Source of the DNA: Flavobacteriales bacterium
Lineage (GTDB): Bacteria; Bacteroidota; Bacteroidia; Flavobacteriales; TMED113
Assembly: GCA_002863085.1 (NCBI GenBank)
Contig: PKDT01000056.1
Coordinates: 1 to 52,401, forward strand
Reading direction: 5' to 3'
Length of the DNA stretch: 52,401 bases
Shown: positions 1 to 52,401 of the stretch, piece after piece
Layout of the letters: the number at the start of each line of letters is the position of its first letter
How positions within the stretch are numbered: position 1 is the stretch's first letter
Notes under the pieces: model-generated
Database searches by the model: none
Told to the model about the DNA's origin: nothing
Seen by the model: the letters and a program-made list of their open reading frames with translations, nothing else
Made by a program: the position numbers and the translations under genes

Positions 1-205
1 AATTATTTACGAATCACCTCACCGTATTGTAAAAACACTCAACAACTTATATGAACATTGTGGAAACCGAAAAGTTGCTGTGATTAAAGAAATTTCAAAA
101 GTTCATGAAAAAGCCTACAGAGGAACTATTTCTGAAGTCATATTAGAAATTGAAAAGTCAGTCCTTAAAGGGGAGTTTATAATTGTATTAGATGGTAAAA
201 GATAA
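1..205 (+). CDS. rsmI: RsmI, 16S rRNA 2'-O-methyltransferase, 3' part
   Basis: Only the last 67 codons are in the window (frame starts at base 2, stop TAA 203-205). The visible residues IIYESPHR, the basic KEISKVHEKAYRG stretch and KGEFIIVLDG match the C-terminal half of RsmI (YraL family), which uses SAM to methylate the 2'-hydroxyl of C1402 in 16S rRNA. The SAM-binding N-terminal half lies outside the window. The stop overlaps the start of the DAHP synthase gene by 14 bases, suggesting translational coupling. Assignment rests on family motifs recognised by eye. Confidence 0.85.
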   Translation, partial: IIYESPHRIVKTLNNLYEHCGNRKVAVIKEISKVHEKAYRGTISEVILEIEKSVLKGEFIIVLDGKR

Positions 206-926
206 AAAAATAATAATTGCCGGACCCTGCGCTATTGAGTCAAAAAAACAGGTTTTTTCAATAGCCAAAGAAATTCATTCAAATATTAATTTCTTTAGAT
301 GTGGTGTTTGGAAAGCAAGGACAAACCCATATAGTTTTTCAGGGGTGGGTTTAAAAGCACTTGATTGGGCTCAAGAGATACAAAAAAAATTCAATATCAA
401 ATGTGCAGTTGAAGTAGGAACTGTAGAACATGTTCAGCTTGCCCTAAAGCATAAAATTAAAACTATGTGGCTTGGAGCGAGAACAACCTGTAATCCGTTT
501 ATTGTTGAACAAATTTCAAGCTGCGTAAAAAATAAAGATGTTGAAATATGGATTAAAAATCCCATTTTTGCTGACATGAAGCTTTGGTTTGGGACAATTG
601 AAAGATTTAAAAATAAGGGAGTTTCAAATATAAAAGTAATTCATAGGGGTTTTTTTTCAGAAAGTAAAGAGAAATACAGGAATCCTCCAAGGTGGGATTT
701 AGTTGTAGAATTTAAAAAAAAATATCCTGAGATACCACTAATTTGCGACCCTAGTCATATTTCGGGTAATAAAAACTTAATTCGAGAATTGACTAATCAA
801 GCAGTCAAATACAATGTGTCCGGATTCATGGTTGAAGTCCATGAAAATCCAGAAAATGCGTTAAGTGATTCTATGCAACAACTTAATTTAACTGAATTTA
901 GGAAATTCCTATCAAATTTAAAATAA
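192..926 (+). CDS. 3-deoxy-7-phosphoheptulonate (DAHP) synthase, single-domain
   Basis: First enzyme of the shikimate pathway, condensing phosphoenolpyruvate with erythrose 4-phosphate in the cytoplasm. The 244-residue protein shows GPCAIES (11-17), KART (41-44), LGART (94-98), IHRGF (150-154) and CDPSH (185-189), the order seen in the DAHP synthase/KdsA aldolase-fold family. The FRxGxWKxRT and GVGxxxLxW context matches the Bacteroidetes DAHP synthase rather than KdsA. In most Bacteroidetes that I know this domain is followed by a fused type II chorismate mutase domain of about 100 residues; here the gene stops right after the aldolase domain and runs into dnaG. Its start overlaps rsmI and its end overlaps the convergent dnaG by 9 bases. 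Confidence 0.88.
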   Translation: MVKDKKIIIAGPCAIESKKQVFSIAKEIHSNINFFRCGVWKARTNPYSFSGVGLKALDWAQEIQKKFNIKCAVEVGTVEHVQLALKHKIKTMWLGARTTCNPFIVEQISSCVKNKDVEIWIKNPIFADMKLWFGTIERFKNKGVSNIKVIHRGFFSESKEKYRNPPRWDLVVEFKKKYPEIPLICDPSHISGNKNLIRELTNQAVKYNVSGFMVEVHENPENALSDSMQQLNLTEFRKFLSNLK

Positions 927-2777
927 CCTTCCTAACTCTTGTTGTATTTTTTTTTCTAAATTACTTAGAGAAGTAAATTTTTTTAAAAGTTTTTCATCAT
1001 CACTTCTATCATTTTTTAATTCATCAAGTGAATTTTTTACCATTTGCTTAACTCTTTTTAGTTTAAATCTCATGATTGACTCTTTTGTTATTTCATAAAT
1101 TTTGTCAACCTCCTCATTCACAGTAATATCTTTTTGTTTCCAGTTACTGAGAATATGTTGTTCTCCAAAAGCGTGAGACGCAAGAACACTGAAACTATTA
1201 TTGTAGCCTGATAAAAATGTAAACCTGTCAATATTTTCTCTTTTTTCAACTATTTTTTTACTTTCTCTGTAAAGATTTTCAAAAATATTTACACTGAATG
1301 AAATATTATCCTTTTCTAGTTCATTACAGATTAAACTAACAACATTGAAATTCTTCCCATTTTTAATAAGGAAATTTTTTGTGCCATAATTTATAATTAA
1401 TCTAATTAACTGGAATTCTTCAGAATAATCAAGTTTAAGCTTATTGTAATCTAAAGCAGTATTGTCTTTACTATTAATAGACTTTTTTCTAAAGCTTGAG
1501 GATTTATTTTTAATATTTTTAATTTCACTAATCAAATCATTCTCTGAAAGATTTAAAAGTTTAGACAACCTCCTAATGTGAAGAGACTGTGAAATCCTAT
1601 CATCAATTAAGACAATTGACTTTAAAATTTCTCTAGAGCAATTGACAAGGTTAAGAATATCGCTACTATCGTACATACTATACTTGAACTCGATAAAATC
1701 TACAGTTTTTTCACTAAAATATTTGTTTACCTTTTCATATGAGTTACTTAAAACAAATGAAGCTGGATCATTGTTTTTTGGTAACTGCAAAATTTTTGGA
1801 GTCATATTTTCCTCAAGAATTAAGTCTATTGCTCTAACTGTAGCAGCATGTCCCGCAGAGTCTGAATCAAATAAAATTACAATATTTTTAGTGAATCTTT
1901 TTATTAGACTAATCTGATCTTTAGTTAGTGCAGTGCCACAGTTGGCAATGGTATTTTTGAATCCAACTTGATGTAGCGCCATTACATCAGTGTAGCCCTC
2001 GACAATATAGCAAAAATCAAGTTTTTTTATATGAAGTTTTGCTATGTGAAGGCCATATAATATTTTAGACTTTTGATATATTTCAGAACTATCTGAATTA
2101 ACATACTTCGCTGCTTTAATTTTATCATCAGTAAGCCTCCCTCCAAATCCCAAAACTTGCCCCGTGATACTATGTATAGGAAAAATGACTCTACCAGAGA
2201 ATCTACAGTTTAAGTTTTCATTAACAACATTAGCCATTTTTAGAAACTTAATATTGTATCCAGCTTTTTTTGTTTTTTCGGCAATATCGGATCTTTTTTT
2301 TAGTGAGTATCCTATCTCAAATTCTTGAATTGTGGAGTTTTTAAAACCTCTGTTTAAGAAATAATTTAATGGGTTATTTTTGTCATTAATTAGATTCTCA
2401 CAAAACTGTGACTTAACAAAACTAAGAACCGCAACTATTGACTCCCTTTCAGACGCAGCATTTTTCTCATATTCACCAATATTATCATATTCAATTGTAA
2501 TGTTATATTTTTTAGCTAAATAAGTTAGAGCTTCAGGGTAAGAAAATTGTTCATGTTCCATTAAAAACGAAACTAAATTACCCCCCTTTCCAGAACTAAA
2601 ATCTTTCCAGATTTCCTTGCTAGGAGAAACAACAAATGAGGGGGTTTTTTCATCATTAAAAGGGCTTAAACCCTTGTAATTTGCTCCGGTTTTTTTTAAA
2701 GAGACAAAATCAGAAATAACGTCTTCAATTGTTGCGACATTAAAAATATCCTCTATTGTCTTTTTAGAAATCCGCAT
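918..2777 (-). CDS. dnaG: DNA primase DnaG with ligand-less zinc-binding domain
   Basis: Synthesises RNA primers at the replication fork. The N-terminal CHC2 fold is recognisable from PF-NDEKTPSF and GKGGN, but the four zinc ligands are replaced: S38, N41, D59 and S62 stand where C, H, C, C normally are. The catalytic core follows, with TOPRIM signatures EGYTD (260-264) and the acidic DSDSAG (304-309), then a helicase-binding-like C-terminus; 619 residues is a normal length. The ATG (2775-2777) overlaps the polyprenyl synthase stop by one base (TAATG), so it is the last gene of the queA block. I recall the same ligand loss in other flavobacterial DnaG proteins, so it is probably a lineage trait and not decay. 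Confidence 0.95.
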   Translation of the reverse strand: MRISKKTIEDIFNVATIEDVISDFVSLKKTGANYKGLSPFNDEKTPSFVVSPSKEIWKDFSSGKGGNLVSFLMEHEQFSYPEALTYLAKKYNITIEYDNIGEYEKNAASERESIVAVLSFVKSQFCENLINDKNNPLNYFLNRGFKNSTIQEFEIGYSLKKRSDIAEKTKKAGYNIKFLKMANVVNENLNCRFSGRVIFPIHSITGQVLGFGGRLTDDKIKAAKYVNSDSSEIYQKSKILYGLHIAKLHIKKLDFCYIVEGYTDVMALHQVGFKNTIANCGTALTKDQISLIKRFTKNIVILFDSDSAGHAATVRAIDLILEENMTPKILQLPKNNDPASFVLSNSYEKVNKYFSEKTVDFIEFKYSMYDSSDILNLVNCSREILKSIVLIDDRISQSLHIRRLSKLLNLSENDLISEIKNIKNKSSSFRKKSINSKDNTALDYNKLKLDYSEEFQLIRLIINYGTKNFLIKNGKNFNVVSLICNELEKDNISFSVNIFENLYRESKKIVEKRENIDRFTFLSGYNNSFSVLASHAFGEQHILSNWKQKDITVNEEVDKIYEITKESIMRFKLKRVKQMVKNSLDELKNDRSDDEKLLKKFTSLSNLEKKIQQELGRLF

Positions 2778-3745
2778 TATTTTTTTCTTTGATTTAAGTA
2801 ATCTATCAATGACATAATTATATTTCTAAACTTATTTTGAGGGAATGTTAGTAATAATTTTTTTGCATCTTCACTAAATTTATTAGAAATTAGTTTAGCA
2901 TTGTTTAATCCGTTGTACTTCTTGATTAAACTAAAAACTTTGACAATGTCGTTATTTTTTGTTTTTTTGCTTCTCAAAACTTTATAAGTAAAATTTTTCT
3001 CTTTTAATGTCATTTCTTTAAGAGCTAGTAATAATGGTAAATTTATTTTACCTTCTTTGATATCGTTTCCATATGACTTGCCACTAATAATACTTTTTCT
3101 AGTATAATCAAGTATATCGTCTTTAATTTGAAAAAGCATTCCTAAATTTAAGCCTACTTTTTTTATCTTTATTTGTTCGTCCGCATTGATTTTGAGACCC
3201 AGTGAGCCGATTTGAAAAGATGTTTCAAACAAAGCTCCAGTTTTAAGTGAAATTATTTCAAAATAGTCTTTTTTTGTGAGATTAAGTCTTTTTGTTTTTT
3301 GTATCTGGATAAGCTCTCCTTCAACAATTTTTTGTACAACATCTGAAACTAGTTCAAGAATATCAAAGTCATTGTATTTAACGGACAATTTTAGCCCTTG
3401 TGCCAAAAAATAATCCCCAATTAGAACTCCAATCTTATTTTTCCAAATAGTATTAATGGAAAATTTAGATCTTCTGAGTTGAGCATCATCAACAATGTCA
3501 TCATGTATAAGCGTTGCAGTGTGTAAAAGCTCTATTAATACAGCTCCTCTGTATATTTTCTCATTTAAATTATTTAGCAAACCAGCAGATAAAATCACAC
3601 AAATTGGTCTAATTTTTTTTCCAGGATTTTTCCCAATGTATTTCGTGATTTTATGAAGTAAATTGGCTTTAGATGATAAAGCCTTAGAGAAATATTTATC
3701 AAATAATTCTATTTCATTTCTGATTTTTTTTATTCCTTCTACCAC
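2777..3745 (-). CDS. Long-chain polyprenyl diphosphate synthase (IspB-like)
   Basis: A trans-prenyltransferase that extends farnesyl diphosphate with isopentenyl diphosphate, probably to make the menaquinone side chain. The two Mg-binding aspartate motifs are intact: DDIVD (82-86) and DDILD (209-213), with GKKIRP near the N-terminus and GELIQ/KTG segments between them. At 322 residues it has the usual length. The start is GTG at 3743-3745, overlapping the rlmN stop by 7 bases; no internal ATG would preserve the N-terminal helix. Product chain length cannot be read from the sequence with certainty, so heptaprenyl or octaprenyl synthase are both possible. Confidence 0.9.
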   Translation of the reverse strand: MVEGIKKIRNEIELFDKYFSKALSSKANLLHKITKYIGKNPGKKIRPICVILSAGLLNNLNEKIYRGAVLIELLHTATLIHDDIVDDAQLRRSKFSINTIWKNKIGVLIGDYFLAQGLKLSVKYNDFDILELVSDVVQKIVEGELIQIQKTKRLNLTKKDYFEIISLKTGALFETSFQIGSLGLKINADEQIKIKKVGLNLGMLFQIKDDILDYTRKSIISGKSYGNDIKEGKINLPLLLALKEMTLKEKNFTYKVLRSKKTKNNDIVKVFSLIKKYNGLNNAKLISNKFSEDAKKLLLTFPQNKFRNIIMSLIDYLNQRKK

Positions 3746-4788
3746 TTTTTATTTTGTGTTGCAAGTTGACCGCAAGCTGCACCAATGTCCTCACCACGGC
3801 TTCGTCTTAGTTTAACTAATATCTTATTTTTTTCTAAAATGTCAATGAATTTTTGAGTTGATTCTTTTGTAGACTTTTTAAAAGGAATACCCTTCACATG
3901 GTTATATTCAATTAAATTAACTTTGGCTGGAGATTTTTTACAAAATTCTATTAGTTCTTCTGCGTCATCTTGAGAGTCATTAATGCCACTAAGCAATACA
4001 TACTCATAAGTTGGCTTAATTTTAGTAATATTATAAAAATAGCTTACTGAAGCTAATAAGTTCCTGAGGTTGTTTGTTTCATTAATTTCCATGAGCTCAC
4101 TTCTTTTTTTATTGTTTGCTGAATGTAAAGAAATTGCTAAATTAAACTTTGGTTTTAAATCGGCTATTTTTTTTATGATTTTAGTTATGCCAGCGGTAGA
4201 GACGGTTATTCTCTTTTGCGAAATATTCAGTCCGTGACTATAATTTATTAAAGATATACTTTTTAGGACATTTGAAATATTCAATAATGGCTCCCCCATA
4301 CCCATATATACTATGTTTGTAATTTTACTTTTATATTTTTCTAAAGAAAATTTATTTATTAAATAAACCTGGTCAAAAATTTCCCAAGCAGCTAAATTTC
4401 GAAGTAGCTTTAATTTTCCAGTAGCACAAAACTTACATGCCAAACTACAGCCCGCTTGAGAGGATATACATACTGTGTACCTATCTTTTTGTGGTATTAG
4501 GACCCCTTCTACCACTTTTTCATTATCAATCTTAAATAAAAACTTAGTGGTTCCATCTTTACTATCTATATATTCATATTTTGAAATACTTTTGATAGCA
4601 AAATTAGAAATTAGTAGATTTCTATCATTAAGTGATAAGTTGGTCATTTGACTAAAGTCATAAACAAAATTACTCCACAACCATTTATAAACCTGACTTG
4701 CTCTAAAATTTGGTCTATTATGAGTTAAAAAAAACTCTTCTATTTCTTCAAATGTTAGATCTCTAATATTTTTTAAATTATTCGTCAT
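3739..4788 (-). CDS. rlmN: RlmN, dual-specificity 23S rRNA/tRNA adenine-C2 methyltransferase
   Basis: Radical-SAM enzyme that methylates A2503 of 23S rRNA and A37 of some tRNAs. From the chosen ATG (4786-4788) the protein has 349 residues. The Fe-S cluster motif CSLACKFC (cysteines 114, 118, 121) is preceded by the conserved VCISSQ cysteine (107), and the catalytic cysteine lies near the end in GAACGQL. An upstream in-frame start at 4833 would add 15 residues inside ispD and is less likely; the chosen start overlaps the ispD stop by 11 bases. It sits in a translationally coupled block of RNA-modification and isoprenoid genes. Confidence 0.95.
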   Translation of the reverse strand: MTNNLKNIRDLTFEEIEEFFLTHNRPNFRASQVYKWLWSNFVYDFSQMTNLSLNDRNLLISNFAIKSISKYEYIDSKDGTTKFLFKIDNEKVVEGVLIPQKDRYTVCISSQAGCSLACKFCATGKLKLLRNLAAWEIFDQVYLINKFSLEKYKSKITNIVYMGMGEPLLNISNVLKSISLINYSHGLNISQKRITVSTAGITKIIKKIADLKPKFNLAISLHSANNKKRSELMEINETNNLRNLLASVSYFYNITKIKPTYEYVLLSGINDSQDDAEELIEFCKKSPAKVNLIEYNHVKGIPFKKSTKESTQKFIDILEKNKILVKLRRSRGEDIGAACGQLATQNKKW

Positions 4789-5542
4789 TTTTTTGGGTAT
4801 TATTCCAAATGAATTTAGCATTTTCAACATCAAATGGTGTAGTGATTTTTATGTTTTCCTCTTCTCCCTTAACAAAAGATACATCAGAGTCTGTTGGAGT
4901 TTTGAATGTTTTATATATTGATGAATCGTCAGTTAAATGGCTATTTTTTTTTAGGTTAACTTTTGAAGTTAAATTTTTTGAAAACTTATTATAACAAGTT
5001 GATATTTTATTGAAAGGAAATAACTGGGGAGTCTGTGTTAAAATATAATCAGATCTGTCAACGGGGGTAAAGGTTTTGTTGGCGTATGATTTACTTTTTT
5101 TTAAGTTAATAAGTGTACTTTTAACAGATAAATACGGCACAGCAGAGCCATAAGTTTTAGCATGTTTTAGTAATTTGCAAATGAAACTTTTATTAATGAA
5201 CGGTCTTGCTCCGTCATGTATAGATAGAATGTCCTCATTCTCTATACTAAACATATTTTCGATTTCTAGAATTCCATTAAGGACTGTATTGAATCTTTCC
5301 CTTCCGCCTTTAAAAGTTAAATGTGGAACATCAAAACTGTGTTTGTCTTTTAATGAGGACCAATAATCTAACATATTTTCAGAGATGCCAACAAAAATTT
5401 TACAATTTGGGTCTGCATCATAAAAAAACTTAATGCTGTGCATAATAATAGGAAGACCGCCTAAATCCCAAAACTGCTTTGGAGTTTGTAGTCTTGTTCG
5501 AGACCCAATCCCACCACCTAAAACTAATACATAGTGAGCCAT
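4778..5542 (-). CDS. ispD: IspD, MEP cytidylyltransferase
   Basis: Third step of the non-mevalonate isoprenoid pathway: transfers CMP from CTP to 2-C-methyl-D-erythritol 4-phosphate. The N-terminal nucleotide-binding loop is VLVLGGGIGSR, followed by PKQF (conserved lysine), DGARPF in the middle and LTDDSS toward the C-terminus, all expected for IspD. From the ATG at 5540-5542 the protein is 254 residues; a start 21 bases upstream would overlap queA and adds residues with no family counterpart. It lies 2 bases after queA. The loop has GGG-IGSR where many homologues have AGGxGSR, a mild variation. Confidence 0.92.
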   Translation of the reverse strand: MAHYVLVLGGGIGSRTRLQTPKQFWDLGGLPIIMHSIKFFYDADPNCKIFVGISENMLDYWSSLKDKHSFDVPHLTFKGGRERFNTVLNGILEIENMFSIENEDILSIHDGARPFINKSFICKLLKHAKTYGSAVPYLSVKSTLINLKKSKSYANKTFTPVDRSDYILTQTPQLFPFNKISTCYNKFSKNLTSKVNLKKNSHLTDDSSIYKTFKTPTDSDVSFVKGEEENIKITTPFDVENAKFIWNNTQKNDE

Positions 5543-5544
5543 AG

Positions 5545-6600
5545 CTATACAATCAACATGCAATCACCATAACTAAGAAATTTATATTTTTCTTTGACAG
5601 CTTGCTTATATGCCTCCATGATTAAATCGTGTCCTGCAAAGGCTGCTACAAGCATTAGGACTGTTGATTTTGGAGCATGAAAATTAGTTAACAATGAATT
5701 AGCAATTTGAAAGTCATAAGGAGGAAATATGAATTTGTTTGTCCACCCATCATAGGGTTTTAATGTCTTAAATGATGAAACTGGCGTTTCAATTGCACGG
5801 ACTGTGGTTGTTCCAACCGCACAAATTCTTTTTCTCGTTCTAATACCATCATTTATTATTTTGGCAACATTTTCAGATATAAAGACTTCCTCTGAATCCA
5901 TTTTATGCTTTGAAAGGTCTTCTACTTCAACAGGTCGGAATGTTCCTAAACCAATGTGAAGGGTAAGTTCAGGCAGGTGAACACCTAAAATTTCTAATTT
6001 TTTAAGAATTATTTTACTAAAGTGTAATCCCGCAGTTGGTGCAGCTACTGCACCTTTATGACGTGCATAAACAGTTTGATATTTTTCTTCGTCATCTGCA
6101 TTTGGCTCACGCTTGATGTATTTAGGAAGTGGTGTTTGTCCAAGTTTCTCAATAGTTTTTTTGAACTCATCATAGGGAGCATCATGAAGAAATCTGAGGG
6201 TTCTTCCACGAGATGTTGTGTTGTCAATGACTTCAGCAATTAATTCATCATTTTCTCCAAAGTACAGCTTATTTCCAATCCTAATTTTACGTGCTGGATC
6301 AACCAAAACATCCCAGAGACGACTTTCTTTATTTAACTCTCTCATTAAAAAGACCTCAATTTTTGCACCTGTTTTTTCTTTATTACCATATAATCGTGCC
6401 GGTATAACCTTTGTGTTATTTAAAATCAAAACATCGTCTTCTTCAAAATAGTCTAAAATATCTTTAAACATCCTGTGCTCAATTTTTCCTGAGTCTTTGT
6501 GAACAACCATCATTTTTGAATCATCACGATTAATGATTGGTTCGGTTGCTAATAATTCTTGTGGTAAACTGAAGTCAAAATGAGATAATTTTAGTTTCAT
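5545..6600 (-). CDS. queA: QueA, S-adenosylmethionine:tRNA ribosyltransferase-isomerase
   Basis: Converts 7-aminomethyl-7-deazaguanine in tRNA to epoxyqueuosine using the ribosyl group of SAM. At 351 residues it spans the full family length, with the signatures [43 protein letters not shown] and TTVRAIE, and a C-terminal [18 protein letters not shown] block. It is the first gene of the minus block queA-ispD-rlmN-polyprenyl synthase-dnaG. A flavobacterial-type -7 box lies 27-34 bases upstream of the ATG. Confidence 0.96.
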
Positions 6601-6626
6601 GTCAAAGTTTGTGTGTAGGTTGTGGG

Positions 6627-6634
6627 CAAATATA
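6627..6634 (-). promoter_or_regulatory. Candidate -7 box for the queA-dnaG block
   Basis: On the minus strand the bases read TATATTTG, a perfect fit to the Bacteroidetes -7 consensus TAnnTTTG. It lies in the 70-base gap between queA and the end of truB, 27 bases upstream of the queA ATG. A clear -33 TTG is missing at the expected spacing (the position reads TTA), so this is a single-box call in AT-rich DNA. Confidence 0.45.
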
Positions 6635-6670
6635 CAAAATTAAAAAAGTATAATTAACTAATTAAACATA

Positions 6671-7351
6671 TCACATAAACTGTTCTATTTGTGAAATTTC
6701 AATTGCATCATTTATATTAAAATCACCAATATCTGTTCTTATCAAATTGTATAAGTAACCACCACAACCAATTTTGTGACCTATATCATTAGCCAATGAT
6801 CTTATATAGGTTCCTTTAGAACATTTCACATTAAAGCTAACGAAAGGTAAATTTATATCCGTGATTTCTATATTTTCAACAATAACTTTTCGTTTTTTTA
6901 CACTAGTAATTTTTTCACCTCTTCGAGCTTTTTTATAGAGCGGTTCTCCATCTAATTTTATTGCAGAAAATATTGGGGGATATTGTTCATATTCGCCGAT
7001 GAAACCTAAAACAACATTTCTAATTTTTTTTAATTCTATACCAGTAAGAGTTTTCTTCTCTCTTTCAATAGTTTCTCTATCATAACTATCAGTTATGGCA
7101 CCGAGCTTAACCACAGCTGAGTATTTTTTATTGAGATTTAAAAAATTTTCAATTGTTTTAGTTTTTTTACCTGTACAAATTATCATAAGCCCTTCTGCTA
7201 AAGGATCAAGTGTTCCTGCATGACCTACTTTTAATTTTTTTAAACTATACTTTTTCTTTATTGACGACCTTATTTTTTTGACAACGTCAAATGATGTCCA
7301 ACTTTTGGGTTTATTAACTAAAAATAATTTTGAATAATCATCAGTTTTCAT
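6671..7351 (-). CDS. truB: TruB, tRNA pseudouridine-55 synthase
   Basis: Isomerises U55 of tRNA to pseudouridine. From the ATG at 7349-7351 the protein is 226 residues. It carries the catalytic block VGHAGTLDPLAEG with the nucleophilic aspartate at 49, the second motif YEQYPPIFSAIKLDGEPLY-KKAR, and GTYIRSLANDIG. The ATG overlaps the uppP stop in an ATGA, which decides this start over one 42 bases further upstream. It closes the ftsX-DUF3098-uppP-truB block, an order I recall as common in Bacteroidetes. Confidence 0.95.
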   Translation of the reverse strand: MKTDDYSKLFLVNKPKSWTSFDVVKKIRSSIKKKYSLKKLKVGHAGTLDPLAEGLMIICTGKKTKTIENFLNLNKKYSAVVKLGAITDSYDRETIEREKKTLTGIELKKIRNVVLGFIGEYEQYPPIFSAIKLDGEPLYKKARRGEKITSVKKRKVIVENIEITDINLPFVSFNVKCSKGTYIRSLANDIGHKIGCGGYLYNLIRTDIGDFNINDAIEISQIEQFM

Positions 7352-8145
7352 AACTGGGTTATAAAAATTACTACAAGAGCAATCAAAATACAATAGAAGC
7401 CAAAATATTTTAAATTATTATACTTCACAATAGATATCATGTACTTACAAGCAATTAAACCTGAGATAAATGAACTTAAAAATGAAATAATTAATGTTTT
7501 TTGACTTGTTAGGCTGATTGAGGTTGAGCTTTTAAAAAATAAAAAAAATTCTAAGATTGTAATACCTATAATTGGTACTAAAACCATGATAAAAGAAAAC
7601 TCTGCTGCTTCTTTTTTTGATGTTCTAAGAAATAGAGCAGTTGAGATTGTTAAACCGGATCTTGAAATACCCGGGACTACAGCAATTGCTTGTGCAATAC
7701 CAATGATAAATGCACTAAATAGACTGATTGAATTTTTACCATCTGACATGAAGTTGGTAGTTAGTAAAATTATTCCAGTAATAATTAACATAATTGCGAC
7801 AACAAGGTAAGATTCAAGAAAAAAAGACTCAATATTATTTTTGAAAAGTAAACCGACAAAAAAAATTGGTGTTGAAGAAACTAATATTTTAAAAAACATA
7901 GATTGATAAAAAAATTGCTTACCACTAGTTAGTTCATGAATTATTTCAAAAATTTTCTTTCTAAATACAATGATTGTACTTAATGTGGTAGCGAAATGAA
8001 CTGTAATTGACAACAATAATGGGTGCTCGTTAGAAATTTCAAGAAGCGAAGATAACAAAACAATATGACCACTACTGCTCACTGGGAAAAACTCCGCAAG
8101 ACCTTGAATGATGCCGATCAAAAAATATTTAATTTCCTCTATCAT
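7348..8145 (-). CDS. uppP: UppP (BacA), undecaprenyl-diphosphatase
   Basis: Inner-membrane phosphatase that recycles undecaprenyl pyrophosphate to the monophosphate carrier used for peptidoglycan and glycan export. The two catalytic motifs are intact: GLAEFFPVSSSGH near residues 15-27 and VVPGISRSGLTIS in the second half, set among about seven hydrophobic helices; 265 residues is typical. The ATG at 8143-8145 is preferred over an earlier in-frame start at 8178 that would lie inside the DUF3098 gene and add 11 unrelated residues. It overlaps the DUF3098 gene by 17 bases. Confidence 0.96.
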   Translation of the reverse strand: MIEEIKYFLIGIIQGLAEFFPVSSSGHIVLLSSLLEISNEHPLLLSITVHFATTLSTIIVFRKKIFEIIHELTSGKQFFYQSMFFKILVSSTPIFFVGLLFKNNIESFFLESYLVVAIMLIITGIILLTTNFMSDGKNSISLFSAFIIGIAQAIAVVPGISRSGLTISTALFLRTSKKEAAEFSFIMVLVPIIGITILEFFLFFKSSTSISLTSQKTLIISFLSSFISGLIACKYMISIVKYNNLKYFGFYCILIALVVIFITQL

Positions 8146-8359
8146 AAAATATAGATAAGCCAAGGCCCAAATAACCAATGATTATCAAAATTGGAGAAAC
8201 TATGATTCTTGTTTTTGAAAATATTTCGGGATTAAAATCATATTCATTGTTACTACCACCTCCGATCATTAATGTAAATCCAATAATAATAATAGAAAGG
8301 CTAATTAAAAAAATATAATAATTGAATTTGTTAAACAAAAAAAATTTTTCTTCAGACAT
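8129..8359 (-). CDS. DUF3098 small membrane protein
   Basis: A 76-residue protein with two hydrophobic helices joined by a short loop containing MIGGGSNNEYDFNPEIFS, the hallmark of DUF3098 proteins found between ftsX and uppP in Bacteroidetes. The function is unknown. The position, six bases after ftsX and overlapping uppP, argues for a role in envelope growth or division, but that is inference from synteny only. Confidence 0.85.
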   Translation of the reverse strand: MSEEKFFLFNKFNYYIFLISLSIIIIGFTLMIGGGSNNEYDFNPEIFSKTRIIVSPILIIIGYLGLGLSIFYDRGN

Positions 8360-8364
8360 GAATT

Positions 8365-9243
8365 TTACTTATAAAGATCATCAGTTTTTAAATTTAGATA
8401 TTTTCTAACAAATATCCACGTACTAAAAAACGAAATAAATAGATTAACAAGTGATGTAGTGACAAAAATTAAAACAGAATCATAAACAGTAATTAGATTG
8501 GTTATAAAATCATAATTTTTTGTTAAAAAGTAAATACAAGAGGCTAAAAATGTATTACCAACAAAGCATGCTATAACTGTAATAGTGAGATTAGAAAGGA
8601 TAAACGGTTTTTGGATAAACTTTTTAGTTGCACCAACTAATTGCATTGTTTTGATCCTAAATCTTTCCGAATAAATTGTTAATCTTATATTACTATTAAT
8701 TAACGTGAATGCAACCAAAAGAAAAAAAATTGCAAAGACTGAAAGAATTATACTTAGTTTTTCTAGATATTTTTCTATAATATCGATTATGTCTTTATCA
8801 TATACAACACTTTCAACTTCTGTATACAGACTAAATTCGTCCATTTTGTTTACTATATCAATAGTATTAAAGTAATCAGCAAAAAACTTAACCTCTATGA
8901 TGTTAGACAGAGGGTTATAACCTAATAAGCTCAAAAAATCCTGACCAAGATCACTAATTAAATTGTCTGCTGAATTTTGCTTAGACAAAAAATTAACAGA
9001 TTTAACGGAGTCCATGAGAACCAATGACTTTATCATTTGTTGAATTTGAGTTTCAGGAACCGAATCGCTTAACACCAGATTATAACTTACATTCTCTTTC
9101 AGGCTTCTATTAATGGAATCGTAATTAATATAAATAACTGATAAAATTCCCATTATCAAAACAGAAAATGTTGAGGCAAAAAAAATTGATAATTTATAGT
9201 TGAAAATTCTATTTTTAAAAAATGTTTCTGTTTTTAATTTCAT
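8365..9243 (-). CDS. ftsX: FtsX, cell-division permease-like protein
   Basis: Partner of FtsE that transmits ATP hydrolysis to periplasmic peptidoglycan hydrolases during division. The 292-residue protein has the FtsX layout: an N-terminal helix at about 17-40, a periplasmic domain of about 130 residues, then three C-terminal helices with the conserved segment FRIKTMQLVGATKKFI between helices two and three. It starts the minus block ftsX-DUF3098-uppP-truB and diverges from leuS across a 93-base gap. No ftsE is present in the window. An M23 lipoprotein encoded nearby is a possible downstream partner, but nothing in the sequence proves it. Confidence 0.93.
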   Translation of the reverse strand: MKLKTETFFKNRIFNYKLSIFFASTFSVLIMGILSVIYINYDSINRSLKENVSYNLVLSDSVPETQIQQMIKSLVLMDSVKSVNFLSKQNSADNLISDLGQDFLSLLGYNPLSNIIEVKFFADYFNTIDIVNKMDEFSLYTEVESVVYDKDIIDIIEKYLEKLSIILSVFAIFFLLVAFTLINSNIRLTIYSERFRIKTMQLVGATKKFIQKPFILSNLTITVIACFVGNTFLASCIYFLTKNYDFITNLITVYDSVLIFVTTSLVNLFISFFSTWIFVRKYLNLKTDDLYK

Positions 9244-9336
9244 TATTAAATTTATTTGATTCCAAATATTTTAAAATTGAATGTAATAAATTATTTATTA
9301 ATATTTACATTTAATAAAACTATATGAAATTATAAA

Positions 9337-12108
9337 ATGGATTATAAATTTAAACAAATCGAAGAAAAATGGTCCAAAGCTTGGAGCGACACAGAAATTT
9401 ATAAAGTAGGTGAGGACCCAAACAAAAAAAAATTCTATGTACTAGATATGTTCCCCTACCCTTCTGGGGCTGGACTCCACGTTGGTCATCCCCTGGGCTA
9501 CATTGCCTCAGATATTATTGCACGTTATAAGAGACTTAACGGATATAATGTTCTTCACCCCATGGGCTATGACTCATTTGGATTACCCGCAGAACAATAT
9601 GCCATTGAAAGTGGTCAACATCCGGCCATCACCACTAAAAAAAATATATCAAAGTACAGAAAACAACTTGATAAAATTGGCTTTTGTTTTGACTGGAGTC
9701 GTGAAATCCAAACATCATCCCCCAACTATTATTTGTGGACCCAATGGATTTTTAAACAACTTTTTGAATCATATTATTGTAACATTGAAAACAAAGCATT
9801 GCCAATCACTCAACTAATTGAGAAGTTCAAAAGTGACGGCAATAAGTTTATAAATTCTCCATGCGACAAGAACACACCTAATTTCTGTTCAAAAGACTGG
9901 AATTTATGGAGTGAGGAGAAACAGCAAAAGATTTTATTAAAATATAGACTGGCCTATATCTCGGAAACAGTAGTAAATTGGTGTGAAGATTTAGGTACTG
10001 TTTTGGCAAACGATGAAGTAAAGGATGGTTTTTCAGAAAGGGGAAGCTATCCAGTGACCCAAAAAAAAATGAAACAGTGGTCTTTAAGAATCACTGCATA
10101 TAGCGAGCGTTTGCTAAATGATTTAGAATCTCTAGATTGGTCTGAATCAATCAAGGAAATGCAAAAAAACTGGATTGGAAAATCTGAGGGTTTGAAGTTG
10201 AGTTTTGAAATCTATGGATTTAAAAATCAAAAAATTGAAGTTTTCACAACAAGACCTGACACAATATTTGGAGTTTCCTTCATAGTAATTGCACCTGAAA
10301 GTAAATATACTGAAATTGTAACTACAACAAAACAAAAAAACAAAATTCAAAAATATTGTGCTAGCTCATCTAAAAAAAGTGAAAAGGACAGACAAACTAA
10401 CAATAAAAAATATACCGGAATTTTTTCAGGAAGTTACGCAATCCACCCAATTACAAAAAAAAAATTACCAATATGGATCTCTGATTACGTTCTTGGATCT
10501 TATGGAACTGGCGCTATAATGGCAGTACCATGTGGTGACCAGAGAGATTGGGAATTTGCCAAAAAATTTAAACTTAAAATTCCAAATGTCTTTTCCAACG
10601 TAGATACTAATGAAAAAGCATATACTGAAAAATCTGCAACAATAACTGATTCTGATTTTCTTAATAATCTAGATGTTCCATCAGCAATCAAAAAGGCAAT
10701 CTCGTATTTGAATAACAAGGGCCTTGGTACTGTTCAAACAAATTATAGACTAAGAGATGCTGTTTTTAGTAGACAAAGATTTTGGGGTGAGCCTTTTCCT
10801 GTATATTACAAAAATAACATCCCATATATGGTGGAAGACAAAAAGTGTGTCAAGTTGCCAAAAATAGATAAATATCTTCCAACAAAAGATGGTGAGCCTC
10901 CACTAGCAAGAGCAAATAAAAGTGATTGGAATATTTTCAAGGGTGACAGAATGGAATACAATACAATGCCGGGATGGGCGGGTTCGTCATGGTACTTTTT
11001 AAGATTTATGGACCCACTAAATAAATCTAGTTTTGTGGATATTAAAAAATCCGACTATTGGAACCAAGTGGATTTATATGTTGGAGGGGCTGAACATGCG
11101 GTTGGACACTTGCTTTACTCTAGGTTTTGGACTAAGTTTCTAAATGACCGAGGTTTTATAAATTTTAACGAACCTTTTAAAAAACTTTTAAATCAGGGGA
11201 TGATTCTTGGTAGATCAAACTTCGTTTACAGAAAAAAGGGTACTAACACATTTATAACCTACGAGAAAATAAGTAAGTTCAATGTTAGTAAAGTTCATGT
11301 AGATATAGAACTTGTAAAAAATGATATTCTTGATTTAAATAAATTTAAAAATTGGCGATCTGAATATCGAAATTCTAAATTTTTACTTAACGAAAACGGA
11401 AAATATCGATGTGGATTTGAAATTGAAAAAATGTCAAAATCTAAATACAATACTCAAAATCCTGATTCATTAATAGAAAAGTACGGTGCAGACACTCTTA
11501 GGATGTACGAAATGTTTTTGGGACCGATTGAACAATTTAAGCCCTGGAATACTAACGGAATTAACGGTGTACATAATTTTCTCAAAAAGTTCTGGAAATT
11601 ATTACACCATGATCATAAATTTAGTGTAAACAGAGAAAAGCTAACAACAGAGGAAGAAATAATAATAAATGATTGCATTAAAAATGTAACTAAAGATATA
11701 GATAAGCTCATGTTTAATACGTGTGTAAGTCACCTAATGACGGCCTTGAACAATTTAATAAAATTAAAATGTAATAAATATAAGGTAGTTAAGGATTTCA
11801 CTAGATTACTTTTTCCCTTTGCTCCATTTATATCATCAGAGGTATGGGAAATGCTTGGCGAAAAAGAGCTTATAAATGATTCAGGTTGGCCAAAATATAA
11901 AATGAATTTAGGGGAACTAAGACCTATTAATCTACCAATTTCATTTAACGGAAAATATCGTTATAATATTGATATCGATCAATCACTTTCAATTGAAAAA
12001 ATAAAAGAAATTGTTAGTTCCAACCCAAAGACAATACACTACCTTGGTTCAAAAAAAATTAAGAAAATTATAATTGTTCCAAAAAAAATTGTCAACATAG
12101 TGTTTTAA
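9337..12108 (+). CDS. leuS: Leucyl-tRNA synthetase
   Basis: Charges tRNA-Leu. The 923-residue class I synthetase has the HIGH-box variant HVGH (48-51) in a FPYPSGAGLHVGHPLGY context and KMSKS at 698-702. The CP1 editing domain is present, with TTRPDT and YGTGAIMAVP-GDQRD, followed by the YVGGAEHAVGHLLYSRFW block. Between that block and KMSKS lies a long insertion rich in lysine and asparagine, a feature I recall from Bacteroidetes LeuS. It diverges from ftsX and ends just before a terminator-like inverted repeat. Confidence 0.98.
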   Translation: MDYKFKQIEEKWSKAWSDTEIYKVGEDPNKKKFYVLDMFPYPSGAGLHVGHPLGYIASDIIARYKRLNGYNVLHPMGYDSFGLPAEQYAIESGQHPAITTKKNISKYRKQLDKIGFCFDWSREIQTSSPNYYLWTQWIFKQLFESYYCNIENKALPITQLIEKFKSDGNKFINSPCDKNTPNFCSKDWNLWSEEKQQKILLKYRLAYISETVVNWCEDLGTVLANDEVKDGFSERGSYPVTQKKMKQWSLRITAYSERLLNDLESLDWSESIKEMQKNWIGKSEGLKLSFEIYGFKNQKIEVFTTRPDTIFGVSFIVIAPESKYTEIVTTTKQKNKIQKYCASSSKKSEKDRQTNNKKYTGIFSGSYAIHPITKKKLPIWISDYVLGSYGTGAIMAVPCGDQRDWEFAKKFKLKIPNVFSNVDTNEKAYTEKSATITDSDFLNNLDVPSAIKKAISYLNNKGLGTVQTNYRLRDAVFSRQRFWGEPFPVYYKNNIPYMVEDKKCVKLPKIDKYLPTKDGEPPLARANKSDWNIFKGDRMEYNTMPGWAGSSWYFLRFMDPLNKSSFVDIKKSDYWNQVDLYVGGAEHAVGHLLYSRFWTKFLNDRGFINFNEPFKKLLNQGMILGRSNFVYRKKGTNTFITYEKISKFNVSKVHVDIELVKNDILDLNKFKNWRSEYRNSKFLLNENGKYRCGFEIEKMSKSKYNTQNPDSLIEKYGADTLRMYEMFLGPIEQFKPWNTNGINGVHNFLKKFWKLLHHDHKFSVNREKLTTEEEIIINDCIKNVTKDIDKLMFNTCVSHLMTALNNLIKLKCNKYKVVKDFTRLLFPFAPFISSEVWEMLGEKELINDSGWPKYKMNLGELRPINLPISFNGKYRYNIDIDQSLSIEKIKEIVSSNPKTIHYLGSKKIKKIIIVPKKIVNIVF

Positions 12109-12120
12109 AATATTAATTTT

Positions 12121-12154
12121 CATAAAAAAAGACACTTTTTATGTGTTTTTTATG
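12121..12154 (+). terminator. Terminator-like inverted repeat after leuS
   Basis: CATAAAAAA at 12121-12129 pairs with TTTTTTATG at 12146-12154. A shorter ACAC/GTG pairing inside narrows the loop. It starts 13 bases after the leuS stop. The stem is nearly all A-T, so strength is doubtful, but the T-rich 3' arm and the position fit an intrinsic terminator. Confidence 0.45.
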
Positions 12155-12199
12155 AAAAAGAACAAAAATTCAATAAAAAAACAAAAAAAACATTAATAA

Positions 12200-12982
12200 A
12201 TGTCTAGAAAAATTGTTTTATTTTTTTTAATAACATTAAATATTTTTAATTCGAAATGTCAAAAAAAAACTCATTTTGATAAAAAAAATATAGAATTTGA
12301 TAAAAAAAATGACCTTTTTGCAGGAAAATTGCCATTTTTGCCCGGAGAAAAACTTGAATATAAAATTTCATATGGAGTTAAGAAGAATAAATCGGGGATA
12401 TTATTGGCAGCCTTCGCAGAAACATGTATAAAGGACACTCTATTTTACAATCTACCATCCTTTGCAATTACTGCAAGTGGTAAAACAACAAGAATATTTA
12501 GTTTATTTATGAGAGTCCAGCACGAATACAAATCTGTGGTAGATAAAAAAAAGTTTAAAACACTATTTTTTTCTTTTAAGGTTCAGGAGGGTAAATTCAA
12601 TAAAATAAAAAAAAGAAATTACAATAAAAATTCAAATATTGAGTACAATGACATTTTAAGTGCTATATATAAACTTCGAAAAATAGATAATTCCCTTCTC
12701 AACAAAGGAGATACAATACATTACTCTTACGGCAAGTCAAAGACTAAATCAACCTTAACTGTTCTTGGTCGAGAAACTATCAAAACAAAATTTGGGAAGA
12801 TAAATACATTAAAGCTTAGCCCAACTTTTCCAAAAAACAGGAGGTTTAAGGGGGGTGATGATGCAACAATCTGGATAAGTGACGATGTTTCAAATACCCC
12901 TGTCAAAATGGAAATTCCTTTAAAAGTGGGGGTTATTTATGTAAATCTGAACAAATATGAAAACACTGGATTTATTTTTTAG
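12200..12982 (+). CDS. DUF3108 family exported protein
   Basis: A 260-residue protein with an N-terminal hydrophobic helix and a probable lipoprotein or signal-peptide cleavage near the SKCQ at 18-21. The body begins LPFLPGEKLEYKISYG and contains GREXI-like and FKGGDDATIWISDD segments typical of DUF3108, a beta-rich domain of unknown role that usually precedes tryptophan 2,3-dioxygenase and an M23 peptidase in flavobacteria, as it does here. Residues 22-37 hold a small internal duplication, FDKKNxxFDKKN. Function is not known; a periplasmic or outer-membrane location is inferred. Confidence 0.8.
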   Translation: MSRKIVLFFLITLNIFNSKCQKKTHFDKKNIEFDKKNDLFAGKLPFLPGEKLEYKISYGVKKNKSGILLAAFAETCIKDTLFYNLPSFAITASGKTTRIFSLFMRVQHEYKSVVDKKKFKTLFFSFKVQEGKFNKIKKRNYNKNSNIEYNDILSAIYKLRKIDNSLLNKGDTIHYSYGKSKTKSTLTVLGRETIKTKFGKINTLKLSPTFPKNRRFKGGDDATIWISDDVSNTPVKMEIPLKVGVIYVNLNKYENTGFIF

Positions 12983-13021
12983 GTAAAATCTATAATTTAT
13001 GTTAACTTGAAATAAGATGTT

Positions 13022-13987
13022 ATGGATAAAAAAATCATTGACAAAATAAACCTCCTTGCTCAAAAATACTCTGCAACTGGACAAAACCTTGATTCATATT
13101 TAGACGGGCTTTTGCTATCAGACTTTTTAGGTTATTGGGATTATATCAATTTGGACACACTGCTTACACTGCAAAAACCTAAAACCGATTTTCCGGATGA
13201 AAAGATTTTTATTATATATCATCAAATAACTGAGCTCTACTTTAAGCTATGTATTAATGAAATTGAACAAATTAATGAAAATGGAAGAATTATTAAAGAT
13301 GATGGCCAGGACTTAGGCTGGAATAAGAAACTTTCATTAGAATTGTTTATAGAAAAAATGAAACGCCTAAATCGTTACATGAAAAACTTAATTGAATCTT
13401 TTGATGTTATGATTGATGGAATGGATAAACGTGAATTTCTTAAATTTAGAATGGCTTTGCTTCCAAGCAGTGGCTTTCAAAGCGTACAGTTTAGAAAAAT
13501 AGAAATAAGATCAACCGAAATTAAAAATATTTCTTCTGGCAAAAATAATGGGGACATTCTATCTTGTTATGACAATCTTTACTGGAAAAAAGGGGCTATT
13601 GAATTGTCTACGGGTAAAAAAACATACACATTGAGACAATTTGAAAGAAAATATGATTTAGAATTAAGAGAACTTTCGAGGAGTATGGTAACAAAAAACA
13701 TCTCATACAAATATAACCAACTCTCAGAGACTGATAAAGAAAATAAGCATCTGATTAAATTAATGAAAGAGTTCGATTATAATTTTAATATTAATTGGAA
13801 ATTAGCACACTACAAGTCGGCTGTTAAAAATTTAAAAGGTAAAAAAAGTTTTATTGAAGCGACTGGCGGAACAAACTGGGAATCGTATCTTCCCCCTAAA
13901 TTTCAAAAAACAATTTTTTTTCCGCAGCTATTTAGTGATGAGGAAATTAAAAATTGGGGGAAAAGCTGGGTAGAATCAATAAAATGA
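13022..13987 (+). CDS. kynA: Tryptophan 2,3-dioxygenase
   Basis: Heme enzyme that opens the indole ring of L-tryptophan to N-formylkynurenine. The 321-residue protein shows FIIYHQITELYFKL (substrate-pocket histidine in YHQ), PSSGFQSVQFRKIE, and the C-terminal heme-side region KLAHYKSA followed by EATGGTNWESYLPP, all characteristic of the Bacteroidetes branch. The M23 gene starts in an ATGA overlap with its stop. A cyclase-family gene resembling kynurenine formamidase lies 3.2 kb away, which could supply the next step. No kynureninase or kynurenine monooxygenase is seen in the window. Confidence 0.95.
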   Translation: MDKKIIDKINLLAQKYSATGQNLDSYLDGLLLSDFLGYWDYINLDTLLTLQKPKTDFPDEKIFIIYHQITELYFKLCINEIEQINENGRIIKDDGQDLGWNKKLSLELFIEKMKRLNRYMKNLIESFDVMIDGMDKREFLKFRMALLPSSGFQSVQFRKIEIRSTEIKNISSGKNNGDILSCYDNLYWKKGAIELSTGKKTYTLRQFERKYDLELRELSRSMVTKNISYKYNQLSETDKENKHLIKLMKEFDYNFNINWKLAHYKSAVKNLKGKKSFIEATGGTNWESYLPPKFQKTIFFPQLFSDEEIKNWGKSWVESIK

Positions 13988-15276
13988 TTTATAAAAAAAT
14001 TTTCATCTGCATAGTTACTTTATTTATATGTGCTTGCAATCAGCACAGCAGTGGTAACGTTACAAAAAATGACATAAGAAAATTTGCATACAATATAGAC
14101 ATCACCAACTCTACCATTCATAAGGGAAATGTCAAAAAGGGGGAAAATGTTGGGGGAATACTAAATAAACACGGTGTTAGTTTTTTAGAAATTGACAAAA
14201 TAGCTAAGTTGTCACGAAAAGTTTTTGATTTGCGTGATGTTAAAGCTGGCGGAGAATACTCTGTTATTTTTACAGATTCCACCCTAAATAAACCAACTCA
14301 CTTCATATATGAAATAAATAAAGTTGATTTTCTAGTTGCTCAACTATCCGACACTATTAAAGTATTTGTTGATAAGAAAGATTTAGTTATCAAGGAGAAA
14401 ACCGGGTCAGGAATTATAAATTCCTCATTGTGGTTTGCAATGGAAGAAAGTAATTTGTCGGCTAAATTAGTAAATGTTCTTGCGGATGAAATTTACCCTT
14501 GGACCATTGATTTTTTTAGACTGAAACCTGGAGATAGGTTTAAAGTCATTTATGATGCCAAATATGTTGATGACGAATTTATTGGAATTGGGAAAGTTCA
14601 TGCAACTATTTTTCACACAAACAATAAAGAATACTATGCCTTTTCATTTAATGAATTGGGCGATTTTAGTGATTACTTTGATGAAAAGGGAAATAACCTA
14701 AGAAAGTTTTTTCTAAAAGCGCCTGTTTCTTTTACTAGAATATCATCCAGATATACAAAAAAAAGAAAACACCCTGTGACGGGGAGATGGAAGGGGCATT
14801 TTGGAACTGACTTTGCTGCTCCAATTGGAACTCCTATTTATAGTACAGCTGATGGAACTGTTGTTGAGGCGTCGTACACCAGATACAACGGATACTATGT
14901 CAAAATTAAGCACAATTCAACTTACACAACTCAATATCTGCATATGGATAAGAGCAGTAAGCGATTGTGGAACAAAAGCAAGATTAAAAAAGGTAAAAAA
15001 GTTAGTCAAGGGGTTGACATAATTGGATATGTTGGACAATCAGGCCAGGCAACGGGACCTCATGTTTGTTATAGGTTTTGGAAAAACGGCAAACAAGTTG
15101 ACCCATTTAAGACAAAACTACCCTCATCAAAGCCCGTAAGAAAGTCGAAGAGAGAAGAATTTGAAGCAGTCAAAAATAATTGGCTAAATAAGCTAAACAC
15201 AATAAGCTATCCTAATGAGGAAATAAATTTTGACTCTATAGTTTCAACATCACTAAATATCAAATTTCATGATTGA
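13984..15276 (+). CDS. M23-family lipoprotein (LytM-like endopeptidase fold)
   Basis: A 430-residue protein that begins with a lipoprotein signal ending in ICAC, so it is probably anchored in the outer membrane. After an N-terminal region that resembles an OapA/LysM-like module, the M23 domain shows HFGTDF with H272 and D276 as metal ligands, YLHM, and GPHVCYRFW at 359-367. The last motif is HxH in standard M23 enzymes; here the second histidine is C362. I recall the same HVCYRFW in other flavobacterial members, so the change is a family trait, but whether the protein cleaves peptidoglycan or acts as an activator is open. The start forms ATGA with the dioxygenase gene; the end overlaps convergent ispG by 10 bases. 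Confidence 0.88.
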   Translation: MIYKKIFICIVTLFICACNQHSSGNVTKNDIRKFAYNIDITNSTIHKGNVKKGENVGGILNKHGVSFLEIDKIAKLSRKVFDLRDVKAGGEYSVIFTDSTLNKPTHFIYEINKVDFLVAQLSDTIKVFVDKKDLVIKEKTGSGIINSSLWFAMEESNLSAKLVNVLADEIYPWTIDFFRLKPGDRFKVIYDAKYVDDEFIGIGKVHATIFHTNNKEYYAFSFNELGDFSDYFDEKGNNLRKFFLKAPVSFTRISSRYTKKRKHPVTGRWKGHFGTDFAAPIGTPIYSTADGTVVEASYTRYNGYYVKIKHNSTYTTQYLHMDKSSKRLWNKSKIKKGKKVSQGVDIIGYVGQSGQATGPHVCYRFWKNGKQVDPFKTKLPSSKPVRKSKREEFEAVKNNWLNKLNTISYPNEEINFDSIVSTSLNIKFHD

Positions 15277-17192
15277 TCTATCCAGTCTCCATTTTCTCTA
15301 ATTAAATCGATAAGCTCTTCAATGGCGTTTAATGTAGGTATATTTTTTTTTACCACTTCTTGTTTTTTGTATAAGCTAATCTTACCAGGGCCGACTCCCA
15401 CATAACCATAGTCCGCATCTGCCATTTCGCCAGGTCCATTAACAATACAGCCCATAACTCCTATTTTTAATCCTTTTAAATGGCCAGTAGCTGCGCGGAC
15501 TCTTGATGTCGTTTCTTCTAGATCAAATAATGTTCTTCCACATGAAGGACAAGAGATATACTCTGTTTTAGAAATCCTTGTTCTGGTTGCTTGTAATATA
15601 TCAAATGATAATTTATTTAGAAAGCTGTGTTTATGTTCATTGTTGACAATAAATATTCCGTCACCAAAACCATCAAGCAATAAGCTTCCAAAATCTATTG
15701 AAGACTCAATCTGCAAACTTGACTTAGAAAGGCCTACATAATTTTTACATAAAATAATTGGGCTATCAATCTTATTTTGTAATAAAAACTCAATTGTTCT
15801 TCGAAAATATGAAACACAATTAATTTCGCTACTTGTAATTATTAAAACACATTTATTGTCTAATTTTAATTTTTCGACCAGTTTTAGATCAAGTTCTTTG
15901 TCTCTGATTTCTAAAAATTTGAGTGCATCAGTTTTATTTGAAGACTTCAAGTATTGACTTTTGCAAAAGAGCGGAAACCCTGATTTTTTTTCTTCCCATT
16001 TTTTAAAATTATATATTAGGCCTAAGGTTCCTGGTACCTCAAACTCAATATCATTATCTCCCAAATAAATATAATCACACGCAGAATCACTGATTGTCCA
16101 TTTATCAAGTAAATTGGAATACCTGTAACCTACTGACTCAAAAGAATCAGTTGTAATTTCCTTAGAGTTTGACATATTAGAAATAACAACTGGCACTGAG
16201 TCTCCACCAATATTTGAAATATTTTTTGAAATATTTTTGGTATACTCGAATGGGGTTGTCCAATTTACACAATTAAATTTGTGGAAGGTGTCGTTTTTTT
16301 TATTCTCAATATAATTAGAAATTTTTTTTGCCACAGGCATTTCTTTTTCAGGCGACTCAGTCAATGAAACTCTGATTGTATCTCCGATACCATCCATAAG
16401 TAGTGAGCCTATCCCAACAGCAGACTTTATTCGGCCGTCGTCTCCCTCACCTGCTTCGGTAACCCCAAGATGAAGGGGATAAAACATATTTTCTTTTCTC
16501 ATCCTATTTACCAACAATCTATATGCCTGGGTCATAATAATAGTGTTGCTAGCTTTCATCGAAAGAATAATTTTTTTGTAATTGAATTTTTCACAAATTC
16601 TAACAAACTCCAATGCTGACTCAACCATACCAATTGGTGTGTCGCCAAAATAGGATAAAATTCGATCTGAAAGAGAACCATGATTGGTGCCAATTCTCAT
16701 TGCAGTGTTGTGAATCTTACAAGATTCAATCAAGGGCACTAGCTTTTCCTCAATTCTTTTAAGTTCTTCCCTGTATTGAGTTTTAGAAAATGTCAGTGTC
16801 TGAAACTTTTTTTTATCAATGTAGTTGCCAGGATTGATTCTTACTTTATCAACATATTTTGAGGCCTCAATTGCAGCATTTGGCGTAAAATGTATATCGG
16901 CAATCAAAGGTGTGTTATAGCCCTTTTTGATGAGAGCGCTTTTTATATCATATAAGTTTTTAGCATCATTTATACTTGGGGCTGTTAGCCTAACTAGCTC
17001 AGCTCCTGAGTCTATTAAAGCAATTGATTGTGCTACTGATGCTTTTGTATCTTTCGTGTTAGTTGTTGTCATGGACTGGATACGAATAGGATTGTTTCCG
17101 CCAATTCCAACATTTCCAACCATGACTTCAGTTGTTTTAATTCTTGAATAATTAAAAATATCGTTACAATATTTATTCGCTGGCCATTTCAA
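15267..17192 (-). CDS. ispG: IspG, HMB-PP synthase, long Bacteroidetes/plant-type form
   Basis: Reduces methylerythritol cyclodiphosphate to hydroxymethylbutenyl diphosphate, the penultimate step of the MEP pathway. The N-terminal TIM barrel has GGNNPIRIQSMTTT and RINPGN; the C-terminal 4Fe-4S domain has CPSCGRTLFDLEE and GCIVNGPGEMADADYGYVG. The 641-residue length reflects the large insertion domain found in plant and Bacteroidetes enzymes, compared with about 370 residues in E. coli. The start appears to be TTG at 17190-17192, forming a TTGA overlap with the upstream cyclase stop; the first in-frame ATG would delete conserved residues. Confidence 0.95.
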   Translation of the reverse strand: MKWPANKYCNDIFNYSRIKTTEVMVGNVGIGGNNPIRIQSMTTTNTKDTKASVAQSIALIDSGAELVRLTAPSINDAKNLYDIKSALIKKGYNTPLIADIHFTPNAAIEASKYVDKVRINPGNYIDKKKFQTLTFSKTQYREELKRIEEKLVPLIESCKIHNTAMRIGTNHGSLSDRILSYFGDTPIGMVESALEFVRICEKFNYKKIILSMKASNTIIMTQAYRLLVNRMRKENMFYPLHLGVTEAGEGDDGRIKSAVGIGSLLMDGIGDTIRVSLTESPEKEMPVAKKISNYIENKKNDTFHKFNCVNWTTPFEYTKNISKNISNIGGDSVPVVISNMSNSKEITTDSFESVGYRYSNLLDKWTISDSACDYIYLGDNDIEFEVPGTLGLIYNFKKWEEKKSGFPLFCKSQYLKSSNKTDALKFLEIRDKELDLKLVEKLKLDNKCVLIITSSEINCVSYFRRTIEFLLQNKIDSPIILCKNYVGLSKSSLQIESSIDFGSLLLDGFGDGIFIVNNEHKHSFLNKLSFDILQATRTRISKTEYISCPSCGRTLFDLEETTSRVRAATGHLKGLKIGVMGCIVNGPGEMADADYGYVGVGPGKISLYKKQEVVKKNIPTLNAIEELIDLIRENGDWIDQS

Positions 17193-17944
17193 TTTTTCTT
17201 ATTTTTTAATTTAAACAATACTGGCCTACTTGGGGATGCATCATTTTCAAAAGGAACAAACTGAAGGTTAAGAAAATAATAACCATCTAAAACCGCACTC
17301 TCAACATGAATCATCTCTGTAATTGTACAGTTTTTCCTAGTATTTAATGAGTTACCCCAAAATACTTTATGACAAGCCAAAGCTCCATTGTCTTTTTCTT
17401 TATCAACTGAGGGCAAATCAACTAAGAGATGATTGATCCCAATTTCAACAACATATTGCATGGCCTGTGTGGAAAAAAATGGTGGGTTTGTGTGAGAGTA
17501 ATTTTTATTTTTTTTATTGTCCCCGTTAGGAAGGGTTCTTATTAAAAGAGTATCAAATTGTTCATGTGCCTTGATTCTTGACTCTATTGCATCTCTTGTT
17601 ATAACCTTATCTCCATTATACGACTCCGGCTTAATGCTTATAAGTTTGGCAACAAAAAAATAATCTTTTAAACTCTGATTAATCGATTGCTTTTCTTTGG
17701 AAATATGACCCACACATTCAGTATGGGTTCCATGTGCATGGGGGTTAAAAAAAATATTGTTAAAATTCACCGGAGCCCCAAGCGAAGTATCACCAACCCA
17801 ATCGCCATTTTTTACAGCAGAGATTTGAATATTTGGGGCGTACCACGCAGTTACACTTTTTGAGTGCATAGGAATTGAAATGTCAATCGCACGACTTAAA
17901 TCAGCCTCATATTTTTTTTTGTTGTGACTTATTGATACTATCAT
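17189..17944 (-). CDS. Cyclase-family metal-dependent hydrolase, kynurenine formamidase-like
   Basis: A 251-residue member of the cyclase/KynB superfamily, recognised by DISIPM at the N-terminus and the metal-binding HAHGTHTECVGH segment near residues 73-84. These enzymes hydrolyse amides such as N-formylkynurenine with one or two metal ions. A formamidase role is suggested by tryptophan 2,3-dioxygenase 3.2 kb away on the other strand, but the cyclase family is broad and Bacteroidetes often carry this gene next to ispG without a proven substrate. It overlaps ispG by 4 bases and lies 7 bases after hemW. Confidence 0.8.
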   Translation of the reverse strand: MIVSISHNKKKYEADLSRAIDISIPMHSKSVTAWYAPNIQISAVKNGDWVGDTSLGAPVNFNNIFFNPHAHGTHTECVGHISKEKQSINQSLKDYFFVAKLISIKPESYNGDKVITRDAIESRIKAHEQFDTLLIRTLPNGDNKKNKNYSHTNPPFFSTQAMQYVVEIGINHLLVDLPSVDKEKDNGALACHKVFWGNSLNTRKNCTITEMIHVESAVLDGYYFLNLQFVPFENDASPSRPVLFKLKNKKN

Positions 17945-17951
17945 AATAAAA

Positions 17952-19079
17952 TTAAACTAAAAATAATCTAGATGATATGTTGTCTGAAATCAGCATTCCT
18001 TTTTCATTCAAATATATAAGATTATTCTTCTTTCTTAAAACATTTAGGTTTTCAAGTTTCTTTATTTCATTATTAAAATCTTTTATTTCGTTTGGTTTCA
18101 ATTGTTTATAACAGTGGCTAATATCTAACCCCTTGAAGGACCTTAAGTTCATAAATATATATTCATTAAAAATATTTTTGCGATTTAGTTTTTCTTTTTG
18201 ATAGAATTTTTTACTGGCATGAATTTGATCACAGTATTTTTTATTATTATTTATATTCCATTGTCTTAAATTATCAACAAATGAGTGAGCTGATGGGCCT
18301 ACACCAATATAATTAGAATGATTCCAATAATTTTGATTATGAACAGATTTGAAATTCTTGATTGAATAATTTGAAATTTCATAATGAGTAAATTTATTTC
18401 TTGTCAAAAAGTCACGTGCTATTTTAAATTGTCTAGCACCAGTGTCTGGTTCTAGTGGTCTTAGTTTTTTTTTCTTGATTAGAAATTCTAAAGCAGTTTT
18501 TTTTTCAATAGTCATACAATAGCAAGAAATATGATGAACATTAAATCCTGTTAATATTTTTAAATTTTCTATCCATGATTTGTCGTCTAAAGTTGGATAT
18601 CCATAAATTAAATCTACGTTTAGATTATTAATTCTAGATTTACTTAAAATTTCTAGTGACTCTATCGCCTGTTTGCCATCATGTGATCTATTCATATAAA
18701 GTAGATCGCAGTCCCTAAATGATTGTACCCCCAAACTTACTCGATTAATCCCATTGTCGTAATACTTTCTTATGAGTTCTGGCGAAACATTATCTGGATT
18801 CATTTCAATAGTACACTCAATGTTTTTACTGAGATTAAAATTTTCTTTAATTGTATTTAAAATGTCAAAAATAAAATCATGATGGATAGCAGATGGTGTC
18901 CCTCCACCAAAATAAATTGATTTAATTGTTTTATTTGACAGAAGATGTTTTTTTTTTTTTAATTCTATTTGAATACAACTTATCACACCTTCAACTAAAT
19001 TAAGAGAGGTTGAAAAGTGAAAGTCACAATAATGACATGCTTTCGAGCAAAATGGAATATGAACGTATATTCCTGACAT
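17952..19079 (-). CDS. hemW: HemW-like radical SAM heme chaperone
   Basis: The 375-residue protein starts MSGIYVHIPFCSKACHYCDF, with the three cluster cysteines spaced CxxxCxxC and the fourth-position F/C pattern of HemW rather than of oxygen-independent coproporphyrinogen oxidase HemN. FGGGTPSA, TIEMNPDN and VSLGVQSF follow, and the C-terminal winged-helix-like half is present (GVGPSAHSF). HemW binds heme and is thought to deliver it to respiratory enzymes. It is separated by 1 base from the histidine kinase gene in the ldcA-ispG block. Confidence 0.88.
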   Translation of the reverse strand: MSGIYVHIPFCSKACHYCDFHFSTSLNLVEGVISCIQIELKKKKHLLSNKTIKSIYFGGGTPSAIHHDFIFDILNTIKENFNLSKNIECTIEMNPDNVSPELIRKYYDNGINRVSLGVQSFRDCDLLYMNRSHDGKQAIESLEILSKSRINNLNVDLIYGYPTLDDKSWIENLKILTGFNVHHISCYCMTIEKKTALEFLIKKKKLRPLEPDTGARQFKIARDFLTRNKFTHYEISNYSIKNFKSVHNQNYWNHSNYIGVGPSAHSFVDNLRQWNINNNKKYCDQIHASKKFYQKEKLNRKNIFNEYIFMNLRSFKGLDISHCYKQLKPNEIKDFNNEIKKLENLNVLRKKNNLIYLNEKGMLISDNISSRLFLV

Positions 19080-19080
19080 A

Positions 19081-20241
19081 TTAATTATTTAAAATTATTC
19101 TAAACTTTGTCTCCAAATTTGGTTTAGAGTGTAACAGTTTGATTTGGCCTTTATGATAATCATGTATTATTCTTTTTGCTAAGGATAGTCCTAATCCCCA
19201 GCCTCTCTTCTTTGAAGTAAAACCTGGTTCAAAAATTTCTTTGAATTGACTTTTTTTTATTCCAACTCCATTATCAATTATATCAACAAATGTATGTGAC
19301 TGATTTGATTCTAATTTAATTAGAATCACGCCTTTTTCACTTGTTGCATCGAATGAATTCTTAATCATGTTTTCAATTACCCAATCAAACAAATCTTTAT
19401 TGATCAAAGCATTAATATATTGTTTAGAGGGCATGAACTTAATTACTATTTTTGAAGATGCTCTTTTTTGCATATAATCAACCGAATCTGTAATTAACGA
19501 AACCAGATTTAATTTTTTTAGTTTAGGCAAAGAACCTATTTTTGAAAATCTTGATGCTATAACTGAAAGCCTTTCCAGGTCATTTTCAATTTCTATAACC
19601 GTTTGCTTGTCACTCTTTTTTGATTTTAAAATTTCAACCCAACCTAAAAGTGAAGATAAGGGAGTGCCTATTTGATGAGCAGTTTCTTTAGCCATTCCAG
19701 TCCAAACTTTGTTCTGTTCAGCAATTTTGGCATTACTAAAAGCAATGTATGCAATGAAAATAAATGCACCTATAATTGAGAGTATAATTATGGGAAAATT
19801 TTTGAGATTTTGGAGTAGTCTTGAGTCTTTATAATATATGTATTCTTTTGAACCATCAATTAACTCAACTTCAATTGGAGGATATTTATTTTTCATAAAT
19901 GTCACCTGCTTTTGAAGTTCAACATCAGTCTGCGGGCCTTTAATGTTCCTATGTGCAATAATTTCGCCGTCCTCATTGACTTGTATTACCGGTACTGTTG
20001 TATTATTGTTTACAACTTCAAATACAAATCCAATGTTATAATTTGAGGGACTAATTTCTGATAACTCCTTCGTTGCCTTTGCCCAAAGTGCAACTTTTTT
20101 TTGTTCTTCAAATTTAAGTTTATTGGCGAGACTGTTTGTATACCACAAGGTGACAGAAACTATACACAGGGCTATAAAAAACAATATTCTTGAAGTTTTA
20201 GTATTTGATTTTGTCACTATTTGTAAGATTTGTAAACTCAT
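19081..20241 (-). CDS. Membrane sensor histidine kinase without an adjacent response regulator
   Basis: A 386-residue sensor with a hydrophobic helix near 18-36, a periplasmic domain of about 110 residues and a second helix near 148-166. The phospho-acceptor box is AKETAHQIGTPLSSL (histidine in AHQ), followed by an N box ENMIKNSFDAT, a G1 box DNGVGIKK and a G2 box RGWGLGLSLAKRI. No response regulator gene is adjacent; the neighbours are a pseudouridine synthase and hemW. The stimulus cannot be deduced. The ATG overlaps the upstream gene stop by one base. Confidence 0.9.
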   Translation of the reverse strand: MSLQILQIVTKSNTKTSRILFFIALCIVSVTLWYTNSLANKLKFEEQKKVALWAKATKELSEISPSNYNIGFVFEVVNNNTTVPVIQVNEDGEIIAHRNIKGPQTDVELQKQVTFMKNKYPPIEVELIDGSKEYIYYKDSRLLQNLKNFPIIILSIIGAFIFIAYIAFSNAKIAEQNKVWTGMAKETAHQIGTPLSSLLGWVEILKSKKSDKQTVIEIENDLERLSVIASRFSKIGSLPKLKKLNLVSLITDSVDYMQKRASSKIVIKFMPSKQYINALINKDLFDWVIENMIKNSFDATSEKGVILIKLESNQSHTFVDIIDNGVGIKKSQFKEIFEPGFTSKKRGWGLGLSLAKRIIHDYHKGQIKLLHSKPNLETKFRIILNN

Positions 20242-20960
20242 TAGGTTATTGATTTAATTTCATTTAATTCGTGAGATGTTATTTTTCTCCATTTTCCAAT
20301 TTGTAAGTTTTTCTTTGTAAAAATTGAAAATTGAGTTCTGTCCAATTTTAAAACTTTATAATTAAAATGCTCAAATATTCTTCTGATAATTCTATTTCTA
20401 CCAATGTGAAGTTGAATTGATATTTTATTTTTTTTATCGAGGTAACTAATTTCATCTATCAAAGCCACACCATCATCTAACATAACACCCGATTTAATTT
20501 TTTCAAAATGTTCTAGTGATAGGTCTCTATCTATTTCAATGTTATAGGTTTTTTTAACACCAAATTTAGGGTGAGACATTGTTCTTGCTAAGTCGCCGTC
20601 ATTAGTAAATAATAGTAAACCTGTAGTATTTCTATCCAATCTACCTACAGGGACCAGTCTTTCTCTATAGCTGTTTTTTATGAGTGTAACAACAGTTTTT
20701 CTTCCTTTCTCATCGTTCATTGTTGTTATGTAGTCTTTTGGTTTGTTTAGTAAAATGTATCTTTTCTTTTCTATTTTAATATGTTTACCCTTAAAAGTTA
20801 CACTATCATTAGTACTTACCTTATAACCTAATTCCTGAACAGTTTTGCCATTAATTTTTACATCTCCATTTTTAATTAAAGAATCTGCTTTTCTTCTTGA
20901 ACAAACTCCACACATAGCAATGTATCTATTTAGTCTATATAAAGTTGTTATTTTATTCAT
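20241..20960 (-). CDS. RsuA/RluB-family rRNA pseudouridine synthase
   Basis: The 239-residue protein has an N-terminal S4 RNA-binding domain (LNRYIAMCGVCSRRKADSLI...VKINGK) and a catalytic domain with VGRLDRNTTGLLLFTNDG, where the aspartate of RLDRNT is the nucleophile, and the C-terminal GRNRIIRRIFEHF. This fits the RsuA/RluB/RluE/RluF group that modifies 16S or 23S rRNA; RluB is the most likely target class but cannot be fixed by eye. The start follows the ldcA stop directly and its end overlaps the kinase gene by one base. Confidence 0.92.
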   Translation of the reverse strand: MNKITTLYRLNRYIAMCGVCSRRKADSLIKNGDVKINGKTVQELGYKVSTNDSVTFKGKHIKIEKKRYILLNKPKDYITTMNDEKGRKTVVTLIKNSYRERLVPVGRLDRNTTGLLLFTNDGDLARTMSHPKFGVKKTYNIEIDRDLSLEHFEKIKSGVMLDDGVALIDEISYLDKKNKISIQLHIGRNRIIRRIFEHFNYKVLKLDRTQFSIFTKKNLQIGKWRKITSHELNEIKSIT

Positions 20961-21881
20961 CTACAAATAACTTAGGGTGGTATAGTCTTTAGCAACTGAA
21001 AGCCGAACTTTAGAACCAACAACAATCGGAGTATTTTCCTTAATATGTCCTAACGGGAAATCGAAACATTTTGGATAGTTGTACTTTTCTGTAATATCAA
21101 AAATAATCTGATTTAACTCCTTGCCAAAACCTATCTCATTGTCATGCATTGAGGTCATTTGTCCCACAATTATTCCTGAAATATTTGATAAAAAACCACA
21201 CCTATCAAGTGATATTAACATCCTTTCAAAATGATATAAATATTCATCAACCTCTTCAATAAAGAGAATTTGATTTTGCAGATTGGTTAAACTTCGTGAA
21301 CCTACTAAGCTGTATAAAATTGACAAATTACCACCAATAACTTCACCCTCAACAATTCCTGTGGTATCATAATTGCTAGATTTGATTTTTACACTCTCAC
21401 GTTTACCTTCAAGCATGCGAGCCAACATTTTCAAATACCTTTTATCAGTAAAATTAAAATTATATGCCATTGGAGCATGAATAGACTGAATTTTAAAATT
21501 TTGTTGGATGTGACAAATAATAGTAGTAATATCACTAAAGCCAATTAGCCACTTTGGGTTTCTTACAAATTTTGTAAAATTTAAATCATCAATAATTTGT
21601 AAGGCCCCATAACCGCCACGAGCAAATAAAATTGCCTTGATATTCTTGTTATCTAAAGACGATTGTAGCCTTTCTGTTCTATCACTTTTAGTTCCTGCAA
21701 AAACTCCATCACTAATAAAGTTAGATTTATCAATGTAAACTTTATAGCCCAATTCCTCTAAAAAAGACTTGGCAAAGCTGATGTCTTTTTCTAAAATAAA
21801 TTTAGCTGGTGCTAATATTTCAATAATGTCTCCTTTGTTTAAAAAATTAGGTGCAACAGAATTCCTATTATTTATTGTCAT
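20961..21881 (-). CDS. LD-carboxypeptidase, peptidase family S66
   Basis: Cytoplasmic serine peptidase that removes the terminal D-Ala from recycled murein tetrapeptides. The 306-residue protein has ARGGYGA, the nucleophile motif IGFSDIT (serine in FSD), the EEVDEYLYHFERM acid region and GHIKENTPIVVG, which supplies the catalytic histidine. It begins the minus block that runs to ispG and diverges from metG across a 40-base spacer that must hold both promoters. Confidence 0.92.
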   Translation of the reverse strand: MTINNRNSVAPNFLNKGDIIEILAPAKFILEKDISFAKSFLEELGYKVYIDKSNFISDGVFAGTKSDRTERLQSSLDNKNIKAILFARGGYGALQIIDDLNFTKFVRNPKWLIGFSDITTIICHIQQNFKIQSIHAPMAYNFNFTDKRYLKMLARMLEGKRESVKIKSSNYDTTGIVEGEVIGGNLSILYSLVGSRSLTNLQNQILFIEEVDEYLYHFERMLISLDRCGFLSNISGIIVGQMTSMHDNEIGFGKELNQIIFDITEKYNYPKCFDFPLGHIKENTPIVVGSKVRLSVAKDYTTLSYL

Positions 21882-21921
21882 TGTAAATCCTTTGATATAC
21901 TTTTACACAATATACAAAACT

Positions 21922-23613
21922 ATGAGGGAATCATCTCGATATACTATAACTGCAGCACTTCCATATGCAAATGGACCTGTACACATTGGCCATCTAGCTG
22001 GGGTTTATTTACCGGCTGATATCTTTGCAAGATATATGAGAACAATTGGCAATGACGTACTATATGTATGTGGTTCCGATGAACATGGTGTACCAATTAC
22101 TTTAAAAGCAAAAAAACTTGGTGTTTCCCCTAATCACATAATTGACAAATATCACGAAACCATTAAAAAATCTTTCGATGATTTTGGAATATCATTTGAC
22201 ATCTACAGCAGAACATCTAATGATGAACATCATAGTACAGCTCAGGAATTTTTCTTAAAACTAATTGAAAAAAAATTGTTAGTAGAAAAAAATACTGATG
22301 AGTTTTTCGACGTAAAAGAAGAAACATTCTTAGCCGATCGCTACATATTAGGGACATGCCCTGTTTGCGGACACGAAGAGGCTTATGGTGATCAGTGCGA
22401 AAAATGCGGAACCAGTCTAGAACCGTCCGAACTTATTAACCCTAGATCAGCGATTAGCGGGGGTAAGCTAACAAAAAAGAAAACAAAGCATTGGTACCTT
22501 CCTCTAGGAAACTATGAAGGTTTTTTGAAAGACTGGATAATTACTAAAAACAAAAGGTTCTGGAAGAGTAATGTTGTTGGACAATGTAAATCATGGATTG
22601 AGTCAGGACTGAGAGATCGTGCTGTAACAAGAGACCTCGAGTGGGGGGTTAAGGTTCCACTTAAAACTGAAAATAATAAGGTATTATATGTATGGTTCGA
22701 TGCTCCAATCGGATATATTTCGGCAACAAAATCATGGGCAAAAAAGAACAATAAAGACTGGAAAAAATATTGGAAAAATACCGAAACTAAACTAGTTCAT
22801 TTTATAGGTAAAGACAACATTGTGTTTCACTGTATAATTTTTCCCTCAATGCTTAAAGCACATGGTGAATTTATTCTACCACACAATGTACCTGCAAATG
22901 AATTTTTAAATCTAGAGGGAAGGAAGATTTCCACTTCAAAGAACTGGGCTGTTTGGCTAAACGAATACATTGACGATTTTCCAAATAAACAGGACGTGTT
23001 GAGATATGTTTTATGCACAAACGCTCCTGAAAATAAAGATAATGATTTTACATGGTCGGACTTTCAAACAAAAAATAATAGCGAGCTAGTAGCTATACTT
23101 GGAAACTTCATAAATCGAGTATTTGTTCTCTGTCATAAATACTGGGATGGTAGAGTTCCCAAAATAAACCAAATTCTCAGTACAGATAGTGAGGTGATAG
23201 ATTCGATAAAACTCACAAGCGAAAAAATAAGTGAAAATATCAAAAATTATAAATTTCGATTTGCAATTCAAAAATTTATGGAGCTAGCAAGAACCGGAAA
23301 TAAGTACCTAGCTGACACAGAGCCTTGGAAATTGTTTAAGAATGAAGATACAAAGCACCGAACAGAGACAATACTACACATCGCCATTCAAATCACTGCA
23401 GCAATTTCAATTACTTCAGGGCCTTTCATGCCCTTTACATCAAAAAAAATCAAGAATATGTTAAATATTCTTAATCCAAAATGGGAGGAAGCTGGGAAAA
23501 TTAATATAATCAAAGAGGATCATAAATTAAACAGTCCTGAACTGTTATTTTCAAAAATTGAGGATAGCGAAATAGAAGAGCAAATAAATAAACTAAAAAA
23601 TAATAATAATTAA
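21922..23613 (+). CDS. metG: Methionyl-tRNA synthetase, short form
   Basis: Charges tRNA-Met. From the ATG at 21922, which leads directly into RYTITAALPYANGPVHIGHLAG, the protein is 563 residues; an upstream in-frame start at 21769 would lie inside ldcA. The HIGH box is HIGH, the zinc knuckle is CPVCG-x7-CEKCG, and the KMSKS position reads KISTSK. Most Bacteroidetes MetG proteins I know extend to about 680-690 residues with a C-terminal Trbp111-like tRNA-binding domain; here the protein ends in a low-complexity KLKNNNN tail and the next gene starts 9 bases later, so that domain is absent. Confidence 0.95.
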   Translation: MRESSRYTITAALPYANGPVHIGHLAGVYLPADIFARYMRTIGNDVLYVCGSDEHGVPITLKAKKLGVSPNHIIDKYHETIKKSFDDFGISFDIYSRTSNDEHHSTAQEFFLKLIEKKLLVEKNTDEFFDVKEETFLADRYILGTCPVCGHEEAYGDQCEKCGTSLEPSELINPRSAISGGKLTKKKTKHWYLPLGNYEGFLKDWIITKNKRFWKSNVVGQCKSWIESGLRDRAVTRDLEWGVKVPLKTENNKVLYVWFDAPIGYISATKSWAKKNNKDWKKYWKNTETKLVHFIGKDNIVFHCIIFPSMLKAHGEFILPHNVPANEFLNLEGRKISTSKNWAVWLNEYIDDFPNKQDVLRYVLCTNAPENKDNDFTWSDFQTKNNSELVAILGNFINRVFVLCHKYWDGRVPKINQILSTDSEVIDSIKLTSEKISENIKNYKFRFAIQKFMELARTGNKYLADTEPWKLFKNEDTKHRTETILHIAIQITAAISITSGPFMPFTSKKIKNMLNILNPKWEEAGKINIIKEDHKLNSPELLFSKIEDSEIEEQINKLKNNNN

Positions 23614-23622
23614 TTTTTAACA

Positions 23623-24858
23623 ATGAAGCCAGAATCACATATGATGTCCTTTGGATATAATCCCGACTGGAGCGAGGGATCTGTAAAACCTCCCATTTTT
23701 CAAACATCTACGTTCGTATTTAAAACTGCAGAAGATGGAAAAAGATTCTTTGAAGTAGCATACGGAAAAGATAGCCTAAAGAAGCACGAACAAATTGGGT
23801 TAATTTATTCTAGAATTAATAACCCAAACATGCAAATATTGGAAGAAAGATTAGCTGTGTTAGAGGAAGCAGAAGAATCTGCTGCTTTTGAAAGCGGAAT
23901 GAGTGCCATATCTACAACAATGCTTGCTTATTTAAAACCTGGCGATTTGGTTCTGTTTAGTAAACCAACATACGGAGGAACTCATCACTTTATTAATAAT
24001 TTCCTTAAAGAAATTGGGGTACACTCAATAGGCTTTAATCACGACGAAAATTTTGAAGTATTGTGGGGAAGAGTCAAAAAGAATAATCATCTTGATAAGC
24101 TTAAAATGATTTATATTGAAACGCCCGCAAATCCTACAAACTCACTTATAGACCTAGACATAATAAAACAATTTAAGTCGAAAATGCTAAAAGAGTTTAA
24201 TAAAGAAATAAAGGCAGTTGTTGACAACACGTACCTTGGTCCTTTATGGCAAAAACCAATAAATTTTGAAGCTGACTTAGTGTGTTATTCTGCAACAAAG
24301 TTTTTAAACGGGCACAGTGATCTAATCGCTGGTGCAGTAATGGGTGATCATGAAAGCATATTACCAATCAAAACATTAAGAACATTCTTGGGTAGCATGA
24401 TTGCTCCGTATACAGCTTGGTTACTTACAAGAAGCCTTGAGACACTACATATTAGAATGACGCAGCAAGAAAAGAACACTATAGAAATCGTTGAATTTCT
24501 TCAAGAACATTCAAAGGTTAAGCATGTCTTTTATCCTGGACTAGAATCCATGGGTGCTAAACAAAATGAAATTTATAAAAAACAATGTTTAAGTGGTGGA
24601 GCAATGATTAGCTTTACAATAGAAGATAGCGAAGAAAGTGCATTTAAACTACTTAATTCTCTGAAGTTAATAAAACTGGCGGTAAGTCTAGGAAGCAACG
24701 AAAGCTTAGCGCAACACCCCTACTCAATGACCCACACTGATATCCCTAATGAGGAAAAGAAATCAATTGGTATTAGTGAAGGACTTATAAGGCTAAGTGT
24801 TGGAATTGAAAATGCTAATGACTTAATTCAAGACCTAGCTCAAGCTTTAGAAAAATAA
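23623..24858 (+). CDS. Cys/Met-metabolism PLP enzyme (cystathionine gamma-synthase / methionine gamma-lyase family)
   Basis: A 411-residue fold-type I PLP enzyme. It shows the N-terminal PPIFQTSTF motif, YSRINNPN for phosphate binding, the ESGMSAIS stretch and YSATKFLNGHSD with the PLP lysine at 226, and it ends with an HPYSMTH and GISEGLIRLSVGIE pair typical of the trans-sulfuration family. The insertion around residues 35-55 is typical of the branch annotated as cystathionine gamma-synthase family in Bacteroidetes. The precise reaction (gamma-synthase, beta-lyase or gamma-lyase) cannot be told by eye. It follows metG by 9 bases, a coherent methionine pairing, and ends before a strong terminator. 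Confidence 0.88.
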   Translation: MKPESHMMSFGYNPDWSEGSVKPPIFQTSTFVFKTAEDGKRFFEVAYGKDSLKKHEQIGLIYSRINNPNMQILEERLAVLEEAEESAAFESGMSAISTTMLAYLKPGDLVLFSKPTYGGTHHFINNFLKEIGVHSIGFNHDENFEVLWGRVKKNNHLDKLKMIYIETPANPTNSLIDLDIIKQFKSKMLKEFNKEIKAVVDNTYLGPLWQKPINFEADLVCYSATKFLNGHSDLIAGAVMGDHESILPIKTLRTFLGSMIAPYTAWLLTRSLETLHIRMTQQEKNTIEIVEFLQEHSKVKHVFYPGLESMGAKQNEIYKKQCLSGGAMISFTIEDSEESAFKLLNSLKLIKLAVSLGSNESLAQHPYSMTHTDIPNEEKKSIGISEGLIRLSVGIENANDLIQDLAQALEK

Positions 24859-24867
24859 TTTCTTACT

Positions 24868-24900
24868 AATAAAAAAGGGGCCTTTGGCCCCTTTTTTATT
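24868..24900. terminator. Bidirectional rho-independent terminator
   Basis: A perfect 15-bp inverted repeat (24868-24882 with 24886-24900) around a TTT loop. The core GGGGCC/GGCCCC is flanked by A6 on the left and T6 on the right, so it terminates both the plus-strand PLP gene and the converging minus-strand repeat-protein gene. It is the clearest terminator in the window. Confidence 0.95.
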
Positions 24901-24915
24901 TGCAATCTTTTATAA

Positions 24916-27900
24916 TTACCTAATCATTAATGATCTATTTACTACATCTTTGTGAGTAGCTACCGTTACTTGGTATAAACCAGAAGGATAGTTTGCTACA
25001 TCAATTGTAGTTGAAGATAAGGTAGATATATCCCTTGAGTCAACTATTTGACCCAATTGGTTAATCACCATAATTTTAGCATCAACTTTATTGTTTGAGT
25101 CTAGTTCGACTGTAATAAAATTATCAGCTGGATTTGGATATACCAGTAACTCAAAAGATGATGTTACTTCTTCAATAGATAAATATTCACATGATCCGTC
25201 GTCAGTGTTAGCATTTGGATCGTAATTAATTGCTTCAGGATCAGTACAGCCCTCGATAATGTCTTCGCAATCTCCAACACCATCACCATCTGAGTCAATT
25301 AAGTCAACATATTCAAATGTTCCGTCACCATCGACATCTACACATTCTTCACATGAAGGATTAGAAATTGTGGATCCATTTGATGCATACAGGCAAGATC
25401 CGTCGTCATAATTTGCTTCTCCGTTGTAGTTGCAAGCAAACATATCAGTACAACCCAAGTTCCAATCAACACATAGGGTATTATCTATACATCCCGTTGC
25501 AACAGCTTCTTCATTGTAATTGAAACTCCAAGGTTGACCACAACCATATGGTAAACATGTACCATTATCTACACTTGCAATGGTGTAAACAGTACCGTCA
25601 TCACCAACTGGAACATTATAGGTGATTGCAATACCGTCAGAACCTAACACTGGGAATCCGTCAGCATCTGCAATGAAATAGGTTGTGTTACAAGCGTCTG
25701 GGTTAGTACAACCAACAAAGTCAAGTTCGTCGCAAACTCCATTCTCATCACAATCATTCAAGCAATTACCATCACAATCAAGGTATGACTGTTCTGGATA
25801 AATACATGCAGTTGAGAAATTTGCATCAGGATTGTAGTTACAAGCAGTTTCTTCGGTACAGCCTTGGATGAACATTACACACCACTCATTTTCAGCGTAC
25901 ATAGCGTTTGATAGGCAATCGTAACCTGTTGCAGTGTAGTTTTGCATTGACGGGTCGCTACATCCAATAACTCCATCACAAGATCCATCATCATCTGTTG
26001 CGGCAGGATCATAGTTACATGCCAACATATCAGTACAGCCATCAACTTCATCCGCATCACAAACACCGTCATCGTCAGCATCCCCATCGTTTAGCGCTAC
26101 AAAATTTCCATCCGTGTCATATTCACACTCATCACATGCATCAGGCACCAGACAAGAACCGTCGTCATCTGTTGCATCGGAGCTAAAGTTACATGCTGTA
26201 GAATCAGTACAACCTTCAACTTCATCAGCATCACAAACGCCATCTTCATCCGTGTCAATAGCTACTAACTCGCCATCATCGCCACACTCGCTGCAGTTAT
26301 CAACTGGCAAATTACATGTACCATTATCTGCATTAGCGTCAGCATTGTAGTTACATGCATCCTCATTCATACAACCTAATACGTATTCTATACAAGACGT
26401 GTTATCTATACAGTCTGCTGTGCCTACACAATCATCACCTTCACAACCTTCCACAGGAACTGGGTTATAGTTAAACATGAAAGGAAGATCACAACCAACT
26501 ACACCCTCACAAGACCCATCATCAAATGTTGCATCGGACATGTAATTACATGATAACACGTCCATACATCCACCCATTATTTCCTTGCAAACGCCATCTA
26601 CGTCTGTGTATCCATCTTCGCAACCATCACAATCAGCATTTGGGACAGGGAAAACGCACTCTCCATTGTCTGAATCCATATAATTACATGCAGTCTCATC
26701 AGTGCAGTTGTCAATTAAATCACAAGTACTGTCCATGTCTGTATCTAGACATGAACCATCTCCAAGATATCCGTTATTGTTACATGATCCATCATCGTCA
26801 GTAGCATCGGAGTTGTAGTTGTATGCCGTATCATCTGTACAGCCAGCAACCTCGTCGTCGTTACATACGCCATCACCATCTGTATCACCATCTGTAAACT
26901 CTCCCGTTTCTTCATCACAGTCAGTGTCACAAGTATCGTCAAAACAAGATCCATCGTCATCTGTTGCATCTTCGTTGTAGTTACATACCGTTTCATCTGT
27001 ACATCCAGGAACTTCATTTTCATCACAAACACCATCACCATCTTCATCATTTATACATTCATATGTTCCGTCACCATCTAAATCACAAGTAAATGGAACA
27101 TAATCATCTGTTTCACACGCAACGCAATCAGTTTCTCCATCGTCATCTGTGTCAAAATTAATTTCATTTCCAACACAGTCGTCGACTAAGTCACAGATAC
27201 CGTCAGAGTCATCATCAATGCACTCACCATCACAGTCGAAGCCAGGCGTTGGGTAATTACAATTTCCGTCAGATGTGTTAGCCGCAGAATCAAAATTACA
27301 AGCAGTGTTATCAGTACAACCTAACAATACCGGCTCGCAGCAATCTCCAACTCCGTCACCGTCTGTGTCTGGACAGTATGTGTTGCAATCAGCACAAAAA
27401 TTACCAGTTGCATCTCCGTTAGCTAACTCTGTATCAAGACATCCTTCAGTAACCTCTTCACATGAACCATCATCATCAGTTGCAGCTTCATCGAAGTTAA
27501 ATGCAGTTGAATCAGTACAACCTGCAATCTCTGCTTCGTCACACACTGTATCACCATCTGTGTCAACACATGAACCATCACAGTTAAAACCATCTAGTGG
27601 GTATTCACATGAACCATCATCAGTGTTGTTTGCCTCATCATAATTGCATGCTGTTTCATCAGTACAGCCATATACAAATGGTACACAAGAGCCATCATCC
27701 TCTGTTGCTGTAGCATCATAATTTGTTGCAGTTGAATCAGTACAACCATCAACTTCATCATCTGCACAAACGCCATCATTGTCAGCATCATTCAAAGGAT
27801 CGTTAGGACATTCATCAACATCGTCACAAACACCATCAGAATCTAAGTCAACACATGAACCGTCGCAGTTAAATCCAGCTGGTGGATAAGTACACGAACC

Positions 27901-28482
27901 ATCATTTTCTGTAGCCGATGAATCAAAGTTACATGCAGTCTCGTCAGTACAACCTTCAACTTCAACATCATCACAAACACCGTCACCGTCTGAATCTTCA
28001 GCGCATTCACCGTCACAAACTCCAATTGCGTCTTCAGTTCCAACGCAATCGTCTACTACATCACAAACGCCATCATTGTCAGCATCCTCGCAAGAGCCAT
28101 CGCAGTTGAAATTTTCTTCAGGATAGGTACAAGAGCCATCATCAATTGTGGCAATAGCTAAGCCTGCAGTACCGTCGTCATTTGTTACGGCAAAAGAAAA
28201 TGTATTACAAGCTGTTTCATCAGAGCAACCAACCTGGTTGTAATCACAAACACCATTGGAGTCCTCATCTAAACAAGTGCCATCACAATTGTCTAAAAAG
28301 TCTGAATTTTGTTCACTTACTTGTGCATAAGTACATGAACCGTCATCTGTATTAGCAGAGATGTCAAAGTTACAAGCTGTATCATCAGTACAACCTAAAA
28401 CTTCACAACTGTCCTGAGCAACAGATGTATAAGAGCCTAAAAATAGGATTGATAATAAAAATATATAATGTTTTTTCATCAT
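24916..28482 (-). CDS. Giant GCTD-repeat acidic surface protein with T9SS sorting domain
   Basis: About 1188 residues. It starts with a signal peptide (MKKHYIFLLSILFLG...VAQ) and ends with a canonical type A T9SS C-terminal domain (VYPNPADNF, INQLGQ, YPSGLYQV). In between are about 20 modules of the form GCTDxTACNYDxxATDDDGSC, including roughly four divergent ones that begin GC-DLP or GC-GQP and carry a C-I/V-xN pair. Aspartate-rich runs such as DxDGDGVCDD resemble thrombospondin type 3 calcium loops. The cysteines are paired in every module and suggest disulfides. It is probably a secreted or cell-surface, Ca-binding, cysteine-knotted adhesin or stalk protein. Start ATG at 28480-28482 (or 28477-28479); an upstream in-frame start at 28515 would precede the likely promoter. 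Confidence 0.85.
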   Translation of the reverse strand: MMKKHYIFLLSILFLGSYTSVAQDSCEVLGCTDDTACNFDISANTDDGSCTYAQVSEQNSDFLDNCDGTCLDEDSNGVCDYNQVGCSDETACNTFSFAVTNDDGTAGLAIATIDDGSCTYPEENFNCDGSCEDADNDGVCDVVDDCVGTEDAIGVCDGECAEDSDGDGVCDDVEVEGCTDETACNFDSSATENDGSCTYPPAGFNCDGSCVDLDSDGVCDDVDECPNDPLNDADNDGVCADDEVDGCTDSTATNYDATATEDDGSCVPFVYGCTDETACNYDEANNTDDGSCEYPLDGFNCDGSCVDTDGDTVCDEAEIAGCTDSTAFNFDEAATDDDGSCEEVTEGCLDTELANGDATGNFCADCNTYCPDTDGDGVGDCCEPVLLGCTDNTACNFDSAANTSDGNCNYPTPGFDCDGECIDDDSDGICDLVDDCVGNEINFDTDDDGETDCVACETDDYVPFTCDLDGDGTYECINDEDGDGVCDENEVPGCTDETVCNYNEDATDDDGSCFDDTCDTDCDEETGEFTDGDTDGDGVCNDDEVAGCTDDTAYNYNSDATDDDGSCNNNGYLGDGSCLDTDMDSTCDLIDNCTDETACNYMDSDNGECVFPVPNADCDGCEDGYTDVDGVCKEIMGGCMDVLSCNYMSDATFDDGSCEGVVGCDLPFMFNYNPVPVEGCEGDDCVGTADCIDNTSCIEYVLGCMNEDACNYNADANADNGTCNLPVDNCSECGDDGELVAIDTDEDGVCDADEVEGCTDSTACNFSSDATDDDGSCLVPDACDECEYDTDGNFVALNDGDADDDGVCDADEVDGCTDMLACNYDPAATDDDGSCDGVIGCSDPSMQNYTATGYDCLSNAMYAENEWCVMFIQGCTEETACNYNPDANFSTACIYPEQSYLDCDGNCLNDCDENGVCDELDFVGCTNPDACNTTYFIADADGFPVLGSDGIAITYNVPVGDDGTVYTIASVDNGTCLPYGCGQPWSFNYNEEAVATGCIDNTLCVDWNLGCTDMFACNYNGEANYDDGSCLYASNGSTISNPSCEECVDVDGDGTFEYVDLIDSDGDGVGDCEDIIEGCTDPEAINYDPNANTDDGSCEYLSIEEVTSSFELLVYPNPADNFITVELDSNNKVDAKIMVINQLGQIVDSRDISTLSSTTIDVANYPSGLYQVTVATHKDVVNRSLMIR

Positions 28483-28502
28483 GTTAAATTTTAAATTTGT
28501 TG

Positions 28503-28510
28503 CAAATCTA
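28503..28510 (-). promoter_or_regulatory. Candidate -7 box for the GCTD-repeat gene
   Basis: On the minus strand this reads TAGATTTG, matching TAnnTTTG. It lies 20 bases upstream of the proposed ATG, giving a very short leader, and it excludes the more distal start codon at 28515. No TTG sits at the usual 19-23 base distance. Confidence 0.4.
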
Positions 28511-28515
28511 GTCAT

Positions 28516-28773
28516 TTAATCTAAAAAATCACATTTATTCAAACTTTTTTACATCTATTACATAAGTTTTTAAGCAATTTATTTTCAACAGCTGTATGTT
28601 AGCTTTTAATTCAAGTGTGGTGAGTGCACCGTAATAACAGATTAAAATAGAGTTTTATTTAGTCACTTCTTATTTGAAATTAAATGAATCCAACTAGTCG
28701 GCTAACATAGAATAAAAAAATTATTTTATATTTAAGATGAAACCCTTTTAATTTAATCTTTAAATTTTGAAAA
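28516..28773. other. Divergent intergenic region of 258 bases
   Basis: Separates the GCTD-repeat gene (minus) from the Cys-repeat/TonB operon (plus). It contains no convincing open frame and no cobalamin-type riboswitch boxes. A perfect 9-bp inverted repeat, TATGTTAGC at 28595-28603 and GCTAACATA at 28701-28709, encloses 97 bases. These could form a long-range stem or mark a pair of regulator sites. The last 70 bases before 28774 are almost pure A-T and probably hold the plus-strand promoter. Confidence 0.5.
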
Positions 28774-29517
28774 ATGAAAATCCGCAATCTTTACATAATT
28801 TTATTATTACCTGTAATTGCTTTTTCGCAGCAAAGCCCATGCGGTGAAAGGCCTGTAAAACCAACTAAGCCTGAAATGCAGTCATCAAAAGAGTTTAGAA
28901 ATTCGGAGACAATAAAAAAATACAAAACCGATTTAAAAAAGTGGAAGGAGTGTGTTAGTCCCCTAGCTATTTCTCAAAGAGATGAAGAAAGAATTAGCCA
29001 GGAGCAAAAAAAACGTGAAGAAAAAGAGAAGGCTGAAAAGTTAGAAGCTCTTAACAATTGTGGTGAAAAACCATCCAAACCTAAAAGACCAAAGGGCTTG
29101 AGTGTTGACGATTTTAGAAAAACTCAGGAACATAGTGAGTATCGAAAACAACTGAAAGAATGGAAAAGGTGTATGAGCCCTCAGCAACTAACTCAACCAG
29201 TTTTTTCTAAAAAAGAAAATAACAAAATTAGTAACTGCGGGGAAAAACCCACCAAACCTTACAGAGCTAAAGGAACAAACAACCAAGATTACAGAGACTC
29301 TCAAGCCTACAAAAATTACCGTGAACTTTTTAAAAAGTGGAAAAATTGTGAAGACAATTTTGAAAAGGCCATCTTATGGGGTGATTGCGGGGACAAACCC
29401 CAAAAACCATTCAGGGCTGATGGCACAAACAACCAAGTGTACAGGGAATCAAAAGAATTCCAAGCATACAAAGAAAGAGTTAAAGCATGGAAACAATGTT
29501 TAGAAAATAAGAACTAA
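28774..29517 (+). CDS. Secreted protein with four 38-residue two-cysteine repeats
   Basis: I do not recognise this family. The 247-residue protein has a signal peptide ending at about AFSQ (16-19). Four repeats follow, each running from a CG to a WKxC: C23-C60, C96-C133, C155-C192 and C205-C242. Every repeat has exactly 37 residues from first to second cysteine. The pattern is CG-E/D-K/R-PxKPxR near the start, an aromatic YR or FR at mid-repeat and W-K-x-C at the end, and is likely one disulfide-closed helical hairpin per repeat. Residues 62-92, between repeats 1 and 2, are charged and coiled-coil-like. It lies 4 bases before the TonB receptor gene and heads that operon, so a role at the outer membrane is inferred. 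Confidence 0.85.
   Translation: MKIRNLYIILLLPVIAFSQQSPCGERPVKPTKPEMQSSKEFRNSETIKKYKTDLKKWKECVSPLAISQRDEERISQEQKKREEKEKAEKLEALNNCGEKPSKPKRPKGLSVDDFRKTQEHSEYRKQLKEWKRCMSPQQLTQPVFSKKENNKISNCGEKPTKPYRAKGTNNQDYRDSQAYKNYRELFKKWKNCEDNFEKAILWGDCGDKPQKPFRADGTNNQVYRESKEFQAYKERVKAWKQCLENKN
28840..29499 (+). repeat. Four in-gene 114-base repeat units
   Basis: Units span 28840-28953, 29059-29172, 29236-29349 and 29386-29499, each encoding 38 residues from cysteine to cysteine. Units 3 and 4 are clearly the most similar in DNA, sharing the GGAACAAACAACCAAG or GGCACAAACAACCAAG block, which points to a recent duplication. Units 1 and 2 are more diverged and are separated from each other by a charged linker. 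Confidence 0.85.
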
Positions 29518-29521
29518 AGTC

Positions 29522-31471
29522 ATGGAGAAGATATCTGGGAAAAAACAAATAAATCTATTTATATTAATTTTATTATTTAATTTTCTAATAGCACAAGATA
29601 ATTCAATACTTAAAACAATTGATGTGTATGGAAGTCAAATTGATTTAAGTCTGTCTGAATCTGGAAAAAACATCACAATAATTACTAAAAATCAAATTTC
29701 CGATTACACTTTTAATTCAATAGATGAGTTGTTAAAGTTGATTCCTAGTATTGAGCTACAATCAAGGGGTGGATTTGGAAATCAATCAGATTTAGTTTTG
29801 AGGGGAAGTACTTTTACACAAACTTTAGTTCTATTGGACGGAGCAAGAGTTAATGACCCATTAACTGGTCATTTTAGTATGTACATACCCATTACCCCCT
29901 ATGAAATTGAGCAAATTGAGATAATCCGCGGAGGCGGGTCTTCACTTTTTGGGCCAGATGCCGTTGGTGGTGTTATAAATATTGTGACAAAAGCGTTTAC
30001 AAATAAGGAAAATAATGATGAGTTTGTTTACAAAGGAAAAGTTGGGTCGAATAAACTTAGGTCAAACAATATTTTCTTTTCCAGAAATTTAAATAGTAGG
30101 TATTATACTAGTTTTGGTTTAAACCTTATAAAATCTGACGGACAAGAACTGTACAAGGATGTATTTAGTTTTTTTGACAATCAAACCTTTTCATTATCAC
30201 ATAAATATTCATTCAATGAGAAGCTTAGTCTTTCACTAAGATCTGTCTACGCCAAAAGATTTTTTAATTCGCAATACTATTACACTAGAAGTTCCTATGA
30301 TATGTCTAACGAAACAATAAAAAAAAATTGGACACAGGCACTAGTAGATTACAAAGTTGACTCAGTTAGTGATTTAAAACTTATGGCCACATATCAAAGT
30401 GTGGATGACCTATACATTTTCAACCCTGCATTTCCTTCATATCAAAATTTCACTCAGCTATCAAACATTAATATAACATATTTTAAACAACAAAAATCTT
30501 ATAGCTCAGTCGCTGGTATAAACATCGAAAATAGAAAAATTTCTAGCCTAGACAGAGGAAATCACTCGGACTATTACATAGGTAGCTTTGTGAATTTAAA
30601 AAAGAAGGTCAAAAATACAACCCTCAACCCTAGCGCCAGACTAGATTACAATGAAAGCTATGGATTTCAGCTATGTCCACAGTTTGACATAAGCTTCGAA
30701 AACAACGACTTTAATTTAAGGTCTAGCCTTGGAAGGACCATTCGTTCTGCTGACTTCACTGAAAGGTTTTACAACTACAACTATTCCGACACCCTGTCGA
30801 TTGGAAGAAATATTGGGAACCCTGATTTAGAGGCAGAAAAAAGTCTCAATTTTGAAATTGGAGTTGACATTAAGCGTTACAAAAATTTACTTTTTAAAAA
30901 CACTGTTTTCATAAGAAGATCAACAAACCTTATCGACTGGGTATTAACAAACTCTGACGAAATTATTAGTAATGTCAATACATACGAAAACTCTGATTAC
31001 TTGTATGCGCAAAATATAAGTAATTTAAACACCCTTGGATATGAGGGTGAATTTTGGTTTAAATTTTTAAATCAGGAAAATTTAAACTTAGATGGTTCAT
31101 TGGGATACACTAAAATTTTTAATTCTGAGCCAGGTCAAAACATTTTTCAAAATAATATAAACATCTCATCTAAATACTTAGCAAATAGCTCTGGAGACAG
31201 GCTTAGCTATAATATTATTGCAAAAAATAAAAAATTAAAACTTAACCTAAACGGTCAGCTCAAAGTTCGAGAAAAAGAAAATGATATTTCCATAAACCAA
31301 AATTTGGGTAAGGCGTATTTTGTTCAAAACTTAAATCTCGGCTATTTACACAATGAATTTATTTCCTTGGATTTCGAGATAATTAATTTATTCAACACAA
31401 ATTACTCGGACCTCTTAGGTGCAATAATGCCCAAGAGATGGTTGATCGTTGGGATAGAGTTTAAAATTTAA
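29522..31471 (+). CDS. TonB-dependent outer-membrane receptor, BtuB/CirA-like
   Basis: A 649-residue receptor with a signal peptide ending around FLIAQ. The plug domain contains ELLKLIPSIELQSRGGFGNQSDLVLRG-type sequence, TLVLLDGARVND, IEIIRGGGSSLFGPDAVGGVINIVTK, all classical for plug domains. The rest is a beta-barrel rich in alternating aromatic strands ending in a terminal F-K-I strand. It lacks the N-terminal carboxypeptidase-like domain and SusD partner of SusC proteins, so it fits small-ligand uptake such as siderophore, heme or corrinoid. No cobalamin riboswitch is visible upstream. It is the second gene of a seven-gene run. Confidence 0.93.
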   Translation: MEKISGKKQINLFILILLFNFLIAQDNSILKTIDVYGSQIDLSLSESGKNITIITKNQISDYTFNSIDELLKLIPSIELQSRGGFGNQSDLVLRGSTFTQTLVLLDGARVNDPLTGHFSMYIPITPYEIEQIEIIRGGGSSLFGPDAVGGVINIVTKAFTNKENNDEFVYKGKVGSNKLRSNNIFFSRNLNSRYYTSFGLNLIKSDGQELYKDVFSFFDNQTFSLSHKYSFNEKLSLSLRSVYAKRFFNSQYYYTRSSYDMSNETIKKNWTQALVDYKVDSVSDLKLMATYQSVDDLYIFNPAFPSYQNFTQLSNINITYFKQQKSYSSVAGINIENRKISSLDRGNHSDYYIGSFVNLKKKVKNTTLNPSARLDYNESYGFQLCPQFDISFENNDFNLRSSLGRTIRSADFTERFYNYNYSDTLSIGRNIGNPDLEAEKSLNFEIGVDIKRYKNLLFKNTVFIRRSTNLIDWVLTNSDEIISNVNTYENSDYLYAQNISNLNTLGYEGEFWFKFLNQENLNLDGSLGYTKIFNSEPGQNIFQNNINISSKYLANSSGDRLSYNIIAKNKKLKLNLNGQLKVREKENDISINQNLGKAYFVQNLNLGYLHNEFISLDFEIINLFNTNYSDLLGAIMPKRWLIVGIEFKI

Positions 31472-31480
31472 TATCATTTT

Positions 31481-32338
31481 ATGAAAAATACTGCTTTGGT
31501 TATATCTAGCGGCGGTGCAAGAGGTCTGGCCGCCATTGGCGTTATTGAAGAAATGGAGCGTCAAGGCTATGTAATTTCTTCAATTGCAGGTTGTTCAATT
31601 GGCTCATTAATTGGTGGAATGTATGCAAGTGGCAACTTAAACAAGTTTAAAAGTTGGATACTTAAACTAGACAAAAGGGATGTTTTTAAACTTATGGATT
31701 TTACATTCAGTAGTCGGGGTATTCTCAAAGGGAAAAAAGTCTTTGTAGAGTTAAAAAAGATAATTGGTGATGTAAATATTGAAGATTTGAGAATTCCATT
31801 CTCAGCCGTAGCTGTTAATCTAAATAACCACAAGGAGGTAGTATTTCGATCAGGCAATTTACTTGAAGCGATTAGGGCCTCATCATCAATTCCGTCAATT
31901 GTTACTCCAATAAAAAAAGAAAACCAAATGCTAGTTGATGGAGGAATTTTAAATCCACTGCCATTATCAATCGTTGAAAAAAAGGAAAATGATTTACTAG
32001 TGGGTATAGACTTAAATGCTTTTGAAGCTAAAAAAGAAAAACCCACGCCCAACTATTATGTTGATTATGACAAATACATTAGAGCAATTTCTCAGTATCT
32101 ACCGTTAAATTTAGAGGAATACACTAAACCATCAAGCTCTAATGTTGGAAGCTATTTTGATATAACTTCGAGAACATTTCAAATAATGCAAGACAAAATT
32201 ATTGCCGACTCTATTGATTTAAATAAACCAGATATAGTAATTAATATCCCAAGAAACTCTTGCAGTATGTTTGACTTTTTTAAAGCAAGTGAGCTAATTG
32301 AGCTCGGGGTTGAACGATTCAAACATCATAACCATTGA
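31481..32338 (+). CDS. Patatin-like phospholipase
   Basis: A 285-residue patatin-domain serine hydrolase of the RssA/YchK type. The oxyanion motif GGARG is at 11-15, the nucleophile GCSIG at 37-41 (serine 39), and the catalytic aspartate in VDGGIL is D153. No signal peptide is present, so it is probably cytoplasmic or membrane-associated. It follows the TonB receptor by 9 bases. Lipid hydrolysis is expected from the family; the substrate is not known. Confidence 0.92.
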   Translation: MKNTALVISSGGARGLAAIGVIEEMERQGYVISSIAGCSIGSLIGGMYASGNLNKFKSWILKLDKRDVFKLMDFTFSSRGILKGKKVFVELKKIIGDVNIEDLRIPFSAVAVNLNNHKEVVFRSGNLLEAIRASSSIPSIVTPIKKENQMLVDGGILNPLPLSIVEKKENDLLVGIDLNAFEAKKEKPTPNYYVDYDKYIRAISQYLPLNLEEYTKPSSSNVGSYFDITSRTFQIMQDKIIADSIDLNKPDIVINIPRNSCSMFDFFKASELIELGVERFKHHNH

Positions 32339-32340
32339 TA

Positions 32341-32856
32341 ATGCGTATACTAATTCTTACATTTTTGCTACCCCTGTGGTCTACTGGTCAGTCTGATTTA
32401 CTTCAAACATTTGGCACAGTTTCACATTATGAAATTTTTTGTCCCTGTAAACTTTTAAAATATTACGAGGATGGAGAAATGTTTTACAACTGCTATGATA
32501 ATTCCAATGATGTCCAATTTACAATAAAGGAATTTAAGTATTTAGATGGTCTTGACCTTCTAATAAAAAAACTTGATAAAAATATTTATCAAAACAAAAG
32601 GCACGTAGATAATTCAAATAAAGAAACTGTTTTAATTGATGATTATTTGAGCAAAAACCCGAGAGGGGTTATAATCCATTTAAATGGCCTTAAATTTGTA
32701 AAAGTAATTAATGACTTTGAAAACAAGTTTTTTTTCGTTGATAAAAATTTGGCTGCATCATTTGAAATTGTTCTTGAACCATATAGAGGAAACGACCTTG
32801 GTGAGTGGCTTGATAAAACCATTGAGTCGGTCAAACCTAAAAAAATAAAATTCTAA
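32341..32856 (+). CDS. Unknown secreted protein
   Basis: I do not recognise it. From the ATG at 32341 it has 171 residues, beginning with a short signal peptide (MRILILTFLLPLWSTGQ). The mature part has three cysteines within the first 40 residues in FCPCK and YNCYD, and an alpha/beta mix with ISO-like hydrophobic spacing ending in a basic tail KPKKIKF. It starts 2 bases after the patatin stop and lies 3 bases before the GNAT gene, so it is co-transcribed with them. Confidence 0.75.
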   Translation: MRILILTFLLPLWSTGQSDLLQTFGTVSHYEIFCPCKLLKYYEDGEMFYNCYDNSNDVQFTIKEFKYLDGLDLLIKKLDKNIYQNKRHVDNSNKETVLIDDYLSKNPRGVIIHLNGLKFVKVINDFENKFFFVDKNLAASFEIVLEPYRGNDLGEWLDKTIESVKPKKIKF

Positions 32857-32859
32857 AAA

Positions 32860-33321
32860 ATGGCATTTGAAATTGTCGAACATAAATCAAAATATAACCA
32901 CGACTTTTATATTTTAAACAAGTCTTGGATTGAAAGGCACTGGCAACTTGAGGAGGCTGACAATCAAACATTACTGAAGCCCGAAAAATCAATAATTCAG
33001 ATGGGTGGTCAAATATTCTTTTTACTACATGAAACTAAAGTAATTGGAACAGTTGCCATGATACCCAATAAAAAACACACTTTAGAACTAGCTAAAATGA
33101 CTGTAAAAAAAGAGTTTCGTGGCTTAGGACTTTCCAAAAAACTGATGGATAAATGCATTGATTTTGCTAAAGAATTGGGTTACAATGAAATTTTTCTTAT
33201 ATCAAATAAAAAACTCAAGACAGCTCGTGAGCTTTACAATAAATATAATTTTAAAGAAGTTCCAATAGACTCCAAAAAATATCTGAGAGGAGATGTGAAA
33301 TTAATTTTAACATTAAAGTAA
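32860..33321 (+). CDS. GNAT-family N-acetyltransferase
   Basis: A 153-residue GNAT fold. Motif A is KMTVKKEFRGLGLSKKLMD, with the RGLGLS acetyl-CoA loop, and the C-terminal motif B is ARELYNKYNFKEVP. Substrate is not deducible. It sits between the unknown secreted protein and exported MsrB at 3-4 base spacing. Confidence 0.9.
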   Translation: MAFEIVEHKSKYNHDFYILNKSWIERHWQLEEADNQTLLKPEKSIIQMGGQIFFLLHETKVIGTVAMIPNKKHTLELAKMTVKKEFRGLGLSKKLMDKCIDFAKELGYNEIFLISNKKLKTARELYNKYNFKEVPIDSKKYLRGDVKLILTLK

Positions 33322-33325
33322 TTTT

Positions 33326-33796
33326 ATGAGCAAAGTATTACAATTAGTTTTTGCATTATTTATTATAACTTTGCCTTCTGAGATTGTAGCACAAAAACAT
33401 GATTTTAAAATGAAGAATATTGAGAAATTAACTGATGAAGAAAAACATGTAATTATAAGTAAAGGGACTGAAAAACCATTTTCTGGGAAGTATAATGACT
33501 TTTATGAAAAGGGTAACTATTATTGTAAGGCTTGTGACAGCAAACTGTACGAATCTTCAAGTAAGTTTAAGTCTAACTGCGGATGGCCATCTTTTGACGA
33601 AGAGGTTGAAAATGCTGTAAAAAAAATTCCAGACAGAAGCTTTGGCATGAATAGAATAGAAATAGTTTGTGCCAATTGTAACGGACACCTTGGGCATGTA
33701 TTCTATGGAGAATATTTTACTAAAAAGAATACACGACATTGTGTTAACTCTTTGTCTTTAAAGTTTGTTCCTGATAAAAAAAAATATAATGAATAA
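33326..33796 (+). CDS. msrB: Exported peptide-methionine (R)-S-oxide reductase, MsrB
   Basis: Repairs R-methionine sulfoxide in proteins. The 156-residue protein begins with a signal peptide (to about VAQ, 23), so it acts in the periplasm or on the surface. Zinc cysteines are C67, C70, C115 and C118; the catalytic cysteine is C139 in RHCVNS, and C85 in SNCGWPSF is the likely resolving residue. The GHVF and HCVNS blocks are intact. It overlaps the LRR gene by 8 bases. Confidence 0.95.
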   Translation: MSKVLQLVFALFIITLPSEIVAQKHDFKMKNIEKLTDEEKHVIISKGTEKPFSGKYNDFYEKGNYYCKACDSKLYESSSKFKSNCGWPSFDEEVENAVKKIPDRSFGMNRIEIVCANCNGHLGHVFYGEYFTKKNTRHCVNSLSLKFVPDKKKYNE

Positions 33797-34559
33797 GTTT
33801 GCTCTAATAATTTTTTTTACAACTCTGTTTTGTAAAACTATATCTGCCCAACAAACATTCATACCTGATGATAACTTTGAGCAAGTTTTGATTGATCTTG
33901 GTGTAGATGACACACTCGACAACTATGTTTTAACCACAATTATTTATTCTTTAGCAGGTATCGATCTAAGTAGCAAAAATATAAGCGATTTAACTGGAAT
34001 CGAGGACTTTGAGTTTCTAGAATACTTGGACTGTAATAATAATCTTTTGAGTGAGTTAAATCTGGCAAACAACACTTTTCTAAAACAACTTAACTGCAGC
34101 TCTAATAATTTGTCTAGTATTGAAATAAGCAACAACATTGAGCTAGAATACCTGAACGCATCAAATAACTTACTTTCCGAAATAGATATTTCAAACAATG
34201 TTGATCTTTCATACTTTGATTGTTCAAGTAATGAGCTAAGTACTATTGATATTTCAAACAATACATTGTTGAGCTTTTTCTACTCAAATAATAATAATGC
34301 TAACTGTATTACTGTCTGGGATGTTGATTTTGCCAGTTTAGCTGAAACTATGTGTAATAATGAAGGTTGTTTTATTAAGGATGACAATGCTGCATGGTCA
34401 ATTGACTGTGGGAGTTTAAATTTCGAGTCACATAATTTTACCATCCCTGGTCTAATTAGGCGATATAACGTTCTTGGGAAGAATATTAAGTCCCACAGTT
34501 TATCTATCGAAATTTATAAAAACGGTTTTGCTACGAAAAAGTTCATATTAAATCATTAA
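33789..34559 (+). CDS. Secreted leucine-rich-repeat protein with a short non-canonical sorting tail
   Basis: 256 residues from the ATG at 33789, with a signal peptide ending near SAQ. Residues 20-80 match the FIPDDNFEQVLIDLG start found in many Bacteroidetes LRR proteins. About five repeats of 21-22 residues follow with the pattern LxxLxCSSNxLSxIDISNN. The last 38 residues, from RRYNVLGKN to IEIYKNGFATKKFIL, resemble the tails of the esterase and CotH proteins in this window and probably act as an outer-membrane or T9SS sorting signal. Likely a surface adhesion or recognition protein; it closes the TonB operon. Confidence 0.85.
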   Translation: MNKFALIIFFTTLFCKTISAQQTFIPDDNFEQVLIDLGVDDTLDNYVLTTIIYSLAGIDLSSKNISDLTGIEDFEFLEYLDCNNNLLSELNLANNTFLKQLNCSSNNLSSIEISNNIELEYLNASNNLLSEIDISNNVDLSYFDCSSNELSTIDISNNTLLSFFYSNNNNANCITVWDVDFASLAETMCNNEGCFIKDDNAAWSIDCGSLNFESHNFTIPGLIRRYNVLGKNIKSHSLSIEIYKNGFATKKFILNH

Positions 34560-34648
34560 ATAAAGCATCAATCTTTAAAGACGATGAGCTAAAACTAATT
34601 TTGGCACAAACTTTGATGTATATCCATTAAACTAACAATTAATCAAAT

Positions 34649-35056
34649 ATGAAAAGATTTTTAATAATACCATTAGCCATCACACTGGTAACGTCTATTC
34701 CCGTCAAAGGCCAAAAACACTATAAGAATTTTCACGGACAAAAATATTGTTCTAACAACCTTAACTTTACCGGTGGATTTATTGCAGGACTTTTTCTCAG
34801 CGAAGCCTTCAACTCAGCTAATAACAAAAGATATATGTTCTTTAAATATAATTACAAGACAAGTAAATGGAGGTTGGTTGAAGACAGTTACAAGTATGAA
34901 TATGGGTATAGAAACCGACCTGTTGAAGCAAGATTTGAAAACCCAAATGGTGGAAGAGATTTTTTTGTAAAAATCAGTCGAAGAGGCAATTGGTTTATTG
35001 ATGCTCCAAGGAAATTTAAGGGCATAATTTCAAAAAAAGTTAAACGCAACTTATAA
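34649..35056 (+). CDS. Unknown exported basic protein
   Basis: A 135-residue protein with a signal peptide ending near VKGQ (22). The mature part is rich in tyrosine, asparagine, lysine and arginine, with a short hydrophobic GGFIAGLFL stretch. No family recognised. It is separated from the LRR gene by 89 bases containing a TAATTTTG box (34596-34603) that could be its own -7 element. Its 3' end faces a small minus-strand frame. Confidence 0.6.
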   Translation: MKRFLIIPLAITLVTSIPVKGQKHYKNFHGQKYCSNNLNFTGGFIAGLFLSEAFNSANNKRYMFFKYNYKTSKWRLVEDSYKYEYGYRNRPVEARFENPNGGRDFFVKISRRGNWFIDAPRKFKGIISKKVKRNL

Positions 35057-35062
35057 AAAGAT

Positions 35063-35227
35063 CTAGTTTTTTATTCTTAAAATATTGCTTAATTTTTCTT
35101 TTAACTTACTTAACTTCATTGTGCGCCACCAAACCTTATTATGATCTCCCTGCTTTTCTGCTCTATGAATCTTTTTATTAAGCTGATTTATTTTTTTTCC
35201 AATACGTGAAATGTCATCTTTTTTCAT
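35063..35227 (-). CDS. Small basic coiled-coil-like protein, 54 residues
   Basis: A complete frame with ATG at 35225-35227 and TAG at 35063-35065, encoding MKKDDISRIGKKINQLNKK at the start and a KVWWRTMKLSKLKEKL segment. It is strongly basic and helix-prone with heptad-like spacing, and shows no signal peptide. It fills an otherwise empty 255-base gap, and the amino-acid composition looks like a real protein. No family recognised. The call rests on frame and composition only. Confidence 0.5.
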   Translation of the reverse strand: MKKDDISRIGKKINQLNKKIHRAEKQGDHNKVWWRTMKLSKLKEKLSNILRIKN

Positions 35228-35311
35228 ATGTTCAAGTTACAAAATTAATTCAGCAATCATAAATATTAAGTGTTCTAAGATAATAGCTTATATTTACTTA
35301 AAGTTTTAGAT

Positions 35312-35506
35312 ATGAGAAAACTACTTAATCAATTCATTATACTCACAATAACTTTTTGGATTGCAAGTCCACTAGTTGACTTATTTGTGATTAACAAGGC
35401 TATTTCTGGTATTGAAGATTATATTAATTATATTCTGATTGCTAAATCAGCATTATTCGGGCTAGTTTTCACAGTTGTTATGAATTTGATTGTTTCAAAA
35501 CATTAA
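35312..35506 (+). CDS. Small two-helix membrane protein
   Basis: A 64-residue protein with two predicted hydrophobic segments (about 7-27 and 40-60) joined by a short loop with GIEDY. No family recognised. It stands alone, 42 bases before a lipoprotein gene on the same strand. Confidence 0.55.
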   Translation: MRKLLNQFIILTITFWIASPLVDLFVINKAISGIEDYINYILIAKSALFGLVFTVVMNLIVSKH

Positions 35507-35547
35507 AAATTTCACAAAAATTCTTAACTTTAACTAAATAGTTTTTT

Positions 35548-35943
35548 ATGAAAAGTTCATCTTACATTTTATTCGCATTTACGTTAATCGCCAGTATTTT
35601 ATTAGTCTCTTGTGACAAAGAAAGTGACAGCTCAGACGAAAACAATACTTGTACAGAGTGTAGCGATAATAGTGCGCAAGTGAGACTTGCCATTCAAAAT
35701 GACGGATACACAGAAATTGAAGTCAACCCAATTCAAAAGGAAGAATGTTATTTCGAAGAATGGGATAAGAGCTTGATGACACCTGTGTACGGTTTATTTG
35801 AGTACTACAATGCAGATGGTATGTGGGTAGCCTCTATTGACTATGGAGATGGCAGTTGTGACAATCAAGCGACCAAATCGTGGGATACAAGTGTTTTCCC
35901 CGATAATCCAGAGGGAAGCCTAGAATTCTCAATATTCGAGTAA
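35548..35943 (+). CDS. Unknown lipoprotein
   Basis: A 131-residue protein with a clear lipobox (LLVSC, cysteine 22). The mature part begins with an acidic serine-rich linker, then CTECSDN and a small acidic beta-rich domain with two further cysteines. No family recognised; an outer-membrane location is expected from the signal. Confidence 0.75.
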   Translation: MKSSSYILFAFTLIASILLVSCDKESDSSDENNTCTECSDNSAQVRLAIQNDGYTEIEVNPIQKEECYFEEWDKSLMTPVYGLFEYYNADGMWVASIDYGDGSCDNQATKSWDTSVFPDNPEGSLEFSIFE

Positions 35944-36010
35944 ATCCTAGCTCAAATCAAAATAAAAAACTTTACATATACTCTGATTTTAAGTTAATTT
36001 TAACCTTCTA

Positions 36011-36463
36011 ATGAAGCTGAAAAAAATTCATAACTCGAACGAGTTAAAAATATACGTTGCCGACAAATCAATGTCATTAAAAATCCCCTACTTCGAAGGA
36101 GGTGTTTCAGCTGGCTTCCCGTCTCCGGCTGAAGACTACATGGACGGGAAACTAGATTTAAATAATCTTTTAATTAATAACCCGTCATCTACATATTACG
36201 TGAGAGTGGTTGGAGATAGTATGAAGAATGCAGGAATAATAAGCGGAGACCTCCTGGTTGTAGACCGGTCTTTAGAAATAACTAACAACTGTATAGTTGT
36301 AGCATTTCTTGACGGAGAATTTACTGTGAAGAGAATAAAAAAAACAACTAACAAAATGTTTTTACAGCCCGAAAACTCTAATTACAAGGCCATTGAAATT
36401 ACTGAGGAAATGGATTTCGAGTTATTTGGGGTAGTAGCTCATGCAATACATCACTTCATATGA
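36011..36463 (+). CDS. umuD: UmuD-like self-cleaving S24 peptidase
   Basis: Accessory subunit of DNA polymerase V, activated by RecA-stimulated self-cleavage. The 150-residue protein lacks a DNA-binding domain, which separates it from LexA. The cleavage site is A34-G35 in SAGFPSPAEDY, the nucleophile is S70 in VVGDSM and the general-base lysine is K107 in EFTVKRIK. Its stop overlaps umuC in an ATGA. No LexA box could be recognised in the 67 bases upstream. Confidence 0.93.
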   Translation: MKLKKIHNSNELKIYVADKSMSLKIPYFEGGVSAGFPSPAEDYMDGKLDLNNLLINNPSSTYYVRVVGDSMKNAGIISGDLLVVDRSLEITNNCIVVAFLDGEFTVKRIKKTTNKMFLQPENSNYKAIEITEEMDFELFGVVAHAIHHFI

Positions 36464-37710
36464 TAGGACTAGCTGATTGTAATAATTTCTATGCATCTTG
36501 CGAAAGAGTCTTTAACCCCAGATTAAAAAATGAAGCAGTTATAGTCCTCTCTAACAATGATGGGTGCGTGATTGCACGAAGTAATGAGGCTAAAAAATTA
36601 GGCGTCAGAATGGGTGCACCTGTCTTTAAAATCAAAGACACTATTTCAAAGTACAACATCAATGTTTTCTCAACTAATTTTGCTCTGTACGGGGATATGT
36701 CCGAAAGAGTGATGAATACATTAAAGTCTGAAGTAGACGAAGTTGAAATTTACTCCATTGATGAAGCGTTCTTAAACTTTTCCGACTTCATAGATACAGA
36801 CAGAGCTATTCACATTAAGAAAAAAGTGAAACAGTGGACTGGTATCCCTGTATCTATAGGCATTGCACCAACTAAATCATTAGCCAAAATAGCTAATCAT
36901 ATGGCAAAGAAATATACCTCTAATGGCATATTCATAATAAATAATGATTCCCTGGCCGATCAAATACTAAAAAAGTTTCCTATTGAAGAAGTCTGGGGAA
37001 TTGGAAGAAGATTTGGTAAAAAACTAAGCTACTTCAATATAAAAACAGCATTAGAATTTAAGAATGCCAATAGTAAATGGATAAAAAAGAATTTTTCTGT
37101 AAACGGTCTGCGTTTACAAAAAGAACTCAAAGGTGAGATTTGCTACCCTTTGGAGAGTGGTTATAAATCAAAAAAAAATATCTGCACCTCCCGTTCTTTT
37201 AGCAAAGAAATAAAAAACTTTAGCCATTTAAGTGAAATAGTGAGCAGTTTTGCTAATAACTGTGCTTACAAACTTCGAAAACAAAAAAGTTGTTGCACAA
37301 AAATATCTGTGTTTCTAATGACAAATCGCTTTAAATTAAACTCTCCTCAATACTTCCCAAGTATAACTCTAAATTTTGATACACCAACCAACGATAGTTT
37401 TGAAATAGTTAGCAGGGCAAATAAAGCACTATTTAAAATTCATAACCCAAAATACTCTTACAAAAAGGCCGGTGTTGTTGTACATAACACTTCCCCTGAG
37501 AGCAGTATTCAAACATCTTTGTTTGATACAATTGACAGAAAAAAGAGACAACAAATAATGAAATCTATGGACCTACTTAATTCTAAAATGGGTAAAAATA
37601 AAATTCACCTAGCATCGGGCAATTTTAATAGAAAATGGACTTTTAAGAGAGAGAAACTGTCACCATGTTACACTACTATGTTTTCTGATATACTAAAAAT
37701 ACAACTGTAA
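36460..37710 (+). CDS. umuC: UmuC-like Y-family DNA polymerase
   Basis: Catalytic subunit of translesion polymerase V. The 416-residue protein has the first metal aspartate in LADCNNFYASCE, the SNNDGCVIARSNEAK steric-gate region, YSIDEAF with the two carboxylates of the palm, and PVSIGIAPTKSLAKIANHMAKK of the helix-hairpin-helix lead-in. The little-finger domain follows. It is translationally coupled to umuD. Confidence 0.96.
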   Translation: MIGLADCNNFYASCERVFNPRLKNEAVIVLSNNDGCVIARSNEAKKLGVRMGAPVFKIKDTISKYNINVFSTNFALYGDMSERVMNTLKSEVDEVEIYSIDEAFLNFSDFIDTDRAIHIKKKVKQWTGIPVSIGIAPTKSLAKIANHMAKKYTSNGIFIINNDSLADQILKKFPIEEVWGIGRRFGKKLSYFNIKTALEFKNANSKWIKKNFSVNGLRLQKELKGEICYPLESGYKSKKNICTSRSFSKEIKNFSHLSEIVSSFANNCAYKLRKQKSCCTKISVFLMTNRFKLNSPQYFPSITLNFDTPTNDSFEIVSRANKALFKIHNPKYSYKKAGVVVHNTSPESSIQTSLFDTIDRKKRQQIMKSMDLLNSKMGKNKIHLASGNFNRKWTFKREKLSPCYTTMFSDILKIQL

Positions 37711-37711
37711 T

Positions 37712-38122
37712 ATGACGTTATATTTATTAATCTCTAACCTTGTTGTAAATAGCATTCTACTGGGAATAATACTAATGACGCAATTCGTAAACTATCCATT
37801 ACTAGATAGCTATAATGAAAACTTTCATACAATTCATCAAAATTACATGAAACGCATGGGTTATTTGGTGGGACCAATCATGGTATTAGAGTTTTTAATT
37901 ATCTCATTTTTATTTTTGTCAAACTTTGAAAATAAATTAACTGCAGCAATGTTTATAACAACCTGCTTAATATGGATTAGTACGTTTCTTATACAAGTTC
38001 CAGTACATAAGGGCCTGACAAATAGGAAAGAAAAAAAATTAATACAAAAGCTTATCAATACAAATTGGATAAGAACAATACTATGGTCTGTAAAGTTAGT
38101 GTTAAGCTTAATTTCATTTTAA
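37712..38122 (+). CDS. Small integral membrane protein, four helices
   Basis: A 136-residue protein with about four transmembrane segments, an N-terminal TQFVNYPLL, a VPVHKGL loop and the C-terminal TNWIRTILWSVKL. The VPxHxxL ... TNWxRTxLW arrangement recalls the DUF1772/anthrone-oxygenase-like group and proteins I associate with photolyase loci in marine bacteria. It begins 1 base after umuC and converges on the photolyase gene, overlapping its end by 9 bases. Function not known. Confidence 0.65.
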   Translation: MTLYLLISNLVVNSILLGIILMTQFVNYPLLDSYNENFHTIHQNYMKRMGYLVGPIMVLEFLIISFLFLSNFENKLTAAMFITTCLIWISTFLIQVPVHKGLTNRKEKKLIQKLINTNWIRTILWSVKLVLSLISF

Positions 38123-39583
38123 TCTGGTGGTTCTTTTTCTAACATGAAGGGCCATTAGTCGTTTTGACTCTGATTTTGCAAATTTATTTTTTTTTATGCT
38201 CCATAATTGTTGTCTGCTCTTTACAACAGATTTGACTGGAGGCACAATCGGGTCGTTATATTTAGAGCTGTTATCTATATTATCGAAAAGGGAATAACAT
38301 TTATTGTGTAGCCAAGGTTCGTGAATCTCAGAAGAATTCATATCTCTCAGTTCAGGCACCCATTTTTTTATAAACTCACCCAAACTATCATGTTCGATAG
38401 ACTGTTTGATAGGATTGTAAATTCGAATTGTATTAAAACCTGTAAGGCCAGCTTGCATTTGAAATTGGGTGTAGTGAATGCCCGGCTCATAATCTAAAAA
38501 CATATTTGACATGTGATATATACCATTTCTCCAATCCTGATTAAGATGATGACATAAAAAAGAAACTAACATAGCTCTCATTCTAAAATTAATCCATCCA
38601 GTCTCAATTAAACATCTCATTGTTGCGTCAACAAGTGGGTAGCCTGTTAATCCTTCTTTCCATTGTTGTAAAAATGATGTATTTTCATCAAACTTAATAT
38701 TTTCGTAAGCCCGATTAATAAATTTATTTTCATAATCACAGTCAGACTCAAACTTTTGGATAAAGTGTGATCTCCATTTTAGTCTTGCAGTAAAAGCATT
38801 AATAGACCTTTTGTTCTTTATATTAGAATCAGTTTTTTTAATTTGTTGATATGCTTGTCTTACCGAAATATTTCCCCATGCTAGATAAGGAGATAATCTA
38901 CTACAGCTCTTATGACTTTTCAAGGGCTTTGAAATATATTTTGAATAGTTTAAATGCCTTTCAAACGCAAAAGATTCTAGAACTTTGTGAGCTTCATTTT
39001 CACCAGCTTTTAAAAATGAGTTTGAATAATTCGCAATTTGGTTTCTAAAATTAGTGGGCAATAAAAACTTTTCAAACTTATTACTTAAATTAGAAACTGA
39101 AAAAGTAGTTTGTTTAATTTCTTGATTCACATAATAGTACCAATTTTTATCCCAACCGTCCCTACTTTTTATTCCTCTTTTAACTCCTTGCTTATCGAAT
39201 TGAATCCAATTAATATTTTTTGAATTAAATATTCTTTGAACAGAATTGTCTCGATTCCATGATGCTCTAATCCCAGTTTCTTTGTAGGATAAAACATTTT
39301 TTATGTCATATAAATCAGCCAAGTATCTGAAAATATTTTTAGACAAATCATAAAAAATATTTATCGACCTTTTATATTTTTTTAACTTTTCATTTACATC
39401 TGATATTGAACTGTAAACAAATTGATGGTGACGTAAACTTAAATCTCCATAACACAAGAGTTCAGTGTCATAGATATATATGATTAAATAATCTTCATTA
39501 AGCGTTTCAGCATAATATAATGGTTCGTGGTCTTGCGTCCTTATATCTCGCTTAATCCAAACTATATTTATTTTTTTTTTCAC
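38114..39583 (-). CDS. Atypical cryptochrome/photolyase-family flavoprotein
   Basis: 489 residues from GTG 39581-39583, giving [14 protein letters not shown], the expected N-terminal start of the alpha/beta antenna domain; an ATG at 39628 would lengthen the overlap with the DUF2256 gene. The FAD domain has [41 protein letters not shown] and NQDWRNG. In classical photolyases the next block is NNGxWQWAAGTG; here it reads [18 protein letters not shown], so by eye the FAD-proximal asparagine and tryptophan (N378 and W382 in E. coli) become H and F. A blue-light receptor or a different repair specificity is plausible. Paired with DUF2256 as commonly seen. Confidence 0.88.
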
Positions 39584-39716
39584 TGCTCTTTTTATTTCTT
39601 CTACACTTTTCACTACAATATTTAACATTATCCCAGTCTCTTTTCCATTTTTTTCTCCAGTTAAATGGTTTATTACATACTAAACAATTCTTTAATTGAA
39701 GCCTTTTTTTTATCAC
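39552..39716 (-). CDS. DUF2256 zinc-ribbon-like small protein
   Basis: 54 residues from GTG at 39714-39716, sequence starting [14 protein letters not shown]. The four cysteines CLVC and CSEKC with the intervening [18 protein letters not shown] fit DUF2256, a short zinc-finger-like domain that neighbours cryptochrome/photolyase genes. The protein is very basic. It overlaps the photolyase start by 32 bases, so the two are translationally coupled. A longer in-frame extension to 39926 lies across the promoter and the YceI gene and is not credible. Confidence 0.8.
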
Positions 39717-39752
39717 GCCTAATCTGTTAAATATTAAAGAAACACTAAATAC

Positions 39753-39805
39753 TTGCACAAGATAAATATTTTTGTATAACTTTGTGTTATAACTTTTATA
39801 CAAAA
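39753..39805 (+). promoter_or_regulatory. YceI promoter with nested repeats (candidate operator)
   Basis: TTG at 39753-39755 and TAACTTTG at 39777-39784 are 21 bases apart, an excellent match to the Bacteroidetes TTG / TAnnTTTG promoter. The same stretch contains a perfect 10-bp inverted repeat TTTTGTATAA (39770-39779) and TTATACAAAA (39796-39805), a direct repeat of TATAACTTT at 39775-39783 and 39788-39796 (13-base step), and the 8-bp palindrome GTTATAAC at 39786-39793. A dimeric regulator binding here would cover the -7 box. The divergent DUF2256-photolyase genes share the region. Confidence 0.65.
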
Positions 39806-39807
39806 TA

Positions 39808-40443
39808 ATGATGAAAACTAAATATTTAATTTTATTATTGTCTGCGATGTTATTAAATATAACACCATCACAAGCATGTAAAAATTGTGGTTGCAGGGCA
39901 AAGTCTAATAACACAACAGAACACACTCACAGTCCTAATAGCACAACTAATGATATTTACGCACAAAAAAGCGAAGTGATATGGAAAGCTTCTAAAGTTG
40001 GGGGAGATCACGAAGGTGAAATAGCTATAAGATCTGGTCATCTACACTTTGAAGAGAAAAGGCTAATCTCAGGAAAGGTAGACATTGACATGCAATCTAT
40101 TGTTTGCACTGATTTAGAGGGAAATTATAAAGATCAATTAGAAAAGCACTTAAATTCATCTGATTTCTTTGATACTAAAAAGCATCCTATTTCATCAATA
40201 GAACTTATTGAATGTTCTTACAAAGGATATGGTAAATATGAGATTGATTCCAAAATAACAATAAAAGGAATAACGCAGGATGTAACTTTTACTGCAACAG
40301 TGAAAAATGGAGTAGCTAGCGCTGACCTTACACTTGATAGATCAAAATTTGACGTGAGATATGGCTCCGGTTCATTTTTTAGTGACTTGGGTGACAACTT
40401 GATTTATGATGAATTTGAACTTAACATAAGAATGACATATTAA
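39808..40443 (+). CDS. YceI-family exported protein with Cys/His-rich leader
   Basis: A 211-residue lipocalin-fold YceI protein, a family that binds isoprenoid or amide lipids in the periplasm. The signal peptide is followed by a mature N-terminus [12 protein letters not shown] with three cysteines, a short histidine stretch EHTHS, then the domain: [51 protein letters not shown]. The Cys/His cluster suggests metal binding in addition. Read from a strong promoter and followed at 1-10 base spacing by three small genes. Confidence 0.92.
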
Positions 40444-40444
40444 T

Positions 40445-40627
40445 ATGAAAAATCTGAAAAACTTTTGGATGGTATATTACCCCGTTATCCTTGCCTTTCT
40501 TTCTTTTTTGTACTCTGTAAGCCTTTGGTTTTCAGGACAACAACTTGAAGGAATATTTGTTGGAATATGGGTTCCCTCAATCCTTGCATTATCTATTGTA
40601 ATAAGACAACGACGAAATAACAAATAA
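40445..40627 (+). CDS. Small membrane protein, 60 residues
   Basis: Begins 1 base after the YceI stop. Two hydrophobic helices (about 8-28 and 36-53) with aromatic residues, ending in a basic IRQRRNNK tail that should lie in the cytoplasm. No family recognised, but the tight placement and codon pattern support expression. Confidence 0.6.
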   Translation: MKNLKNFWMVYYPVILAFLSFLYSVSLWFSGQQLEGIFVGIWVPSILALSIVIRQRRNNK

Positions 40628-40637
40628 ATAGTTTATT

Positions 40638-40790
40638 ATGAATAATATATTTATGTTTATTATTGGACTAATTATATTTTGTGCATATATGTTCACAATG
40701 TTTTACAACATATATACTGCTAACGCCGCCCAGTCAAAACAAAACGAAAATGATCCTGAGCTTAACAGCTCGAAAGATAAAATAAATTAA
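40638..40790 (+). CDS. Small single-helix membrane protein, 50 residues
   Basis: ATG 40638-40640, TAA 40788-40790. An N-terminal helix (IFMFIIGLIIFCAYMFTMFY) is followed by a polar tail with NENDPELNSSKDKIN. It lies 10 bases after the previous small gene and 1 base before the thioredoxin-like gene, and so belongs to the same transcript. No family recognised. Confidence 0.6.
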   Translation: MNNIFMFIIGLIIFCAYMFTMFYNIYTANAAQSKQNENDPELNSSKDKIN

Positions 40791-40791
40791 T

Positions 40792-41037
40792 ATGGAAATT
40801 GTAATGATTAAAAAAAAGGGATGTATGCCTTGCAAAGAATTCGAACCAATTGTAAAAACTGCAACAGAAAACTACAAAATCGGCTTCCGAACCCTGATGG
40901 GCGAAACAATGCCCGAAAAGTTTCAACCTCCCTATTATCCTTATTTTTACTTGTATGATAACAAAACAGTTTTAGAGAGCTGGGGCGGAACCAATGAAAA
41001 AAAATTAAATTCTGTTCTTAAAAGAAAACTAGGTTAA
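40792..41037 (+). CDS. Small thioredoxin-like protein
   Basis: An 81-residue protein with a CMPC active site (C11, C14) directly after the first strand and YYPYFYLYDNKT at the position of the cis-proline strand. It is shorter than a standard thioredoxin and lacks a signal peptide. A redox role is inferred from the CxxC motif; partner unknown. Last gene of the YceI run. Confidence 0.75.
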   Translation: MEIVMIKKKGCMPCKEFEPIVKTATENYKIGFRTLMGETMPEKFQPPYYPYFYLYDNKTVLESWGGTNEKKLNSVLKRKLG

Positions 41038-41068
41038 TTTCTTGAAATAAAATATAAGTCTACCCTTC

Positions 41069-42586
41069 GTGAATATTTTTTTTAAATACGCCGTATTACT
41101 TTTTCCTTTGATTTTAGCTGGTCAAGACTGGGTGCAACTTTCAAGTTATCCTGGGCCAGGTAGACACCACCCAATAACATTTTCAAATAATCAATTCGGT
41201 TTTGTTATGGCTGGACAAAGTAGTAGTGGTGAATATCTTGACGATGTATATAAATATAATCCTGTCAATAATGAGTGGACCCAAGTAAGTGCCTTCCCTG
41301 GTGGACCAAGAGGTTACGGTTATGGGGTATCTAACAACACCCATGCATTTGTTGGATTTGGCAAATTCCAAAATCAATATCCTACTGACTGGTGGCGCTA
41401 TGATATGGCAAATGATAATTGGGTAGAGTTAACGCCGTTCCCTGGACAGGGAAGGAACCATCCTGCTATGATATTACTGGATAATAAAATATATGTTGGA
41501 ATGGGTAGTACTAACCAAAATTATGGTGACTGGTGGGAGTACAGTATCGAATCTGACAGTTGGTCTGAGAAATCGTATTTTGATTATGGAGACAGACATC
41601 ACCCTTATTATTTTTCTGCAAGTAATAAAGTTTTTGTTGGCTTTGGTCACGGCAATAATCAAAATGGTAGTATGACAATTTATAATGACTTTTATGAATA
41701 CGATTATGAGAACGACAACTGGATCGAGGTTAACAACTTTGAAGGTGAGGGAAGGGTTGCTGGCACTCAGTTTTCATTTGATGACAAAGGATATATTTTA
41801 AGTGGTGACGGAGATAGTCACGGTCCTTTAGACTATGGAGAATTTTGGCAATATGATGCAATCAACAATATCTGGAGCGAAATGACACCGCACCCCGGCG
41901 GAGCGAGATGGGCCCCTGGTACATTTGTGATAAACTGTGATGTTTATTTAACCTCTGGGTTTGAACAAGATTCAAACACAATGCATAATGATTTGCTTAA
42001 ATTTAACCTGGAAGAGAACTGCTCATGTGCTAATTATCCAATGTTTGAAAATTATTATTACAATGATGAACTGAGTTATCTTCCAAATTGTAATGTTTCC
42101 CACGAAATAGAGCTTGAAAGCGGATGGTCGTTGATTTCTACTTACATCACACCTAATGAAAACAATTTAGAAGAAATTTTTTCTGATAACATAGAAAACA
42201 TATACATTATTAAAGACGGTAACGGAAATGTGTTTTGGCCTGAGTTCGGTATAAACGAAATTGACAGCTTAAAAATTGGACTTGGTTATCAAGTAAAAAT
42301 GACTAATGACGACACGCTAAAAATTATTGGACAACCCAGTCCTCTTTCATCAATAATCAACCTTAATGAAGGTTGGAATATAGTCGGTTGTCTAAGCCCT
42401 ACAGATATTAATATTGATATTGCGTTCCAAAATTTCATTTCAGATATTGAAATTTTGAAAGACTCATGGGGTAATGCATTTTGGCCAACTTACAATTTAA
42501 ATAATGTTGGCAACCTGGCAGCTGGTCAGGCCTATCAAATTAAGATGAATGTTTCAACCCCTATTCAATTTAACTTAACTGACTAA
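41069..42586 (+). CDS. Secreted kelch-repeat protein with two C-terminal GW...FWP modules
   Basis: 505 residues; start GTG at 41069 followed by signal peptide NIFFKYAVLLFPLILAGQ. Residues 20-330 are about six kelch-type blades with the Y..NNxW and PGxGRxHP pattern. The last 150 residues carry two tandem modules, each starting SGW or EGW, continuing with KDxxGNxFWP and ending GxGYQ/AYQxKM (about 42115-42340 and 42361-42580). No canonical T9SS domain follows. Probably an extracellular or surface beta-propeller; no enzymatic motif recognised. Confidence 0.85.
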   Translation: MNIFFKYAVLLFPLILAGQDWVQLSSYPGPGRHHPITFSNNQFGFVMAGQSSSGEYLDDVYKYNPVNNEWTQVSAFPGGPRGYGYGVSNNTHAFVGFGKFQNQYPTDWWRYDMANDNWVELTPFPGQGRNHPAMILLDNKIYVGMGSTNQNYGDWWEYSIESDSWSEKSYFDYGDRHHPYYFSASNKVFVGFGHGNNQNGSMTIYNDFYEYDYENDNWIEVNNFEGEGRVAGTQFSFDDKGYILSGDGDSHGPLDYGEFWQYDAINNIWSEMTPHPGGARWAPGTFVINCDVYLTSGFEQDSNTMHNDLLKFNLEENCSCANYPMFENYYYNDELSYLPNCNVSHEIELESGWSLISTYITPNENNLEEIFSDNIENIYIIKDGNGNVFWPEFGINEIDSLKIGLGYQVKMTNDDTLKIIGQPSPLSSIINLNEGWNIVGCLSPTDINIDIAFQNFISDIEILKDSWGNAFWPTYNLNNVGNLAAGQAYQIKMNVSTPIQFNLTD

Positions 42587-42689
42587 GACCAAATCTTTTC
42601 AACAAAATAATTATCTTTGACCAAAATAATTTAATTAAAATGAATTATAACATAACTGAATTGATTACATTAATCTTTAGAAATTACTT

Positions 42690-43736
42690 ATGAAAAAAAT
42701 TTTAATCTGCTTTCTAATACCTTTGTTTATTTTTTCTCAACAACAAATTACTGAAACCATGACTTTTGATGGCATTGAGCGGGAATATATCATATATGTT
42801 CCTGAGATTTATCAAGATGGAGACGAAGTCCCTGTGTTATTTAGTTTTCATGGCGGAGGTGGATACGCCTCTGATTTTATTCAAGTCAATGATATGAGAC
42901 CCCTTGCAGATACTGCAAACTTCATTGCCGTTTATCCTCAGGGCGCTATAGATCCTGAAGGGGGCACCACTTCGTGGATACATAAAGCTCCAACAGATCA
43001 CGATGACATTTTTTTTATTGAGGCAATTATTAACGAGCTAAGTACAGAGTACGATATTGACCAAGAACGCATATATGCATGTGGCTATTCTGAGGGGGCT
43101 ATTATTTCCTACGAATTAGGATGTAGACTGAATAGTAGAATTGCAGCTTTTGCTGCTGTTTCGGGAAGTATGCTAGATGACTACTACAGAGATGATATTT
43201 ATGGATGGGGTACATGCTCACCTGTTCACCCGACTGCTATGATGCTCATACCCGGAACTGTTGATCAAAACCCTCACTCAACTTATGAGGGTTTATCTTA
43301 TGGCGATATGCCCCTTTACATGTCTGCTGACGATATTACAACTTTTTGGTCTAGCTATAATAATACTGATGTAGCTCCTGTTATAACAAATGTTGAGGAC
43401 GTTTCACCTAACGATGGCAGTACAGTAGAAAGAAAGGTGTGGCTGTATGGAGATAACTGCTCTTCTGTACAAGAGCTTAAGGTTATTGGTGGAGATCATG
43501 ACTGGCCTGGTGTTTTTGGTAATATGGACATAGATGCAACTAATGAGATTTGGAATTTCGTTTCTAGATTTAGTATTGATGGAAAATTAAACTGTAACAT
43601 TTCTGTCAACGATTTTAGTTTTGACAAAAAGCTAGTTCAAGTATATAATGTAATTGGCAAAAACTCCTCTAATTCAAAGATATTTCTAGAAATTTATGAT
43701 GATGGTTCTGTGGAAAAAAAAATCAGACTAAAATAA
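42690..43736 (+). CDS. Secreted CE1-type esterase / PHB depolymerase-like
   Basis: A 348-residue secreted alpha/beta hydrolase. The signal peptide ends at IFSQQ; HGGGG forms the oxyanion loop, CGYSEG holds the nucleophile serine, and the acid and base lie in IPGTVDQNPHS and GGDHDWPG. This fits the feruloyl/acetyl esterase-poly(3-hydroxybutyrate) depolymerase group that acts on plant or algal polysaccharide esters and polyesters. The last 38 residues (from LVQVYNVIGKN to IYDDGSVEKKIRL) form the short sorting-tail type also found on the LRR and CotH proteins. TATCTTTG at 42612-42619 may be its -7 box. Confidence 0.88.
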   Translation: MKKILICFLIPLFIFSQQQITETMTFDGIEREYIIYVPEIYQDGDEVPVLFSFHGGGGYASDFIQVNDMRPLADTANFIAVYPQGAIDPEGGTTSWIHKAPTDHDDIFFIEAIINELSTEYDIDQERIYACGYSEGAIISYELGCRLNSRIAAFAAVSGSMLDDYYRDDIYGWGTCSPVHPTAMMLIPGTVDQNPHSTYEGLSYGDMPLYMSADDITTFWSSYNNTDVAPVITNVEDVSPNDGSTVERKVWLYGDNCSSVQELKVIGGDHDWPGVFGNMDIDATNEIWNFVSRFSIDGKLNCNISVNDFSFDKKLVQVYNVIGKNSSNSKIFLEIYDDGSVEKKIRLK

Positions 43737-43738
43737 AA

Positions 43739-43774
43739 GGGAGCAAAATATAAATTTATTCAGCTCCCCAATTT
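43739..43774. terminator. Terminator between convergent genes
   Basis: GGGAGC at 43739-43744 pairs with GCTCCC at 43763-43768 around an A-T loop that can itself pair partly. A-rich sequence precedes and T-rich sequence follows, so both converging genes (esterase and outer-membrane protein) could stop here. Confidence 0.7.
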
Positions 43775-43796
43775 TATAAATTAACAGTCTTTTATA

Positions 43797-44387
43797 CTAA
43801 AAACCATATCCAAGTGTGACTTGAATATTTGGAAGTGCATTAGAAAAATAAAAGCTCTCTGCTATTGCATCATTATGTTCCCCAGGACCAACTATTGTAG
43901 GACCAGACGTGTAGAGCATTCCCAAATCAAGTGAATAATTAAATCCTTTTGTAGGGCCTGATCCAAAAGTCCAGCCAACATAACCAACAGGGTTTTCTTT
44001 GTAGTGTGCAGTATAAACATCCATGTGGTTGTCATGTGAAACTTCAATGGTATTTTCAATAAACCCAACACCAAATCCTGTTACAAATGCGGCCCATTGC
44101 GCATTTTCAAATGGTCTGTGGTGTACAAATATACCCATCCATCCACTGCTTGATTTTAACACAAAATCATCATCAATTTCAAGATCACTAGCAAAATCGC
44201 TTAAATCACTCTCGATTAATCCACCAACTGCTACATTAATTGAGGTTTTTTGAGACTTGTGGTATGTGTAATTTAATGAGCCTCCAAAGGGACTTAAGCC
44301 AAGACCAATTGTATATTCAGGCATTTCCTGTGAAAACGAGATTGATGAAATAAATCCTATTAAAATTGTAAAAAATAACTTTCTCAT
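43797..44387 (-). CDS. Predicted outer-membrane beta-barrel protein
   Basis: A 196-residue protein with signal peptide ending SFSQE. Alternating aromatic/polar strands and a terminal strand QVTLGYGF, ending in phenylalanine, suggest an eight-strand outer-membrane barrel. No specific family recognised. Confidence 0.7.
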   Translation of the reverse strand: MRKLFFTILIGFISSISFSQEMPEYTIGLGLSPFGGSLNYTYHKSQKTSINVAVGGLIESDLSDFASDLEIDDDFVLKSSSGWMGIFVHHRPFENAQWAAFVTGFGVGFIENTIEVSHDNHMDVYTAHYKENPVGYVGWTFGSGPTKGFNYSLDLGMLYTSGPTIVGPGEHNDAIAESFYFSNALPNIQVTLGYGF

Positions 44388-44511
44388 AGTTTAATAATTT
44401 AAATAATTAGACGACAAATATATCTTATTTATATGATATAGAGTTGCTCAAAAAATTTTGATTCCAAGATGTTATCAACACTCTTATGTGAGTACTGTAA
44501 GTTTACAGTTT

Positions 44512-45384
44512 TTAATTTTTAAATAATTCCTTTCTTTCACATGCATTGTAAATTAATTGTATTAATAAACCAAACAACAAGGCTGAGATAATTAAAACTA
44601 CATTTGAAAGTCCATCTGTTAGAAATGAAAAGCGAATTAAAATAGTTGAAATAATAAATCCTGAATTCCTTAAAATTCTATGGAACAGATCAGAATTAAA
44701 AAAAGAAAACAAAAGAAGTAAAACATCAACTAAAACTAAAACCTGAAATAATTCATCAAAGAAAATATTATTGATAGCATTGATATCTAATACAATACTT
44801 TTGGTTTGAATATATTCGTACAACCACTGATAAAACTGAAAAGATGCCAAGAAAAAAAGTATTGGAATCATTAAGGCTGCTATCCACTTTTTTATTCTTA
44901 TAAACTGTGACAGTTTTGCTTTATCAACTTTGTGATAGCTCTTTAATGTATTTTTTCTAAATAAAAATATGAGAAAAAATAAAATTACTGCTGCACCCAG
45001 GTCTATGAATATTTGCAAATTAATTTGATTGGTAAATAAACTCTCCTCGATTTGAATATTGGAGATGTCTTTAAATATTCGTCTTATTACAATTAAAGTG
45101 ATAATTTCATATTGTTTAGAAATATAGGTTGTAATTGACCTAGGGAGATAATAAATTAAAAGATAAATCTCGTATATGAGAATAAATGAAAAAGGTGTAT
45201 ATATAGCAGTAATAGGGTTGGTAAAAAGTTGATATGGGTCACTTAGATCTAGTAACCTTGACTTATTTAAATAGATAATAGCAAGGTGAATAATGAAAGA
45301 AAAAAGAGCAATAAAAAGTAAAACTTTTTCGATATGTTTTTTTGACTTTTCCCCTAAAAAAAAATTAAATACATTATTTTCCAT
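44512..45384 (-). CDS. Unknown polytopic membrane protein
   Basis: 290 residues from ATG 45382-45384, choosing MENNVFNFFLGEKSKKH as the N-terminus; an upstream in-frame start at 45495 would translate A-T repeats and is unlikely. About six to seven hydrophobic helices with a long cytoplasmic loop between the third and fourth. No family recognised. It diverges from a plus-strand membrane-protein gene. Confidence 0.65.
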   Translation of the reverse strand: MENNVFNFFLGEKSKKHIEKVLLFIALFSFIIHLAIIYLNKSRLLDLSDPYQLFTNPITAIYTPFSFILIYEIYLLIYYLPRSITTYISKQYEIITLIVIRRIFKDISNIQIEESLFTNQINLQIFIDLGAAVILFFLIFLFRKNTLKSYHKVDKAKLSQFIRIKKWIAALMIPILFFLASFQFYQWLYEYIQTKSIVLDINAINNIFFDELFQVLVLVDVLLLLFSFFNSDLFHRILRNSGFIISTILIRFSFLTDGLSNVVLIISALLFGLLIQLIYNACERKELFKN

Positions 45385-45435
45385 TAAGTTTTCTTTTAAA
45401 TTAGAAGTCAAAAATACTAAATGTAAAAGCTTATA

Positions 45436-45484
45436 TTTGTAAAACATAAAAAAAAATAATTTGTAAAACATAAAAAAAAAATAA
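45436..45484. repeat. Two-copy 24/25-base tandem repeat
   Basis: The unit reads TTTGTAAAACATA followed by a run of A and TAA, at 45436-45459 and again at 45460-45484. It directly abuts the ATG at 45486. A TATATTTG box at 45432-45439 overlaps the first copy. It may be a duplicated promoter or leader element, or simple slippage. Confidence 0.7.
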
Positions 45485-45485
45485 C

Positions 45486-45902
45486 ATGAACCCACTGATA
45501 TTTGTTGTAATTGGACTATGTCTTTTGTCTGTAATTGGTTTAGTCAAAAAAAATCGAGAAATTTTTCTAACAGGATATTTTATTTATGGACTTCTTGTAT
45601 TTGGTGTTGAGATTAATCAATTTATAAACGAAAACAATGAAACAAGCTTGTTTGTAGCATTCCTTTGGCTAATCCAATCCATTCTTGCCGTTCCTGTCAA
45701 AGCCAAGTATGATAGCTTAACAGTAATGAAGGATCGAATTAAAATTTGCCTCTCTTTCTCAGTAATCAATCTAACTGGAGTAATACTTCCTGATATCTCT
45801 CCAATGCCGGGTGTGACGTGTTATATTCACTCTGTTATGGCTATACTTCCACTCGTTGTAATATTTCTACTCTCATCAGGAAAAATTAAAATGGAAAAAT
45901 AA
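45486..45902 (+). CDS. Unknown membrane protein upstream of cupredoxin
   Basis: A 138-residue protein with about four transmembrane helices; the loop DISPMPGVTCYIHSV carries a cysteine and a histidine. No family recognised. Its stop overlaps the cupredoxin start by one base (TAATG), so the two are translated together. Confidence 0.7.
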   Translation: MNPLIFVVIGLCLLSVIGLVKKNREIFLTGYFIYGLLVFGVEINQFINENNETSLFVAFLWLIQSILAVPVKAKYDSLTVMKDRIKICLSFSVINLTGVILPDISPMPGVTCYIHSVMAILPLVVIFLLSSGKIKMEK

Positions 45903-46291
45903 TGACACGATTTTTTATTATAGCTTTTTTGATTGGAATCCTAAGTTCGTGCGAAAATGAAAATGAAGATAACAATAATGTCAACGCTGACTACACCGTT
46001 TTTGCTGGAAACTATTACTATGATCCCCAAAATTTAACTATTAATGTTGGTCAAACTGTAAGGTGGATTAACGATGGGGGACACCACGATATAAATGGTG
46101 AAATCAACTCACTAAATAATGAACCTTTTGATAACCCTGAGGTTTTTAACTCTGATGCTATCTCAGAGGTGGGTGCAGTTATATTTTCATATACATTTCA
46201 AACACCTGGAGTTTATCATTACGATTGCTCTGTCGGAGGACACGCATCAAATGGAATGATAGGAACAGTAACAGTAAATACAATTGAATAA
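45902..46291 (+). CDS. Cupredoxin lipoprotein (type 1 copper)
   Basis: A 129-residue lipoprotein (LSSC lipobox, cysteine 17). The plastocyanin fold carries H61 or H62, C109, H114 and M119; the C-x4-H-x4-M order is the classic type 1 copper site. YYYDPQNLTINVGQTVRWIN and GVYHYDCSVGGHASNGM are textbook segments. An electron carrier or copper-binding protein at the membrane surface, flanked by a membrane protein and a P19-like protein. Confidence 0.92.
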   Translation: MTRFFIIAFLIGILSSCENENEDNNNVNADYTVFAGNYYYDPQNLTINVGQTVRWINDGGHHDINGEINSLNNEPFDNPEVFNSDAISEVGAVIFSYTFQTPGVYHYDCSVGGHASNGMIGTVTVNTIE

Positions 46292-46301
46292 TTACTATAA
46301 T

Positions 46302-46841
46302 ATGAAGTGGAAAATAATTATTATTTTATTTTTAATTAACCTTGTTTCTAATTCCCAAGAACTAATAATTGGCGAAGAAAGAGTTGAACCTGGTGTTATT
46401 TTTATTTTTGAGGGTGCTATAAAAGATCATATAACACCTACAAAAATGCACCTTTCAGAAAATGAAACAAACGTTCACATAGAAGCTAGGGTAAATTGGG
46501 ACTCTAAAGATCTTCCAAAGGGTGCTGTTGAAAATGGATTTATTCCTTATCTATATATTAACGCTAAATTAACCAATGAAAGAACTGGAATAAGTACATT
46601 TATAGACCTTTTGCCACATATAAACTTAATTGATAATTTCCACTATGCAAGAAATATAGTGCTTCCTGGAGCAATCAATGATAATTACTCTGTTAAATTT
46701 AATATAATCCCCCCTACTCACATGGATCTTGCACTTCATAAGGATTGGTCTTTAAAATATGGAGAAAGCTTAATAAATGAAACCAGCTTTTCTTACACTA
46801 ATGTTAATTTCGAAGAAATTGCAAAAGCAAAAAGAAAATAA
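46302..46841 (+). CDS. P19/Tp34-like periplasmic iron/copper-binding protein
   Basis: 179 residues from ATG 46302, with signal peptide ending near SNSQ. The mature part matches the Tp34/P19 family: KMHLSENETNVHIEARVNW, PYLYINAKLTNERTG, FIDLLPHINLIDNFHYARNIVLPG and LALHKDW. In Campylobacter P19 the equivalent histidines, glutamate and methionine bind copper and iron for high-affinity Fe uptake. The pairing with a cupredoxin suggests the same Cu-assisted iron route. An earlier in-frame TTG at 46284 overlaps the cupredoxin gene and is less likely. Confidence 0.85.
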   Translation: MKWKIIIILFLINLVSNSQELIIGEERVEPGVIFIFEGAIKDHITPTKMHLSENETNVHIEARVNWDSKDLPKGAVENGFIPYLYINAKLTNERTGISTFIDLLPHINLIDNFHYARNIVLPGAINDNYSVKFNIIPPTHMDLALHKDWSLKYGESLINETSFSYTNVNFEEIAKAKRK

Positions 46842-46864
46842 ATTAATAATTGTAATATTTAGTT

Positions 46865-47254
46865 ATGCTTGAAATGTTATCAATAATAATAACAAGCGGG
46901 GTTATAAGTATTATTTTGTTCCAATCCCTTGTAATTGCACCAGATATAAATAGAGTACTAAGTAAGGAAATTGCAAGTAAGTTTTTAAGACATATTTGGC
47001 CAAAATTCTTTATTGTTATGTTTGTTTTGTGCTTAATTAATTCTGTACTAATGTATTTTAGCTTACTAATTTTTTCTAAAGAAATTTTCATAAGCTTACT
47101 AAATTGTGGGTTAATGTTGTTCTGTTTTTTAATAACACCAACAATAAATAGGGCTAAAGATCAGTCAAACGACAGGTTGTGGCGCTATCTACACATATTG
47201 ACAATTTTAATAACACTTGTAGTTCTAATATTTAATGTTTATTTAATTCTATGA
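46865..47254 (+). CDS. DUF4149/TMEM205-like membrane protein
   Basis: A 129-residue four-helix protein. FQSLVIAPDINRVLSKEIASKFLRHIWPKFF and the later TPTINRAKDQSND match the DUF4149 group. Human TMEM205 is linked to metal-drug export, so a metal-related role with the neighbouring cupredoxin and P19 is conceivable but unproved. It follows the P19 gene by 23 bases. Confidence 0.7.
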   Translation: MLEMLSIIITSGVISIILFQSLVIAPDINRVLSKEIASKFLRHIWPKFFIVMFVLCLINSVLMYFSLLIFSKEIFISLLNCGLMLFCFLITPTINRAKDQSNDRLWRYLHILTILITLVVLIFNVYLIL

Positions 47255-47370
47255 AAAAGAATTATGTATTTTTTTACTTTTCTGTAAATTATTATACGCA
47301 AAAGATTTGTCATATTTTGGCAAATTTAAGTTCATGCAATATAGTAAGGGTTGTAGCTAATTGATAAATA

Positions 47371-48819
47371 ATGAAACTGTTGTATTTTATTTGCTTGTCC
47401 CCTATTTTAATTTTAAGTCAAGAAATTGAGTCGAACCTACCGATAGTCTTCATCAATACTGGGGGACAAACTATTTTAGATAATCCTAGAATCATTTGTC
47501 AAATGGGTATCATAAATAATAAAGATGGGACAAACAACTCAAACGATAATTTTAATGATTACAATGGTCAAATCAGCATAGAAATGAGAGGAAGCTCTTC
47601 ACAACAAATATTTCCAAAAAAATCTTACAGTTTAGAAACACAAACCAGTACTGGCGAAAATAATAATATTTCTATACTGGGTCTGCCCGATGAAAATGAC
47701 TGGGTACTTTATGCCCCATACTCTGACAAAACTTTACTAAGAAATTCTCTGAGTTATGAGATTTCTAGAAAAATGGGTTATTATGCTCCAAGAACTAAAT
47801 ATTGTGAGGTTTTTATCAACTCGGAGTATATGGGAATTTATTTACTGACTGAAAAAATCAAACAAGATACAAATCGTGTTAACATTCCTGAGTTCAATAA
47901 AACCATTGACAGCGGTGGTTATATTATTAAGATTGATAAACTGACTGAAGCTGAACCAAATTCATCTTGGTGTTCAAATTTTAAGACTTTTAATGGTGAT
48001 AATGTTTGCTTTCAATATCACTATCCAAAGGCTGACGAAATTACCGAGGAGCAAAAAACATATATAGAAATCTATATAAATAGTTTAGAACAAGATATTC
48101 ATGATTTGTCATATAACATATTAGAAATTGAAGAAATAGAAAATATTAATATTCAGTCATTTATTGACTACATTATTATTAGTGAGCTGAGTAAGGACGT
48201 AGATGCTTACCGTTTAAGTCTTTTTTTTAACAAACAAAGCTTGAGTTTAGGTGGTGAATTTTCTGTTGGACCTGTATGGGACTATAATCTATCTTTTGGA
48301 AATGTTGATTTTTGCAGGTCATCAAATATTAATGGTTGGGTTATCAATGAGGAAACACCTTGTAGAACTTCTATCCCTGATTTTTGGCTTAAATTAATTC
48401 AGAACGATTCTTTCAGAAGGAAACTAACAGAGCGATGGTTTGAGCTCAGAACTAATGTTTTAGACCTTGGAAAAATCTATAACCACATAGATAGTATTAG
48501 TAATCTTTTAGATGCGGCTAAGGACAGAAACTTTGAAAAATGGGATAATTTGGGTGAGTGGATTTGGCCAAACTACCAACTTGGAGTCACCTACCAAGAT
48601 GAAATCGAATTCATTAAATTTTGGATTTACCAAAGAATAAACTGGATTGATAATAACATAAATGAATTGAGATTGATTGTTTCAGATTGTTCGTCAAATG
48701 AAAAAAAACTTATATATAATTCAAACAACTTAGGACAAAAGATAAATGACCGTTCAAGTGGCATAAATTTTCTAATTTATGATAATGGATGCGTTGAAAA
48801 AAAGGTTTATTTCTACTAG
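47371..48819 (+). CDS. Secreted CotH-kinase family protein with short sorting tail
   Basis: A 482-residue protein with signal peptide ending ILSQ. It shows CotH features: MRGSSSQQIFPKKSYSLET, NDWVLYAPYSDKTLLRN, YMGIYLLTEKIKQD and, at the active site, GPVWDYNLSFGN with the metal aspartate. CotH proteins are atypical protein kinases first known from spore coats, and secreted versions are common in Bacteroidetes. The last 42 residues (KKLIYNSNNLG ... IYDNGCVEKKVYF) match the tails of the LRR and esterase proteins. Confidence 0.9.
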   Translation: MKLLYFICLSPILILSQEIESNLPIVFINTGGQTILDNPRIICQMGIINNKDGTNNSNDNFNDYNGQISIEMRGSSSQQIFPKKSYSLETQTSTGENNNISILGLPDENDWVLYAPYSDKTLLRNSLSYEISRKMGYYAPRTKYCEVFINSEYMGIYLLTEKIKQDTNRVNIPEFNKTIDSGGYIIKIDKLTEAEPNSSWCSNFKTFNGDNVCFQYHYPKADEITEEQKTYIEIYINSLEQDIHDLSYNILEIEEIENINIQSFIDYIIISELSKDVDAYRLSLFFNKQSLSLGGEFSVGPVWDYNLSFGNVDFCRSSNINGWVINEETPCRTSIPDFWLKLIQNDSFRRKLTERWFELRTNVLDLGKIYNHIDSISNLLDAAKDRNFEKWDNLGEWIWPNYQLGVTYQDEIEFIKFWIYQRINWIDNNINELRLIVSDCSSNEKKLIYNSNNLGQKINDRSSGINFLIYDNGCVEKKVYFY

Positions 48820-48820
48820 A

Positions 48821-49525
48821 CTAGTTTCTTAGCCATGGCGCTTTCCAATTTTCACTCAAAGTTCGAGTTGTTTTAAGTATTAGGCCTGGATAATATTTAT
48901 TCTCCGCTGCATTTCTAATAGTCCACTCATTCTTTAGTATAAATGCAAGACTAAAGGTTTGTTTATTGTTTGGTTTGAGGCTTAATGAGTAACTGAATTG
49001 GGTGGGTTTTTCCAAATCTGGTAAACTGCCATTTTGTTCAGGGGAAACAAAGCCGCTAAAGGAATGAAGACTTGGCTTAAGAAGAGAACCCTTTTTGTAA
49101 AACAAGGTAAATATCCTTGTTTTTAAACTTATCTCATGGTATAAATTATTTGTAAGCTTTTGTATAAAGCTAATTTTGTAAAATACATACGATGATAAGA
49201 TGTTAGGAATTTTGGTTGTAAAATAAATGTCCAGTAATGGTTCAGAAACGGTTATTTTTTTTGAAAATGCATTACTTAAGTTAAAGTCAATTTTAGAACA
49301 AAGAGTTAGCTTGTCATTAAGTTTTTTGTCTCTTTTAAAGCTATAATTAAAAAATACACCTTCTCTACTAAAAACTTTTTGATCTAAAAATTTATTGCCA
49401 GTATATAATTTTGATCCGAAGGAAATATTATTAGAAATATTTTTTTCGATATTTGATATAATAAAGCTGTCTTCTTGCGAAAATAATAGACCTGAAATGA
49501 AAATAGTTAAGTAAATAATTCTCAT
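48821..49525 (-). CDS. Unknown exported, barrel-like protein
   Basis: A 234-residue protein with signal peptide ending LLFSQE. Many amphipathic strands and regular aromatic residues suggest an outer-membrane beta-barrel, although the last residues WLRN are not a typical barrel end. No family recognised. Its stop lies 1 base from the CotH stop on the other strand. Confidence 0.65.
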   Translation of the reverse strand: MRIIYLTIFISGLLFSQEDSFIISNIEKNISNNISFGSKLYTGNKFLDQKVFSREGVFFNYSFKRDKKLNDKLTLCSKIDFNLSNAFSKKITVSEPLLDIYFTTKIPNILSSYVFYKISFIQKLTNNLYHEISLKTRIFTLFYKKGSLLKPSLHSFSGFVSPEQNGSLPDLEKPTQFSYSLSLKPNNKQTFSLAFILKNEWTIRNAAENKYYPGLILKTTRTLSENWKAPWLRN

Positions 49526-49601
49526 AAATTAAAAGTACATATTGTAAATTATTTATTTAAACAATAATTAATTTATTGCTACAAAAACTTAAATTAGATA
49601 A

Positions 49602-50096
49602 ATGAAAGTATTTTATTTTTTTGCCTTTTTAATTTTGAGCTGCACAGAAAAAGAACCACTAGAGTGTTACGGAAAAAACTTTTTGCAAAGCAATTATATA
49701 AATAGCAATAGTGGCTTTGAAAATAATCAACGGACTCTTTTTACAACTTTTAAAACCTCAGACTTTGAAACTCCATTTGAAAAAAGTAACATGACATGCG
49801 GGGAGGTTTTAACAAATCACTTTTATTGTAATATTTGTACTAACAATCAACAGAATGAGCTCAAATCTTATAATAACCGTAGATATAAAATAAATATATG
49901 CAATGATGTAAATGAGTTTACAAATAATGTGCTAAGCCTAATAAAATCAATGACTCTTGGGGCGGAAGAATATGAATCATTTTTGACTTATTATAATAGT
50001 AGTTATACAATTGAGGAGCTAGAGCTTTTAAAAAAACAATTTAAAAAAAGTGATACATCACCCAAAATTCGTAATATCAAAATACAAACACATTAA
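49602..50096 (+). CDS. Unknown lipoprotein with cysteine pairs
   Basis: A 164-residue protein with a lipobox LILSC (cysteine 14). Five further cysteines include CGE and CNICTNN. The C-terminal half is helical and lysine-rich. No family recognised. It precedes a membrane-protein gene by 12 bases. Confidence 0.65.
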   Translation: MKVFYFFAFLILSCTEKEPLECYGKNFLQSNYINSNSGFENNQRTLFTTFKTSDFETPFEKSNMTCGEVLTNHFYCNICTNNQQNELKSYNNRRYKINICNDVNEFTNNVLSLIKSMTLGAEEYESFLTYYNSSYTIEELELLKKQFKKSDTSPKIRNIKIQTH

Positions 50097-50108
50097 AATT
50101 TAAGAAAA

Positions 50109-50579
50109 TTGGATACACTGAGTCATGCATTGTGGGGGCGAGGTCTTTTCGGGTACAAGGGGAAACCTTATTGGAGTCTTTTTTTTGGGGTCGTTCCTGA
50201 CCTATTTTCTTTTGGCATTTATTTTTTAATAAATATATTCAACAAAAGTAATTCTGAAGTAAGAGTTAGTATTGAAACAGAGCTGCCAAATTATATATAT
50301 AGTTTATACGATATAACGCACAGCCTAGTTATTGCGCTCATCTTTGTTTTAGTTGTATATTTTTTTATTAATAAGAAACTGGCCTTTGCCATGCTAGCAT
50401 GGCCTTTTCATATAGTTTTAGACTTTCCTTTTCACACAGCTGAGTTTTTTCCTACACCAATTCTTTGGCCTTTATATGACGTTCGATTTGACGGGGTGTC
50501 GTGGTCTAGCCCTTTAGTTTGGTTTTCAAATATTGGTGGTATTATTTTTCTTTATTTATATAGGTTTATAAAAAATTAA
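50109..50579 (+). CDS. DUF457/YdjM-like membrane metal-dependent hydrolase
   Basis: 156 residues; the start is TTG at 50109, giving the canonical DTLSHALWG N-terminus. The family signatures are present: MDTLSHALWG, FFGVVPDLFSFG, YDITHSLV and PFHIVLDFPFHTAEFF, with conserved histidines and aspartates that could bind a metal, across four hydrophobic helices. Its function in bacteria is unknown. Confidence 0.75.
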   Translation: MDTLSHALWGRGLFGYKGKPYWSLFFGVVPDLFSFGIYFLINIFNKSNSEVRVSIETELPNYIYSLYDITHSLVIALIFVLVVYFFINKKLAFAMLAWPFHIVLDFPFHTAEFFPTPILWPLYDVRFDGVSWSSPLVWFSNIGGIIFLYLYRFIKN

Positions 50580-50595
50580 AAGTCTAATTAGACTT
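50580..50595. other. Perfect 16-bp palindrome between convergent genes
   Basis: AAGTCTAATTAGACTT starts directly after the stop of the plus-strand gene and covers the stop of the minus-strand gene. It may form a weak hairpin terminator or a protein site; it lacks a G-C core. Confidence 0.5.
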
Positions 50596-51235
50596 GTAAA
50601 ATGTCTTTATTTGAAATAACAATATTCCCTAATTGATTTAATTTAGAAACATAAACCATGGTTTTTGCAACTTTGAAAGCACTAACTGGTTTATATTCAT
50701 CAGGCAATATAAAGGATATCATTGGCATAAATAATTGCGCAATTTTTTCAAAAAATCTAAATTCTTTTCTTCGACCTAATAAAAGTGATGGGCGAAGAGT
50801 TACAAAATTTTTAATTTCCAATTTTGATATTTCACTTTCAATCTCAGCCTTTAGTTTTAAATAAAAGTTTTGTGATTTCAAATTTGCGCCACTAGATGAA
50901 ACAAGTATTAATTTTCTAACAAGATTTTTTTTAGATGCTGATGCAATATTGTAATTTATTTGAAAATCTATATCTCTATATTTTTTTTTATCCCAATTAA
51001 CTTTTTTTTGAGTAGTGCCAATTAAACTGAAAACAACATCACAACCTTTGAGCAGCTTGGAAAGATTTTTAATGCTAAAATCATGAGTAATTACAATTTT
51101 AAATTTTTTATCTAAATTATCAATTTTCACTCTTGAAATGAGAAGTATGTCTTTAAAGCTTGGGTCCTCATTTAAGATTTTGATTAGTTGTCTACCCGTA
51201 AGGCCTGTTGATCCAAATACCACTACTTTTTTCAT
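50588..51235 (-). CDS. NAD(P)-binding Rossmann-fold (NAD(P)H-binding, HTATIP2-like) protein
   Basis: 215 residues from ATG 51233-51235, which gives MKKVVVFGSTGLTGRQLIK, the dinucleotide-binding GxxGxxG loop. The body matches atypical short-chain dehydrogenases such as HTATIP2: VVFSLIGTTQ, KLILVSSSGA and FVTLRPSLLLGRR. Substrate unknown. It lies 8 bases after the photolyase stop, and such Rossmann proteins are often found with photolyase genes in marine bacteria. Confidence 0.88.
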   Translation of the reverse strand: MKKVVVFGSTGLTGRQLIKILNEDPSFKDILLISRVKIDNLDKKFKIVITHDFSIKNLSKLLKGCDVVFSLIGTTQKKVNWDKKKYRDIDFQINYNIASASKKNLVRKLILVSSSGANLKSQNFYLKLKAEIESEISKLEIKNFVTLRPSLLLGRRKEFRFFEKIAQLFMPMISFILPDEYKPVSAFKVAKTMVYVSKLNQLGNIVISNKDILQV

Positions 51236-51243
51236 TGTAATAT

Positions 51244-52401
51244 TTATTTTACAGCAATTTTGTACTGATTTAAACACCTTTCTCTAGCAAACTTGTGATC
51301 AACAATTTCCTTTGGATATGATGGGTCTCTTAAATCTGTCACCCACTTTTTAACATATTCAAGATTTGAATCAAATTTTTTAAGTTGGGATATTGGATTA
51401 AAAATTCTAAAGTAAGGAGACGAGTCACACCCTGTTCCAGCAGCCCATTGCCAATTTCCATTATTAGATGACATTTCATAGTCTAATAATTTTTTTGCAA
51501 AGTACCTTTCACCCCATCGCCAATCAACTAGAAGGTGTTTAACTAAAAAACTAGCAGTAATCATTCTAACTCTATTGTGCATGTAGCCTGTTTCATTGAG
51601 TTGCCTCATTCCAGCATCAACTAAAGGGTATCCTGTCATTCCATTACACCATCTTTCAAAATCATTCTTGTTATTTAACCATTCTATATTATCATACTTT
51701 GGTCTAAAGGATGAATGCGCTACATGAGGAAAGTGAAATAATATTTGCATAAAAAACTCTCTCCAAATAAGCTCCGATAAGAAGGTTGAGTTTTGGGTTC
51801 TTGCAATATCTACACACATTCTTACAGAAACCGTCCCAAATCTGAGATGAGGACTTAAATATGATGTAAAGTCTTTGGATGGAAAGTCCCTATAATTTTC
51901 ATAATCTGATATCTTCTCAAAACTAAAATCTCTCACTCTAATTTTTGATTTCGTAAAACCCATATCACCTAGGGTTATCACATGTGATTTTATTTTAATA
52001 AATCCATCAAAATTACAATGTGATTTTTTTTCATAACTCAACGGATTTTGATGAAACACACTCAACCACTTATTCTTATATGGTGTGTAAACAGTGTACG
52101 GCTTTCCATCATCCTTCATCACCTCATTTTCTTCAAAGATAACTTGATCTTTAAAGGTGTGAACATTAATTTTTTTTGATTCTAAAAAACTTTGAACATC
52201 TAAATCCCGATTTATTGCGTAAGGTTCATAATCCTTATTCCAAAAAACATTTTCAAAATCATATTCCAGAGAAATTTTTTCAAAAACTTCAAGCGGTGTG
52301 CCATAAAAGGTTTTTATACCCGATGAATGTTTTTTTAATTTTTGATTAATTTCTGTTAAAACTGAGTGAATAAAAGATAGCCTAGAGTCGTCCTTATCAA
52401 T
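51244..52401 (-). CDS. phr: Class I CPD photolyase, 5' end outside window
   Basis: Uses light and FADH- to split cyclobutane pyrimidine dimers. The frame runs open to the window edge: 385 codons are visible, including part of the antenna-domain and all of the FAD domain. [64 protein letters not shown] and the intact NNGNWQWAAGTG are classical, including the asparagine and tryptophan next to FAD that the atypical photolyase in this window lacks. The antenna chromophore cannot be told. An internal in-frame start at 52122 is not the real one. Confidence 0.95.
   Translation of the reverse strand: MDKDDSRLSFIHSVLTEINQKLKKHSSGIKTFYGTPLEVFEKISLEYDFENVFWNKDYEPYAINRDLDVQSFLESKKINVHTFKDQVIFEENEVMKDDGKPYTVYTPYKNKWLSVFHQNPLSYEKKSHCNFDGFIKIKSHVITLGDMGFTKSKIRVRDFSFEKISDYENYRDFPSKDFTSYLSPHLRFGTVSVRMCVDIARTQNSTFLSELIWREFFMQILFHFPHVAHSSFRPKYDNIEWLNNKNDFERWCNGMTGYPLVDAGMRQLNETGYMHNRVRMITASFLVKHLLVDWRWGERYFAKKLLDYEMSSNNGNWQWAAGTGCDSSPYFRIFNPISQLKKFDSNLEYVKKWVTDLRDPSYPKEIVDHKFARERCLNQYKIAVK

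Follow-up and report, generated by a model that had tools for sequence, protein, structure and literature searches.

A protein of 247 amino acids, encoded by the open reading frame 28774 to 29517 (+) of the window (the whole stretch of DNA analyzed, 52,401 nucleotides; contig PKDT01000056.1 of a Flavobacteriales bacterium), contains a cysteine-bracketed unit of exactly 38 residues four times over. The unit is, judged from sequence searches, a member of no named family, and in the genomes sampled, the repeat family is confined to a single marine family with small genomes. The reading that we favor, with a probability of about 0.4, is that these units form a bead array that would dock, via a conserved ladder of basic residues, on an anionic partner in the envelope. 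The features of the gene are as follows.

28774 to 28827, + strand: Sec-type signal peptide, MKIRNLYIILLLPVIAFS (sequence read by eye; same layout in three homologues)
28840 to 28953, + strand: unit 1, CGERPVKPTKPEMQSSKEFRNSETIKKYKTDLKKWKEC
28975 to 29055, + strand: charged linker, residues 68 to 94, predicted to be a single long helix (whole-protein AlphaFold2 model, pLDDT about 70)
29059 to 29172, + strand: unit 2, CGEKPSKPKRPKGLSVDDFRKTQEHSEYRKQLKEWKRC
29236 to 29349, + strand: unit 3, CGEKPTKPYRAKGTNNQDYRDSQAYKNYRELFKKWKNC
29350 to 29385, + strand: 12-residue linker between units 3 and 4, the sole linker of constant length across the four homologues, where it joins the last two units and has an invariant W-G just ahead of the last one
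29386 to 29499, + strand: unit 4, CGDKPQKPFRADGTNNQVYRESKEFQAYKERVKAWKQC (modeled alone at pLDDT 90.6)

The eight cysteines lie at residues 23, 60, 96, 133, 155, 192, 205, and 242, and the cysteine-to-cysteine distance inside each of the four units is exactly 37. When eight cysteines were placed at random 200,000 times, equal spacing in all four pairs never arose. These four exact spacings, pointed out in a preliminary description of this DNA, were confirmed and recur in all 17 units of four genomes, every unit being exactly 38 residues long (four units in three of the proteins, five in the other). Eight positions are invariant in the 17 units, namely, C1, G2, P5, K7, P8, Y28, W35, and C38; the motif claimed earlier thus stands for CG, KP, the central Y, and W..C, but the K of WKxC is kept in only 14 of 17. 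Linkers measure 12 to 35 residues, and the last is always 12. Lysine or arginine occupies positions 4, 7, and 29 in 17/17 units, position 20 in 16/17, position 36 in 15/17, and positions 10 and 33 in 14/17 (background average, 25%; the units are kin, so binomial values overstate the significance). The pI of the mature protein is 9.0 to 9.6 in all four members.

The protein is apparently exported, as the word "secreted" in the preliminary description had implied. By eye, the first 18 residues read as a signal peptide of the Bacteroidetes type with cleavage before QQ. No lipobox was seen by eye at the first cysteine; that residue (23, after SQQSP) is C1 of unit 1. A T9SS sorting domain is absent, as only five residues follow unit 4, and Pfam gave no Por_Secre_tail match. 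The cellular location is probably the periplasm.

Homologues were found in 4 of 12 genomes and 4 of 7 genera of the window's own family (39 to 50% identity to the window copy); the remaining family genomes are 52 to 88% complete, and some absences may be gaps. A profile search of genome contigs returned only the same three relatives (metagenome-assembled genome records of Flavobacteriales bacterium, isolates NAT501, NAT88, and NAT99), and a single-sequence query of genome contigs gave no match. The preliminary description had proposed a profile search of the 38-residue unit across Bacteroidetes; within the samples covered, homologues occurred only in the window's own family. Whole-protein and unit profiles found nothing credible in 398 genomes of the order, 395 of the class, and 396 of the phylum, these being samples searched with a first-pass filter that rare or very diverged relatives could escape. 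Weak distant matches (E values of 0.002 to 0.1 per genome) were taken as chance, being partial, of 5 to 21 bits, and mostly in short frames; rescored and read in six frames, they held no complete C1...C38 unit, and none was repeated. The viral contigs, phages, and plasmids searched contained no homologue.

The earlier statement that the unit has no named family also holds, as Pfam, NCBIfam, PHROGs, PADLOC, and PDB chains searched by sequence all gave nothing significant. The best Pfam-A score was 16.9 bits against a cutoff of 28 (DUF5946, spanning the linker and unit 2 in one of the four members), and the best NCBIfam score was 11.4 against 517.7. Pfam matches of single members to ATP-cone (E value, 0.0066) and HdeA (E value, 0.23) were dismissed as chance. 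Foldseek found nothing significant in either library, and no solved structure, short chains being hard for this program; phage Rz1, the top viral fold match at an E value of 3.6, was set aside as evidence. In a literature search, no description of the 38-residue unit was found.

Structure prediction of one unit, which had also been proposed, supports the earlier picture of a compact unit of fixed length. AlphaFold2, with an alignment of 17 sequences, gave a confident model of an extended arm followed by helix (pLDDT, 90.6; pTM, 0.65), with the helices at 20 to 25 and 27 to 46 of the 47-residue construct. At full length (pLDDT, 76; pTM, 0.30), the units are confident and their relative positions unconstrained, which would fit beads that have no fixed mutual orientation; the last linker is modeled within a helix continuous with unit 3. 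Conservation in unit residues 1 to 13 has a three-residue period (peak at 120 to 130 degrees), as would be expected of a polyproline-II arm. In the helix, the period of 100 to 110 degrees is modest (reached by 1,320 of 20,000 shuffles), with a conserved hydrophobic face at 25/28/32/35 flanked by basic residues at 29/33/36. The expected lengths of arm (28 Å) and helix (27 Å) agree, so C1 and C38 could meet, and we infer that the proline arm would pack back on the helix as a hairpin.

The disulfide closure argued for in the preliminary description, here a C1-C38 bond, is likely as an inference. Cysteines of the mature proteins were found solely as C1/C38 pairs in all four members, which argues for such a bond. 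This reading is weakened because DsbA (PF01323), DsbB (PF02600), and VKOR (PF07884) had no match in the window's genome (95.9% complete), the same models matching in control genomes, and because the lineage's exported-like proteins have no excess of even cysteine numbers (18 even and 25 odd; a rough count over few loci with a heuristic signal-peptide filter).

The mechanism that we propose begins with an exported bead-on-a-string protein of four or five beads, probably periplasmic, in which each bead would be one polyproline-II/alpha hairpin of 38 residues. Residues 1 to 12 (C-G-x-K-P-x-K-P-x-R) would form a three-fold proline arm, packing back on the helix (about 20 to 38) via the face made by Y/F25, Y28, L32, and W35. 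C1 and C38 would meet at the open end of the hairpin, probably as a disulfide, and basic residues 4, 7, 10, 20, 29, 33, and 36 would form a ladder along one side of the bead. Because of that ladder, multivalent docking of the array on a putative anionic partner, either an envelope polymer or an acidic protein, seems the most likely function. Joined into a single claim, that of a lineage-specific repeat domain in which disulfide-closed polyproline-II/alpha hairpins with a basic ladder make up a tandem, multivalent envelope-binding array, the proposal is tentative and on the whole doubtful.

In the pancreatic-polypeptide (PP) fold and in designed PP-alpha miniproteins, a proline-rich extended arm is followed by an alpha helix. 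The predicted unit would resemble the PP fold in this layout, in prolines three apart, and in aromatics on the helix, as an analogy only; unlike the PP fold, it is bacterial and tandem, with an invariant cysteine at both ends. Neither whole proteins nor single units had a Pfam match that would link them to the PP fold, and no PP-fold entry was returned by Foldseek, which is weak on short chains. If the hairpin reading is true, the family would be a case in nature of bacteria using a very small folded unit of the polyproline-plus-helix type in tandem; its 17 sequences would reveal the residues that such a unit needs, and it could serve protein design as a compact scaffold. As it stands, it is one unnamed family of exported repeat proteins added to the small-genome marine Flavobacteriales, an ordinary finding until the partner is known. 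Another small helical extracellular domain of bacteria, YARHG, is defined by sequence and has been proposed to bind peptidoglycan in the envelope (PMC3355149). Its motif differs from that of the 38-residue unit, and in Pfam searches the repeat protein did not match this domain.

Several other functions were weighed against docking. The protein might bind nothing specific and serve as a structural spacer or scaffold in the envelope, its lysines conserved for fold stability and solubility. A modeled bead array with a helical linker would suit that role, as would the patchy presence (4 of 12 genomes) and the lack of a conserved neighbor, but the invariant K7 and the K/R at 4 and 29 in 17/17 units seem beyond its needs, and we think it unlikely, if by no means far-fetched. 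A periplasmic metal-binding or metal-bridged array, in which the cysteines bind metal between beads or together with other residues, would be consistent with both cysteines being invariant in 17/17 units and with the missing DsbA, DsbB, and VKOR matches; a unit that offers just two cysteines and no invariant His, Met, or acidic residue (H16 occurs in 8/17 units) makes it improbable. There is little chance that the protein is a precursor processed within the variable linkers, yielding several 38-residue ring-closed peptides of signaling, inhibitory, or antimicrobial function. The fixed unit length, the variable charged linkers, the presence of four or five units, and their basic and amphipathic nature all speak for it; the last linker, however, is constant in length and modeled in a helix continuous with unit 3, no conserved cleavage motif was seen, and no peptide exporter or immunity gene was recognized among the neighbors.

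The preliminary description had also linked the protein to ligand capture for the TonB receptor encoded downstream. The receptor (with Plug and barrel domains) starts at ATG 29522 on the same strand, and the 4-base gap to the end of the repeat gene at 29517 is as described; co-transcription in the window's genome is likely because of this arrangement. Adjacency in the window carries little weight, though, because short distances between genes are the rule in these small genomes. The check proposed was whether homologues always precede a TonB receptor; the receptor adjoins the repeat gene in only one of four genomes, and in the three relatives the downstream gene encodes an LTD/CotH protein (L009), a 130-amino-acid protein with no family (L010), or an unrelated secreted protein (L011). 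In genomes G003, G008, and G011, which yielded no repeat gene, receptor orthologues (55 to 60% identical over nearly the whole length) lie behind unrelated genes. In G002, the repeat gene is followed by a gene for something other than a receptor, and a C-terminal fragment of the receptor lies on another contig. A partnership in ligand capture is largely refuted by this separate distribution, and we regard it as very improbable. Nor does the protein fit a receptor-associated surface lipoprotein, SusD-like or otherwise, given a neighboring TonB receptor in one genome of four and no lipobox seen by eye. Upstream of the repeat gene, metG recurs in two relatives, and a methionine-gamma-lyase-like gene and a GCTD-repeat protein (below) are also found in one; these are regional synteny and not a functional unit. 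The neighborhood indicates no ligand or partner.

As for the history of the array, units 1 and 2 each have their closest match in the unit of the same number in the relatives, with protein identity of up to 60% for unit 1 and up to 65% for unit 2; the array therefore predates these genera. Units 3 and 4 of the window share 58% protein and 69% DNA identity; their description as recent duplicates at the DNA level is therefore too strong. In the window, G002, and G001, and not in G007, units 3 and 4 are closer to each other than to their counterparts in other genomes. This pattern agrees better with concerted evolution of the last two units, in a four-unit array that is itself old, than with a recent single duplication.

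Three further groups of exported proteins were observed. Giant proteins made of GCTDxxACNYDxxATxDDGSC-type repeats are encoded in the window (24916 to 28515, −) and in two relatives (L011:3157-7221 and L010:982-7203), with more than 130 cysteines in the two relatives. The window member carries a T9SS sorting tail (Por_Secre_tail), its sole part matching Pfam. Like the 38-residue repeat protein, it is exported, cysteine rich, tandem, and found in the same genomes; it differs in its acidic D/N-rich repeats, its T9SS sorting domain, and its motif, and no sequence relation between the two was seen. The window's genome exports very cysteine-rich proteins, yet without a DsbA, DsbB, or VKOR family match. 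A conserved small exported protein with no Pfam match recurs in three genomes (window 34649 to 35056, L010:8776-9168, and L068:6940-7362), once directly after the repeat gene. Thyroglobulin type-1 domains, which are mainly known from animal proteins, occur in exported proteins of related genomes (PF00086; L066:11693-12931, E value of 5e-20, and L068:5867-6601, E value of 2.5e-19).
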